Positions 1 to 64,000 of a stretch of 64,000 nt of DNA are shown here, piece by piece. The stretch's first letter is position 1, and each line of letters begins with the position of its first letter. The notes under the pieces are model-generated. The model was not told where the DNA came from and ran no database searches. It was given only the letters and a program-made list of their open reading frames with translations. Source of the stretch: Rhododendron vialii (taxonomy: Eukaryota; Streptophyta; Magnoliopsida; Ericales; Ericaceae). Position numbers and translations under genes: made by a program. The stretch covers positions 41,669,611 through 41,733,610 of the forward strand of contig NC_080558.1 in assembly GCF_030253575.1 (NCBI RefSeq), written 5' to 3'.

Positions 1-1250
1 ACCTGAAATGATTTCTCTTCAACTTGCCCTGCTTTTCCTGCCTTTTCGTATTCCTATTCTTCTCATACTCAGCAACCATGTCACTGAAGTCCTCTCGCAG
101 ACTATGCAACTTCTCCTCCTCCTACTCCTCCCTCACTTCCTCATACTTTGCAGGCAAAGCATCGTCCATTACTTCCAACTCTTCTGGTTGTAATGTGACA
201 TCAACCTCATCTGATTTCCGACACTTCAGCAAATAATTAACCCCTTTGCCAGCAGTCTTCTCTGGAGTGCCAGAGCCGCCAACGACGTATACATGAGGTG
301 TTCCAAGTACGGTCCCCAAAGCAATCCTTTCTTCCTTTTTCTCAAGTACTTGATAAGGATACTTATCTGGCTCCGTTCTTGGCCTCTCGCAAAGATCAAT
401 AACATCCGGTGTCTCAACACCAACAGATTGAATGTTGGCCTCTGATTCCTCTCCCCCGGTCTGTTCCTCTTCCTCGGTCAGCTCCACTTCTTCTTTTTCT
501 TCATCTTCTTCTTCCTCCAAATCACCCCAATGCTTGGTATTGCCGATTAATTCTTCCTCCTGGTTGTTCTGTTGTTGAACCCCAAAGACATCCCCGTATT
601 CACTGACAGGAGGTTTGCCCCAACCTCCGGGATGATAACCATAACTAGCTCCGGGAGGAATAGGAGCATTCACCCCAGGAATTTTCAAGTTTGGATAAGA
701 AGGTGGTGGACCATGTCTCTACTGATGAGCCACGGGGGAGGAGCGCTGCCTCGTGTCATACCACTTGCTTCTTTCAATAGCTGTGATATCTGCATCCCAG
801 GCTTCATCTCTCTCGTTAGCTCGACCTCAAACTCTTTCCCTTCGTAATAGCTATCACCGTGTGCTGTCAAATTCGGCTTTGGTTTGGGACTTGAAAAACG
901 CATCATGGCGAAAATCGATATCAGTTCTCCCCATCTTTGGATGCATCATCTTCTCACGTTGCTTCTGTTTAAGCTTCTCCTGTTTCTGAATGTAGCCCTC
1001 TCTGATTTTGCCAATCCCCGTAGCAGCAATAAAATCAGGAAGTTGAAAAGGCTGTTTCCCAAAATGGCGCTTCCCCTGCAAGTACTTTCTCTTATGACTC
1101 CAATGTCTTGGCACTGGTACAGAGTTATGATACGATTTGAAAAACACCAATAACTTAGGGTCGGCCGAAGTCACATCCCAAACATCTACCAAATCAGGCT
1201 TCAGTTCAGATACTTTCATTCGTCGATCAACCTTTTTCTTCTTATTATGA
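1..1250 (-). pseudogene. SF3B2: SF3B2 (SF3b145) pseudogene, copy 1, 5'-truncated, cut by window start
   Basis: Read on the minus strand this matches the C-terminal half of splicing factor 3B subunit 2, a U2 snRNP component that helps bind the branch site. Recognisable blocks are KLLVFFKSYHNSVPVPRHW (near 1150-1100), QPFQLPDFIAATGI (near 1050), YYEGKEFEVELTREMKPG (near 850-800), the proline-rich PPSYPNLKIPG segment, GYHPGGWGKPP, an acidic stretch, and a tail like EDFSDMVAEYEKN. It has no introns, begins in mid-protein, and is broken by frameshifts near 900 and 710 and by an in-frame TAG near 122, so it cannot make the factor. Lack of introns suggests a retrocopy. A second copy lies at 31429-32690 with different lesions. 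The extreme C-terminus runs to the window edge. Confidence 0.88.
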
Positions 1251-1789
1251 TTATATTATGTGAGAGGCCGCCGCCTTCAAATAGGAGGGCCATGGGCACA
1301 CTAAACTATTCCTTCTTTCAAGAATCCAGAGAGATTCCAAAAGAGGGATTACTCTCCCAACAGGTAAGAGACTAAATATAAAGGGGAAAAAATATTGACT
1401 TTTTGAAAGTTTTGTATATGAATCGGTGAAAACGAGAGGTTAACAGGAAAAGGTTGGCAACTGGGAGCAAAAAATAGAAATTATATCGAGTACAGTTCCC
1501 AAATCAAAAATAAAAAATAAAAATCGACGTTCTCAGGGTAGGGGATCGAGACACAAAATCCTTGCACGTGGAAGACAATCAACCCAGAATTGATCCAAAA
1601 GACAAGTTAAACATATGAAACGAGAGTGAGAGTGACATCGTACCAGAGATTTGGATGATAGAGAGGGATGGAGCTCGCGTAAGGAGATCAGAGAGAGAGA
1701 GAGGCGCCCCCGGGTTGTGTTGTGTGGGAAACGAGCGGGAGTAGAGCGGCTTCTAGGGGTTTTAATTTAGGAAGAAAGCAGTCAGAGGA
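1231..1789. repeat. Left part of duplicated flank shared with 32690-33535
   Basis: Non-coding sequence upstream of the SF3B2 pseudogene that closely matches the sequence upstream of the second copy. Shared landmarks are the block near 1258-1295 with GAGAGGCCGCCGCC, the TTGGCAACTGGGAGCAAAAA block at about 1454, and the short GA run near 1686-1702. The match shows that a genomic segment was duplicated, not only the retrocopy. The corresponding place in copy 2 carries a 336-bp inverted-repeat element that is absent here (empty site near 1452). Confidence 0.8.
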
Positions 1790-2390
1790 TGCTGGAAAAA
1801 TATGTTTACTAATTGTGATGAAAATCAATAATATGAGTACAATAAAATCGGAACTCAAAACTTGAAAATCGATGATAACAAAACGATGATCAATGCGAGT
1901 GTTTGTGTTTAACACTCTGTACTTAAAATAGATTTCGCCCCCGCTACGGTGCTCACGGTTTGAAAATCGATGATAACAAAACGATGATCAAGGCGAGTGT
2001 TTGTGTGTGACACTCTGTACTTAAAACAGATTTCGCCCCCGCTACGGTGCTCACGGTTTGTATTGGACGATTGTCTCCCAGCACTACTTAATCGAAATCC
2101 CCCCAAAGCAACACTTTAATTGGAGGGCCTGACGAACCATCTTGTATTTGTAACTCTCTCATATGAATGAACTTGAATGAAGGAAAAATCAACTTATAAA
2201 AATGATGAGGGAAATATTATTTATAAGCTAACTCATAACTCTACGAAAAGTCACCAAGAAGGCACATCTGTGCATGAAGGATGCGTCCATCCACAACAAA
2301 CACGTGCCAATGAAAAGATGCAACTCTAAAATAAATCAATTTCCATTCACACTTACAATAAAATATTATATCCTATAATATTTTTCAACA
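1790..2390. mobile_element. LTR 1 of degenerate LTR retroelement, with internal 98-bp tandem duplication
   Basis: Begins TGCTGGAAAAATATG and ends TATTTTTCAACA, a degenerate TG...CA pair, and is closely similar to 2417-2923. It is about 98 bp longer because the segment 1862-1959 is repeated at 1960-2057. The left flank GAGGA (1785-1789) corresponds to AAGGA (2924-2928) after the second LTR, a 4/5 match to a 5-bp target duplication. The orthologous site in the second segmental copy (near 33525) is empty. No coding capacity is present. Confidence 0.75.
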
Positions 2391-2416
2391 ATTGGGGGGC
2401 ATCTCCACCATAATAT
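2391..2416. other. 26-bp remnant between the two LTRs
   Basis: Only 26 bases separate the LTRs. They include a G6 run that could be a decayed polypurine tract. There is no recognisable primer-binding site, gag or pol. The arrangement looks like a drastically deleted element or a TRIM-like derivative. Confidence 0.55.
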
Positions 2417-2923
2417 TGTTGGAAAAATATGTTTACTAATTGTGATGAAAACCAATAATATGATTGCAATAAAATCGGAACTCAATACCTGGAAATCGAT
2501 GATAACAAAACGATGATCAAGGCGAGTGTTTGTATGTGACACTCTGTACTTAAGACAGATTTCGCCCCCGCTACGGTGCTCACGGTTTGCATTGGACGAC
2601 TATTTCCCAGCACTACTTAATCGAAATCCCCCCAAAGCAGCACTTCAATTGGAGGGCCTGACGAACCATCTTGTATTTGTAACTCTCTCATATGAATGAA
2701 CTTGAATGAAGGAAAAATCAACTTATAAAAATGATGAGGGAAATATTATTTATAGGCTAACTCGTAACTCTACGAAAAGTCACCAAGAAAAGAGGCACAT
2801 CTGTTCGTGAAGGACGCGTCCATCCACAACGAACACGTGCCAATGAAAAGATGCAACTCTAAAATAAATCAATTTCTATTCACACTTACAATAAAATATT
2901 ATATCCTATAATATTTTCCAACA
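2417..2923. mobile_element. LTR 2 of the same degenerate element
   Basis: 507 bp, starting TGTTGGAAAAATATG and ending TATTTTCCAACA, so the ends form a short inverted repeat typical of plant Ty1-copia LTRs. It carries a single copy of the 98-bp unit duplicated in LTR 1. Superfamily assignment is by end sequence only. Confidence 0.75.
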
Positions 2924-3450
2924 AAGGATTGATCGAGGAGAGTAGAGAGAGATGAGGAACCCGATTGAGTTTTGGAAAGATGTTGATCATGAGAGATTTC
3001 GGTTTCCTTAGGTAGCATCGATGATTACGAATATGAAACCCCCAATAAGTGCTTTGGTCTTTACGGATATGGAAACGCCCAATAAGAATTGAGTTTGAAA
3101 AATGGAGAGTCCTAAATGAAGATGGGTTGGAGTTTGGAAAGAGGTTGATCATGAGAGATTTCGCTTTCCTTAGTTTTGATGAAATATGGAAACCCCTAAT
3201 AAGTACTTTGGTCTTTACGAATATGGAATCCAAACTCCCAATGAAAATTGAGTCTTCAAACCAAATGAAGATGGATTGGAGGGCATGGATTCCCCAAAAT
3301 GGAGTTTTGGTGCTCAAATGGAGATGAGTTGGAGATGCTCTTAGTAGTATTGATGATTACGAATATGGAAACCCCCAATAAGTACTTTAGTTTTTAGTTC
3401 GAAGAAATATAAGAATAAGCGAACTCAATCAATGGCATGATCAAGGGGAA
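2924..3450. repeat. Right part of the duplicated segment, matching 33520-33740
   Basis: The sequence after the LTR element (GGAACCCGATTGAGTTTTGG and following) resumes the match to copy 2 near 33540. Inside it a roughly 100-bp phrase containing GATTACGAATATG and AAACCCCCAATAAG recurs several times (about 3022, 3060, 3190, 3355). No credible coding region was found. Confidence 0.6.
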
Positions 3451-4346
3451 AATATCCAAGAAAATATCCATCCCAATTCGGATAAAAAAAAATATTCATC
3501 CCAATAAGTCATCTCACGTAAATGAGGCTAACATATTTCATGATAAATGCTACAAATAATTTACCACGAAATTGAAAACTATTATAACTGTTTTAATTTC
3601 ATATGAAATTGAGTAAATTTCATGGTAAATGCTACAATGATCGACCAAACATAATTGACCAAACAAGTCGTAAGCAAAAAAGTCAACTTTGGATTCATGG
3701 TACAAAGACGACAAAAAAATCATGAATATTAATTTAATCGTCAATTCATGGTTTATTTCTGCAAATACATCATGAATACCCAAACAAGCCATGAAACAAA
3801 AAACAAATCAACAAATCAAAATGGGTCTCGGCGAAAAACGATCATAACTTGATGAAGAATTTTGTTTAACTGAAAAATAATGGGGCTTTCTGGGGTTCTT
3901 GAATAGAAAACCGATCATAACTTTTGATAAAGAATTTTGTTTCCTTTGTCAAATTTTGATTGAAGATGCCAAACTTGATGAAACCATACCAAACCAAATC
4001 GAGCCTTACATCCCAATCACTTAAGGTCGGCTACATGAATCCATTTCCTCCATTGAGCTCTGTCAAAGGCCACTTGTTCACACTTGATGAAAGGAGCGAC
4101 TAAAAGATCATGCACAATCAAAACAAAGTTGAACTTTACATGCAGATAAAAAAACAAAAAATGGAGGACAGATGGAGGATTCGAAATAGGTCTTGGAGAT
4201 GAAGGTTAGATGGAGGATTGCGACGGCGAGCAATGGAGGACAACGACGGTGAGGATGTATGGTGAGGGTGGTGTGAGGCCGACGACTGGGCGTCGGATGA
4301 ATGGCGGCCATGAATATTTGTAACAGGGAAGGCGTGAATTTGGATA
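3451..4346. other. Gene-free intergenic stretch
   Basis: AT-rich DNA with short direct repeats, for example around CATGGTAAATGCTACAA near 3540 and 3620. Open frames here are short, overlap one another and resemble no family I recognise. I see no RNA gene. Confidence 0.5.
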
Positions 4347-4349
4347 TTA

Positions 4350-4689
4350 GAGCATGTACACGAGACTAGCAAAATGTTACTTTTTAGCTATTTTACCTAT
4401 TTTGGACACCAAAACCACCTTGCATCAGCCTAGGTAAACTAATAGCTATTTTCCCTTTACAGAAGTACCGAGCAATGTTCAAGAGCTATTCACTAAAAAA
4501 TTACTTCCTCTCCTCCCTGCCACCTTTTCATTCTCTCTCCTTCTTTATATCTCCTTCTTTATATATTATTAGATAGATAGAGAGGATTATAGAGAGTATT
4601 GGTGTGGAGTAGAAAAAGATTTAAGTAGGTAAAATAAAAAAAGTGAAGTATTAAGTAGGTAAAATACCTCATGCTTGGTGTACATGCTC
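4350..4689. mobile_element. Tourist-like (PIF/Harbinger) MITE with TTA target duplication
   Basis: The ends are GAGCATGTACA at 4350 and its complement TGTACATGCTC ending at 4689. They are flanked on both sides by TTA (4347-4349 and 4690-4692), the usual PIF/Harbinger target. The TIR continues imperfectly inward (GCTATTTTACC against GGTAAAATACC). Non-coding, 340 bp. Confidence 0.75.
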
Positions 4690-4692
4690 TTA

Positions 4693-5782
4693 GGTAGATA
4701 TGAAAAAGTTTTTGTACCACTTGACAACATATCATGGGGTATGAGTCGTATGACCTCAACCCTTGACTCTTGAGGTAGTTGCACCCTTGCACCTAATAAT
4801 TTTCCCCTCCACAAAGCTCTGTTCTCCATGCCCCACTTTCCATCCTTCTCTTTTGAATCTGGCTTGTCAGCAATCCAAAACTAGACTGAAGAGGTGGTTC
4901 AATTGATCGCAATCGTCGGATAGTATTTTTAATGGTCCAGATTTATTATTAATTTATTACCGGTAATAAAAAACTTTTATCGGTAAAAGATTCAACAAAT
5001 CTGAACCATTAATTGTCAAAATGAACGATTCATATTGAACCGTACAACCTTATTTGCAGTTGACCGCAGAAAAGTCGAATCCCTTCTCTTTTGTGACTGA
5101 GGGAAGCGGGGGCTGTGGTGATCCAAGTCAGGGGTGTACTGACCCAAAACGGGGTAGTTTTGGTGTCCACTCCCTTTCCACCCTTTAATGCTTTTATGTC
5201 ATGATTAGTACCGGCACTTTAAATTTTTGTGAAACTTATTACGGATACTACAAAGATGATTTAAACCGTAAGTCATTCGTAAAAATTTTTTATGGGTTCC
5301 TAAAAAAAATTTGCTAATCCGATAACGCTAAAAATTGTTTAAGAACTAGTGCATGCCCGTGCCTGAAGGCACGGCTCGAATTTGGTATTCAACAAATTAT
5401 TCAGTTTTGTCCCTCTGACCTTTTGAAGGCCAAGACCCCATTAGCAAAATTCGAACTACACAACAACCCGTGCATACACAAATAAACGCTATCTAAAGCA
5501 CGACGCCACATCAACACGAAATCTTGTACCGTGCGTGCAATATATCAACTCTTACCCAACGAATCCAACTACGCAAAAAATAATAACCCAAGCATTTATA
5601 GAACGCCACATCTATTTCCGAAATAAAGTATTGTATTGCACCCCATTTCCCCACCCCATTTCCCCCCAAGCCTGAATGAACCCGTGCCTAAAGGCATGAC
5701 ACAATGTAACAGCGAGTTTGCAACTATTCTGAACTTCCCGATTTCACATTTGCTAGAAGTCTTTTCGGTGCTACCGCATAAT
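4693..5782. other. Gene-free intergenic stretch with degenerate repeats
   Basis: No coding region. A short inverted pair around TTACCGGTAATAAAAAAC (near 4955-4990) and the recurring phrase GCCCGTGCCTGAAGGCACG / CCCGTGCCTAAAGGCATG (near 5355 and 5680) suggest old transposon debris of unknown class. Confidence 0.4.
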
Positions 5783-7583
5783 CACTACTACAATAAACCA
5801 TAAAGATCACAGCTATTGGCCGTGATTGTAAGTTTTCTATCACACTCTTGCTACCGTGATGGATCTGGGTGTGATTGTAAGTCACTCTCTTTTATCACAG
5901 TTATAAACCGTGATTGAAAGAGAGAAACAATCACGGCCAAAAGGCGTGATCGTTTCTCTTTTATCACGGTTATAAGCCGTGATTGTTTCTTTTAGGCGAG
6001 ATCATTTCTCTTTCTGGGTGTGATTATATGTCACTTTAGATCACGGTCTATAACCGTGATTGAAAGTTCAAAATGATCACACCACCATAAACTGAGATGG
6101 AAAACCATTGCGTGTGATCTGTTCTTTGTATCTACTAGACCATCTTTTCTTGTCATTACCAAGTTTCGAACCCACGCACCCTTAGTTGATTTCCTAAACC
6201 CTTACCACTAAGCTAGCCAAGAACTTCTGTTACATTAGGAAAACAAAAATATTTATACTTACTTCCTAAAGTGAGAAAACTTTTTTTTCCCCTTAAAATT
6301 TGCTGAATTTTTTGAAATGCAATTAACATAATATTAAAATATATAAAAATACATATATAAACATTATTTAAAAAAATTTAAAAATATGAAAATAAATCTT
6401 TTGCTAATCAAAATTAGTTATTGGTCACCAAAAGATTTTCTTGGAGCGAAAATTTTGTTTTAGCTAATAAATTTAGTAGACAATATTATTTTTTGTTATA
6501 GTGTAAGCTTTGTATTTTTATGAAAATTATCACAACTTGCAGATTGTAACATTATAGACAAACTTTAGATTTTTTTTATTTTATAAACTAACCATTTCAC
6601 ATAGATTTGGTGTTTATATTGAATTTCAATTTCAATGGTGGCTTCTCAATTGGATTTTAATCCTTTTCAAATAAGGCTAAGCCATAATAATATAATTGCT
6701 TTTTTACCTAATGTGTCAAACGTATACTTGGAAGACATCCGAAATAACTAAATTTCACTACTACAATAAATCATAAACATCACGGCTCGCCCACATAAAA
6801 TCGGGCACTAGTGGAACAGTTCGCCCGTCATCGAAGAAACAACTGGGCACCGGTGGAACCCAGTTGTGGAATTTGCCTTCTCTCTCTATATCTTTTTGGA
6901 CGTGAAGATAAAGATGAAACGTGAAGATTTTTTGGGATGAGTGCAATTAGGGCTTATCTTCTTACCTTTTGTAAAAAAGAAAAAACGAACTTTTCAAAGT
7001 TCTTAAACTACATCGTTTTTCTCACATAATTTTTCAAAGTCTGCCTAAATGCGTATCAGCCCGCCTACGTGAAAATTCAGATTGCGAGCCTAAATAGGTA
7101 GGCTTTTTATCTCACCATAAGAGTGTGATCATTTATCTCATTTTTTTCCGAGCTAAAATTTTTTATCACGCTACAAGGGTGAGGTCATTTCTCTTTTATC
7201 TCGCCGCAAGAGTGTGATCATTTATTTCATTCTTTTCCGCTCTAAAATCTTTTATCACGCTACATGAGTGAGGTCTTTTCTCTTTTTTATCACGCCACAA
7301 GAGTGAGATCTTTTTTCTTTTATCTCGCCACAAAAGCGAAATCTTTTATCTCATTTTTTTCTACCCTAAAATCTTTTATCACGCCTCAAGGGTGAGGTTG
7401 TATTTCTTTTATCTCGCCACAAGAGCGAGATCTTTTATTTCGCGCTAAAACTCACTTTTTATCTCAGTTTTGGACTTAAACTGAGATAAAAAATTTAAGC
7501 ACTACTTTTTATCACGCTTTCACTGAAAACCGTGATCTTTATGAATCTTCTTAGTGTGACGCATATCTATTATTGTAGTAGTG
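5783..7583. mobile_element. Non-autonomous CACTA-type element with internal terminal copy
   Basis: Starts CACTACTACAATAAACC and ends TATTATTGTAGTAGTG. The AAT triplets at 5780-5782 and 7584-7586 form the 3-bp duplication expected for CACTA elements. A further copy of the terminus (CACTACTACAATAAATC) lies at 6756. The subterminal regions (5800-6110 and 7090-7540) are packed with a short motif pair, TATCACGG...CCGTGATTG and its CGCCACAAGAGTGAGATC variants, in both orientations. This is typical of CACTA subterminal binding-site arrays. No transposase reading frame is present. Confidence 0.72.
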
Positions 7584-10500
7584 AATAACCATGAATTTCA
7601 CGTGATGAAAACAACCTCTAGTAGTCAAACACCATGTGCAAGCGTGGAGCTATAATAAAATTAATTGAGCTAGTATGACAAATAGAAATGGAAGGTGAGT
7701 TTATAGATCTCCATTTAACTCAATGTGGAAGCATTCAAATTTCAGATAAAAGAGAATCCCACATCATCACAAAGTTCAATTGTTTATCACCCTATCAATA
7801 ATATTAGTTTGAGGGTGGTGGCCACCACCCTCAGAAACAAAAAGATCCATGTGAAGAAGCACACATTGATCATATAAATAGAAGACAAAAAGATCCATGT
7901 GGAGATAAAAAATGTATAAATACAAATGTATACCAAATGTATGTATTTTCATTAACCCAAATAACCCAACCATAACATTCAATCAAGGGAGCATGGTACC
8001 CCCACACTTTTAGCATTCGCCCAACAACTAATAAAACAAAGAGGAGTAATAAGAATAAAACAATCAGACCTACTGGTATATAAAAATCATCTTCATCTTC
8101 ATTCCCAATGAAAGCTTCCAGGAGGACACCTAGAGCATTTTTTTTTATAGCTTCACTTCAACCCCAGTCTTTGAAAGCCTTGTGCATGCATGTACCAAAA
8201 GCAAACGTGAATGTACTAATTCATTTTGGCTAATTAATTGCATGTGCCTTATCAAAATAGGCCGACCTGTTCAATATAGGGGAACCATCATACGCACTTG
8301 TCCAATCCAACAAATTCAACCTCATTCCTCCCTAGTCCTCCTTGACAATAAGTTTCATAAAGGTAAAAAAAAAAAAACTATTTATACTTGGCAATGACCA
8401 AGTAGATCTTTTGGTGCTTTGAGAGGTTCTTGAGCAATTGATAAAAATCTAAAGAAGCTTCATGAGCCACCATTCAAAACCATAAAACTATGGTAAAACA
8501 ATTCTGACCAGGCAAAAATTTGTTTAAATATCTATGTAATTGCCAACTCTTACAACAATTAATAGTAGATGATAAAAACAAAAAAAAATGCTACAAACTT
8601 TGAGTTAGAACACAAATGGCAATGACATTAAAACTATGTTGGAAACAAACTCAAACTATCACTCGTCGGTAGTCTCTAATCTGCCGGGTCCATCAAATTG
8701 TACACATCAAACCAAACAAATAGGATTTTTGCTACAATAAACCCAAGCAAACAAAATTGACACATAGGGTTTTTTGCTTATTACTTTGAATCAAACTCTC
8801 TTAGGAATACCCTACCTGTCAAAAAAATGAGAAAAGAGCAATCTTCATCAGCATCAAAAGCATGTACTACAATATATTTGATAACCCAAATAATCAATGA
8901 GTACTTTTTAAGTTTTTTCCATGATACAAAGGGGTTGCCTACTTCACATATATCCCAAAACTTTTTCCAAAGTAAAAAGAATGTTCTATTATTGAGATAA
9001 GATCCTACCAATTATGGGCGAAAAATGCATATCGAACAGAAAATTAAAGCAATTTCGCTACCAGAGCTTACTTTTTTTTCTTGGCCCAATGAAACCAGAG
9101 CTTGCTTACATTCTCACTTGATGAAACCTCTTCTACAGTAAGGAAAAAAAGTGTTACAGAAAACATGGAGAAAGGGAAGATGATGACCTTGAAACATGGT
9201 AAACCCATAAGTTACATTCTAATGGAATATCATGTACCATGATTTATCGGTAAACCCATAAGTTAAATGACCTGCATTAAGGAAAAAATAAAATGTTAGG
9301 AATTGAAATAATCCATACCCTGAACTTAGTGGACTACATACAAATTCAGTTTCTAAGGTTTACCTCTGACCCTTTCACAGCATCAATCTATAGCCACGAA
9401 CCATTCATTGATTCATCGATTGAAAGGATGGGGAGAAATGTTTGAAACAAAAGGGATAGGAGGAGGATAAGTAATATGGAGAGGAAGATATACGTCGATA
9501 AAAAGGGAACAAAATTAATACCTACAAATTAAACTTCAAAAAAAATATAAGAATTGGAATATTGGTAATACTTACAACACCGTCCGTCCTACAAATCGGA
9601 GTATTCGCAGAAAAATTCACTTGAAAATTTCGTATTACATGCCATCACTCCTATGAATCAGCAAAAAGAAAATAAAAAGAAAATTATTAGTAACTCTATA
9701 AACAAAGGAAAAACCATAGAAAGTGTAAACAACTTAATGCATAAAGGAGATCTTTTAATTTTTGGAGATTTGTTAGTAAAGAGTTTTGTTAGTAAAGAGT
9801 TTTCTTTATAAGCTCTTCCAATTTTTTTTCAAGGTGACAAGGTAATCACGGAAACAAAGGATTCCTTTTCGGTAATAAGGTAATCACATTAATTAATAAG
9901 CTCTTCCTAATTACCAAAAAGTCGTTTACCAAAAATCATGGAATCCTAATCACGGAATGCTTGGGGAAATCACCGAATCGTAATCACCAAAAATCACGGA
10001 ATGCTTTCCTTTTCAGTTTGGAAATCCTGCAAGTCATGGGGATTAAAATGTGGAATGTAAAACCATCATTACCAAAAATTCGTGTATGTAGGAAAAAATT
10101 AATGATTAAGATTTATGGAGTGAATTTATGTGGTTCCCACACGGTCATGAATTGTATTATAGATGATCATATCAAAATTTTCTTATTACGTACTCTTTCT
10201 ATAATGTAGATGCCCAAATCATGGAATCAATTATGGCATTTCTTTGGTCAATAAAATTTAAATTAAAACTTACTAGTATTTAGGTAGTCATAAAATTTAA
10301 AGGGAAATGATTTTGCCACTCCATTTTTTGTTAACGTCACTCCCCTGCAAGTGTATTTTTGCACAATTTTGGTGGAAGACCGCTCTGTTTTATAATATAG
10401 ATTTTTATTTCAAATTTTGGATGATTATAGCATTAGGATTAGTCACTAATTTCCGGAATATTATTAGTCAATAAAAGAAAGAGTTGAGATTAGGATTATG

Positions 10501-11429
10501 ATTAGTCAATAAAAGAAAGACATGATTGATTTAATTTCCGGAATATAGCATTAGGATTATGATTATACAATTTTGGCCGATTAAACAATCATGCCTTTCC
10601 TGAAAATTTGCTGATTATACAATTTGCATTAGGATTATACAATCATGCCTTTCCGGAATATCATTAGTTATAGATTACCATAATTAGTCACTAATTTTAT
10701 ATTAGGAAATATTCATTCGATCCGATGGGTACAAAGTTAATAGGAAGTATGATCGAACGGTTGTAGAGGGTGCTCTGTTTGTATGAGTCGACATTTTATA
10801 TTCATTTGATCTGATGGTTACAAAGTTAATAGGAAGTATGATCCGACGGCTGGAAGGGTGCTCATATTTGTATGAGTAGACAAAAGACTGCTCTATTTTA
10901 TAATATAGATATGTAGGGCAACCTACAAATTCTAAAACACCCTACAAATTCTGAAACTACCCTTGCCGAACCGAATCAGATTGTATGCACTCGTGTATAT
11001 CGCTGGTGATCTGTTGTGTAAAAGCCGAAGGGTGTATATATTGTTTATTGGACATTGCCTCTTAACTGCGGGTAAAGACCAATCATTTTTTTTCCGATTT
11101 CTCGTGGATACCTTTAAAATCACGTTCTGATCACATTGAGCTGCTCGGATAATCGAAATTCAATCAACAAAAGGGAGGTGCGGACCGAAATCAAGTCAGA
11201 GATCTCTGACATGATCCAGACTGTATATATATACGGGACGGTTCAAGGGACACCTAAAAAAACATCTAAATTTTGAAATGGCACCCGATATCTAACCGAT
11301 ACCGGTACGTACCGTACCAATTGAAAAATCGGTACTCTAATTGGTACGGTATTCAGAACCTTGTTTCAAATCCCTCCTTTTTCATGAAATCCACTAGTAA
11401 TGATTTCTTACGTTCGTGTCCAAAACTGA
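7584..11429. other. Gene-free intergenic stretch
   Basis: AT-rich sequence with only short, overlapping reading frames. Repeats are visible: a GTAATCACGGAA phrase recurring at about 9840-10000, a GGAATAT...CATTAGGATTA phrase repeated at 10440-10680, and a duplicated block around GATC(T)GATGG(T)TACAAAGTTAATAGGAAGTATG (10720 and 10808). Part of a palindromic repeat family lies at 11090-11265 and is listed separately. No gene or RNA gene was recognised. Confidence 0.45.
11090..11265. repeat. Partial member of palindromic repeat family
   Basis: Carries one arm of the family found complete at 26378-26723: CGATTTCTCGTGGATACC, AAATCACGTTCTGATCACATTGAG and GACGGTTCAAGGGACACC next to a short TA run. 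The opposite arm is missing or unrecognisable. Confidence 0.6.
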
Positions 11430-11431
11430 TA

Positions 11432-11933
11432 CTCCATCCGACCCTTTTTAAGAGTCCAGTATTTCATTTTGAGTTGTCTCTTAATAAGTGTCTCTTTTGT
11501 AAAGTTAAGGTATAAAAGTTGATAGATTTTCTATTTTGCCCCTAAAAATATATTTCATTTTGATAAATTAGTGAGAAAAAGTTTAATTATGATGTCTCCA
11601 TACAAGAAAAGTATGAAAAGTTATCATAACCATGGCTAGCTCTGGGCTAAGGCTCATGAGGCGCAAGCCTTAAGCCCCCCAAAAATGTTAAAAAATTTGG
11701 ACCTTAATTTATTTTTAGTACCTAATATATATGTGTTGGCCCAGTAAAAATGGAACGGAGGATAAAATAAAAAACTAGAATAAAATTAGAACGTTAAGTG
11801 ATAAGATATTAAAGGCCTCATTTTTTAAGATTGACTTAGGCCTCCAAAATCTCAGAGCCGACCCTAATCATAACTTTTAGATTTAGAGTGCAACTATGTA
11901 ACGATGATGTGTACATAAAAATGGACAGAGGGA
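11432..11933. mobile_element. Stowaway-type MITE split by a hAT element
   Basis: The left end CTCCATCCGACCC follows TA. The body matches the MITEs at 20640-20909 and 44200-44481 (AATAAGTGTC, GTAAAGTTA, TTTCATTTTGATAAATTAGTGAG). The right end GGACAGAGGGAA lies near 11933. The element is interrupted by 11631-11866 and is continuous once that insertion and one target duplication are removed. Confidence 0.65.
11631..11866. mobile_element. hAT-type MITE with 8-bp target duplication ATCATAAC
   Basis: Flanked by perfect direct repeats ATCATAAC (11623-11630 and 11867-11874). The ends are similar to the GGCCGGC(T)CTG hAT MITE type: GGCTAGCTCTGGGC on the left and CAGAGCCGACCCTA on the right. It contains no coding sequence and is inserted in the Stowaway element described at 11432-11933. 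Confidence 0.75.
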
Positions 11934-12288
11934 ATTTTTGGTTAAACGAGAGTTTGTTTTGTGTTTCTTTTCGTTTTTGAAAGTCCTTCAATTTCCAATG
12001 ATGCACGTAAAGATTGGTGGCATCACCCAACACATTCACTTTGTTGATTTTTGTTGTTGTAGAGGGTCGTGACTGCCCTAGTAATGGCGATCAACGGGTA
12101 CGTTTTTGTTATTCACACTAAGTAACAAGTTATTAGTCGGTGAAAATAATTTGACATGTGACAATAGCTTTGAAACAATTTGACATCTTTCAACAATTTT
12201 TCACTTACATACACACGTATAACCTATTGATTAGTGAAAACAATTAACGACTTGTCTAACAACAAGTTATTTTAACACCCCCTACCAT
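11934..12288. other. Gene-free stretch
   Basis: No gene seen. It holds short AT-rich direct repeats such as CAATTTGACAT (12148 and 12177). Confidence 0.4.
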
Positions 12289-12770
12289 CGGATCAGGATC
12301 ATCTGTGAGAACTCTTCCCCGTGAGGATCGTGTGAGAATTTTCATGAGATCCGGACTGTCCATCTCGGCAATCAATGATCCGAATGTGTTTGTATTTTTG
12401 ACCGATAAAATTAACTACTCCTTACGTTCCAAAATGAGTGATTTTCTTAAAAAAGCGTGTCATTTTCAATTGCTTATATCTTTCAATATGAATGTTAAAA
12501 AATATGTAATATGGATATTGTTTAATAGATTTTAATTAGTTCTATTAAACAAAATATTCAAAATCACATAAAATTTCATAAATCGAAAGATATAAGTATT
12601 TTAAAATGACACGGAATCCCAAAAAGGTTACTCATTTCGAAACAGAGGAAGTATTACCGATCAAAAATATAAACACATCCAGATCATTGATTGCCAAGAT
12701 AAACAGTATGAATAAAAACCCTCTCATAATCCTCTTAGTAAAGAATTCTCGTAGATGATCCGGATAACAT
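12289..12770. mobile_element. Foldback element with a Stowaway MITE nested at its centre
   Basis: The outer arms of about 115-125 bp are imperfect inverted repeats. The left arm has GGATCATCTGTGAGAACTCT, CAATCAATGATCCGAATGTG and TTGACCGATAA; the right arm has the complements from ACCGATCAAAAATATAAAC to GATGATCCGGAT. The centre (12418-12651, flanked by TA) is a separate MITE with ends CTCCTTACGTTCCAAAATGA and ATTTCGAAACAGAGGAAG. Removing the inner element brings the two arms together as a hairpin. Confidence 0.6.
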
Positions 12771-13530
12771 TTCTTGGATCAAAATTGGAGGTGACAGCTT
12801 ACTCTCCTCCATGTGACTCTGCCTTCCTCGAGACCATGCGACTCTGCCTTCCCCCATGTGATGACTCTGCCGCTCTCATTTAACATAACCTCTTGGGGGT
12901 AGAGCGGATCGGGAAAAAAAAAAATTTCACAAACACTTACACCATATCATGGGATACGAGCAATTATTATTCAACCATAAATATTTACACAAACATTCAC
13001 ATTTTTTGATGGGGCTCACATCGATGTGAATATGAATGAATTTGCGTAAATATTTGTGTAAGTGTTTGTGATTGTAGAATAATTGACGGCATGAGTCGTA
13101 TGACCCCAACCCTTGAGGTATTGGCACACTTGCACCTAATAGTAATTTCCCTCCACAAGTATTTTTTATAGTTCAGTTATTAAAAGACAGAGCATTATGT
13201 TATCACTAGCGTTCGTGTCTGTTTGATGCACGGGATAAAAGAAAATCACATTTGTTTTTTCGGCTCCGTGAATCGAACGCGATGAACAGGCACAACGCTA
13301 GTTGATAAAAAAAAATTTTGATCCCGTATTCGATGCGTGCTAGTCTTGGTCTCATTTTATGCATTAAAAGACGTGTGTAAAATGAATTCAGAGCACCACG
13401 TGACGATACTCCAGAAGCATAGAATGAATTTTTCTCCAAGCCTTGGATGCTCAGGATTGGGCTCCGTAAGCTCCATAAACAACTGTTCACAAAAAGCTCT
13501 ATTAAAAAGTTTTTCCCAAGGGAAAATGGT
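12771..13530. other. Gene-free stretch upstream of the cyclase gene
   Basis: No gene recognised. Short reading frames here match nothing I know. An inverted pair around ACAAACACTTACAC and GTGTAAGTGTTTGTG (near 12930 and 13057) suggests a small foldback repeat. Confidence 0.4.
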
Positions 13531-13531
13531 C

Positions 13532-13539
13532 TATAAATA
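13532..13539 (+). promoter_or_regulatory. Possible TATA box for the oxidosqualene cyclase gene
   Basis: TATAAATA lies about 440 bp upstream of the start codon. A plausible 5'-UTR intron (donor CTT|GTAAGT near 13621, acceptor TTTTTTACCAG near 13909) would shorten the leader of the mature transcript. This is placed by consensus and position only. Confidence 0.4.
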
Positions 13540-13979
13540 AGTAGTAGAGTACTTGGGGTTTCTATATTTGGACTTCCACAGCAGCTTCCACAGTACCCAG
13601 CTAAAGTTATCCAGGCCTCTTGTAAGTAAAATTGGTCTGGTATTAAATTTACTTGGGGTTTCTATATTTTCACTAATTTTTTATTGCACAAAATCTATCT
13701 AAACAACAGGTACGATACACACTACTTCTTCTCTTTCCAAACATAGTGACAAGCAACATATATTGCATATACATACTGATAGAATGTATTTTTGTTTGCA
13801 ATGTGAAAATACATGTGATTCGGACCTCGTTCGCTTAATATAAGTCCTGCGTCTGCCACTAATTCCCTTGCTGACATTATATATGGATATATGATTGTTT
13901 TTTACCAGTAATTTTGTTTCATGAAACCTCAACTACCAAGGGCGAGAGCCATTGAACTGAGAACTTCAAAAAAGAATAG

Positions 13980-16103
13980 ATGTGGAAGCTAAAGGTTGCA
14001 GAAGGGCAAGGGCCATGGCTGTATAGCACCAACAACTTCCTTGGTAGACAAATTTGGGAGTTCGATCCTGATGCTGGAACATCGGAGGAGAGAGAAGCAG
14101 TTGAAAAAGCTCGAGATGACTATCAGAAAAATAGATCTCGGGTTCGTCCCTGCGGCGATGTTCTCATGCGGATGCAGGTAAACAAAATCTTAAGAAAAAA
14201 TTTGCGCATGCAATATATTTGGACACAAATATGTATGGTTTTGTCCGATGCACGTTAGCACTACAAAATAATGATAGCTCCACGTGCTAGAGTATTTATC
14301 TGTGCGCATATCAAAATATTTTTTAGTATTGGCAAAATTGGGAAGTCAGTACTCCACTATATTGGGCCTGACTATTCAGAATATTCTACAAGAATTGTAT
14401 GCAGTTTGTAATATTATTATTTCTCAACTTTTTTTTTAATTCCGGATGCGATTTTGTGTCATTTTAAAGCTCCAAAGATATTGTTTTCAAAAATAACTTT
14501 GAAATTTTAGTATATCGTATAAAAGAACTCATTGAGAACTTTTACAACAATGAAAAAAAAACAAAATTGAATATTATCTTTGAGAACGAATGTATTTTCT
14601 TTTGGGGTTCAAAAATGGCATGAAATTCGTGGAGGGAGAACAATTAATTATTAGACAGAGGGAGTATTTTGTCTTAAACTCAAGTGGTTTTACATAATTA
14701 CTTTGAGAAAATTAGTAGTTTCTTTCTTTGAGATACAACAAATAATTAGATTGCGTGTTTTAGTTGAAGGTGTAGAAAATTCTTGAATTGTTTTCTCATC
14801 AGTTTGCATGTTTTGATGAAACCAACAGAATTGTTTTCTCATCAGTTTGCATGTTTTGATGAAACCAACAACGCAGCTTAAAAAGGAAAATAGCAACATC
14901 GATCTAAGAATACCACCAGTGAGACTAGGGGAGAACGAACAAGTCAACTATGAAGCTGTTACAACTGCTCTCAAAAAAGCCGTTCAATTGAATTGCGCAA
15001 TTCAGTCGAAAGATGGACACTGGCCAGCTGAACATACTGGCCCGCACATTTACACCCCTCCCATGGTAAGTACTTCCTATGGTTGCAATCAGGAAGATCC
15101 TCAAGTCCCTTCGGAGGCACCTTCTAGTCTGGCTCGTTTGAAGGCCCTATCCGAGCCTACTTTGATGATCAAGACCATTCAATTTTGAGCTCTCATTGAG
15201 AACATAAACATGTCAAAAGTTATATTTATCAGATACTCCCTTTGTCCCACTTTAAATGCCTCCTATGGAAATTCTTGCATTTTCAAACTCCAAAAATATA
15301 TATTTCTATAAGTAAAAAATTAAAAAAATAATATATAGAAATATATATTTTTGGAGTTCAAAAATGCACGAATTCCCGTAGGAGGCATTTAAAATTGGAT
15401 GGAGGGAGTAATGTTTAAGAGTTTTCAAAACATACCTGTGTTGAAAAAGGGTTCTAATGCAATGTTTCAAACTTTATGGTTTTTGTTTTCCACATCATAA
15501 ATGTGATTCGAGAAAATAATAGTAATTGATTTTCAATAAGTATGATTTGGGTGGATGATTTGCAAGCTTTAAAAAATGACTAAAGTACATAAACACCTCC
15601 TCAATTATAACTTTTTTCCATGGAGACCCCCTCACATTTAAAAGCGCTCATACAGACTCCCTCAACTGTTGAAAACGAAAAAAATGCTAACTCCATTAAC
15701 GGAATGAAAGAAATGACTAAGATACCCTTTTTTTTATAAGGCAAAAGTACATTAACACCCCCTCAACTATCACTTTGTTCCACGGAAACCCCATAATATT
15801 TATATTATACCCTTATTCCATCAGTTCTAATCATTTTTTTCATTTTATATATACAATTTCTTTTTTCCTTACATCAATCATTTTAAAGAGAACTTTCTAT
15901 ATATAACCATAAAAAATAGCGTGAAAACTGTGTCGCAACGGCAGTAGGTGCCGTGGTGGTTCTTTTGCTTATAAGAAATGAGAAAGGAAGAAGACGAGGG
16001 AAAAGAGAGAGGTGTGGGAGAAGAGAAGTCGAGGAAAATGGTGGTAGCAATTGACGGCAGCTGCTACGTTACTTTTCCCATCTCTATTTTTTTAACTTTT
16101 CTT

Positions 16104-16153
<50 letters not shown>

Positions 16154-16368
16154 GTATTGGAGGAGAGAGAGAAAAAAAGATCACCGGAACCAGTGGTTAG
16201 TCGGTTAAGGTATAGAGAGAGAATAGCTTAGATGGAGATGGAGAGATTACCTGTGATTGAGAGGGGGGAGGAGAATACAATCCTTTTAAATTTTAATCCA
16301 ATCATTGATTTCAATGGCTAAGATGGAGTGTTTTTTTATAAAAAAAAAATTGTGTGGGTTAAACTGGC

Positions 16369-16445
<77 letters not shown>

Positions 16446-19400
16446 AACCAAAGTTTCAGATCTGTTTGCTGATTTTGGATTTTGATTAGAGGTTGTTTGT
16501 AGAGGGAAGAAAGATAAGGGTTAGAGGGAGTATATGTATGTAATGCAACAAGGGTATTTTTGTCTAATTTATGGATGAGGGGTTTCATCACAAACGGTTT
16601 AGAGATGGAACGGTGTTACTAGGGTAACAGAGATTAGTTGAGAGGGTCTGTATAGATGCTTTTAAATGTGAGGGGGTCTTCGTGAGAAAAAGTGATAGTT
16701 GAGGGGGTCTTCAATTATTAAAGCGACTCCGAGAAGAGCCCAAAACGAGTTGGACCGGACGGTCCAGACTCTAAAGTAGCATAAAAAAAATCTTCCATTT
16801 GTTTCAAAGACGTCTTATTTCTCTGACTGTATGATGCAGGATACATACAGTCGAAGAATTCATTCACGATTTTTTTTTAAAAAAATTGCATATTATTAGA
16901 TTTAATCTATCATTGTAAAATAATTAGGAAATAAGGATAAAGATTATCACCTTGTTAAGTGGGGGTTCTAGTTTCCTTTTCAGTTAGAACTCTTTAATTT
17001 ATTCAAACCTTTCATCATTCACCCAAAACTTTATTCGTCCAACACACTAGCCGACCCCAGCTTCACCCAATTAAATCTCGCCTACATACAATTCCTGATC
17101 CAGTCCCTAACTTCTATACCAAAACCTAGCCCTTTACATCAGCCCATAACCAGAACCACAATGCCCAGCCACACCAACTCAACTTGACTACGACTGCAGA
17201 AAGAGAGAAAAATCACCACTACTTTCCAAATACGATTTTTCCTGCCACACATTTTTGTGGGACACAATACCAAATGTATGGAGTATATGGAAATATATGG
17301 TGTCGAAAGGCGTTGGGACACTATGTGGCGGTGTGTGCGTCAAGATCACTGAACAAGACGCGATGCAGAAAAAATAGAACCTGTACAAACTCAATTTTGA
17401 TCAAACAATCTATCTATTGGAATTTGCAGCTCATTAGCCTATACATTAGCGGAGCAATCAACACCGTCTTAACAGCAGAGCACAAGAAGGAGATGATTCG
17501 ATACCTTTACAATCACCAGGTAGTAATCAACAACTCTTGCCTGCGAAATTTCAAAACAACAATGCTACATACGCACAATCGGACACGCATTTACAATCAC
17601 CAGGTTGTAATCAACAACTCTTGCCTGCGAAATTTCAAAACAACAATGCTACCTACGCACAGTCGGACACGCACATATCTAAACACAAATGTGTCTGAAA
17701 GCGTCCGATGCATGTAAGTCCCACGACTCACAACCATCGAAGGGTTTAGACACAGGTGTTCAACAATTTGCACTTTTATCTTTCCGTCACATTTTTTTAT
17801 TTCAAAGAGCAACTACACACACACGGGGGACGAACAGATCCTAATATAGATGTGTCCGGAACCGGCATCTTATGCACATGAGTAAATGTGGAGTTCACAC
17901 ACATCGAAGGATTTCGAATACATTTGGGTACGGATGAGTACATTTTTGGCTATTTTTGTAGAAATTTCATTTCAAAAACACTAATGCTACTTGCACAGAC
18001 GTATCAGACACAAATGATTTTTGGGATCCATCTCAGGTCCCACAAAGATGATCAGAGCCGCTCATATGGTTCAAAATATTTTGTTTATGGTCCTTGTAAG
18101 TTCAATCAAATACCGGTAAGGGCCTTAACGAAACGCTGTGTCTGTGCAAGTAGCACAACTCTATATTTGTGATCTGTTGTCTAAATTCATGAATGTTTTT
18201 ACCGTGCAGAATGATGATGGAGGGTGGGGATTCTGCGTAGGGGGTCATAGCACTATGATTGGCTCAGCACTTAGCTACATATCGTTGCGTTTGTTAGGAA
18301 AAGGTTCTTATGATGGAGAAAACAAGGAAATGGAAAGGGCTCGAAAATGGATACTTGATCATGGTGGTGCAACTGGGATACCCTCTTGGGGCAAAGTCTT
18401 TCTTTCGGTGAAGCTTACTAAACCTAGTTCTCTTAATAACTTTTCGCTAAAAGTTGATTTTGCAAAGTATATAGGAGTATATTACTGCTTGCCAGGTATG
18501 AGGAAGAGATAAAGTTGTGCGTATATACATATCGGCCATTTAACTCTATGAGAAGGATGGCAACATTTTATTTCAATCTATCAAGGGCGTACTTTTTTTG
18601 GGAACGCGTTAGAAATTCATTAATATCAAGGACGTACTTAAAGAATAGAGCAAATGATACTAACTTCTAAAGCAACAATGTAAGACTAGTCAATTTTTTT
18701 GGCTTTTTTTGTGAACCATGACAAACAAAACTGAAACAACGAACTTGATAGAGGATTTTGAAATAAAAATCAAGAAGCAGTCTGATTGAGCTTGGAATTT
18801 TCTCCCTTGTCTTTGGCTTTCTGTTGATCAAGAAGATTTGGAAATCAAAAGCAAGAGGCAGATTAGTGCCTGGATCAATAACAAAATCAAGCCATCAAAT
18901 TGATTTCAAAGTACTTAGAAGAGAGTTTAGAGGTTCAGATATATACAGAAGAGGATAAAACGTGAAAGTGGGTTGCGGTTGATCAGGATGGGTAGTTTTT
19001 AATTTCTCATTTACGGCCTTCATATATTAGAGTAGATACCTGTACACAACTATCTTACGTTTCACATTAAATTCGTTTCTTATTAAATCTCAAAGCCTAG
19101 TCGTTTGGAACTCCACATCAAACAAGAATGCAGCCAATCGGATACCTGAGCGTTGGCACCATTATCTGCTTGTCTTTGTGACATTGTTTGAAAGAAGATG
19201 AACTGTCTAAACATTAAATCGTGTATACGTTCTGTTGTGCAGGTTCTTGGAGTGTATGAATGGTCAGGATGTAACCCATTGCCCCCTGAGTTTTGGCTTT
19301 TCCCTACGTTTTTTCCCTATCATCCAGGTGAATTAAAGATTGACTTATACTGGTAACTTAAAAGGCACTTTTGTGTCCAATAGAGTTCTTTGCAGAAGAC

Positions 19401-22400
19401 TTAAATATGCATCTTTGCCTTGTTTCGGCATCTGTGCACTATGAGTAAGAAAAAGGCGTGAAATGCACTCGATCCTCTGAATTTTCAAGTGCCACCAGGA
19501 ACGTTATTTGTCCTCTTGTGCGACACAACTCAAACTCAATTTTTGTTAACAAAAACAAAAATATCGAAGGATTTGAGGATGGAGATTTTAAGGATTGTGT
19601 GAATGATTTAATTGCGTCTGATTCTCCTAACAAACTCAACTTGTTTTTGTTTTTGCAATTCACCCAATTTATTTTAAACTCTAGAAGCTTTATTAATTGG
19701 TTTGGTCTGACTCTAATTTAATACTTTGTGTAATTCAGCAAAAATGTGGTGTTATGCTCGTGAAACTTACATGCCAATGTCATACTTGTATGGGAAAAAG
19801 TACGTGGGGCCGATCACGGAACTTGTCAAATCGTTGAGACAAGAAATTCACCAACAGCCACATGAGGAGATAAATTGGAATAAAGCACGCCATAGTTGTT
19901 GTAAGGTTGGTGCATGAATTCTAAAAGTATTTCAAGCGAGCTTTAATGAGAATTACATTTGAGTATATCTACTTGGAAACCATTTTGTGTTTTTTATTTT
20001 TGGGAACATGTTAGAAATGCATTGATAAAGATAAGGAAAATACAACTGTGCTGCCGCTGTAACAATAATTAAGACACGCCAGCGACGAGCGAAGGCCAAC
20101 TAGAGCCAAAGGAACATAACACAGAGTACTGAACTGCAAAACACGAAATACAAAACAAACTATGCTATCGCCAGAAGATAACGGCCAACAAAAGGCCGAG
20201 AAATGCTGACGACAAGCGGAGGCCAACTTAAGGCCGAAAGAACAGAGCACAGTGTAATGTCGGGTTTAACCTAAGAACTAAGAAGCATGGACACTTACAA
20301 GAAGGTGACATGTCTGTGTCTGTGCTTGAAAAGTATCGAACACGAACACTCTTTTGACACATTTGATATTCGGACATGCATTCAATACAATTTTTTCCCT
20401 GTCCATAGTAAAAAAATTATGATCTCCAGTCGGACACATCCGACACTCTTTTTTGCGTTTCTGGCATTTATTTGGTGTCTATGACAGACTATCTATGACA
20501 AGGACATTAGTAATATGCAATCCACACTTCCAACAATGTGATCAACAAAACAATCAGAATATGACATACCACTATGGTACTCCCTCTATCGCAAATGGCT
20601 AGCCCCCTTACAAAAAGTGCAATTTGAATATAAAAAATACTCACTCCGTCCCCTTATTATAGTCCAGTATTCCATTTTTGGCTGTCCCTTAATAAGTGTC
20701 CATTTGGTAAAGTTAATGGGCAAAAGTTGGTACATTGTCTATTTTGTCCTTAAGTAGATTTCATTTTGAAAAGTTAGTGAGTAAAAAGTGTAATGATGAT
20801 GGGTAAGTAAGGAAAGTGGAAGAAAAAGTTGATGTGAAAGGTATAATGATGATGTTTTTTTAATAAGTTGGAGTTACGAAGTAAGACATTTAAAAAGGGA
20901 TGGAGGGAGTAACAAACTTTCATGCATAATTTTTGAATGTTTTTTACTCCACATTAAAAAACTCCGCAAGTACTTGGTGCAAAGAAATTTTAAAATTAGG
21001 CACGGAAATTCTTTAGTTATTAATCTCAAAATGGCACGAGTTTTCGTAGGGCACAAGCAATTTGGGACGGAGTAAAACAAGTGATCATTAAAAAAGTCAT
21101 TATATGGCATCAAATGCTGTACAAATTCACTTAATGTGCGTACACAAATTCATTAAGAAGTTTTTACGAATTTCTAACCATGACCATGCCCTATTATTAG
21201 TCCTATATCAGTCCCACGTTAGAGTCCTATATTAGTCTAAATTCTTCATAACTTATTGTACCTTGTCTATTATTTTATTCGGAATTGGAACGCAAACTGA
21301 TGGTCATACAAATACACATAAAACATGTTTGCATATGTAGTATTGAATGTATCCAAAAATGCTTCCCTATCATACATTTTAGAGAAAAAGCAAATCCGCA
21401 TGTCAGTGTCGTGTCCCATATTTTATCCGCATGGCTGTTTGCATACGTAGTTTAAACAGCCATGTAGAAAATCAAAGTCTTCCCCTGTATTGGGTTCAAT
21501 CGGCCGGAGAAACTATTTGAACAAGTTCAAGCTTAACAAAGATAAATTTCAATGCAGGAGGATGTCTATTACCCTCACACATTCATTCAAGATCTGCTTT
21601 GGGATGGTCTTCATTATGTGAGTGAGCCAATCATAAACCAGTGGCCGTTTTCAAAAATTAGAGAGAAAGCTCTTCGAAAAGTAATCAAGCACCTACGGCA
21701 TGGAGCGGAAACTACCAGATACATTACTCTAGCATGCATACAAAAGGTGAGGAATACAAACAAGTGAATGAATTTTATTATTAGTTTTGTCTTGTTGATA
21801 CTAAAAGCAGTTAGAAAAGATGTATTTAGCTACACTTTGACAGTAGATTTAAGGCATGATACCAAGTCCAGTTGCAATTCTATAGGCCAAGATGTGCATT
21901 AGTCTAGGTAGAATAAAAGGTACAACTCAGTGCATAAGGATTCTGCTGCTAATAAGTCGTGATAAACATTGTAGTTAAACATTCTTGCCACATTTTCTGT
22001 AGGAAGTCAAACTTTCTAAATGGAACCAACTTTTCAATGCTAGAGTTAACAACATTTGTAATGACTCCACGCGTTATGATTCTTAGTTGTCAAATTCACA
22101 AGGTATTTAAGCTTGTGCAATTCATCTTAACATATAAATGTAGATTTATCCCCTGAATCTATCTCCGTAAAGATGTGCTCTTGGTTGTGAATGTCTTCCA
22201 ACATTTTACTAGGGAACCAAACTCTTTAGACTTTTTATCGGGAAATGGGTTTTTATTGCAACGCAGAGTTTACAAATTATGTGTTGGTGGGCGGAGGATC
22301 CCAATGGTGATGAGTTCAAGTATCACCTTGCTAGAGTTCCTGATTTCTTGTGGCTTGCAGAAGATGGAATGAAAATACAGGTCCGCATTACAAAATAATG

Positions 22401-25400
22401 ATGTTGGTTGTGCTTGTTGGATTGTTAGTTTTATTTGTCAAACATGCACACTACTCATTTTCTGACTTGTGACTTGGATTGCAGAGTTTTGGTACTCAGT
22501 TATGGGATTGTACTCTTTTGACTCAGGCCATTATGGCAAGTAATCTTGTTGATGAATATGGAGATACTCTTAAAAGGGCGCATTTTTACATAAAGGAATC
22601 ACAGGTATCTTTCTATGTATCAAGAGAAAATTAAAACTCTGCACAACTTCAACTTATTCATTCTCCATTACAAAATATGCAGATCAAAGAAAACCTTCCT
22701 GGGAATTTCAAGAAAATGTATCGTCACATTACTAAAGGAGGATGGACTTTATCTGATCAAGATCAAGGTTGGGTTATCTCAGACGGCACATCTGAAGCAC
22801 TGAAGGTAATTTTAATCATATGCTCCACGACACTATAACAAGAAAGATTACTTGAAATTCAAAAGCGTGATTTTTCTAATCAATTGACCGTTCTACAGTG
22901 TCTATTACTACTTTCGCAAATGCCGACAGATGTTGCAGGAGAAAAAGTGGATGTTGAGCGACTATACGAGGCGGTGGACATCCTCTTGTACTTACAGGTA
23001 TGAAAAGTATTGTATCTCAATAGTTTTCAGACGTTTTGACAAGAATCGTGACTCTTTATGTCATTTAATTCAGAGTCCTGAAAGTGGTGGTTTTGCTATT
23101 TGGGAACCAGCAGTTCCACAACTATATTTAGAAGTAAGTTGTCCTCTTGTTCTAAATTCCTAAAGCATTGTATATACATGTAAAACGGTAAGCAGTTATA
23201 CATTACTTTGTTTTCTTTTCTCTTGGCAACTCCAAATTACAAAAGGTTACTCAAACAAGACCTTGTTTGGAGTTTAATGGAATGTTGCGCTTTTGAAGCT
23301 TATTCGCTGACTTGGTCTCTCATTTTCCCCTTTCTATTCAGGTGTTGAATCCTTCAGAACTTTTTGCAGACATTACAGTTGAGCGAGAGTATGCTCTTGT
23401 GCTACTTCTTTCCTTGTATTAGCTCTGGAGAATTTTCCATAGCTTACAACAGTTATTGATAGTGGCTATAATATTGGGATCTAGGCATGTCGAGAACACT
23501 GCATCCATAATTGAAGCTTTACTATCGTTCAAATGCTTATACCCAAAGTATCGAGAGAAGGAAATATATACTTCTGTGGAAGGAGCAATGCGTTTCCTCG
23601 AAAAGAGACAACAACCCAACGGTTCTTGGTAGGTTCATTTTCTTTTGAACTAACTTGAGCGTGCGGGAAATGGATACATGATTTGGGTTTTTCCCAAAGA
23701 GATGCTAAAATGCATACAAGTTGTGACCTAATTGAAAGCTGGTTTTAAACATTGACAGGTATGGCTACTGGGGAATTTGCTTCACCTATGGTACATATTC
23801 CGCGCTAGGAGGGTTGACTGCTGCTGGGAGTACATATGACAATAGTCAATCAGTTCGTAGAGGTGTTCATTTTTTGCTTTCAACACAAAATGAGGAAGGT
23901 GGTTGGGGGGAAAGCAAGGAATCATGCCAATTTATGGTAACTGACCTCTTCTATCATAAGTTACTACCAAGGTTTTCAATAACATATTGTCTCGGCCGGA
24001 ATGCACCAATTTGATGCAATTGGTACTTTGACTGTGGTACCGGCCGTAACATATCGGTTATTTAAAATACTAGCCGATATTGGTAATATCCACATTTTTT
24101 AATTTTTATTTTCTAGGAGCTAATTCCCTGCAGTGAAGTACTGTTGTACTGATATATTTTGAAAACAATTAATTCATTCTTTGGTACTCAAGAACTTACA
24201 ATTTCAGTTTCTCTTGATATATGATCTTCGTAATCGCTGTATTATTGTTTTTTAGTACTCCCTCTGTCCCTAAATAAGTGTCCGGTGTGCAAACTTAGGC
24301 CTTACAAAAGATGCATGTTTTTCGTTAAAAATTTAAATTTTTTTTCACGATCTAATAAAACTCATTGCTATCTATTCATTTGTGAAAAAAATTTAATTTT
24401 TTTAACAAAACAAATGCATCTTCTTAAAGGCTTAGGTTTGCACGCCGGACACTTATTTAGGGACAGAGGGAGTATATATTTTCACATCAATCGGATATTT
24501 CAAAATTTTAAAACATACTCCCTCCGTCCCTAAATAAATGTCCGGTGCGCAAATCTAGGCCGTTAAATTGATGCATTCTTTTCATTCAAAAGATTGAAAA
24601 AAAATAGGAAAAAAATACCTTGGCCGACGGAGAGAGTATATACATATGTTGTATTTGCAACAATCAAGGATATAAAAAACGAAATTCGTAATTACGTACT
24701 GATACGAACCCTACCAATAATAAAACCAATACCAAATCCAGTAGGATATGTAGAACCTTGGTGTCACACAAGGTTGGCTCTGATGTAAAAGTAAAACCAA
24801 GCAGGAGAAATAATTGCTTAGTAAAATAAGAAATAAAGCTTTCTAAGCCGCATTTGGCCGAAGCAATTTTTCAGATTTTCCTTGTGTTTCTCTTTCTTTC
24901 TTTTTTTAATTGTGCGTCAAACTTTGTTGGATTTTTTGTCTCAACGAGAGAATAAAATAACAAAATTATGACTATAAGCTTAAAAAAAATCACTACAAAG
25001 AAATCCAAAACAATCAGATTACTTTGAATAGTTTTGTATCGCTACTATCTAACTACTTGGTTTCTATTTGATTATGTGATTCTTGAAAACAGAAATACAA
25101 ACCGCTTGAAGGAAATCGAACGAATCTTGTACAAACATCATGGGCTATGTTGGGTCTTATTTCTGCTGGACAGGTGAGTGTTTACTTATTGCGATGAATT
25201 ATTAGTTCCTTTTTGCATTCAAATTTTAGAATATAGTGCACAAATAGCCTTCTCAAGAAACAAAAAAAAAAAATTTCCATGGTAAATGGAGATTGCTTTG
25301 CGAAGAGTTAAAACATAGAACGTATATTGTGTTTGTGGATCCAAAAAATAGCCCCAAAACTTTTTTGGTTTAGAAACGCTCATGATACAAAGCTCTCGGA

Positions 25401-26325
25401 AGAACTCCCCTTGAAAACCAGCTTGCAAGGAAAGGGTACCCAGGAGCTTATAAAGTACACAGCCAAGCTCAAACTTGGCCGATGTAGAACATTAATTAAA
25501 ATCATAACATACTAGCACACTCTGGGGTCTACGTCCACGAAGCCCCACTTTGTAGACATTGACTCGACCTCCCATTGTATCCCTTCTCTTTCGCCATCTC
25601 CGTACCTATCAGTTCTCCATCTTAATCCAGCCTATAGGTCATCCTATTTGCAGCTCGAATCGCGTTGTGGTGGTTAGCTCTAGAATCTTCGATAGGACTT
25701 ATCCTTGAAAATTGGGGAAGGATGCCCAAGAACTTATATAAACAAGGCCAAGAACTAAGTCGATGCGGGATATTTGGATCGTAACAGCACATGCGTGGTG
25801 AATATTTATTTACAAAATAACTTGGTTTACAATTCAAACGAGATATATTCTTTGTAGTAGATAGACATATATAAGTGCACATAATTATTACTTGTTCATC
25901 AAATACACTATTCAGAAACTCATTAGTTTTGACTTTTCTACTACTAGGCCGATAGAGATCCCACCCCATTGCATAAAGCAGCCAAAGTGCTAATTAATGC
26001 ACAGATGGAAGACGGTGATTTTCCGCAACAGGTAATCATAAACAATATAAGAACTCTCATCTTTCATTTTATAAAATTTGGTAGTTGATCATATCTGTAA
26101 GTTTTAATGTTGAAGTTTCTTCTTCTTGATATCTTTCCTTGTCCTAGGTATCTAACTAGTAAGTCCTATTAGATTCTCATTCCAATATTACGCAGAGTTA
26201 AAATTCTGCTCGTCGGCAGTTTCCGTTGCGGAATTTTTGTCACCAATATTGTGGGCCCCACCATGCAGTTATTGTTGTGATATCAACTGTTAGTCTTATA
26301 GAGCCCATAGAGTAGTATATCCACG

Positions 26326-26379
<54 letters not shown>

Positions 26380-26722
26380 GGGCGGTTCCAGGGACACCCA
26401 AAAAAACACCTCATAGTTTCCGATCAAATTTTGATGATCTGAGCCGCTTAATATGATCAGAACGTGATTTTAAGGGTACCCGTGATAAATCAGCAAAAAA
26501 AATGACCGGGAAGGGCTTGATCCGAACAGTTTTTTATTGAACGGTTCAAATAAAAACTGCTCAAATCAAACCTTTCCCGGTCATTTTTTTTGCTAATTTC
26601 TCGCGAGCACGCTTAAAATCACATTATGCACACATTGAACGCTTCGAATCATAAAAAATTGATCGAGAACTATGAGATTGAGATTATGGGTGTTTTGTTT
26701 AGGGTGTCCCTTGAACCGTTCC

Positions 26723-26784
<62 letters not shown>

Positions 26785-27924
26785 GGGGCGGTTCCGGAGA
26801 CACCCAAAAAAACACCTCATAGTTCCCGATCAAATTTTGATGATCCGAGCCGCTCAATACGATCAGAACGTAATTTTAAGGGTACCCACAAGAAATCAGC
26901 AAAAAAAATGATCGGGAAGGGCTTGATCCGAACAGTTTCAAACAGTTTTTTATTGAACGGTTCAAATAAAACTGCTCAAATCAAGCCTTTCCCGATCATT
27001 TTTTTTTGTTAATTTCTTGCGAGCTCCCTTAAAATCACATTCTGCACACATTGAACGGTTCGGATCATAAAAATTTGATCGGGAACTATGAATTTGAGAT
27101 TTGGTGTGTTTTTTTAGGTGTTTTTTTGGGTGTCCCTTAAACCTTGCCGATATATATATATATCAACTTGATTGGACATCGATAGGTATATATTAAAAAC
27201 ATAATTTTTATTTATAAAATGGAAAGTCTGATTCTATCAATAATTTTACAGTTAAACTGTTCACGATTTGTCCATTTTATAAATCATTTTTATTTTTGAC
27301 ATACCTATCAAATCAATGTCTGATCAAAGATAATTTTTTGCATGGGTATATTACCCTACGAGTTTTACAATATAAACGGTTTAGATTACTAAAATAGCTA
27401 TACGGTGGGCCCACAATGGCGGTGGCAAAAAACCTACAATTTCTACCGCCGGCAAAAAGAATTTGAACCTACCTAGTTCTACGTAACACTTTTCCAAAAA
27501 TAATAGTCTTTAAAAAAATAAAAAGAAAAACTATCGTTTCCCTTTGTGTTCATTATTGATCAAACAATGTTATCTCATGAAGATAAAATTCTTGTTTTGG
27601 TGTACTGTATGAAATATTAATTTTTTCTAAAAACTCCAAAAATAAATTTTGTTTTGGTGTCTGAAAACTTTGTTTTTTCCAACAAAATTTAGAAAACCTT
27701 TTTAGGAAGATATCTGGCAAATAGTTTTCAATGTTTTTTCTAGAATGAGAATTGCTATAATACCATTCTTCTCGTAACCTTCAAGCTATGTATCATCACA
27801 GGAATTAACTGGAGTCTCTTTGAGGAATTGCATGCTACATTTTGCTCAGTACAAAAATGTGTTCCCCACATGGGCACTGGCAAAATACCGCAAACATGTT
27901 TGTTCTTCTATCCCAAAAGCCTAA
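13980..27924 (+). CDS. Oxidosqualene cyclase (triterpene synthase), 18 exons, 762 residues, altered active site
   Basis: The family cyclises 2,3-oxidosqualene to triterpene alcohols at the endoplasmic reticulum. Exons: 13980-14177, 14877-15065, 17430-17519, 18210-18407, 19243-19327, 19739-19905, 21558-21746, 22267-22380, 22485-22604, 22683-22805, 22899-22997, 23074-23133, 23342-23388, 23485-23628, 23759-23936, 25093-25173, 25948-26031, 27802-27924. All introns are GT-AG, phases agree and no stop interrupts the frame. It starts [14 protein letters not shown], and 762 residues is the usual plant length. QW repeats are present (QSKDGHW, QQPNGSW, QNEEGGW). MWCYAR (256-261) keeps Trp257 and Tyr259 as in beta-amyrin synthases. 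The DCTAE motif reads DGTSE (Asp484 kept, Cys to Gly485). The partner Cys564 is Asn, Phe474 is Leu473, Phe728 is Ser and Tyr736 is Phe (family numbering recalled from Euphorbia beta-amyrin synthase). Product is not predictable; an inactive or redirected enzyme is possible. No partner biosynthetic gene is visible nearby. Confidence 0.93.
14786..14871 (+). repeat. 43-bp tandem duplication at the 3' end of cyclase intron 1
   Basis: The phrase beginning AATTGTTTTCTCATCAG occurs at 14786 and again at 14829. The first copy ends in CCAACAG at 14828, a second possible splice acceptor. It lies 48 bases (16 codons, open and in frame) upstream of the acceptor used in my model at 14876. Confidence 0.7.
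15236..15408. mobile_element. Stowaway MITE in cyclase intron 2
   Basis: Bounded by TA on both sides. The ends are CTCCCTTTGTCCCACTTTAA and its complement (AATTGGATGGAGGGAG). The element is a nearly continuous hairpin (GCCTCCTATGGAAATTC against GAATTCCCGTAGGAGGC), 173 bp, and lies inside the intron. Confidence 0.8.
16106..16150. repeat. GA microsatellite
   Basis: About 22 consecutive GA dinucleotides inside the intron 2 foldback element. Confidence 0.95.
16373..16441. repeat. AT microsatellite
   Basis: About 34 consecutive AT dinucleotides inside the intron 2 foldback element. Translations consisting of alternating Ile and Tyr from this stretch are artefacts. Confidence 0.95.
17506..17673 (+). 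repeat. 84-bp tandem duplication spanning the exon 3 splice donor of the cyclase
   Basis: The phrase TTTACAATCACCAGGT occurs at 17506 and 17590, and the following sequence (AATCAACAACTCTTGCCTGC) is also repeated. The exon 3 end and donor (CAG|GTAGTA at 17519) are therefore present twice (CAG|GTTGTA at 17603). The extra 84 bases are open and in frame and would add 28 residues if the second donor were used. Confidence 0.85.
17985..18155. mobile_element. Short inverted-repeat element in cyclase intron 3
   Basis: TGCTACTTGCACAGAC at 17985 is matched by its complement GTCTGTGCAAGTAGCA ending at 18155. The 171-bp unit has no coding capacity. A similar AATGCTAC...GCACA terminus is seen near 17560 and 17645. 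Family unknown; a hAT-like MITE is possible. Confidence 0.6.
20579..21076. mobile_element. Outer Stowaway-like MITE interrupted by 20640-20909
   Basis: The left end CTCCCTCTATCGCAAATGGC and the right end GCAATTTGGGACGGAG are inverted counterparts, and the right end is followed by TA. The two halves are separated by the inner TA-flanked MITE. About 230 bp without the insertion. Confidence 0.6.
20640..20909. mobile_element. Stowaway MITE (inner) in cyclase intron 6
   Basis: TA-flanked, with ends CTCACTCCGTCCCC and GGGATGGAGGGAG. The body (AATAAGTGTCCATTTGGTAA, TTTCATTTTGAAAAGTTAGT) is in the opposite orientation to the related copy at 44200-44481 and the same family as 11432-11933. It lies inside another element, 20579-21076. 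Confidence 0.75.
24258..24472. mobile_element. Stowaway MITE in cyclase intron 15
   Basis: Flanked by TA (24256-24257 and 24473-24474). The ends CTCCCTCTGTCCCTAAATAA and TTATTTAGGGACAGAGGGAG are complementary over 20 bases, and pairing continues inward (GTGTCCGGTGTGCAAAC with GTTTGCACGCCGGACAC). 215 bp hairpin. Confidence 0.85.
24518..24636. mobile_element. Truncated copy of the adjacent Stowaway MITE
   Basis: The left end CTCCCTCCGTCCCTAAATAA and the following GTCCGGTGCGCAAAT match 24258-24300. The right end has been reduced to GGCCGACGGAGAGAG followed by TA. Confidence 0.6.
26327..26377. repeat. AT microsatellite beside palindromic repeat A
   Basis: About 25 TA/AT dinucleotides in cyclase intron 17, directly abutting the left end of the palindromic element at 26378. 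Confidence 0.95.
26378..26723. repeat. Long palindromic (foldback) repeat, copy A
   Basis: The ends are GGGGCGGTTCCAGGGACACC and GGTGTCCCTTGAACCGTTCC. Moving inward, GATGATCTGAGCCGCTTAAT, ATCAGAACGTGATTTTAAGG and AATGACCGGGAAGG all have complements in the second half (CCTTTCCCGGTCATT, CTTAAAATCACATTATGC, GAACGCTTCGAATCAT). The unit could fold into a stem of roughly 160 bp. It sits between TA runs, so TA-rich DNA seems to be the target. Confidence 0.8.
26724..26779. repeat. AT microsatellite between palindromic repeats A and B
   Basis: About 27 TA dinucleotides joining the two tandem palindromic units. Confidence 0.95.
26785..27149. repeat. Long palindromic (foldback) repeat, copy B
   Basis: A second complete member directly after copy A and in the same orientation: GGGGCGGTTCCGGAGACACC to GGTGTCCCTTAAACCTTGCC, with the same internal complementary blocks. 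Followed by a short TA run. Confidence 0.8.
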
Positions 27925-28856
27925 TCATGAACGTGGTATGCGTACAGTCCAACTGTACACAACACATTGTGTATGTATTAATCTAAATAACCAGCATTGA
28001 ACCTGTACGTCGACTAGCGGTCAAATGCCATGCAAATAATGTGAGTTTGGATGCATTTACAATTTTCGTTGTTGCATTGAAGCATAAACAATGCACGCTT
28101 TGTGTATCCGAGTTGTGTGCAAGTTCTATGTAATGTCTGCAATTCGTCTATTTCAATCTAGCTTGAAAACCTTTCAATAGTTTACGTCGCAGCAACTCTT
28201 CTCCACTTAAATGAAACTTGCCCGGTATTTACTCTATAGTTTTCTTTGCACTCTTAAAACAAGTTCCTTAAATAGTTATTTATAGCCATATTTGCGACCA
28301 AACTAAACTCTCTCCAACATCTTAAACATCATCCGAGCCAAAAATGAGAGACGACTAGAAAACAGGGGAAACGAATGATGAGCTTAATGATTGCTTAACG
28401 AGTAGAAAAAAATTAGTTACCAATTGCATAAACAGACCAGACATTAAGAACTTCAGGCATGGTCTGAGAAATAAAACTAACCGAAAAACCCATAAATACC
28501 TGAAAAATAGTGCATGGAAGATCGCTCTAGCCCATGATTGCAGACAAAAAGAGCTCACTCAATTGGGCGCCACTTCCGCGCCACTTCAAAAGAAACGGGA
28601 TCCTTCCCAGCCAAAAAGCTGCTCTGTTTCTTTACATTGCATGCCTCCCACTGTTGCATCCAAAAACCCAAAGAATAACAGTAAATTAGGAATGCCTTCG
28701 CCACTGTTGCATCCAAAAACCCAAAAAATCAGTACACTGTTGAGAAAATATCATTTTTCCCCCCTTAATAGAGGGCAGAAGAACTTTGAACCAACCATGA
28801 CCAAAACAGATCAAGAGTCTACCTGATTGCACTTGTGGGAACTACACTGAAAAATT
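27925..28856. other. Gene-free stretch between cyclase and eIF5B fragment
   Basis: No gene recognised. A phrase GCCACTGTTGCATCCAAAAA is nearly duplicated at 28648 and 28701. The cyclase 3' UTR must lie in the first part, but no clear polyadenylation signal stands out. Confidence 0.4.
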
Positions 28857-29929
28857 ACCCCATTTCTTTGTTCTTGTAATACAATTCACTGTTCAATCCT
28901 TGTTCCTTGAACTGAGTGATAACCTGAAATAACCAGGAATACAATCTTGGTGAGGTCTACAATACATAGAAATCAAACCGAAAGAAAGGGTGAGCTATGT
29001 GACCTCAGTTAGCCTCCTTTTAAATTCAAGTTGGACATCCTTGGATTGCTGCTTCATTGTCCTAACAATTGGTGCATTCCAGCAAGCTTTCCACCCATAT
29101 AGTCAGTCCACCTGCAAGTTGTGGAATCAAAGAAGCAAATAAACATAACGGGTAATAAAGTCCAACCAAGGCATTATGAACGCCAAGGAAACAATGCAGT
29201 GTAATCTCAACCTTATTCAATGCGACAATAAATTCTGTATTCCTCATTTTCAGAAGATTGAGTGATCCAATAGTCTATGTTTACAGGCCATGCATTATGT
29301 CGATGACCATAATTGCAATGTCACATAAACCTGAACCCCTAGACCTAAATTAGTGAACGCTTTGTGTCCAGGAGTATCAATAACTAAAAGACCTGGGACG
29401 TTCAGCTTTGCATCAGCTTTCAGTTCCTTTGTTCTCTCCCGTATGTTCTCAGATGGAAAATATGTGCACCAATTTGTTGAGTAATCCCTCCAGCTTCACC
29501 TTCCTGAACATTAGTGCCTCCAATACAATCAAGGAGCTTGGTTTTTCCAGTATCAACATGGCCCATGATGCAGCAAATTGGGGATCGCATGGTAGCTTCA
29601 CTCTGGTCAGGGTGAGCATCTGAATTTTGTGCTTCTTTCTTGCCTTTCGGTTCTTTCCCCACAAATGTTATTGCTGGTACATTGTCCCCCTCTTCTTTTT
29701 CTTCTTCTTCTGCACCCTCATCTTTCTCATGTGAATTCTTAGAAGCTACCTTCTTCCCCTTCTTCTTTGCACTAACTGGCCCCACTTTCTCATCTTGAAC
29801 CTGCTGTTCCTCTGACAATTCTGTCCCTATCGTGTATTCATCCTCATCAATTACCACCAACCTCTTCCTCAATTTTCCCCCACCACCCTGATTATTGTCT
29901 TCACGTGCTATAGGCTTCTTTCGCCCCGT
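28857..29929 (-). pseudogene. eIF5B (IF2-type GTPase) pseudogene fragment retaining introns
   Basis: The minus strand encodes pieces of eukaryotic translation initiation factor 5B, the GTPase for ribosomal subunit joining. In order: [10 protein letters not shown] (start codon apparently changed to ACG at 29929), [20 protein letters not shown], a Lys/Glu-rich linker, the G1 region [27 protein letters not shown], then after a frameshift near 29450 KVPGLLVIDTPGH-like residues (G3), a second shift near 29330, RNTEFIVALNK (G4, NK), VD*LYGWKACWNAPIV with an in-frame TGA, and VITQFKEQGLN. Intron-like gaps with GT/AG ends separate the last pieces (29205 to 29113 and 29000 to 28927), so this is a DNA-level copy, not a retrocopy. 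Most of the N-terminal extension and everything after the G domain are missing. Confidence 0.85.
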
Positions 29930-30575
29930 TGAGATTTTGTGATTTCAACAGATAATTACAGTTTGAAGAACACCAGAAAATGAGCTCCAAAACCCTGATA
30001 TCAGCACCAAATACCAAAATCACTATACAAACAACTAAACCAACACTTTTGAGCGTGGAAATATGTATGAACCTCTACGAACTAACAAATGACAGTAGAT
30101 TCATCTCTCTAATGTAATAACCCAATCAAATCAAACCACATCAAAGCTTAAATACAAAAAGAGAGAGCTCACACCTGCTGAAACAACACATACATCAAAA
30201 CAAATACAAAGAAAGAGCTAACCTAGAAGATCAGGAGATGAGGTGATTGGACTTGTGTTGTGGCAAATATGCTGTATGCATGCACACAGACAGCTAGTCA
30301 TGTATATAGATGTATGTTTAGGCAAGGTCGACCCCTAGATTTAGGGGCCTAAGAAAATTCGCTAATAGGGCCCTTCAATTTTCAAGAACTAAAATTCAAA
30401 AAGATACAAACCAAATCAACAAGCACAAGAACTAAAAAATGACCTCTTTTCCCTTGTCAGCTTAACTAAAAGGAAATACTAGAACAATTTCCATCAATGG
30501 GACATACAATATCTGGGATTTTTTTTTCTTAAAAATTCTATTAGACATTACAGTTTTGACGTATGGATATGTACT
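29930..30575. other. Gene-free stretch
   Basis: Non-coding, with no gene or RNA gene recognised. The phrase AGGTCGACCCCTAGATTTAGG near 30330 resembles the end of a hAT-type MITE, but I could not find its partner. Confidence 0.4.
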
Positions 30576-31109
30576 CAGGGGTGGATCCAATGTAGGCACA
30601 GGAGGGTCACGTGACCCTGACCCTCCTGAAATTATCGGGATTTTTTTTTTGTGTGAATTGAAACCGGAAGTAATATATATTAAACTACCCAAAAATAGAG
30701 AATGATTGACGTCTTGTTCAAGTGGTAAGGTCTTCGGTTTTCTACTGAGTGGTCGCGAGTTCGAAACTTGCGACCACCGGCCTTCAAGTATTTTTTCTAA
30801 CTGGCTTACGCATTTGGGGAAAAAATTCTTCAAAACTTCCAACTAACAAGAGTTGAACCATGTTCATCCTAGAGTTACATAGTTGTAGTAACACAAAGCC
30901 AACCCATACAATTCTACCAATTACACAAACAAAAATGTAATAAATGATCTAGTGAAAATGCAGAGACACTAGTACTGCAGTACATTCATTTTTTACTCTC
31001 ATTATATTTTCTTGAACGCATGTTCTCTTTATATTGGATTGTGAGTATTTTTATTAAGTTTATGCTCGAAAGGTGACCCCTCTGTCCGAAATTTCTAGAT
31101 CCGCCACTG
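30576..31109. mobile_element. hAT element with 8-bp target duplication and internal tRNA-like segment
   Basis: Flanked by perfect TATGTACT repeats (30568-30575 and 31110-31117). The ends CAGGGGTGGATCCA and AGATCCGCCACTG are imperfect inverted repeats of the hAT type. Inside, 30706-30790 resembles a tRNA-derived promoter: an A-box-like GTTCAAGTGGTAAGG and a B-box-like GCGAGTTCGAAAC. No transposase is present, 534 bp. Confidence 0.8.
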
Positions 31110-31428
31110 TATGTACTAGCTAGCAATGTGCACATCTAAAGGCGCTTCCTAACGTAATTTAGACTAAATGCACGGTCCCAAAGACTTTGGTATTTATTAC
31201 AACTTCAAGTGCCCTTAGCAAGGTGTTGGAACAAAACAATATGAAAAATAATTGAAGTCATATGACCTGTGACTTCATGTGTTTAACTTGTCTTTTAGAT
31301 TTCAGCCCTCCACTCCAAATTACTCAACAAGTTATAATTATAACTTCTTAAATATAACTAGAGCAGTAAACAAAAATACAAGCCAGCAGCCAAACGTTCA
31401 AACATTACAACCGCAAAACCAAAAAATC

Positions 31429-32690
31429 TTAGAACCTGAAATGATTTCTCTTCAACTTGCCCTGCTTTTCCTGCCTTTTCATATTCCTATTCTTCTCATA
31501 CTCAGCAACCATGTCACTGAAGTCTTCTCACTGACTATGCAGCTTCTCCTCCTCCTCCCTCACTTCCTCATACTTTGCGGGCAAAGCGTCATCCATTACT
31601 TCCAACTCTTCTGGTTGTAATTTGACATCAACCCCATCTGATTTCCGACACTTCAGCAAATAATCAACCCCTTTGCCAGCAGTCTTGTCTGGAGTGCCAG
31701 AGCCGCCAATGACGTATACATGAGGTGTTCCAAGTAAGGTCCCCTGAGCAATCCTTTCTTCCTTTTTCTCAAGTTCTCGATAAAGATACCTATCTGGCTC
31801 TGCTCTTGGCCTCTTGCGAAGATCAATAACATCCAGTGTCTCAACGGCAACAGATTGAATGTTGACCTCTGACTCCTCTCCCCCGGTCTGTTCCTCTTCC
31901 TCGGTAAGCTCCTCCTCTTCTTTTTCTTCTTCTTCTTCTTCTTCTTCCTCCAAATCACCCCAATGCTTGGTGTTGCCAATTAATTCTTCCTCCTGGTTGT
32001 ACTGTTGTTGAACCCCAAAGACATCCCCGTATTCACTAACAGGTTTGCCCCAACCTCCGGGATGATAACCATAACTAGCTCCAGGAGGAATAGGAGCATT
32101 CGCCCCAGGAATTTTCAAGTTTGGATAAGAAGGTGCTGGACCATGTCTCTGCATACTGATGAGCCACAGGGGAGGAGCACCGCCTCGTGTCATACCAATT
32201 GCTTCTTTCAGAAGCTGCGATAGCTGCATCCCAGGCTTCATCTTTCTCGTTAGCTCGACCTCAAACTCTTTTCCTTCGTAATAGATATTGCCGTGTGCTG
32301 TCAGATTTGGCTTCGTTTGGTACTTGAAAAATGCATCATGGAGAACCCAAAAATCGATATCAGTTCTCCTCATCATCATCTTCTCACGTTGCTTCTGTTT
32401 AAGCTTCTCTTGTTTCTGAATGTAGCCCTCCCTGATTTTGTCAATCTGCGTAGAAGCAATAAAATTACGAAGTTGAAAAGGCTGTTTCTCAATACCACGC
32501 TTCCCCTGCAAGTACTTTCTCTTCTGGCTCCAATGTCATGGTGTACTCGTACAGAGTTCCGATACGATTTGAGAAACACCAATAACTTAGGCTCGTCTGA
32601 AGTCACATCTCAAACCTCTACCAAATTAGGCCGCGAACAAATTTTCTTCAGATCAGATACTTTCATTCGGCCATCAACCCTTTTCTTCTT
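31429..32690 (-). pseudogene. SF3B2: SF3B2 (SF3b145) pseudogene, copy 2
   Basis: Second minus-strand copy of the C-terminal half of the U2 snRNP subunit SF3B2. A 327-residue open stretch (32511-31528) covers KRGIEKQPFQLRNF, YYEGKEFEVELTRKMKPG, PSYPNLKIPGANAPIPPG, GGWGKPVSEYGDVFG and a long acidic run. Upstream, the frame is broken by a shift near 32520 and a TGA in the block equivalent to VVEVWDVT. Downstream, a TGA replaces Arg in SQREDFSDMV near 31526, and the family tail continues to a natural stop at 31429. The homology starts in mid-protein without introns, as in copy 1, so both derive from one truncated retrocopy that was later duplicated as DNA. The long open stretch could still be transcribed. 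Confidence 0.88.
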
Positions 32691-33403
32691 ATTATATTAT
32701 CATGTGAGAGGCCGCCGCCTTTTCAAATAGGAGGGCCATGGGCACAAAAGAGGGATTACTCTCCGAAACAGGTAAGAGACTAATATAAGGCAAAAAAAAA
32801 ATATTGACTTTTGAAAGTTTTGTGTATATTAATCGGTGAAAACGAGAGGTTAACAGAAAAGGGCGCCGCTATTCGCAGCCATTTATTTTCTCCCGTAGCC
32901 CATTACATTTTCGGTAAATGGTTGTTGAAAATCATAAATAACATTTCGGTAAATTGCTATTGAAAACAAGATTATATTTTGGTAACTACATGTCGAAAAT
33001 ATGTTCAACTTTCGGTAAACAACTGCCGAACATACATTTTCGGTAAATAGCTGTTGAAAAAAATATTATATTTCGGTAATTGGATGCTGAAAATATATCT
33101 CAATTTCGGTAACTAACTGTCGAGTATAATTGAAAATTATAATTGAAAATTTTTAACGGGCTATGGGAGAAAATAGAGGACTGCGAATAGCAGCGCCTAC
33201 GGGTTGGCAACTGGGAGCAAAAACTATAAATTACTCGTATATCGAGTAGAGTTCCCAAATAAAAAATAATAATAATCGACATTCTCAGGGTAGGGGAGAC
33301 CCAAAATCCTTGCATGTGAAAGACAATCAACACAAAATTGATCCAAAAGACAAGTTAAACACATGAAACGAGAGTGAGAGTGACATCGTACCAGAGATTT
33401 GGA

Positions 33404-33450
<47 letters not shown>

Positions 33451-33745
33451 CCCTGGGGTTGTGTGGGAAACGATTGGGAGTAGAGGGGTTTCTAGGGTTT
33501 TACTTTAGGAAGAATGCAGTCAGCGAGGATTGAAGAGAGTAGAGAGACGAGGAACCCGATTGAGTTTTGGAAAGAGGTTTCGGTTTCCTTAGGTAGTATT
33601 GATGATTACGAATATGAAAGATTACGAATATGAAAACCCCCAACGAGTACTGACTCTCCAAATGGAGATAGGTTGGAGTTTCGAAGAGGTTGATCATGAG
33701 AGATTTCAGTTTCCTTAATATTGATGATTATATGGTTGACATTCA
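32690..33745. repeat. Flank of SF3B2 copy 2, duplicate of 1231-3450
   Basis: Matches the copy 1 flank but lacks the LTR element of 1790-2923 and contains the inverted-repeat element of 32862-33197. A GA run (33407-33447) is longer than in copy 1. The match fades near 33745. Confidence 0.75.
32862..33197. mobile_element. 336-bp inverted-repeat element with internal tandem repeat array
   Basis: The terminal inverted repeats are about 40 bp: GGCGCCGCTATTCGCAGCC... at the left and ...GACTGCGAATAGCAGCGCC at the right, with TTTTCTCCC / GGGAGAAAA inside. Between them about seven degenerate 27-37-bp units repeat the theme TTTCGGTAA...TG..GAAAAT (32908-33130). The site is empty in the other segmental copy near 1452, which confirms mobility. 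Superfamily not determined; the flanking duplication is unclear. Confidence 0.75.
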
Positions 33746-33796
33746 TTTTATCCGAGTTCCTTTTTTCTAAGAATCATCTTAACTTAATAAAATAAA

Positions 33797-34080
33797 GATC
33801 TTTCTTTCCCGATAGAATTTCGATGATTCAAGCCGCTCAATGTGTTCAGAACGTGATTTTAAGGGTACCCGCGAGAAATCAGCAAAAAAAAATGCCCGGA
33901 AAGGCTTCATCCGAGCAGTTTTTGTTTGTTTTTTATTGAACAGTTCAAATAAAAACTGCTCGGATGAAGCCCTTTCCGGTCTTTTTTTTTTTACTGATTC
34001 CTCGTTTTTACTCTTAAAATCACGTTTTGAACACATTGAGCGGCTCGGATCATCGAAATTCGAACGAAAAATTAGAGGAA
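33797..34080. repeat. Long palindromic repeat, copy C
   Basis: Same family as 26378-26723 but with shorter ends: ATTTCGATGATTCAAGCCGC and CAGAACGTGATTTTAAGG in the left arm, CTTAAAATCACGTTTTGAAC and GCGGCTCGGATCATCGAAAT in the right. The loop lies near 33930. Confidence 0.75.
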
Positions 34081-34272
34081 TGAAGAGGTAGTTAAAATAA
34101 GGATCTCCTTATTTGAAAATGACTATATTTTATCCATTCATAATTGTATCTATGGCTACACTTTTATCACATGAACCCGGCCATTTTCCACCCCGAAGCC
34201 CACTATTTTGGCTCGCCAAAACAAGAATTAAGTCTGATCCTAACAAGTCAAAACACAACGGAAAGAAGAAAA

Positions 34273-34497
34273 AAAAAACTTGCTCCCTCCATTTCAAAAT
34301 GAGAGTATACTTTTACTTTTTTTTTTGTTATTTTTATCTTGTTTATTATCTTTTAATTTATAATATCTTTTATAATTTTAAAAATTTTATATGATAAAAT
34401 TAATTGAGATCTATCAAACAAAATTTATATTGGATATTTTTGGTATTATAGATTGAAAGATATAAACAATTTTTTGAAGTGTCTGGTATATTAACAT
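34273..34497. mobile_element. Left part of Stowaway MITE that hosts the MULE
   Basis: The left end CTCCCTCCATTTCAAAATGAGAG (near 34283) pairs with CTCTCATTTATAAACGGAGGGAG at 42910-42933, followed by TA. The MITE is interrupted by the Mutator-like element between its two halves. One half carries each copy of the 9-bp duplication. Confidence 0.65.
34489..34497 (+). repeat. 9-bp target duplication, left copy (TATTAACAT)
   Basis: Identical to 42897-42905. A 9-bp duplication is the hallmark of Mutator-superfamily insertion. Confidence 0.9.
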
Positions 34498-34971
34498 ACG
34501 GTCCAGCTCCTACACGGACCACCGCAATTTAACATAAAATGCGGACCTCTTTCGTAGCCGTTGGATTAGATCCAACGGCCAAGATCTAAAACGCCAAATT
34601 CGCGGGTCAAAGTCACTCAAATAGCTTCGGGTATCTGAAAACGGGTCTTATATGGAAACGGGTCATAACAAAATGGGGGTTTCCGTGGCCTTTCCTTCAT
34701 TCCACAGTTCACACGTAGAGAGAGAAAGGGAGGCGATTCAGAGAACACGAACGAAGAACGAAGAAGAACAGGAGATCGAAAACAGTTCCTCCCTCCCTCT
34801 CTCTCTTCTCGAACTCTCTCTCTTCTCCAACCCTCTCATGAAATCTGTCTTTCTATTCTATTCTATATGCGTTAACGCGTTAGGGTTTTTTTCGCGCAGC
34901 TCTTCAGTTCAAAGACGACAAACCAGACTCAACTAGACTCAAATTCACGAAGAAGAACCGAAGATCGAAGG

Positions 34972-35022
<51 letters not shown>

Positions 35023-35290
35023 CAGATTGAAGTTAGGGGTTTGAACCAGTTAGGGGTTTAGGGTTAGAACCAATCGGCCTTGTCTCTCCATTTTTTTAAA
35101 TTTCGGTTTCAAAATTTACAACCCACCAACAGTGGATTTACTACTATGTTCTTGAAAAAAAAAATGTTTCAAGAAATTGATGATTTGTTGAAGAAAAAAT
35201 GTATGGGTTTTTTTTTTTTTGTACGGCATTTTTTTTTTTACGAGGTTTAGGGTTCGAACCAATGAGTTGTTGAAAAAAAAGCAGACTTTT
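34498..35290 (+). repeat. Left terminal inverted repeat of the MULE
   Basis: About 790 bp matching the right terminal repeat in inverse orientation. It contains the presumed promoter, an untranslated exon ending at GATCGAAG|GTATCTCT (34970) and a CT microsatellite (34973-35019) just inside the intron. Confidence 0.8.
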
Positions 35291-35899
35291 TTTCGTTTAC
35301 CATTGTTGTTGGATTAGAAATCTTTATTATTCCACTTCTTTTTTTTGCTAAGCAATCTTTATGGGTGTTCTTTTAGTCAGTTCAAATTGAGAGGGTTAGG
35401 GAGTCAAACTTTGGCAAAGGCAATGATTGATTGTTTCATCCTCGTTATGGGTGTTCTTTTAGTTAGTTATTCCTCCTTGTTATGGGCTATTTTCACCCCT
35501 GTTGTAGATCCTGTTTGATTGATAGTTCAGCTATGCCATCCATTCACCTATTATGTACTTTCTTTCTTGGATAAACTATGCACCAAAGAAAACAGATTTT
35601 GGAAGTGGATCAATTTGTGCCTAAGCCTAGTCCATTAACAGTACATAGCAATTGGATGAATATAGGGAAGATTGGCTCTCAATTAATGTTACTCTGCAGC
35701 CAAATTTGAAGTCAATAAACCTTGTTGATTCTTTCTCGTACGTGAGTGGAAAGGAACCAGTTCTACGTATAATGTGTGGTTCAGATGAACCACCCCGAAT
35801 ATCCAGTTCTTTTGTGCACCATTCAACATATTGATGAGTGACATTTTGTTGATTATATGTCATTAGTCCTCTTCATTCTGTGTATGATATCTCAACAGG
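34970..35899 (+). other. 5'-UTR intron of the MULE plus-strand gene
   Basis: Donor GATCGAAG|GTATCTCT (GT at 34971) and acceptor CTCAACAG|GCTGG (exon resumes at 35899), leaving the ATG at 35907 eight bases into exon 2. The untranslated exon lies wholly in the TIR. Predicted from consensus only. Confidence 0.6.
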
Positions 35900-35906
35900 C
35901 TGGAAA

Positions 35907-36215
35907 ATGGGGAAATGGTATGTTGTGTTCGTTGGTCGGGTTCCCGGGGTTTATGACTCCTGGGCGGAAGCTCACGGTCAGATTACCGGCTTTAAGCACA
36001 ATTCCTTTAAAGGTTATGAGACTGAAGCAGAGGCACGAAAAGCTTATTCAACTTATTTGAAGAAGTGTGATGGTTCGTCTAGCAAGGAGTCCGACGGTTC
36101 CCATGACCAACAACCACTTGCACATCAATTGAAAATAGCACTTGAGCAGAGAGATAAGCTTCAAAAGGAGCTGGATGATCTCCGAGAAAAACTTGGTTCT
36201 TTAGCTTTAGGATGA
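35907..36215 (+). CDS. RNase H1 N-terminal (viroplasmin-like) domain protein with coiled coil, MULE-borne
   Basis: 102 residues from the first ATG after the predicted acceptor. Residues 4-50 fit the small hybrid- and dsRNA-binding domain found at the N-terminus of eukaryotic RNase H1 and in caulimovirus viroplasmin: WYVVFVGRVPGVYDSWAEA, Q25, GF (28-29), FK (34-35), Y37 and EARKAY (42-47). Residues 71-97 are heptad-rich and Glu/Lys-rich, likely a coiled coil for oligomerisation. No RNase H catalytic domain follows; the stop is at 36215. The gene lies inside a Mutator-like element, faces the transposase gene and takes its leader from the left TIR, the position of mudrB in maize MuDR. I infer an accessory role in transposition or nucleic-acid binding; the function is unknown. 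A captured host gene fragment is the alternative. Confidence 0.8.
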   Translation: MGKWYVVFVGRVPGVYDSWAEAHGQITGFKHNSFKGYETEAEARKAYSTYLKKCDGSSSKESDGSHDQQPLAHQLKIALEQRDKLQKELDDLREKLGSLALG

Positions 36216-37541
36216 TGGACCTTCTAACCTTATAACATTGACTCTGTTTTTGTTAGTTTGTAACCTTGTTTGGTGGTCTTGTACCACACATTATGCTGTA
36301 ACTTAGTTTGTTGGTACATGTAACTATGTAAGTTGTAACTGTTCTGGACACCTTCGCACTGGAAGTTACCATTTGGTATGAGAAGTTTGTCACTATGGTT
36401 CTATTTAAAATGGTGTATATTGCAGTGGGTGGAACCATAGACAGAAGCCAGGATATTGCAGATTTCTGTTATGTAATTTCTAGATTTTGACTTTTTATTC
36501 TAGGATTACTGGCAATAGACTTCCCTTTTTCATTTTTTAGTATTCAACTTCGTTTATTTGATTTTCAAGGCTTTGACTTGTGATTTCTCGATTTTTAGCT
36601 TTTTACTTTTTCTGATGCGCTGTGGGAATTAAAGCACTTGTTGGGGATTGGAAGGAACTTACATGTGTTTGGATTAAGAGTGTGTGTGGGTTCTATTGAG
36701 TTGTAAAGTTCACTTTTTTGCTGCTGTGTCTATTGATTCACACAGGCTTTTATTCCCTGATTGATTTCTTGTATCTAAAGTTCTTCAAAAATGGCTTTTG
36801 GGTATTGGTCTCTCCTATTTTCTTCCGTTTTGTCTCTAATTATCCAAATAGGTGACTTAGTAGCAGATCTTTTGTTTCTTCTCTATGTATTTGCATCCTA
36901 GCATAACTGGAAAGTTGGGGACCGAATCAAGCTAGTCATAACCAGCCCTATACAAAGTAACAAGATCCCATATTTCCTTCACAGCTTCAGCAAAGTAATT
37001 GACTGTGTTCCCTTGGCATCGAACTAACATTTTAGCATGCAACATACTAATAACTACAGATTGCGGATCCAGTGGACAACCTCTCTCCTCCCCCGTTTCC
37101 AGCACCTAATTTTTACATTATGTATGTACCCAAAACTACTACTACTGAAAACTGTAGATTGCCCAGGCAAACACACTTCACTAACTTTGAAGAAACTAAA
37201 ACCTAACTTACAACAAATTGATTAGACAAACACAAGTCCCACAATTACAAAAAAAAAATACACAAGTCGTTTAACTTAAAAAAAAAAAAAAACAAGTCCC
37301 ACAATTAAAATTACAATTCGTCGATCTTCCATGTCAGTACAACCTCTAACTAATTTAAGTCTCTCTATTGCCTGGCCATTTTATCCATCTCCATTTCTGC
37401 AAGACCTCTTCTTCTCACGAGTCATTTTTCCATCCCTGAAGCACGAATAGATCATAAAATGAATAAAAGAAAGAAAAAATGCAAACACTTGTAACAATTA
37501 AAATTTAAACAATTAATAATAACTGCAAACACTTACAATCT
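36216..37541. other. Intergenic region between the two convergent MULE genes
   Basis: About 1.3 kb without credible coding sequence. It must hold the 3' ends of both convergent transcripts. A short repeated phrase ACAAGTCCCACAATTA occurs at 37230 and 37290. Confidence 0.5.
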
Positions 37542-39904
37542 TCACTCATTGTCAGTGTCGTCCTCATCGTCGTCCTCATCATTCAACCTAGTATATTGTG
37601 AAGACCTAAGAAAAAAAAAACATGAACATACTTACATTCGGTATAGCAATATGATTTAAATTTTACATTAACATACGTAGATGCATACACGTACATGTTC
37701 AGAAGTTTTGGACAGTTCCTTTTGTCATGTGATTGCCCTGTTAACCCACAACCATTACATTTCCTTAATGCCTTGACAGCCTTCTCTTTTCCTCCTTTAA
37801 GTCGTTTACCACAACCCTTTGCCCTGACTAGAAGTGGTTCTTTATAAGTAAGTTGGCTTCCAAGAGAGACAGGAACACGAATGCCACTCCCTTCGCCATC
37901 TTCGCGAGAAATTTTCATGAGTGCAACCTTTTTTGTAACTGATTCCAAAGCTTCTTCCAAAACTTGTGTTCCCTCTTCAGTTAATAGGGCGTCATCAACT
38001 ACATTTGAAAATAGTTGGAAAACACGTTGTCGCCTCATTAATATTGAATTGCCACATAATTCTTTCCCCCTTTCCCCACCCAAGTCATCCAAAACCCTGC
38101 TAGCTTTTGCTGCAACAGTCCACCTTTGCAATATGTACTGATCAGACAGTGCCATAATCTGCATTCTAGCAAAATAGGCTAGCATGTGCCGACATGGAAT
38201 TCCTTCGAATTCAAACATTTTACAACTACAGCTGACATAATTTGATGACTTATTTACCAAAATCTCACGAAATCTCGAACCTTCTATTTCTGCCCTCTGA
38301 ACATTCCACAAACAACGATGTTCATCCTCATCCGTCTTCGTAAACACATAAGCATCCTTCTGATGGATTTCCCTTTGAAATTTGTAAAAAATAGTCCTCG
38401 TATATAATTCACTCATTCTCTTTTCCAACAACCACGAGGTTTTCAACACAGGCTTCTCATTCACATCTTTATGATCTAAATCCAATTCATTATGCCGTAA
38501 ATTTGAAAGTGCTCTATCAAACCGTGTCACAAACTCCAACAATGAATTTTTCTTAGACACGTACCTCTTGAAGAATGCATGATCACTTTCACTTCTTTGA
38601 CTACTTGTCATATGGGCTGAGAAGATGTGTTTCGTATAGGCAGGAATCCATCTCGCACGGATTGTGTACATGTCATTTAACCATTCATTGCTGGACAATT
38701 GTGCTTTTTGCACAATCTCTAACCATCTTGCTTCAAACTCATCTGGGTTCTCAGAATTCCATATACATTTTTTAAACTCCTCATAATGTTGTACATATGC
38801 AAGTGCACCTAGTTTTTGAGAAAATTTATTCACAATGTGCCAAATGCATAACCTGTGATAGGTATTTGGAAGTGTAGAAGCAATTGCTTTTGCCATTGCC
38901 GGATCCTGATCTGTTATGATCATTTGGGGTGGGCCTCCTGGCATTGCTTTCAACCATTCTTTAAAAAACCACTCAAATGACTCACAAGTTTCATCACTTA
39001 AAAATGCACACCCAAAAAGCGTTGTCTGCCCATGGTGATTAACCCCTACTATGGGTGCGAAGATCAAAGAATATTTATTTGTGTCGTAGGTACTATCAAA
39101 CACCACCACGTCTCCAAAATACTTGTATGACTTTCTACAAGTCGTATCGGCCCAAAAACAATGCGTCATCCTCTGCTCATCATCTGTCTCGAATGTAAAC
39201 GCAAACCCGGAATTCTTTTCTTTTTCACTCTGCAAATACTCATATATCATATTCCCATCATGTCCATCTACTAATTTCTTCTTATCCCTTCTGTCATTGT
39301 AAAGATCTTTTTTTGTAAATCCAACATTTTGAAGACCTCCATTTTGCAACTCCAAAATACTCATTTGTTGAAAGGGTGGCACATTGGCGTCTCCAAGTTG
39401 TTGCATTAAACACTTTTGGACAGGTGTCACTTTACGATGAGAGTGCAAAAGATGCACCTTCATTGGGGTCGTTAGAGGGTGATTATGACCCTCGACAAAT
39501 TGGGAGACTTCATATCCTTCACCTCTCCTCACAACGGTCACTTTTGCAGGACAATCCTCTCTAATTATACCCCGTTTGTGTTTTATGGGCCTAGTAGTTG
39601 TTGGTTGTTTCTTCCCTTGTTTGAAACAAACAAACTCCTTCCTAGTGGTTTGACCATCCGTATTACTCTTGCTTGAATGGACTCGCACACTAAATCCTCC
39701 GTGATATGCATAATTGTTGTAGAATGTATAAACTTCCTCTAAGTTGGCAAACTGTTGTTCAATTTTCGGTATGAATTCGTCTTTAACTTGAGGATTGATA
39801 AGTACCTCTGAAGAATTCGCGGAAGATTGAACCGGATTTTCAGATGATTGAGCTGGTAAAGATGGCAACAGTGATGATAGTTGTATATCATCCAACGACT
39901 GCAT
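37542..39904 (-). CDS. MULE transposase, FAR1 type, 757 residues, two coding exons
   Basis: Catalyses cut-and-paste transposition in the nucleus. The start is the ATG at 39904 (MQSLDD), one base after a strong acceptor (TTTCATTTTGTAG), so the in-frame ATG at 39952 is probably intronic. Domains: FAR1/WRKY-GCM1-like DNA-binding domain about 53-145 (C93, C118, H140, H142); DDE core with FD270STY, TD332QD and E439 in SQRSES; SWIM zinc finger C559-x-C561-x9-C571-x-H573; C-terminal zinc knuckle C716-x2-C719-x6-H726-x4-C731. The uninterrupted frame runs to 37583. I prefer splicing 37695 (AACAT|GTACGTG) to 37605 (TTTCTTAG|GTCTTC), which gives a short Asp/Glu-rich tail ending at 37542. All catalytic residues are present. 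The TIR and target-duplication context argues for a transposon gene, not a domesticated FAR1-related factor. The leader exon lies in the right TIR. Confidence 0.9.
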
Positions 39905-40264
39905 CCTACAAAATGAAAGAGAAAACAATAAACAAAATAGGAATTTGTCCAATAATTATACTAGCAAAGAAAACAAAATTGTGGAGAAATTTATTCTACA
40001 AAACTCGCACTGTTGTAACTCTCTTGAAAATCTTGCAGACCTAGATAGGACATATTTTCATTATCTGGCCTCTTATACAACATGTTCACTTAAATGGATA
40101 GACAGCTAGATGTCTAATGATTTATGTAGATCTTGTACAGTTGTATGCATGTTCCAAAAGGCCAAATATTTCAGACCACTTCAAGTAATGATTCTCACCC
40201 TCCCGGATCATATTTACCCAATCAATATGATAGTATATGCGAGTGAATAACAAAGGCAGTGTCA

Positions 40265-40523
40265 AGTCTGGTTTTTTTTCAAAAACTCATTGGTTTGAAC
40301 TCTAAATCCCATACAAAAAAAAATAGCCGTACATTTTTTCTTCAACAAATCATCGATTTCTTAAAAAAAAAATGAACAATTTTTTTTCAAGAACATGGTA
40401 GCTAGTAAATCCACTGTTGGTGGGTTGTAAATTTTGAAATAGAAATCTAAAAAAATGGAGAGACAAGGCTGATTGGTTCGAACCCTAAACCCCTAACTGG
40501 TTCGAAACCCTAACTTCAATCAG

Positions 40524-40587
<64 letters not shown>

Positions 40588-40642
40588 TCGATCTTCGGTT
40601 CTTCTTCGTGAGAGAGATACCTTCGATCTCCTGTTCTTCTTC
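40265..40642 (-). repeat. Inner part of right MULE terminal inverted repeat
   Basis: Read on the minus strand this matches 34760-35290: the exon end GATCGAAG|GTCTCTCT (near 40585), a long GA/CT microsatellite (40529-40584) and the CCCACCAACAGTGGATTTAC block. It was separated from the outer part (42641-42896) by insertion of an LTR. Confidence 0.8.
40529..40584. repeat. GA microsatellite in the right MULE TIR intron
   Basis: About 28 GA dinucleotides in the inverse position of the CT run at 34973-35019, directly after the untranslated exon donor of each MULE gene. Confidence 0.95.
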
Positions 40643-40647
40643 GTTCT

Positions 40648-42635
40648 TGTAGACACCCCATTCTGGACTGTCCAGATAACGTTATTTGTCGATCTTATAT
40701 TTCCCCAATGATGATTTTAGTCGAAAACAGTTTAAGGACAAAGGTGTGGTCGAGCTTTGAGCGTCCCGAACCTCTCTCAAACACCTTTCAAAACCCTTCA
40801 AACCAGAGCCAAACAGCCCCAGCAAAACCCAATTGGCATACGCCAGTGTCCTGGAGGCGTACGCCAGTTATCTGCCACGTGTCAGTCATCGACCAGTGGC
40901 TTAGCTTTTACTGGCGCACGCCATTTACAAGTGGCGCACGCCAGTCAAACCCAGTCAAATCAACTTTATTCAGCAACTTGGGCGGGACTTTTGTGCCACC
41001 CTGACGTCGGCTACAGTGTCCCTGATGATAGCTTTCGGCAGGGGCGTTCCCTCTCTCTCCTACACCCCCCATCAAGGCAAGTCCCATGCATTTAATGCAT
41101 GGGAGGCTCCAACCTTGCCTTAGCCAGCCAAACAGGCCTTAGCACCTAACTGATCTCAGTCTTCCCCCCCCTATAAATACCCCCCTTGCATTCATTTGCA
41201 AGGGGTTGGCCTCATTAAGAAGTAGAAGCTCTCTCCTTCCTCCTTTCTTGCTCTCTATCCCTTTTTCTTCCATTGAAAGAGAAAAGAAAACAGCCCACTT
41301 CCACACACCCTGCTGACATCCAGCCACCATCTAAGCTTCCATCTCCAAGCTTTAAAGTTCAATACCACCTTCAATCCTCAAACAAAAAGGTATACCACCC
41401 TTGTGTCCCTTTCTGTTTTTGGCCCCTGAGGGGAACCAGTGAGGCCCAGGCTAGTAAGTAATACTAGTCCTGGCCTCAAACTGGCAAAATACGACAAACG
41501 TATGAGGTGATACATGGCGCACGCCAGTAACCATATGCCGTACGCCAGTCATGGTAGAACGAGCACTACTGGCGTGGGGATCATGGATCGTCATTCCTCT
41601 TATTTTATCTTTCTGTCAGTCACCCTTGCATGCTAAATAACCAGCTTACCGCTTTCTGTATATTTAGAACTGTTTAGATGTAGTAGTTAATACTCGCTTC
41701 TTATCTGCTCAAAAGGCCCCTGGGATCCTTCTGGTCATGCTCCAGAGCCCAGATGATGCAAAAGCCAAGCACTGGATTAGGGTCCAACGTGCGTACGACA
41801 GTCCATGACTGGCGTACGGCAGTTAAAGCTAGGATCCAGTGGCTGGCCCTTTGCATCTTAGTTCAATCCTGGCCTCCTTTCTGTCCCCACATTGTTTAGG
41901 GGGTTTCCTGTTTATTTTCATGGCTTCAAGCCATCTCATCTGTCTGTAAATGTATATATCCTGCTTATTTAACTGCATGGTTTGTCCTGGGTGTGCGCTG
42001 GTCCCTTTCCAGAGCCCAGAGGATTGCAAATAGGGACTGTGAAGCTTAACAAGTGGAGTACGCCAGTTATGAGGTGGCGTGCGCATGTACAATCAGCATG
42101 CAGTGGCTCGGCCAGTGCATGCTGACGGAACCTGCTTACGTTCCTTCAGGGCAGCGTACTTCAGTTTATTCAAGCTACTCAGTACTTGTTCTCAATCTAT
42201 GTTTAGCATTGTAATCAAAATCATCCATAAACATTTTGTCGCCTAATTGCAACTTGTTAAAGTTTTAACTCCCCATTAACTGTTCCCCCGCCCTAACTGG
42301 CTAAAAAATGATCAAATGAGAGAAAAATGCAAATGTTTTATAAAACGCCCGAGTAGAGACCGATCTCCGGATTGGGCGAGAGGGGTGCCATAAAACCCTT
42401 CCCCTCTCGTAACATGGCTCCCGAACCTCAGATATCGAAGGTGACGACGGACCGGTCTACGCCTTTTCAAAATCAAACAAACGTGGCAAACGTTTTTTTC
42501 GAGTTCGGTTCCTTGGGTGCTCCTACCGCTAAAACCCGAGTGGCGACTCCGAATCGAGGCGTTTCGCCGCGCTCTTCCAACAAAAAGGGCCGCGCCCAAT
42601 TTTACGAATAAAATTTCCGGGGGCGCGTGCCCACA
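40648..42635 (+). mobile_element. Solo LTR (1,988 bp) inserted in the right MULE TIR
   Basis: Begins TGTAGACACCCC and ends CGCGTGCCCACA, with the 5-bp target duplication GTTCT on both sides (40643-40647 and 42636-42640). No internal retroelement sequence remains, so it is a solo LTR left by recombination. Length and ends suggest a Ty3-gypsy Tat/Ogre-like element (inference). It carries a TATA box and about ten variants of a palindromic motif described in the findings. Confidence 0.85.
41172..41179 (+). promoter_or_regulatory. TATA box within the solo LTR
   Basis: TATAAATA in a C-rich context (CCCCCTATAAATACCCCCC), well placed for an LTR promoter about 525 bp from its start. Confidence 0.55.
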
Positions 42636-42640
42636 GTTCT

Positions 42641-42896
42641 TCGTTCGTGTTCTCTGAATCGCCTCCCTTTCTCTCTCTACGTGTGAACTGTGGAATGAAG
42701 GAAAGGCCACGGAAACCCCCATTTTGTTATGACTCGTTTCCATATAAGACCCGTTTTCAGATACCTGAAGCTATTTGAGTGACTTTGACCCGCGAATTTG
42801 GAGTTTTAGATCTTGGCCGTTGGATCTAATCCAACGGCTACGAAAGAGGTCCGCATTTTATGTTAAATTGCGGTGGTCCGTGTAGGAGCTGGACCG
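42641..42896 (-). repeat. Outer part of right MULE terminal inverted repeat
   Basis: Inverse copy of 34498-34753 with only a handful of substitutions visible. It is separated from the inner part by the solo LTR. Confidence 0.9.
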
Positions 42897-42905
42897 TATT
42901 AACAT
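42897..42905 (+). repeat. 9-bp target duplication, right copy (TATTAACAT)
   Basis: Identical to 34489-34497. It is followed by the right end of the host Stowaway MITE (about 42906-42933). Confidence 0.9.
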
Positions 42906-42934
42906 AAACTCTCATTTATAAACGGAGGGAGTAA

Positions 42935-44199
42935 AATACAAGAACAACAAGTCTAGCAACACAACTTTAAAAAATAACTAAGAACTAGGCCTATCAATTG
43001 GTCGGATCTGATTCGGGTCCGACAAATTCGAATCCAATCCGAATCCGATAAGACTCGAATCCAAAAAATCCGGACCCGATCCGAATCCGATCCGAAATTT
43101 TTTTACTTCAAAAATTTTTCTAAAAAAAATACAAATACAAATACAAGTTTAAAATAAAAATACAACTTCTTATCCCTTTTTTTTCAAAATAAAAAATTTA
43201 CAGTTTTCTTTAAAAAATTAAAATAAATAAAGTTCGAATCGAATTGATAACAGATATAATCCAATCCAAATCCGATCCATATTTGGATTACTGGATTTAG
43301 ATTATCGGATCAACATTATCGGGTTCGGATCGAATTCGGAATGGATTTTTCAAGTAGATCCATGTGCATCCCATGGTTTCAGATACAGTTATGCTTTAAA
43401 GTTGTGCATGTAACATTATTCATACAAACAAAATTTCTAGCTTTTTTTTTTTAGCTTAATTTCATTTGGATTATTTTTTTATCCTTATTTAAATTTTTTT
43501 TACACTTGCGTTTTAAAGTTGTGTCCGAAGTTGTGTTGCTAAACTTATTGGGCTTGTATTTTAAGTTTTTTTTCTTTTTTCCCTTGTGTTTTGACTTGTT
43601 GCTAGACTTGTTGGGCCTATATCCATTCCACTCAACGTTTTCTCTAACTTTTAGTTTTGATCTTATTTGAATTTTCTTCGTGTTTGTTAGTTTTGCATCT
43701 CATTTTTTTGATTTTCTGATTCATCTCGTCAAGACGAATCGAAAAAGCAATTTTTTTTTTACTTTTACCCAAATATTTTGAGAAATACTAATTTTTACAA
43801 AATAGGAAGACTTTTTTGAATTTTTTTAACTTAAAAGTGGTTATTTTTTAAATTAAATATTTGGGTAAAAGTGAATTTTTTTTTACTTTTTTGATTCGTC
43901 TCGTCTCGTCGAGACGAAGCAACAAGTTATAAAAGTTTAGCAAAAAACTAACAAATGCGAAAAAAATCAAATAATAAAATTAAAAGCTACTCCTATTAAA
44001 AAAAGTTAAATTGAATGGTAATAAGTTGGCGTCGCCCCCACAAATTCAGAAAAAAATTATTACCGATATTGGATTAAGCTGATTTTTTATAGGGCTCCAT
44101 AAAAAAACATTTTAAAAATAATAAACGGTTCGAATTATCTTTGTGAGACCCGAGATGGGCCCACAAAACCCATATGTATATGGTTTGTACAAACTCATA
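42935..44199. other. Gene-free stretch with ATCCGAATCCGA-rich repeat
   Basis: No gene. 43000-43110 and 43255-43345 are dominated by variants of ATCCGAATCCGAT in both orientations. The rest is T- or A-rich, including an inverted pair around TTTTTACTTTTACCCAAATA (43750) and its complement near 43860. Confidence 0.5.
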
Positions 44200-44481
44200 C
44201 TCCCTCCGTCCATTTTTAAGTGTCCAGCTTCGTAATTTCAATTTATTAAAAAAATATGATCATTACACATTTTACATCAACTTTTACCTCCACTTTCCCT
44301 ACTTACCCTTTATGGAGGTATCATCATTACACTTTTACTCATTAATTTTTCAAAATGAAATATACTTTTAGGAGCAAAATAGAAAATGTATCAACTTTTA
44401 CCCACTAACTTTACAAAATGAACATTTATTAAGGGACAACCCAAAATAAAATATTGGACTTTAAAAAGGGGATGGAGGGAG
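44200..44481. mobile_element. Stowaway MITE
   Basis: Flanked by TA (44198-44199 and 44482-44483). The ends are CTCCCTCCGTCCATTTTTAA and AAAAAGGGGATGGAGGGAG. The interior (CTTTACAAAATGAACATTTATTAAGGGAC) is the inverse of the copy at 20640-20909. 282 bp, non-coding. Confidence 0.85.
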
Positions 44482-44483
44482 TA

Positions 44484-46100
44484 TATACCTTTAGTAATCC
44501 TTTTAGTCTTTTTGAGAGTCCGTAACACTTTTTAATAGATTATATCTTGCATGATCAAGAAAAAAAATCCACTTGGATATTCAATTGGTCCCATTCCGTT
44601 TAAGATTTCTTACAGTATTTTTTAAAAATACGTATTTTTCAAGTCATTCTCTCACAATACATCATCTTTAATTTAAAAAATAAATACTTATTTGAAAACT
44701 AAGTAATTATTTTAACCAGTGAAACAGAAGGAATTGATGAAACTAACTTATTTTAACTAGTAAAACGGAAGGATGTGTTCCACCAAATTAAAATAAATAT
44801 TTATTTTACACTTTCTTTTTAATTATCCACACTCTTTTTTTTATCCACAAAATACAATATTGTCCTTGAATATGTAAAAAAATGTATTGAATAAAGGACA
44901 ATATAGTAAATTCAAGTTAATAAAAACAAAAAAAAAAAAGAGTGTGAATTGTAAAGAGGTGAGTGTGAAAATCAATTCCCTATTTTTTAAATTAAATGTG
45001 ATGTATTGTGAAAAATAATATGTCTCGTAAAACAAGAAATAAATGCTTAAAAAATAAGAATCTTAGTGGAATCAGGCCACGTCTACGGTTGCCCGTTGTT
45101 CGCGGTTCGGTTTTGGGCGGATCAGTTTGCTTCTTAGGTAGATTTGCATCCACCAAATTGTTGTTTCTCCATCCGCAATCGTCTATGAGTGTTTCACGGT
45201 TCTGTTCGATTTGCAGATTAGGCAGTTCGGCTTGGTTGGTTTGAGCGGATTTAAAAACAGTCTAAGTACCTCAAAAAAATCTAAAAAGTTTCCAAAACTT
45301 TGCATATGTAAAAATGTTACATTACTCAAGAAACATTTCTTAAAATAAAACACGTTTATATCTGTTCTAAAATGCTATTTGAAACCCAAAACTCAAAGAG
45401 CAAAACACACACATTCAAACTTACCTCATCCACCATCCGTCAGTGAGTGTTGTTCGGTCGGATCGGTTTGGATGCAATTTGGACGGATCTAAGCTTGCAA
45501 ATTATTTTTTTATAAATACCAAAATTTTAAAAGTTAGTAGTACAATAAAACATCCTACCACTCCCTATTGTCCCAAGACTAGTAAATAATTTTTCGTATT
45601 GACATAACATTAAAATTTCTATGTCAATAACAAGCAGCATCGTATGTGGAGTACTGTCGGACTTACCAATACTATTATGATGAGAGACTAAAGGCTAATA
45701 GTTTATTGTGAAGGGTTTAACTTTTTGTCACATTTTTTTTAATTTTTACTTTGGGTGGATTGGGCGCATCCGATCCGCTCGCAACGGATTGTTATTTTTT
45801 CCATCCACTTCCATCCATCACATACTTCTGTTTGGTTCACGGACGGATCGGTTTGGACAGATTGGTTGGTTTCAGCGATTCGGTTAATCCGTTAAGCAGC
45901 CTTCGGGTAAACCCGGATCCATTAACCCATCCTCTAGTTTGACCCGTCTGGACCAAAACCTCTCTCTCTCTAACCCATCCTCCAGTTTGACCCGTGTGGA
46001 CCAAAACCCCTCTCTCTCTCTCTCTCCTTTTCCCGACGTACTTCATACTCTGCAGTAAACGATTCGCCCGCTCTGGTGTTGGAGTCTTCGTCGTTGCCTT
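44484..46100. other. Gene-free stretch upstream of ERH
   Basis: No gene. It contains a foldback around 44810-44970 (ATCCACACTC...GAGTGTGAAT), a Tourist-like terminus AATCTTAGTGGAATCAGGCC near 45058, and GGTTCGG/GGACGGATC-rich repeats at 45090-45240, 45450-45490 and 45765-45890. The phrase AACCCATCCTCCAGTTTGACCCG occurs twice in tandem (45923 and 45971) just upstream of ERH. Confidence 0.45.
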
Positions 46101-46105
46101 TCAAC

Positions 46106-49100
46106 ATGGTAATACACACACACACTCTCTCTCTCTCATGATTCTCAGTTATTCCTTGTAATCGCAAACCGGAAAGTACAAATTTTGCTACCCTATCCAT
46201 AGCTTTGATAATGTTCTCTTGTTAGGGTTTGATATGTGCATTCACATATAGCTTTACAGCATACGAGGGGTTTTAGCGATTCGAGATGGAATTAGCTTAA
46301 CGCCTTAGGGGGTTTTAATTTTCGGTGGAGGTGGTTTCTCGGGTAGCTTAACGCCCTTGGATCTGTTTTTTTATACTATGCTTAAGCCGCCTTCTTTTTT
46401 TTTTTTTCTTTTCCCCTACAAGCATGTGAACATAAAAGATTGAGAATTTATGAGATGGTGTTTAACTGAGGGTTGAAATGGTAGCTTTTTATGACTTTAT
46501 TAGTGGATTTATGTTTTTAACAAGAACTTACTTTTTGGAAGTGATGGATTTAGTTTCCGGTTTTTCCTATATATTTTTTTGAATTAATTGGTAGGTTACA
46601 GTACAACTATTTGGGAGCCCGGAAACAACTAATCCAACCCAAAAAACTAAACTGGCTTGAGAGATAGCCCGGTAGTGGGAAAGAAATAACCGACAAAGAA
46701 AGCTCTTTTATTATAAAAGAAGAGAGATGATCAATCCTTGCCTTGGCAAAGTTTGACTCCCTAGCATCTTACTCAGGAGGGCACAAGGGTGGCCTAATGG
46801 GCTAGCCCAGCTGGTTGGGCATTTTGCCAGCTTCTTGTAGTTATTTTATTTTTATTTTTTTGACAAGAGCTTGTTGTACTCAAGTGCACAAGAAACTGCA
46901 GTAATATTTCTTTTCCCTTGAAAGGTATAGAATGTGGATGCAAATAGGTGATCATCGATTAAACATCCACTATTTGAAGTAATTACGCAGACATAGGCTC
47001 TCAAACAATTACAACGTGGTTGAATGTGTCGGTACCGACTGCCCAATGGAAACGGACAGAGGACAAGATATATTACGTTCACTAGCATTTCAACATGATC
47101 TAGTCTGATCATGGTGGACCTGAATGGACATTTGGATCGTATGCACAGAAAAAAGTCATAATGAGGTGATTTAACTTATAGGGAAGAACTTGTTTTTGTT
47201 CTTAAAAACTTTCCTAGTCCCTTGCTCTATGCTCATTTTGTTTGAGCTTCTCATGTCTGATGATATGAAAACACGCAATTAATTTTTCTTTTAGTCCTCC
47301 CTTCGTGTTGTTGTAGTTACCTAGAACTTAGAATTTGGTCATGTGTAGCTAAAGGTGGGAAGTGGTGGCATCTCAGTTATCATGAATGATGTTGCAAGGT
47401 TGCTTTTATTTTCAACGGTATAATGTGTTCATGATTTGAGTTCCTTTTGTCGTGCTAAGTGGTTGCCCTCTTTTGAATCTAGGGCAACCCGTGATCAATC
47501 TTGCGAATCTTAATTATTACAACATGTTTTTCAATTGCTCCTTCATCCTTAATTTTATTTTTCCTTTTTCCTTTTCTTATTTGTTGCAGGCTAATAGGCA
47601 CACCATTATCCTAATGCAGACTTCTCCAAACAGAGCAACCAGAACATTTATGGATTATGATTCAATAAGTCAGGCAATGGACGGTATGTGATACTCACCC
47701 TTTTCTATAACCATCATTAGTTTTGATATCATACATACTGATTTTGCCTTCTTCAAGACTTAAATCATTTGCTAATTTGATTAAGGGATCTATTGATATA
47801 CATAGCTTCAGTGCTGTCATTAAGATTGTCTTGTGATGAATTTTTTAGTCCCTAGTACTCTAGAGTGCATATGTAATTGCTGCATTTGCATTTTACTCAT
47901 GTGTTGGTGCGTCATTACTTGACAAGGGAACATTCGGTTCTTTTTCTTCTTGGAGTTTGTACTTGTTTTCTAATATCAATACTTTGTTATGGTAGGACTT
48001 TGATTTTCAAGGGTTTTAATACGTCGTTTTGCTGAGTCATTAATTGGGTGCTGATGCAAAATTATGTGTTGCTTATGGTGAATGCATGGTTGTTTTTGGA
48101 GTTTTGACATGAACAATAAATTGCATTTTAAGAAGATAAGTAGTAGGTTAATGTCATCGTACACTAGATCCATGGGCCTTGGCCATTTTTATCCACTTTA
48201 AATCATTCTATCTTGTGCGAACACTTAGAACATAAGTTGCTCCATAGTCCATACTGAGCTCCCTAACGTACTGTCACTGTTAAGAGAAGTTTTGATTTAA
48301 AAACAAACCAGTGGCTAGTAAAAAAGAAAAAAGAAACATATAAAGGAAGCTTATTGCAAGCATAACATTCTGCGCATAAGCTTTATGCTATCTATGAAGT
48401 GCAATATGAAGATGTCGGTCATATCTCCGCAAAGCATATTCTTTCGATACTTTTAGCGTTCACAAAAACTCAACAATGGTGAGGAAGCTGTGTAATTTAG
48501 TTGTACTAAATACTTATGTGTAGGAATTAGCTAGTAGCTAGCTTAGGAGCCTTAATTTTAAATTTTCAATACTTCATGGAAATTTCCCATATTACGTCAA
48601 ATTCTTTATATCTAGATAATTGGATAGCCCCCAACTTTTTGTGTTCTCTCATTAGCCTTTTTGTACTTCTAATATCCAAAAATGTCATTTGTGCTTGGTT
48701 GATTAATTGAGGAAATCAAATTCAAGTATTCTAATATTCTCTCATTAAACTTAATTGTTATGAAGCATGGATGCGGATATTTGTACATGTATGATGCAAT
48801 GAGGATATCCCAATTCTAAATTTTTTGGAAATGGATGGTCATGGTACTACTTTACCCCAAAGGCCCAACTGTTTTCTTCATCTCTAAGAAGTACAGATAG
48901 TACTTAGAAACTACAACAGTACGGTTTGTGTTTTTGCGCATCTCTTAGCTATGTGTTGCTAACATTATCTTCAGGACGTTCAAATGTAAAATTGTACCTC
49001 TTGTGCAATGAAATTATGCACAAACTTGATGAGTCATCGTTGTGCTTGTTCAAGCTTAGCTCAATTTCTTAAATGAGCTCGGAGTAAGAGCTCAAGCTGG

Positions 49101-50707
49101 GCTTAAGTAAACAAGTACGTATACCATTTACAAACAGAGCATCAAGCAGGCCCAGCACTGAGTTTTTTTAGGCCCTAGGCAGTATTTGAAAATGGGGCCT
49201 ATAATATTTTAGTATATTAAATAGTTGTTCGATAGAAGAAGCAAATTAGCGTTGTGGTTCAGTGGCATAATTGTATATCACCTCTTTGGTACCTTTAGAT
49301 CCTGAGTTCGAGGTTCTGAACTGTCATTTGAAACAACTTTTTTGTACGCTTACCAGAGCTGCAGGTGTTAAAAAATTGAAGATGTCAAGAATCAAACTCG
49401 TGACCTTACACTCATTTAAGGTCGCGCCTAACCACTCTTCCACAATAGCCTACTTCTAAAGTTTTTCACCTACACTCTATTAAATAATTTTTGAGCCCAA
49501 AACGGGAGGCCCCAGGCGGACACCTGGTGGGCCTATACCTTGGGCCGGCCCTGGCATCAAGCCATTCATGGACGAATGTTATTTGTTTGCAGCTGTTATA
49601 TATTCCACTTTCCAATCTATAAGTTGTATTTCCTATAGGTTTTTCAGTATTGCTTAGATGGTCTGTTAATTGCACAAAGCGGGAGCGGGTGTGGGACCGG
49701 AAGCGTGGGAGCATGGGAAAATCGAAGCTCCCATGGTTGGGACGTGAAAGGAACGCGTACATACATTACGAAAATTATGTAGCATGGAATATACACTAAC
49801 ATGCTTTTCTTTTCAAGATATCATGACTTGGGCTATACGTACGAGGTAGATCAAAGACCAATTTATGTGATAAATCCCTGTTTTTCTATGTGAAGATCAT
49901 ACAAAAGCTCCCATCTATGTGAGCGTGCTCCCATCTCAATGGGATTGGGCTCCTGTCAAGCTCCTTGGTTGGGAGCGTAGGAGCGCGCTCCTAAGGTGGG
50001 AGCGGCACCACTTTAGGAGCTCCCTGCTTCAAAGGATGGTCTTGCTAACCACCGCCGATAAGGTGAGAAAAATGCCAAAAATAACTTTCCACTCAACCCT
50101 AAGCACTTTTACAAATAGTTGTAGACTTTTCGTATGTTTCAATGCACTTTTTACCATTTATCAGGGTTATCCACCACCATTGGGCACACTTGTTAGCATT
50201 TCTCCCCTCCCAATAAACAAAATCTCTCCTACTGAATTTAGCAGTTTGTATTTGTGCGATTCTAAGGTATGTTGCTCTAGATGGTTTGTCAGGTATCCCC
50301 TAAGCATTGTCTTATCTCTTTAATTTGTCAAAACGGAAGAGACTTTGGTCATATAGGTTATACCTTTACTTTTCTTACTGCCTATAAATGTCCATATTTT
50401 GATGGATGATTTGAAATTTGATGTATAAGCTAATACACTGCACTCTGTATCCTGAATCCATTCATTGTTTTCTGTATTTTCTGATGCAATATTATGTGCT
50501 TCCTGAATCCATTCATTGTTTTCTGTACTTTCTGATGCAATATTATGTGCTTCATGAGAGGTGATTTACTGCTGCGCATCTACAGGTATTTGTGGACTTT
50601 ATGAAAGGAAACTTAAGGAGCTAAATCCAGCCATTAGAAACATTACTTATGATATTGCAGATCTCTACAATTTCATGGATGGGCTTGCAGACTTGAGTGC
50701 ACTAGTG

Positions 50708-50784
<77 letters not shown>

Positions 50785-51546
50785 AGCACGCACATGCAAA
50801 CTCACATACACACATTTAGAGCAGTCAATGCAATGTGGCATCTCCCAACACAACATTAGCGTATTTGACTTAGATATTGTGATAGAAGTTGCAAATATTG
50901 TCCAGTTGCCAATTCATGCATGCAGAGAGATCTTGTGTACCCTTTGTACCTAACTAATGCATAATTTGTGTATATATATATATACACACACAGTCATTTT
51001 CAAATAAGGTGGTCCTTATAAGGACCTCTCCATTTTCCATTTGAATTTTGATGATCCAAGCCGCTCAATGTGTTCAGAACGTGATTTTAAGGGTATTCGC
51101 GAGGAATTGGCAAAAAAAAAAACCAGGAAGGTCTTCATCCGAGCAGTTTTAATTTGAACCGTTTGATAAAAAATAAACAAAATCTGCTCGGATGAAGCCC
51201 TTCCCGATCTTTTTTTTTGCTGATTTCTCATGTGTACCCTTAAAATCACGCTCTGAACACATTGAGCGGCTCGGATCATCGAAATTTGATCGGGAAAAGG
51301 AGGTCCTTATTTTATTAAGTTAAGGTGGTCCTTAGGAGAAGGGGACTCTATATATATATATATAGATATAGATATATGTATGTGTATATATTTATTTACG
51401 TGCTTGTCATCAGTCTCTTGTTTATGCCTTCATTTCATTCATTCTGGCTTTGTAGTTACGACCACTCGGTTCAGGCTTACCAACCCTACGACCGTAAGTG
51501 GATTAAGCAGCGAACATTCCAACACCTTAAGAAATTGGCACATTGA
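46106..51546 (+). CDS. ERH: Enhancer of rudimentary homolog, 4 coding exons, 102 residues
   Basis: A small, highly conserved nuclear protein that in other eukaryotes acts as a homodimeric adaptor in RNA processing and decay of selected mRNAs. Coding exons: 46106-46108 (the ATG alone), 47590-47683, 50586-50706 and 51456-51546, all with GT-AG boundaries and compatible phases. The protein starts MANRHTIILMQTSPNRATRT and contains MDYDSISQAMDGICGLYERK, the YDIADLYNFMDGLADLSALV core and YQPYDRKWIKQRTFQHLKK, ending LAH. Length and sequence match plant ERH (102 residues) without truncation. The 5' leader lies in a CT-rich region before 46106; the 3' UTR follows 51546. Intron 2 contains a hAT MITE and intron 3 a palindromic repeat. 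Confidence 0.95.
49147..49553. mobile_element. hAT-type MITE with tRNA-like segments, ERH intron 2
   Basis: Flanked by perfect 8-bp repeats GCATCAAG (49139-49146 and 49554-49561). The ends are CAGGCCCAGCACTGAG and TTGGGCCGGCCCTG. The interior holds two tRNA-promoter-like segments facing each other: GTTGTGGTTCAGTGGC ... GAGTTCGAGGTTC (49252-49320, plus strand) and its counterpart on the minus strand (49440-49385, GGAAGAGTGGTTAGG ... GAGTTTGATTC). Non-coding. Confidence 0.8.
50459..50555. repeat. Tandem duplication in ERH intron 2
   Basis: CATTCATTGTTTTCTGTA followed by TTTTCTGATGCAATATTATG is repeated with a period of about 49 bp (50459 and 50508), shortly before exon 3. Confidence 0.7.
50712..50782. 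repeat. Compound CT/CA microsatellite
   Basis: About 23 CT followed by 12 CA dinucleotides immediately after the donor of ERH exon 3. Confidence 0.95.
51008..51345. repeat. Long palindromic repeat, copy D, in ERH intron 3
   Basis: The arms AGGTGGTCCTTATAAGGACC, TTTTGATGATCCAAGCCGC and CAGAACGTGATTTTAAGG pair with CTTAAAATCACGCTCTGAAC, GCGGCTCGGATCATCGAAAT and GGTCCTTATTTTATTAAG. The ends differ from copies A and B but resemble copy C. Confidence 0.75.
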
Positions 51547-51959
51547 TATGCTACAAACCCGGGTATGAAGTGCAATGTTGGCGTCATATATGGCATCCAT
51601 CTGCTGCTCTGTAGGTTGTCTGTTATAAGTGTGAAATTGTTCCACTCTTATGCATAATAGTGGTATGTTGGTGGAAGAAGTCTAGCCATAGTTGCTAAAT
51701 CAGTGTATTGTGTAATTTTACACTTGTGGAATCATGGCCTTCTTGTTTAAACTTGGATGATCGTATATAGCTCTTATGAAACCGAGTTTGGATGGTTATT
51801 ATCTGAAAAAGGCTCTGGCGTCGAATTTGAACCCTTCATGGCTGATTGTCCCTTATGTTAGTTATGTTTTGGCAAATTTTTTCATATCGGGTATAGCGAT
51901 TATGAAAATAGCCGTCTGCAGCTATATCTTTAGTTTTTCTTTCTTTGTTGTATTCTAAA

Positions 51960-52384
51960 GTTATATACTCGGAAAATAATTGGAAGTATTTTTTTTTTTC
52001 CTTTTCTCGTCATTGTTTAGTTGCTTGTTTTGATATATTCGCTTTGGGAAGATTTGGAGATATTTGAGAATCGTTAAATTTTTTCAACTCCAGCAGAAAA
52101 TGTTTTGTTTTTCGTCAAAATTGGCAGGTCTATTTGGAAGTGTCTTTGTTACATTTGATAATTGTGGTTTTTTTTCTTCTAAAGTTAAAGAGCATGCCAT
52201 TTTCATTTAGTTCGAGGTTATTTGGTTACAACATTGGTGTACTAGAAAATGGTTTGTTATTTGGTTATATATTTGGGGTCATTAGAAAAAATATTCAGTT
52301 GGATGATTGCATTTGTGGTTATTTGGTTGTCATGTAAACTTGGATAGAATACGATACATTTCGACTTTCGAGGCAATCAAATTG
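51960..52384. other. Gene-free stretch after ERH
   Basis: T-rich sequence downstream of the ERH 3' region. The GTTATTTGGTTA phrase recurs near 52217, 52255 and 52317. No gene recognised. Confidence 0.45.
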
Positions 52385-52394
52385 CAATTATTAA

Positions 52395-53008
52395 CAAGCA
52401 GACTGTCAACAGCTTCCCCTCCCCCCTTCTTAGGTGGCGGGAGAGGGCTTCCGATCCCTCCCCCTCTGCTCTCTTCTCGCACCGTCGAACCGTCGTCTCT
52501 CTCAATCTCGCGACTGAAGTTCGGGCATCTATTGGGAACTTTTCAGCCAAATCGTTTTTCGGCGACGTTCCGGGGCTTCGGTTTCAGTGGTTGCAGGTAA
52601 GATGTTGTCCATCACCGTTCTCAGCCCCCATCTTCTCAGATCTGTGACCTGACGCCGTCTACTGCGTTTGGTGGGCGACCACCTCCCAACGATGTGTTCC
52701 TATTTTTGGAAGCAGAGGTGGTGGTTACAAGTCTATCAAAATGGTTGCGAAAGAGTGGCGGCGAATGTCTCGGCAATACTTTTATTTTATTATTTGTTTT
52801 AATAATGTCCTCTCTTTGGTGAGTTTGTCTTCTTCGGGGGGTTTTGTCCTCCTTTGGAAGGGTTTCTTGCCATTTTGTAGAGCTGCACATCAATGCGCTT
52901 ATATGCTTTTTCCGTTGGAGTGTCCGATCTATAGATTTCCAACCTGCTCCCATAGGAATCTTTTGATGAATATTACTTCTCAACTTTTGGCAAAAAAAAA
53001 AAAAAATA
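52395..53008 (+). mobile_element. Poly(A)-tailed retroposon with target duplication
   Basis: A GC-richer block of about 600 bp ends in an A tract (52992-53006) and is flanked by direct repeats CAATTATTAA (52385-52394 and 53009-53018). These are the hallmarks of LINE-machinery insertion. The 5' part (52410-52600) is C/T- and CG-rich like a promoter or 5' UTR. I could not recognise a coding domain, so it may be an internally deleted LINE, a SINE or a retrocopied non-coding transcript. Confidence 0.7.
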
Positions 53009-53243
53009 CAATTATTAATGTTTGATTGATCTTTCTGGTCGTTTACGATTCTTGAAATTCTTGAATGTGAATGTGATATAAATTTTATAATTAGCCTTTT
53101 GTAATAAGGACGTGAAACTTGCAATGTGCTGTTAATTTTCATAAATAAATGCTGTTTGATTTCCATATCAACCTGGCTTTGGACCGGATTCTGGTCCTAA
53201 TAAACTCGATCTCTTCGGCCCGACAAAAATAATAGAGGAATAA

Positions 53244-53367
53244 GGCCCTGTTCCGCTAACTACTTATTTATTTTTTGAATTAAATGTAATGTATTATGAG
53301 AGAATGATTCGTTTCATATAGCAAAAAATAAGTCATTACAAAATAAAAATCTTAGCGGAACGGGGCC
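53244..53367. mobile_element. Small Tourist-like MITE
   Basis: The ends GGCCCTGTTCCGCTAA and TTAGCGGAACGGGGCC are inverted repeats. The interior is AT-rich and carries TTAAATGTAATGTATTATGAGAG. Same family as 60648-60719. The left flank is TAA, the right flank TCA, so the target duplication is imperfect. Confidence 0.7.
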
Positions 53368-53447
53368 TCAGAGTGTTCACCATCTAGTGTGTTGTTCCTT
53401 ATTCTCTCTCTTAAGGGAGAGGTTCTAAGTAGGAGTGGAAATTTTCG

Positions 53448-53800
53448 ACACGACATGAGAATACGACACGATGTTAGAGGGTCAGGGTTGGCTATTTCTG
53501 ACACAGAACATGAATATGACACGACACGATGACGTGAAAAGTTAAACAGGCTGGGTCAGGGTTGAGAGAATTCTGACACGAACACGAAATGACACGACAC
53601 GAATACGACATGACACGATAATTTATGAAAGGACACAATAACATGACATGAACCTGATATGAAGTTAGCGGGTTAGGGTAAGCTATTTTTGACACGAAAC
53701 ACGAATATGATACTACACGATAACACGAAAATCTAAATAGGTCCGTTAGAGTTGAGAGAATTCTGACACGACACGACACGATACCCACCTCTAGTTCTGA
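53448..53800. repeat. Degenerate GACACGA-rich tandem repeat
   Basis: Two or more roughly 190-bp units each contain GGGTTGAGAGAATTCTGACACGA or close variants plus many copies of ACACGACACGA. The open frame seen on the minus strand is a by-product of the repeat. Class unknown. Confidence 0.6.
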
Positions 53801-54610
53801 GTTCGAATCCTCATGGAAGAGGTGCTTGACCCCATTGTAACTATTAATAACTAACCCCTAACACCCTATCGATTGGCAGAAAAAACACTCAAAACTGGGC
53901 AGCGGATTTGTGGGTTTAATAGGAGAAAGGATGTCGAGCTCCATTATGTAGATTTGTTTCCTCCGAGCAACATCCACGAGCGTATCAGTGGTCTTAACAC
54001 TGCAACTATTTCTTCCGGCTCTTTCTTCAATTTTGTTTTCTTCTTTTTTTTTTATATATTTTTTTCAGACATTTTTGAATCCTTTGTTGTATCTGTTTAG
54101 AACTATGAGCCGTGTAGCTTGTACCTGATTTTTATCAATACAACGTGCATTTGTTCATTCCTTTTTATAAATTAAAAAAAAACAGGGGAATTAGGAATGA
54201 GACCCTAAAAACCCTAAAATTTGACCGTTGAAAACCCAAGATCTCCCATTCAATTCGTATCTCAATCAAATCAAAATTGCTCTCATTCTTTATTAAAACT
54301 TGAGTTACAATACTTCAATCCCAAGTAATCCATCCCCCTGAATCAAAATCCAAACCCAAATCCCACCCAGTTTAGAATCTATGAGTTCTAACCACTTCCC
54401 AATTCCAAAACTTCACCTCCAAGTCATTCTTCCACAAACCCCACTTCCATTCGGCTTTGGTTTTCAGTCCTATATTTACGGGATCCCTCAGAAATCACAG
54501 AAACCCAGAAGCAACAAAAAGAGTTCGCATTGCCACGAAACCGAAAAAAAACGAAAGAAGTTCTTCCCTTTGCCATCATCTGTTAGAAATTTGCAGTCTG
54601 GTGAAGAAGA
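53801..54610. other. Upstream region of the first B3 gene
   Basis: No separate gene. The last 250 bp before 54611 are C-rich and probably form the leader of the B3 gene. A short upstream ATG reading frame (54381) overlaps the start in another frame and could act as an upstream ORF. Confidence 0.4.
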
Positions 54611-55531
54611 ATGGAGGAGTGGAGTGTTGACGATTACCGTAAAATCGATAAGCTTTTGAAGGAGACTAAAGAGTGGCTTCACCAACTGGATAGCAGGAAG
54701 AGACTGAACGTTGTTCGGGAGATTCTCAAGAACCCTCATTACGATGAGTCTGATGTATACATCCTCTGTCTCAACGAGTATCAAACACCATCTGATCATA
54801 AGTTGATTCATAACCCACCTGAGCCTAGAAACCCTTCCAAGATTCGGTTTCGGATGAGAGAACAGAAACCCATCAAACCCATTACGGAGGAAAAGAATAT
54901 GGTGACGAAACCTGAAAAAAGAATGGGTCGAAAAGGGCCTCGTGATGAGGATTGGAGTGGCGGTGAAGAAGAAACGGGTAGGGAAAAGAAGAAAAGGGTG
55001 GACAAGAAGAAGAAGATGGTGAATCCTGTGGTTTTACCAGAAAAACAACGGGATTTGCCGGCAGAACTCAAGGATAGGATCCGAGCTCTAAACGGGTCCG
55101 ATGTCATTATGGTCATTGAAAAGACACTCTACGAAACGGACGTGAACACTGGCAACGGGCGCCTCTCCCTCCCGGCGAGACAAATCGACATGAGATTCCT
55201 AACTGAGGAAGAGAAGGTTTTCCTGGCAACAAAACAAGACGGGAGCAAGGTCACGCGGATAAGATCGAGGATCATCGGAGAGGGAGGAATGGAACAGGGG
55301 ATATGCCTATGCAAGTGGAACATGCCCAAGAGCTTATCGGAGAATGTGAGTGTAATATACAATCTTCTTTCCGGGTGGAACGATGTTTTGAAGGCTCATG
55401 AACTCCGCAACGATAAACTCTGCAGACATACGACAGTGCAGTTGTGGTCATTCAGAGTAGAGGGAAATCTCTGGTTCGCTTTTGTTAAAGTTTCAAAATC
55501 TCCAGATTGCAATTGTAAACGATATGCGTAA
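54611..55531 (+). CDS. DUF313-type B3 domain protein A, single exon, 306 residues
   Basis: Plant B3 proteins bind DNA through a seven-stranded pseudobarrel, and this subgroup (Arabidopsis At2g31720/At1g05920 type) is presumed to be nuclear and transcriptional. The N-terminal part (about 10-60) is an alpha-helical segment, LLKETKEWLHQL with VVREILKNPHYDESDVY. A highly basic stretch at 124-136 (REKKKRVDKKKKM) is a likely nuclear signal. The B3-like domain spans about 149-294, opening LPAELKDRIRALNGSD and containing GRLSLPARQ, LSGWNDVLKAHEL and VQLWSFRVEGNLWFAFV. The ATG at 54611 matches the MEEWSV/MEDVEWSV start of its neighbour at 58576-59481. No break is visible. It is more diverged from the two minus-strand copies than they are from each other. 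Its targets are unknown. Confidence 0.88.
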   Translation: MEEWSVDDYRKIDKLLKETKEWLHQLDSRKRLNVVREILKNPHYDESDVYILCLNEYQTPSDHKLIHNPPEPRNPSKIRFRMREQKPIKPITEEKNMVTKPEKRMGRKGPRDEDWSGGEEETGREKKKRVDKKKKMVNPVVLPEKQRDLPAELKDRIRALNGSDVIMVIEKTLYETDVNTGNGRLSLPARQIDMRFLTEEEKVFLATKQDGSKVTRIRSRIIGEGGMEQGICLCKWNMPKSLSENVSVIYNLLSGWNDVLKAHELRNDKLCRHTTVQLWSFRVEGNLWFAFVKVSKSPDCNCKRYA

Positions 55532-57395
55532 GGGCTATACACTGATTACAAACATGCTATAGTGGACCTCCCACCAATTTTTTAGACTCTAATATTTCCA
55601 CTCTGAAATTTTTGATGTCTAATGGTTAGTTGTCAATTGGAAAGGAACAAATTTGATGCGGTACGCTTTGGATTGCAATTAACTTTCTTTACTAGGTTGA
55701 TGCTACTGCTGCATGCATATCATAGTGAAAAAAAAGGAGGACTGTGTATTTTGTTTCGCAAATGATTGCATCGTATGGTCTAAACGGAAGCGTTTAAAGA
55801 AATTTATGATTTGAAGTTTCTAAGGTTAGCAAAATATCAAACTCGGAAGCCTAATCGATGGAGTTTAAGTTAGAAGTTGAAATTTCGCTGGGCAACATTG
55901 AGGGGCATTCATGGGAGGTATCACTCAGCCAGCGGTGTTCTTCTGATACGCCCATAGTTGTTAAAAACATACGATACACGATATGTATCTTACGATTTGT
56001 ATCGTTTTCTTCAGAAAACGAATTCTACGAAACGACCGCTTATCCTACGATTTATACGCGTCCTAATTCTGTACGTATCTTACGATTACTTATTCGAAAA
56101 AAGTCGGAACTTATTTCAAGAAGCGGAACCCTGAATGCATTAATCTAAGCCGTTTGATTTAATTATGACATCTTTCAAACTCTTTGATAGAAATTCAACC
56201 TCAATGTAGGTCATGTATAAAAGTAAGAACCATATTTCGATTATATTTTGTCTTACTTTACTTTTCCTCACAAAGGGAACATAAATTCTTAATGTAATAG
56301 GCCACAGTTGAGAGACTTGAAATTTTACATCTTAATTTTTTTTTAAATGTAAGTATAATTTGTTGGTGTTTTTAGGTATATCTACTTCTTAATTATATTT
56401 TAATTATGATTAACGTTGTTGAAACATAAACTAAATTTAGTATTTTGACAAAGTTTCAATTGACAAAATCCAAAAATGATAGATATTATCGAAAAAGACA
56501 TAAATATCTAATTTTTCGAAGCTCTAAATATCTAGCTCTAGAAGCTCTAGAATATCCTTGTGAAATATCTAGAGTCTTTTTTTGTGAGAATTAGTCTCAT
56601 GTGTAATTCTAGAATTACCTCCAAGTTTATATTGTATGAAAATATCTTATCTTTGTACTAGAGTTCTCCATGGAGTAGTACAAATAGGAATGAGTTCTAA
56701 CCATTTTGTACCAAGCTAAAAAAAAGTATAAAACTGGTAGCTCCTTTCTTTGGTTTTCTTTTCTCATATTTCTCAAAATTATGCACATCATGCATAATTA
56801 TATCATTGCAGAGTTATGGTCTCATTGTCTTAATTTTTGTAATCATGAAAGAGAGATGAGAGCTAATTTGCAAATGGCCACTGTTGTGTTGGAGTACTAT
56901 TGCTTCTTGTTCTTTTTCTCCCAATTGGCTGGCTAAATGAGACCTAGAATTGTACATATGAACCACTCGAAAAACAACAAATCATATAACCGATTGATTC
57001 ACTATGCTATGGATACACAACCGAAGTCTTTAAATAAAGAACAGATTATCATACCAAGAAGAGGAATTTGCTGAGGCAAAGTTAGAGAGCTTCAAAAAGC
57101 CAATCTTGTATGAACAAGGCAATGATGTATTGATGTCTTTCATAGGAATTAGTATTTCATGCTGATCTCAGTGCCTCTTGAGATTATTTTTGAAGACAAT
57201 GGTGATGCATCTTGTTAACTCACTATAATCAGATTTTGGTCCTGTGAATGTACCTCAACTTGAGTCTCTTTTGACATCTCTTGATTGACAAACATATTCT
57301 CTTTTTTCATTGAGACTTGGTGGGAAATCTCCATATTTTTTCCTACACATAAATCGTCATATACTTCGAAATTGGCAAGGGAAAAAACCATTGGG
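55532..57395. other. Gene-free stretch between B3 genes
   Basis: Includes a patch with ACGAT/ATCGT-rich repeats (55960-56090). At 56520-56700 a CTAGA-rich segment (GCTCTAGAATATCC, AATTCTAGAATTACCTCC) resembles part of a Ty1-copia LTR. No intact gene was found. Confidence 0.4.
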
Positions 57396-57510
57396 TATTG
57401 ACCAAGCCGGGTTCTAATTCAAAGAGGTTGACAGCTTTGGTATAGGCCCTGGGTGGTGGTCTTAGAGATGACTTTGGTCAGTTTATTGGGTTCATGTCGA
57501 GAAGAATTGC
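57396..57510 (+). pseudogene. Short RNase H-like (RVT_3) fragment, copy 1
   Basis: In one frame the block reads GLGGGLRDDFGQFIGFMSRRI, fitting the start of the plant RNase H-like domain found in LINEs and related genes. It is cut off after about 115 bp. A longer copy lies at 61340-61640. Confidence 0.5.
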
Positions 57511-58575
57511 TTCATAGAGTCATGCTTATGTGGACAAATTAGATAGTCAAAAAGTAAAGAAATTAAGATGCTCTTATCTCTCATGTACGGCAAAATGAGG
57601 AACAAAACACTCTTGTGGCTCGCAATGGATCTCTCATGTGGCTCATGTGCACCGTAACGCAGTGCTTCATGGCCTTTTTTCATCACACATTGGTGTGGAA
57701 GCCACGTACTTTGCCCCTTACGTTTTCTCCTCATATGGTTGAACAATGTCCTCTAATACTGGTATCTGCCTAGTGTTCAACAATTTTAGTCATGAACCAG
57801 CTTTACGCCAATCGCTGTTATCATTCGATCTGCTGAAAGGTTTATTTGTTGTTGGTGTTATGGACAAGCTCAAGTCAATTTTTTTCTGAACTAAGTATAT
57901 AGAGAGGTCCTTAGAATGCTCATAGTCAAGGTATACAATTAGAACTGAATCAAAGGAGCAGCAAAACTACAACCCCCCTTTTTTTTATCACCAAATAACC
58001 TTTTATGCTCAAGTCCAAATGAAAACCTAGCCTTCCAAATGGGAATTAAGAGAAAACAAAATTTGACAGTAAGAGAAGCACAACCAAATTAATTCAAATG
58101 AAAAGCTTACACAACACCAATTGCATGCCAGAAAATTGTGACAAGAACTCCGATAAAACGATTTACTATTTTTTAGGTAAGTTAATTCATTTGACCAAAA
58201 GAGCTAGAAACAAAAAAGGACCAACAAACCAAGCTACTACCCTACCTACCAGCTGATCAAAAATATGGTTTCAAAAGGGAAGAGAAAATAAATAGAATCG
58301 ACAGTAAGAGAAAAACACAACCAAGCACATTGAAAGATGAAGGAATAGTTATTTTGCAAGAAAAGTAGAAATTCGAATGAACCAACCACTGCAATTTCCA
58401 AAGTGACAAGTTAATGTCTCACAAACGATCATAAGTTCATAAAATGATATGCAGTATTTACCAAAACACTGAAAGGGGACACACCCCCTTGTGCTGCTAA
58501 ATAAGAACTGGACAAAAATCCAAAGGCCGAAGATTTTCCCTATGATTCTCCCAATACTTACAGCAGGAGAACTCA
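57511..58575. repeat. Duplicated flank of B3 gene B
   Basis: Downstream flank of the minus-strand B3 gene. 57515-57640 matches 62838-62965, 57718-57880 matches 61852-62020, and 58060-58575 matches 62985-63535 nearly base for base. No independent gene; the open frame at 58349-58579 is the 3' region of the B3 gene. Confidence 0.7.
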
Positions 58576-59481
58576 TCAATCTTTTTCCTTTACCTTCCAG
58601 AGTTTAACAAGTGCAAACCAGAGGTTTCTCTCCACTCTAAATGACCAAAGTTGCACTACCCATTTCGCACACAGTTTGTGTTCGTCCGCAACTTCATTCC
58701 AACCTTTCACCACATTATATATTCCTTGGCTCATGTTCCATTGCCTTATATCTATCTCGTGCTCCTTCCCGTTCTCTGCGATAAGCCGCGCTGCCATCTT
58801 GGCAATGCTTTCCCCATCTCGCCTGGCGGCCAAAAAGGCCTTGTCCAGAAACTTCTTGTCTTTGAGTTTACCCTGCGGGAGAGACAGGCGTCTGTGGCCA
58901 GGGCTCATGTCCGTGGCGGTGAGTTCCTTTTGAAGTACCAAAGTTGCCTCGGTTCCCCCAAGATTTCGGATTCTTTCCTTGAATTCAGCAGGCAGGTCTG
59001 GTACGATTTCCGGTAAAACAACGTTATTCACCTTCTTCTTTTTTTGAACCAAGTTATTCACCTTCTTCTTGTTCGCCCTCTTCTTTTCTTCTTCCTCATC
59101 AAATTCCCAATCACTGCTGCCCCGTGGCCTTTTTCGACCTGTTATTTCAGCTTTCTTGCCTGCCGCCTCTTCTTCCTCCCGAACGGGTTTGGTGGGTTGC
59201 CTTCCACTCATCACGAATCGAATTCTGCGAGGTGGTTTCTTAGGCACGACAGAAGGCGGCTTGTACGATGGGTCCTGTATCTCAATCATGGTGAGGTAAT
59301 ACACATCCGTGTCATCGAAATTCGGGTTCTTGAGCACTTCTCTGATAATCTCCAATCCTTTTTCGGTATTAAGTTTAACTAGATACTCTTTTGATCGCTT
59401 CAATACCTCTTTGAATTTGAAGTAATCATACCCGGACTCCTTAACCTCGGAATCATAAACGCTCCACTCGACGTCCTCCAT
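58576..59481 (-). CDS. DUF313-type B3 domain protein B, single exon, 301 residues
   Basis: Same family as the plus-strand neighbour at 54611-55531 and convergent with it. From the ATG at 59481 the protein starts MEDVEWSVYDSEVKES, then FKEVLKRSKEYLVKLNTEKG and the conserved IIREVLKNPNFDDTDVYYL. A basic linker follows with GRKRPRGSSDWEFDEEEE and a repeated KKKVNN. The B3-like domain opens LPAEFKERIRNLGGTE and includes HRRLSLPQGKL, KGWNEVADEHKL and VQLWSFRVERNLWFALV, ending KVKEKD. The frame stays open to an ATG at 59601, which would add a 40-residue hydrophobic leader; I prefer the internal start because it matches gene A. Presumed nuclear DNA-binding protein of unknown targets. Confidence 0.87.
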   Translation of the reverse strand: MEDVEWSVYDSEVKESGYDYFKFKEVLKRSKEYLVKLNTEKGLEIIREVLKNPNFDDTDVYYLTMIEIQDPSYKPPSVVPKKPPRRIRFVMSGRQPTKPVREEEEAAGKKAEITGRKRPRGSSDWEFDEEEEKKRANKKKVNNLVQKKKKVNNVVLPEIVPDLPAEFKERIRNLGGTEATLVLQKELTATDMSPGHRRLSLPQGKLKDKKFLDKAFLAARRDGESIAKMAARLIAENGKEHEIDIRQWNMSQGIYNVVKGWNEVADEHKLCAKWVVQLWSFRVERNLWFALVKLWKVKEKD

Positions 59482-59601
59482 TTTTTCATCGTCTCCTTCT
59501 TTCTTCGACAACAGCAGCACTATGAACTTCAAGAACAGTAGTTCGAGTAACAGAGGATGGTAAAGGGAAGAACCTTTTTTGGTTTTTTTGTTCTGTGACA
59601 A

Positions 59602-60640
59602 TGAGAATTCTTGGTATATAATTGGTCAGAGGCTACTTGGGAGTGAACTTTTCCGAAATTAGGAACTACTTGCGGCCCAAGTTTTCTTTAATTAAAGGAA
59701 TTTGTTTTTTGTTTATTAAGATTATTAAGGGATTCATCTTAAAAACACAAAACAAATACTGGCCGTATGATTTTTCTGATCAAAAGGCAAATCGAGTAAG
59801 AATTAGGAAAGAACTCTGATTCTATGATTTCTGAGAAAATCCCGTAAATTTGGGACACTGATGTGTGAATCAAAGTTAGTAATTCCTAAGTTGAATAGAA
59901 GTGAGAAGTAGTTAGAACTCAAAGTTTCTAAACCGGGTGGAATTTGGATTTGTTTGGGACACAGAATTGAATGGGAGATCTTGTTTTCCAACGGTCAAAT
60001 TTAGGGTTATGAGGATCTCATTACTGATCCCTTCTTTTTTGTTAATAAGGAACGAACAAATGCAGATTGAGAAAAACTTTTTAACAGAGCTTTCCGTGAA
60101 TAGTTGTTTACGGAGTTGAATCGCGCGCGTCCATTTCGGCTTTAGATGGTCCGGATTTAAATCTGAATCGTCCAAAGCCGAAACAGGTAAGGTTTTTGAG
60201 GTGTTTTCTGAGGTGTATTCGAGATTTTTGAGGTGTGGCCGTGGCCCCCATAAAGTTTGTCTGAATCGGTCTCGACTTTGTAGGGCTTTTTGTTTATGGT
60301 GTTTTATGGAAAGTGCTACAATACACACATCTTATTTGAATGTGTATTGTATGCACCCTCGTTGAAACACACCAAAATGTTTTGAATCTATTGCTAAAAA
60401 GTTACAAATCATATTGATGAAAAGTTGTGAATTTTTAGTATAAAAATTACGATACGAAATAAAATGTTATTAATGACCGATCGTACAAGTAATTTTTTAT
60501 GAGGTGGCACAATATGAACCACACAATAGGGGTATATGGTACACACTTTAATTAAAGTGCTAGTAATTAATTTGTTTCGATAACTAAACCGAACGGTATT
60601 TATTCTTCGGTGCGAAGTGCACCATCTGCAAACCCTTGAT
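59602..60640. other. Gene-free stretch upstream of B3 gene B
   Basis: Presumed promoter region of the minus-strand B3 gene, then unrelated DNA. A short foldback surrounds GGTCCGGATTTAAATCTGAATCG (60150), with TTTCGGCTTTAGATG pairing with CGTCCAAAGCCGAAA. No gene recognised. Confidence 0.45.
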
Positions 60641-60647
60641 TAACTAA

Positions 60648-60719
60648 GGCCCCGTTGCGCTAAAAAAGAAGAAGTAATAAAAGGACTTAAGAAATAAAAA
60701 TCTTAGCGGAACGGGAGCC
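60648..60719. mobile_element. 72-bp Tourist-like mini-MITE with TAA target duplication
   Basis: The ends GGCCCCGTTGCGCTAA and TTAGCGGAACGGGAGCC are flanked by TAA on both sides (60645-60647 and 60720-60722). It is a deletion derivative of the family at 53244-53367. Confidence 0.7.
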
Positions 60720-60722
60720 TAA

Positions 60723-61310
60723 ATCTTATAATGCTTTGTTAGTGTTATATAAGAAGCCCCTCCCTAATTAAAGAATTACTCCAATTTGGCCGCGTTCAAT
60801 TTGGCCCCTCCCTCAAGAATTGCTCCAATTTGGCCCCGTTCAATTTCTCCTTTGGCTCCAGCAATTAGCGCAAACAGTGATAGATCGAAAGCAAACACCA
60901 AGGGAAGTGTTTTTCCAATACAAACAAGATTGATCGTGACTGCAATTTCGTGGCAAAGAAAAGATTGTCTGGCAGTTGCCTCTCGGAAGTAGAAGAAAAG
61001 GTGATAAGAGGTCAGTAAAAGAGAGCACGAAAATCACGTTTAGGCTATTTCTGACTCTAGAGCTTGTCCCTTATAAACTCACACAACCCAGAACTTCCCG
61101 ACATGAGATATGAGAGCCAGCCCAACACACAATGCCAAGAAACTGAAAGGGATGTTATTAGTTGCGAATTTTTCGAATCAGGAAGGAACCAACTCAACGA
61201 CTCAGGAAAGTGTGAGCGTTTTGGCTCAGTTCCCTGGTTTTTAGCCTTAATGCAACAGAATAACATAACCCGAGCATTGTCCAACCACAGGTTCAAGCAG
61301 TGAAAAAATC
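60723..61310. other. Gene-free stretch
   Basis: The phrase CTCCAATTTGGCC(G/C)CGTTCAATTT is duplicated at 60779 and 60824. Short overlapping frames on both strands at 61057-61303 resemble no known family. Confidence 0.4.
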
Positions 61311-61339
61311 ATTGGGCATTAACCAAGCCAGGTTCTAAT

Positions 61340-61640
61340 TCAAAGAGGTTGACAGCTTTGGCATAGGCCCTGGGTGGTGGTCTTAGAGATGACTTTGGTC
61401 AGTTTATTGGGTTCATATCGAGAAGAATTGCAGCAGTTGGAACTAATTTGGAGGCAAAAAGTATGGTGGCCTTGAGGCCATTCAATTTGCGAAAGGGAAA
61501 AATTGTTCTGAGATTGTCCTTGAGGGTGCGTTAGCGGAATTCCAACAAGCTATCAGTAGCATTTTCATTTGTTTCGCTCCGGTACATGGTACATATTTTA
61601 ATCGAGGATATTGAAATTGAGGCTTTGAAATTTTAGCGAG
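61340..61640 (+). pseudogene. RNase H-like (RVT_3) pseudogene fragment, copy 2
   Basis: Reads GLRDDFGQFIGFISRRIAA, then TNLEAKSMVALE, and after a one-base frameshift AIQFAKGKN and SEIVLEGALAEFQQAI. This order fits the plant RNase H-like domain (RVT_3) of non-LTR elements and related genes. The frameshift and missing flanks make it non-functional. The first third is duplicated at 57396-57510. Confidence 0.55.
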
Positions 61641-62204
61641 CTAGAGTATTCAGTTGCACCTCAAATCTAAATTTGGTAGCTCCCCATCTAGTTGCGAATG
61701 CTTGTTTGTTTCTAGTTTTCATGTATTGGATGAATTGGCTCCATACTTCATAAATACACCCTTACCTATTTGGCTATTTCCGACGTTCTCACTTATCAAA
61801 GTATGATTTGTTTATCAGAAAGAAAATGCATGGATTCTGGTACGCTCCTAATGTTTTCTCCTCATATGGTTAAACAGTGTTCTCTAATACTAGTATCTGC
61901 AGAATGTTCAACAGTTTTGGTCATGGACCAGCTTTAGTTTTTCGGAAACATCAATAGTTACTAGCATTTCGATCTGCTGAAAGGTTTATTTGCTGTTGGT
62001 GTTATGGACAAGCTCAAGTAACTTTATGAGACAAGGTCTACAATTAGTACTGAATCAAAGGAGGAGGAGAAGCAGCAGCAAACTACAACCCATCAATCGA
62101 AAGTAAGAGAAGCCCAGACGAGCACATTGAAGTAAAGGAATGAATACTTATTGCAACAAACTAGCAATTTTTTTTCCTATGATTCTCCCAATAATTACAA
62201 GAGA
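61641..62204. repeat. Partly duplicated flank between B3 copies
   Basis: 61852-62020 matches 57718-57880 (CTCCTCATATGGTT, GATCTGCTGAAAGGTTTATTTG, TTATGGACAAGCTCAAGT). It is part of a partial unit of the B3 duplication array. No gene. Confidence 0.6.
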
Positions 62205-62415
62205 ACTCATCAATCTCATTTGTTTACCTTCCAGAGTTTAACAAGTGCAAACCAAATGTTTCCTCTACTCTAAATGACCAAAGTTGCACTAGCAAATCCT
62301 CGCTCAGTCCGTGTTCGCTCACTACATTATTCCACCCTTTCACCACATTACATATTCCTTTTCTCATGTTCCACTACCTTCTATCTATTTATCTCGTGTT
62401 CCTTTCCTTTTGTCA
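62205..62415 (-). pseudogene. B3 gene fragment (C-terminal end only)
   Basis: Matches the 3' end of B3 genes B and C on the minus strand: the AACTCTGGAAGGTAAA, TTTAGAGTAGAGGAAACATT, CAACTTTGGTCATTTAGAG and GTGGTGAAAGGGTGGAATAATG blocks are recognisable. Small indels and substitutions break the frame, and the match stops after about 200 bp. A decayed member of the tandem array. Confidence 0.75.
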
Positions 62416-62830
62416 TGTATCACAGATGTATCAAAAAATTTAAAAAAAAAAACACGTTGAACATTTATCACAGATGTAATTTCAGATAGGTATAAGATAT
62501 AAAATCCTCCAAAGTGTGGTATTATGAATTCATATCTTTACTATTAGCCTCAATATACAAACAGGCCCCAAAATATTTTCATTGGCTTTATTGAAGAACT
62601 TCAACTTGACTATGTCACCATTACTTTTTTCCCGCATATGAACTACATGGCGAGCCTTGTTAAAAAATAAATAATGGGTACAATCATGTGGCTCTCGCGA
62701 TGAATTTCTAGTTTGGAAGAAGTAAGATTTTCTGTCACATGGATAGAAATGGGATCACCACTATTTAACGTAATACTTAGAGTCATTCATTTAAAAAATT
62801 CTGAGATACAAATCTACGAAAAAATAACAA
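62416..62830. other. Gene-free stretch
   Basis: AT-rich, with a short repeat TTTATCACAGATGTA(T/A) at about 62418 and 62465. No gene. Confidence 0.4.
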
Positions 62831-63535
62831 GTGTTTCGTAGAATCATGCTTATTTGGACAAAATTAGACAGTCAAAAGGTAAAGAAATTAAAATGCTCTT
62901 ATCTCTCATGTACGGCAAAATGAGGAACAAAACACTCGTGTGGCTCGCAGTGGATCTCTCATGTCGCTAACACAACAAGATTTGACAGTAAGAGAAGCAC
63001 AACCAAATTAATTCAAATGAAAGCTAACACAACGCCAATTGCATGCCAGAAAATTGTGACAAGAACTCCTATAAAACGATTTACTATTTTTTAGGTAAGT
63101 TGATTCATTTCACCAAAAGTGCTAGAAGCTGCATACACTACCACTGTGCATAACCCTGAAAAAGAAACAAAAAAGGACCAACAAACCAAGCTACTACATA
63201 CCTACCAGCTGATCAAAAATATGGTTTCAAAAGGGAAGAGAAGATAAATAGAATCGCCAGTAAGAGAAAAACACAACCAAGCACATTGAAAGATGAAGGA
63301 ATAGTAATTTTGCAAGAAAAGTTGTGATTAATTCGAATGAACCAACCACTGCAATTTCCAAAATGACAAGTTAATGTCTCACAAACGATCATAAGTTCAT
63401 AAAAGGATATGCAGTATTTACCAAAACACTGAAAGGGGACACACCCCCTTGTGCTGCTAAATAAGAACTGGACAAAAATCCAAAGGCCGAAGATTTTCCC
63501 TATGATTCTCCCAATACTTACAGCAGGAGAACTCA
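62831..63535. repeat. Duplicated flank of B3 gene C
   Basis: Matches the flank of gene B (57511-57640 and 58060-58575). The last 500 bp differ from 58080-58575 only by scattered substitutions and small indels, pointing to a recent duplication. Confidence 0.75.
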
Positions 63536-64000
63536 TCAATCATTTTCCTTTACCTTCCAGAGTTTAACAAGTGCAAACCAGAGGTTTCTCTCCACTCTAA
63601 ATGACCAAAGTTGCACTACCCATTTCGCACACAGTTTGTGTTCGTCCGCAACTTCATTCCAACCTTTCACCACATTATATATTCCTTGGCTCATGTTCCA
63701 TTGCCTTATATCTATCTCGTGCTCCTTCCCGTTCTCTGCGATAAGCCGCGCTGCCATCTTGGCAATGCTTTCCCCATCTCGCCTGGCGGCCAAAAAGACC
63801 TTGTCCAGAAACTTCTTGTCTTTGAGTTTACCCTGCGGGAGAGACAGGCGTCTGTGGCCAGGGCTCATGTCCGTGGCGGTGAGTTCCTTTTGAAGTACCA
63901 AAGTTGCCTCGGTTCCCCCAAGATTTCGGATTCTTTCCTTGAATTCAGCAGGCAGGTCTGGTACGATTTCCGGTAAAACAACGTTATTCACCTTCTTCTT
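63536..64000 (-). CDS. DUF313-type B3 domain protein C, 5' part beyond window
   Basis: Contains the complete B3-like domain and C-terminus of a gene almost identical to 58576-59040. In the visible translation I see only two residue changes: Ala to Val in LDKVFLAARRDG and Lys to Asn in the last residues (KVKEND). The frame is open to the window end, within the KKVNN linker that precedes the domain, so the N-terminal half is not visible. The in-frame ATG at 63991 is internal and not the real start. Presumed nuclear DNA-binding protein, like its sister copy. Confidence 0.85.
   Translation of the reverse strand, partial: KKKVNNVVLPEIVPDLPAEFKERIRNLGGTEATLVLQKELTATDMSPGHRRLSLPQGKLKDKKFLDKVFLAARRDGESIAKMAARLIAENGKEHEIDIRQWNMSQGIYNVVKGWNEVADEHKLCAKWVVQLWSFRVERNLWFALVKLWKVKEND

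Follow-up and report, generated by a model that had tools for sequence, protein, structure and literature searches.

A small RNase H1 N-terminal-domain gene as a probable accessory of a FAR1-type Mutator-like element in Rhododendron vialii

The window, a 64,000-nt stretch of Rhododendron vialii contig NC_080558.1, contains a Mutator-like element (MULE) that spans window positions 34499-42896. Between its terminal inverted repeats (TIRs) a 102-aa open reading frame (ORF) opposes an open transposase ORF, confirming the two convergent genes of the original prediction. The features are collected in Table 1.

Table 1. Features of the element and its flanks (window positions)
Feature	Position	Strand	Basis or remark
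Left target-site duplication, TATTAACATA	34489..34498	.	
Left terminal inverted repeat, about 790 nt	34499..35288	+	
Probable 3' splice site directly upstream of the small ORF	AG at 35897-35898		by eye
Small gene, 102-aa coding sequence with stop	35907..36215	+	
RNase H1 N-terminal (Cauli_VI, PF01693) domain, residues 3-45	35913..36041	+	Pfam
Probable coiled-coil C-terminus, residues about 66-99	36102..36203	+	by eye and sub-cut-off Pfam matches
Predicted last transposase exon, acidic tail	37542..37605	-	by eye, GT/AG splice sites
FAR1/MULE/SWIM transposase, main exon, 734 aa	37703..39904	-	open reading frame and Pfam
Right terminal inverted repeat, inner part	40264..40647	-	
Nested solo-LTR-like insertion, TGTAGACACC...GCCCACA	40648..42635	.	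later arrival, outside the MULE proper
Right terminal inverted repeat, outer part	42636..42896	-	
Right target-site duplication, TATTAACATA	42897..42906	.	

The TIRs are long, as had been predicted. Their outer 261 nt are 98.9% identical, and similarity reaches further inwards (588 of 612 aligned bases identical), giving repeats of about 790 nt on the left and about 640 nt on the right. The target-site duplication, read earlier as 9 bp, is actually 10 bp long, and with a 9-bp choice the two element ends no longer match. The right end predicted at 42896 is kept, and the left end moves from 34498 to 34499. Such TIRs with a 10-bp duplication place the element in the Mutator superfamily, target duplications of MULEs being 8-11 bp (PMC6446971, Table 1). 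Overlooked in the earlier reading was a 1988-bp TG...CA insert that splits the right TIR. It is bordered by a GTTCT duplication (40643-40647 and 42636-42640), and a copy on C1, 98.9% identical, has the insert site uninterrupted. Because the insert separates the outer TIR from the transposase gene, TIR-driven transcription of the transposase may be impaired in the window copy.

Pfam recognised the predicted MULE-type DDE transposase (PF10551, E 7.5e-32), again as in the Mutator superfamily, together with its FAR1 (PF03101, E 2.3e-18) and SWIM (PF04434, E 1.2e-7) parts; a FAR1 N-terminus with SWIM is the domain arrangement of the Jittery group. The zinc knuckle also predicted, CNGCGLTGQSHDKRNCP, holds as a reading by eye and has no zinc-knuckle match in Pfam. 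A PDB sequence search with the transposase returned matches at E 0.25 and above only.

The small protein carries the viroplasmin-like domain ascribed to it: Cauli_VI (E 3.8e-15) is its sole domain above the Pfam cut-off, at a value that rules out a chance ORF. In agreement with the original prediction, Pfam shows no RNase H domain in the 102 residues. The coiled coil was partly upheld, by inspection and by weak matches to coiled-coil families, all of them below the cut-off. Against PDB, the small protein gave weak sequence matches (E 0.004-0.019) to yeast and human RNase H1 only (1qhk, 6vrd, 3bsu), and its hydropathy maximum of -0.56 indicates that it has no membrane segment. By analogy with RNase H1 heads, the Cauli_VI head would bind RNA:DNA hybrids or double-stranded RNA. 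Searches of viral contig and genome contig collections confirmed no relative of either protein, as expected for a plant gene.

Genome-wide searches of R. vialii, whose counts refer to the matches listed, bore out the expectation that the pairing recurs. Of 149 Cauli_VI matches listed, fourteen have a relative of the window transposase (64 transposase rows) no more than 6 kb away, and all 14 are convergent with it; chance co-location averaged 0.23, with a maximum of 2, over 1000 position shuffles. With all three transposase lists pooled, one of 16 Cauli_VI matches within 6 kb, a 601-aa ORF, is non-convergent. A tree of 30 transposases placed nine of the 14 Cauli_VI-paired transposases: the nine form two clades, three coil-type and six anchor-type, with an SH-aLRT of 100 each. 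In the window clade the domain is joined to a probable coiled coil; in the second clade it is joined to a C-terminal membrane anchor, with hydropathy peaks of 2.64-3.33 in nine full-length MULE anchor-type ORFs versus -0.56 in the window protein. A 50-column tree of the Cauli_VI domain is compatible with both single and multiple origins of the MULE forms (p-AU 0.453).

In sister FAR1-MULEs the same convergent place is occupied by a gene for a GRF zinc finger, coil and anchor. Thirteen of 65 GRF matches listed are within 6 kb of transposase relatives and convergent in 13/13 cases (shuffle mean 0.10, maximum 2); one of 17 is non-convergent when the three transposase lists are pooled. Eleven GRF-type rows fall in one 18-row clade of the 30-transposase tree, the other seven rows of which have an undefined accessory. 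By coordinates, 34 of 61 distinct transposase rows are without an accessory. Seven of these proved to be of the GRF/coil-anchor type, three showed neither accessory, a further seven gave no match in the 1.5 kb scanned, and the remaining 17 were judged by coordinates only.

Another sister clade (L053, L055, L068) has open transposases with no Cauli_VI or GRF gene within 3 kb downstream and seems to be single-gene. Lack of the small ORF, which the original prediction would have counted against itself if consistent among related MULEs, was seen in this clade. Since sisters carry GRF or show neither, the lineage as a whole cannot be said to have the Cauli_VI protein as its accessory, and a small gene fixed in every FAR1-MULE is rejected. 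What survives of the predicted MULE lineage with a hybrid-binding accessory is a recurrent pairing, in fixed orientation, in two clades; as a statement about the whole lineage it fails, and it was also too narrow.

Cauli_VI genes also accompany an unrelated transposase. Of 169 Cauli_VI places, 53 have a listed PF13359 match at a distance of at most 8 kb, and in 52 of the 53 the PIF/Harbinger transposase (DDE_Tnp_4) is upstream on the same strand (chance mean 0.75, maximum 5, 500 shuffles). Among the matches listed, Cauli_VI genes are commoner here than beside FAR1-MULE transposases. With regard to the Myb/SANT partner gene and the short TIR with a TAA/TTA duplication of PIF/Harbinger elements, Myb_DNA-bind_3 was matched in the two ORFs tested (4.5e-10 and 1.5e-8), and at C6:14533390 one right end fits the expectation and adjoins a TAA, the stretch read there containing no left end. 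Taken at sequence level, DNA transposons of two superfamilies appear to carry small nucleic-acid-binding accessories.

The MULEs could instead have acquired the exon for the N-terminal part of a host RNase H1, or a piece of an endogenous caulimovirus, the small gene being a hitchhiker without a role. MULEs are well known to take up gene fragments (PMC6446971, PMC2528002), and this genome has long, caulimovirid-looking ORFs with the same domain. Moreover, the small ORF is whole at only two of five window-clade loci, C2:41.7 and C1:22.15, which are 99% identical to each other; it contains a stop at C2:37.64, is split across two frames with a stop at C9:11.48, and is a remnant beside an open transposase at C12:14.85. 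This poor integrity counts against a dedicated accessory and for gene capture. However, in the anchored clade purifying selection acts on the Cauli_VI domain, with a pN/pS of 0.34 (95% interval 0.18-0.55), similar to the 0.34 of the transposases of the same MULEs. The same convergent place is occupied in two clades. All relatives with at least 80% identity (five loci) lie within or beside pieces of the window element, and the next scored matches reach at most 52%. Among the 150 of 209 candidates scored, none fell between 52% and 80% identity, and no host source closer than 52% was seen; a conserved host orthologue at a non-transposon locus was the sign of simple capture named in the original prediction. 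A genome search for RNase H returned large retroelement-like open frames, uninformative on the host RNase H1 gene. Recent capture is rejected, given the selection on the domain and the lack of a near host source in the matches scored; capture of a roleless gene in general we consider improbable.

The PIF-type Cauli_VI class gave a domain pN/pS of 0.33 (0.19-0.52), and the estimate for the whole small ORF of the window clade was 0.51, from three sequences only. Changes outside the domain, pooled over four disjoint anchor-type pairs, numbered about 41 to 11, indicating no constraint, and the anchor-type tail alone gave 1.5 (0.7-4.2). One of these pairs, L018/L024, has five nonsynonymous and one synonymous change within the domain. 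Since related transposons of two kinds carry the helper in a fixed position, the small gene is probably a working part of the transposon and not captured junk.

We think it rather likely that the window holds a FAR1-type Mutator element, Jittery-like by its domains, with a dedicated second gene belonging to a wider set of transposon accessories. These would share one plan: a single small head for nucleic-acid binding, either Cauli_VI or a GRF zinc finger, followed by a coiled coil, a C-terminal membrane anchor or both. Those of MULEs are convergent with the transposase, those beside PIF/Harbinger transposases codirectional with it. That they form a single class across at least two superfamilies of plant DNA transposons, exchanging heads between sister lineages and acting on element-derived hybrids or double-stranded RNA, at membranes where an anchor is present, to evade silencing, is a possibility that falls a little short of even.

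For function we favour, tentatively, a small protein that binds hybrid or double-stranded RNA derived from the element and thereby blunts siRNA silencing of the transposase. Convergent transcripts, TIR hairpins and R-loops of the element are candidate substrates, and the anchored forms would place such binding at membranes. Next in likelihood, though unlikely, the small protein would protect or guide nucleic-acid intermediates in excision and integration. In a rival reading it would be a transposition cofactor like maize MURB, binding excision or integration intermediates or the transposase and unrelated to silencing, which we also rate as unlikely. The convergent layout is that of MuDR, in which integration apparently depends on mudrB (PMC6446971); branched nucleic acid could be a substrate for a hybrid-binding fold, and coiled coils would permit pairing. 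Yet a C-terminal membrane segment, as in the anchored relatives, is odd for a chromatin-bound protein, sister clades bear a different head or, once, none seen, and the same head adjoins the unrelated DDE_Tnp_4 transposase. Action on the mRNA of the element (export, stability, ER translation), in the manner of caulimovirus TAV, seems the least probable of these roles. Cauli_VI is a domain of TAV, a translation transactivator (PMC7102451), and a tail anchor would put the anchored forms on a membrane; however, the window form has no anchor, and the TAV-like ORF of this genome has a 576-residue open frame in the stretch read.

We compared the element and its small protein with known systems. RNase H1 has an N-terminal Cauli_VI domain, and the 102-aa window protein differs in having no catalytic RNase H domain. 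Caulimovirus TAV (P6), an inclusion-body protein, is far longer, with the domain inside, whereas the domain of the small protein is N-terminal; by inspection of one member, the TAV-like class of this genome consists of 593-601-aa ORFs. The FAR1 N-terminus, MULE transposase, SWIM and TIRs resemble Jittery-group elements (group 36, PMC6446971; CitMule, PMC4334395). CitMule is described as 6.8-6.9 kb long, with TC stretches near the 5' end and A/T-rich targets (PMC4334395). For the plant sub-group within group 36, Table 1 of PMC6446971 lists a single ORF, TIRs that measure 39-292 bp where there are any, and a target duplication of 8 bp or of unstated length. The window element differs in its convergent second gene, also found in its relatives, its longer TIRs and its 10-bp duplication. 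Maize MuDR (mudrA/mudrB) has two convergent genes between long TIRs, but the window has a FAR1-type transposase and a Cauli_VI small gene, the comparison with MURB being by description only.

Accessory genes are known from other elements. ULP1 recurs in distantly related MULEs, among which are Jittery-like families from grape and melon (PMC2528002), but ULP1 is a protease domain, unlike Cauli_VI. The VANDAL/Hiun genes vanB and vanC, vanC being anti-silencing, are termed divergent proteins in the relevant passages of PMC6446971, which mention neither Cauli_VI nor GRF. Abermu is a MULE with an opposite-strand ORFR of Ka/Ks below 1, but the relevant passages give ORFR no domain and group Abermu near MuDR, far from Jittery (PMC9168764). 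A Cauli_VI gene, capE, does occur on a Pleurotus DNA transposon, which in contrast is a fungal Helitron; the gene sits in a single long copy and was interpreted there as captured (PMC4289320). In its pertinent passage PMC4083042 cites CaMV TAV and no transposon-borne viroplasmin gene. In the literature searched, which left out Repbase, preprints and most subscription journals, no report joins viroplasmin, Mutator-like and transposase, in line with the view that the combination had not been described. This statement concerns the Cauli_VI pairing; the literature on GRF and transposons was covered in small part.

Among MULE accessories, mudrB is called a protein of unknown function (PMC6446971). 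A recognisable nucleic-acid-binding fold, swapped in sisters, also present beside an unrelated transposase and often joined to an anchor, leads to a precise testable prediction of hybrid or double-stranded RNA binding, membrane location and an effect on silencing or transposition. Many small Cauli_VI and GRF proteins of plant genomes may be transposon genes and not host genes. Relatives of the window element have been recently mobile: two copies on C7 are 99.8% identical across 6261 columns.

As had been proposed, the window contains a real Mutator-like element, which extends from 34499 to 42896. It is flanked by a perfect 10-bp duplication, TATTAACATA; with the 9-bp duplication proposed originally, the element ends mismatch each other. 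Pfam searches recovered the expected domains, FAR1, MULE and SWIM in the transposase and Cauli_VI in the small ORF. The right TIR carries an insert whose TG and CA ends and GTTCT flanks fit a solo LTR, and the element without it measures 6.4 kb. A copy on contig C1 (22148305-22154708) is 98.9% identical to the window element over 6182 columns and 97.7% over 264, and is uninterrupted at the insert site. The (TA)n run around this copy hides the limits of its target duplication. Such runs host four of six assembled relatives (C7:22026647-22033409, C2:14092631-14099912, C3:27680430-27687755 and C1:22148305-22154708). Within the insert nested in the right TIR, 11 sites match GGCGTACGCCAGT when up to 3 mismatches are allowed.

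Features located in the window
Feature	Position	Strand	Basis or note
TIR inner limit, left	35288		limit of TIR similarity
TIR inner limit, right	40264		limit of TIR similarity
Insert in right TIR	40648-42635		1988 bp; TG start, CA end, GTTCT flanks
B3-domain ORF, At2g31720-like	54605-55531	+	match, 1.3e-14
B3-domain ORF, At2g31720-like	58576-59625	-	match, 5.1e-11
PSP-domain ORF, smaller	122-718	-	similar to 31528-32535 ORF
PSP + DUF382 ORF, larger	31528-32535	-	domain matches

We searched the whole genome (532,647,506 bases, 13 contigs; window at C2:41669611-41733610) with the small protein (149 matches listed, best 150 of 209 candidates scored) and with the transposase (64 rows listed, 61 of 1116 candidates scored). 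All listed small-protein matches of at least 80% identity (6 rows, 5 loci) lay in or beside DNA-level pieces of the window element, and the next listed rows reached at most 52%. The small ORF is whole in two of these five loci, the window (C2:41.7) and C1:22.15. It has a stop at C2:37.64, occupies two frames with a stop at C9:11.48, and survives only as a remnant adjoining an open transposase at C12:14.85.

The original prediction held that a hybrid-binding protein is the accessory factor of a MULE lineage. Pairing of a FAR1-type transposase with a viroplasmin-domain ORF does recur in this genome: at least 14 of the 149 Cauli_VI matches lie within 6 kb of relatives of the window transposase, all 14 convergent, against a chance mean of 0.23 and maximum of 2 (1000 position shuffles; C4 and C13 lengths approximate). 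When lists of PF10551 and PF03101 matches were added, 15 of 16 listed pairs within 6 kb were convergent, the exception being a 601-aa ORF, as were 16 of the at least 17 of 149 within 12 kb. Counts drawn from listed matches are lower bounds, and absence of a partner among them is weak evidence. The convergent pairs support the accessory claim, whereas sister FAR1-MULEs carrying a GRF gene, or showing neither gene, speak against it as a rule for the lineage.

Another convergent gene, seen 3′ of other FAR1 transposases, comprises a GRF-type zinc finger exon, a coiled coil and a hydrophobic C-terminus; Zn_ribbon_GRF Pfam scores (9e-5 and 0.0024) were both under the curated cut-off. Genome-wide, 65 GRF matches were listed, at least 13 of them within 6 kb of window-transposase relatives and convergent in 13/13 (chance mean 0.10, maximum 2 in shuffles); against all three transposase lists, 16 of 17 listed pairs were convergent. 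By coordinates, among the matches listed, 61 distinct transposase rows comprised 14 with Cauli_VI (one a remnant only, one with a stop), 13 with GRF, none with both and 34 with neither. Sequence reading 3′ of the transposase covered 17 of these 34, and found a GRF exon in three (L045 with L069, L049, L052) and a coil-anchor exon alone in the stretch read in four (L050, L051, L056, L065). No Cauli_VI or GRF accessory was seen in the 3 kb downstream of the transposase in L053, L055 and L068, and no accessory match within 1.5 kb, a scan that may fall short, in L046, L047, L048, L057, L058, L059 and L061. At L068 (C11:27582962), sequence like the relatives' far end, a putative TIR, starts ~100-400 nt past the transposase match, which would leave a second gene no room.

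A quick-search tree of 30 transposases (SH-aLRT support only; 9 of the 14 Cauli_VI transposases included) grouped the three rows of the window clade (coil type) and six of a second Cauli_VI clade (anchor type) into one clade each, with support of 100. Eleven GRF-labelled rows (four by coordinates, seven by reading) fell inside one 18-row clade (support 94) with seven rows of unknown accessory, and L053, L055 and L068, in which no accessory was seen, formed the sister group of the anchor type (support 100). Under the drawn midpoint root, the coil-type and anchor-type clades do not group together, which implies either two gains of the Cauli_VI head or its replacement in the GRF clade.

Proteins of the window clade carry a probable coiled coil after the Cauli_VI domain. 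Those of the larger, anchor-type clade (e.g., C7:22028147, C2:14094131, C1:17971751) have a linker leading to a hydrophobic C-terminus resembling those typical of tail anchors. Hydropathy peaks at 2.64-3.33 in nine full-length anchor-type ORFs with a start codon (13 loci compared) and at -0.56 in the window protein. The other peaks were 3.17 (L019, ATG absent at the usual place), 1.81 (L024, tail shortened), 0.86 (L017, tail in another frame) and 1.13 (L030, truncated). DNA similarity between anchor-type subfamilies forms an island from ~50 nt 5′ of the start codon to some 40-130 nt past the stop; closer pairs align beyond it. Two C7 copies share 99.8% identity over 6261 columns, with TIRs of 752 nt at 99.7% in one and 744 nt at 99.3% in the other, indicating that this family has been mobile recently.

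Among the 13 anchor-type loci, nine entered the codon comparison (L017, L030 and near-identical L023 and L026 excluded), which gave pN/pS of 0.34 (0.18-0.55) for the domain, 0.73 (0.43-1.40) for the linker and 1.5 (0.7-4.2) for the tail. Transposases gave 0.34 pooled in the anchor clade (n=6) and 0.32 in the window clade (n=3), whose small ORF gave 0.51 from three sequences holding little data. Four disjoint anchor-type pairs showed ~21 nonsynonymous versus 12 synonymous changes in the domain (per-site ratio ~0.47, hand-calculated from counts; 5 versus 1 in one pair) and ~41 versus 11 outside it, near neutral.

Cauli_VI genes also accompany PIF/Harbinger transposases. The Pfam search for this domain (best 150 of 227 candidates scored) listed 150 matches, each above the cut-off, and these combined with the small-protein search gave at least 169 places. 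At least 53 of the 169 lie within 8 kb of 150 listed DDE_Tnp_4 matches (chance mean 0.75, maximum 5; 500 shuffles), with the transposase upstream on the same strand in 52 of 53 listed pairs; the exception is near a second, oppositely oriented copy. Ten PIF-type loci were read (L027, L028, L031-L038), of which five are among the 53 and the other five are without a listed DDE_Tnp_4 match. A hydrophobic C-terminal segment (2.25-3.01) is present in nine (four of those five), L032 being truncated; domain pN/pS was 0.33 in seven (L032 and near-identical L033 and L038 excluded). Both ORFs tested from the opposite strand contain Myb/SANT. C6:14533390 has one element end of the kind expected for PIF/Harbinger, and a second was not found within the stretch read. 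The domain tree does not resolve common ancestry of the MULE and PIF forms.

ORFs of at least 270 aa occupy 38 of the 169 places, 23 being 593-601 aa, among the matches listed; the one read (L072, C4:35741300-35743300) resembles the TAV gene of an endogenous caulimovirid. Some of the 63 short ORFs without a partner among the matches listed may be pieces of this long class. One frame, at C1:44980079, reaches 2369 aa. For L015 (C6:30137682), a 112-aa Cauli_VI ORF whose tail is coil-like and lacks an anchor, there was no transposon partner among the matches listed.

The Cauli_VI domain of RNase H1 binds RNA:DNA hybrids and dsRNA. In the alignment to human RNase H1, the window protein's Trp19, Phe34 and Lys35 correspond to W43, F58 and K59, which we take to be hybrid contacts; the human K60 position is glycine in the window protein and lysine in the anchor type. 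A 2008 study by Shivaprasad, cited in PMC7102451 and PMC4083042, reportedly found that CaMV TAV interferes with RDR6-dependent siRNAs. Long MULE TIRs are connected to siRNAs in the available text of PMC6446971. Together, these points would fit an anti-silencing role for an element-encoded protein that binds hybrids or dsRNA. A membrane anchor would sit better with action on RNA than at chromatin. The main rival is a role as transposition cofactor.

In the available parts of the sources, MULE accessory genes include those of MuDR, VANDAL and ULP1 (PMC6446971, PMC2528002), and a Cauli_VI gene occurs in a fungal Helitron (PMC4289320). Jittery-group elements are single-ORF (available text of PMC6446971), whereas the window element has a second gene. 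The word 'viroplasmin' is absent from the main text of PMC6446971, and we found no report of a MULE or PIF/Harbinger element with a Cauli_VI or GRF gene in the available parts of the literature searched, including PMC6446971, PMC2528002, PMC4334395, PMC9168764, PMC3710099, PMC4289320, PMC7102451 and PMC4083042. We conclude that the window element is a Jittery-like MULE whose kind of second gene is without earlier report in that literature; the wider accessory pattern beyond it merits survey.

The two PSP-domain ORFs in the window are presumably SF3b2-like, and partial duplication may explain the smaller one.
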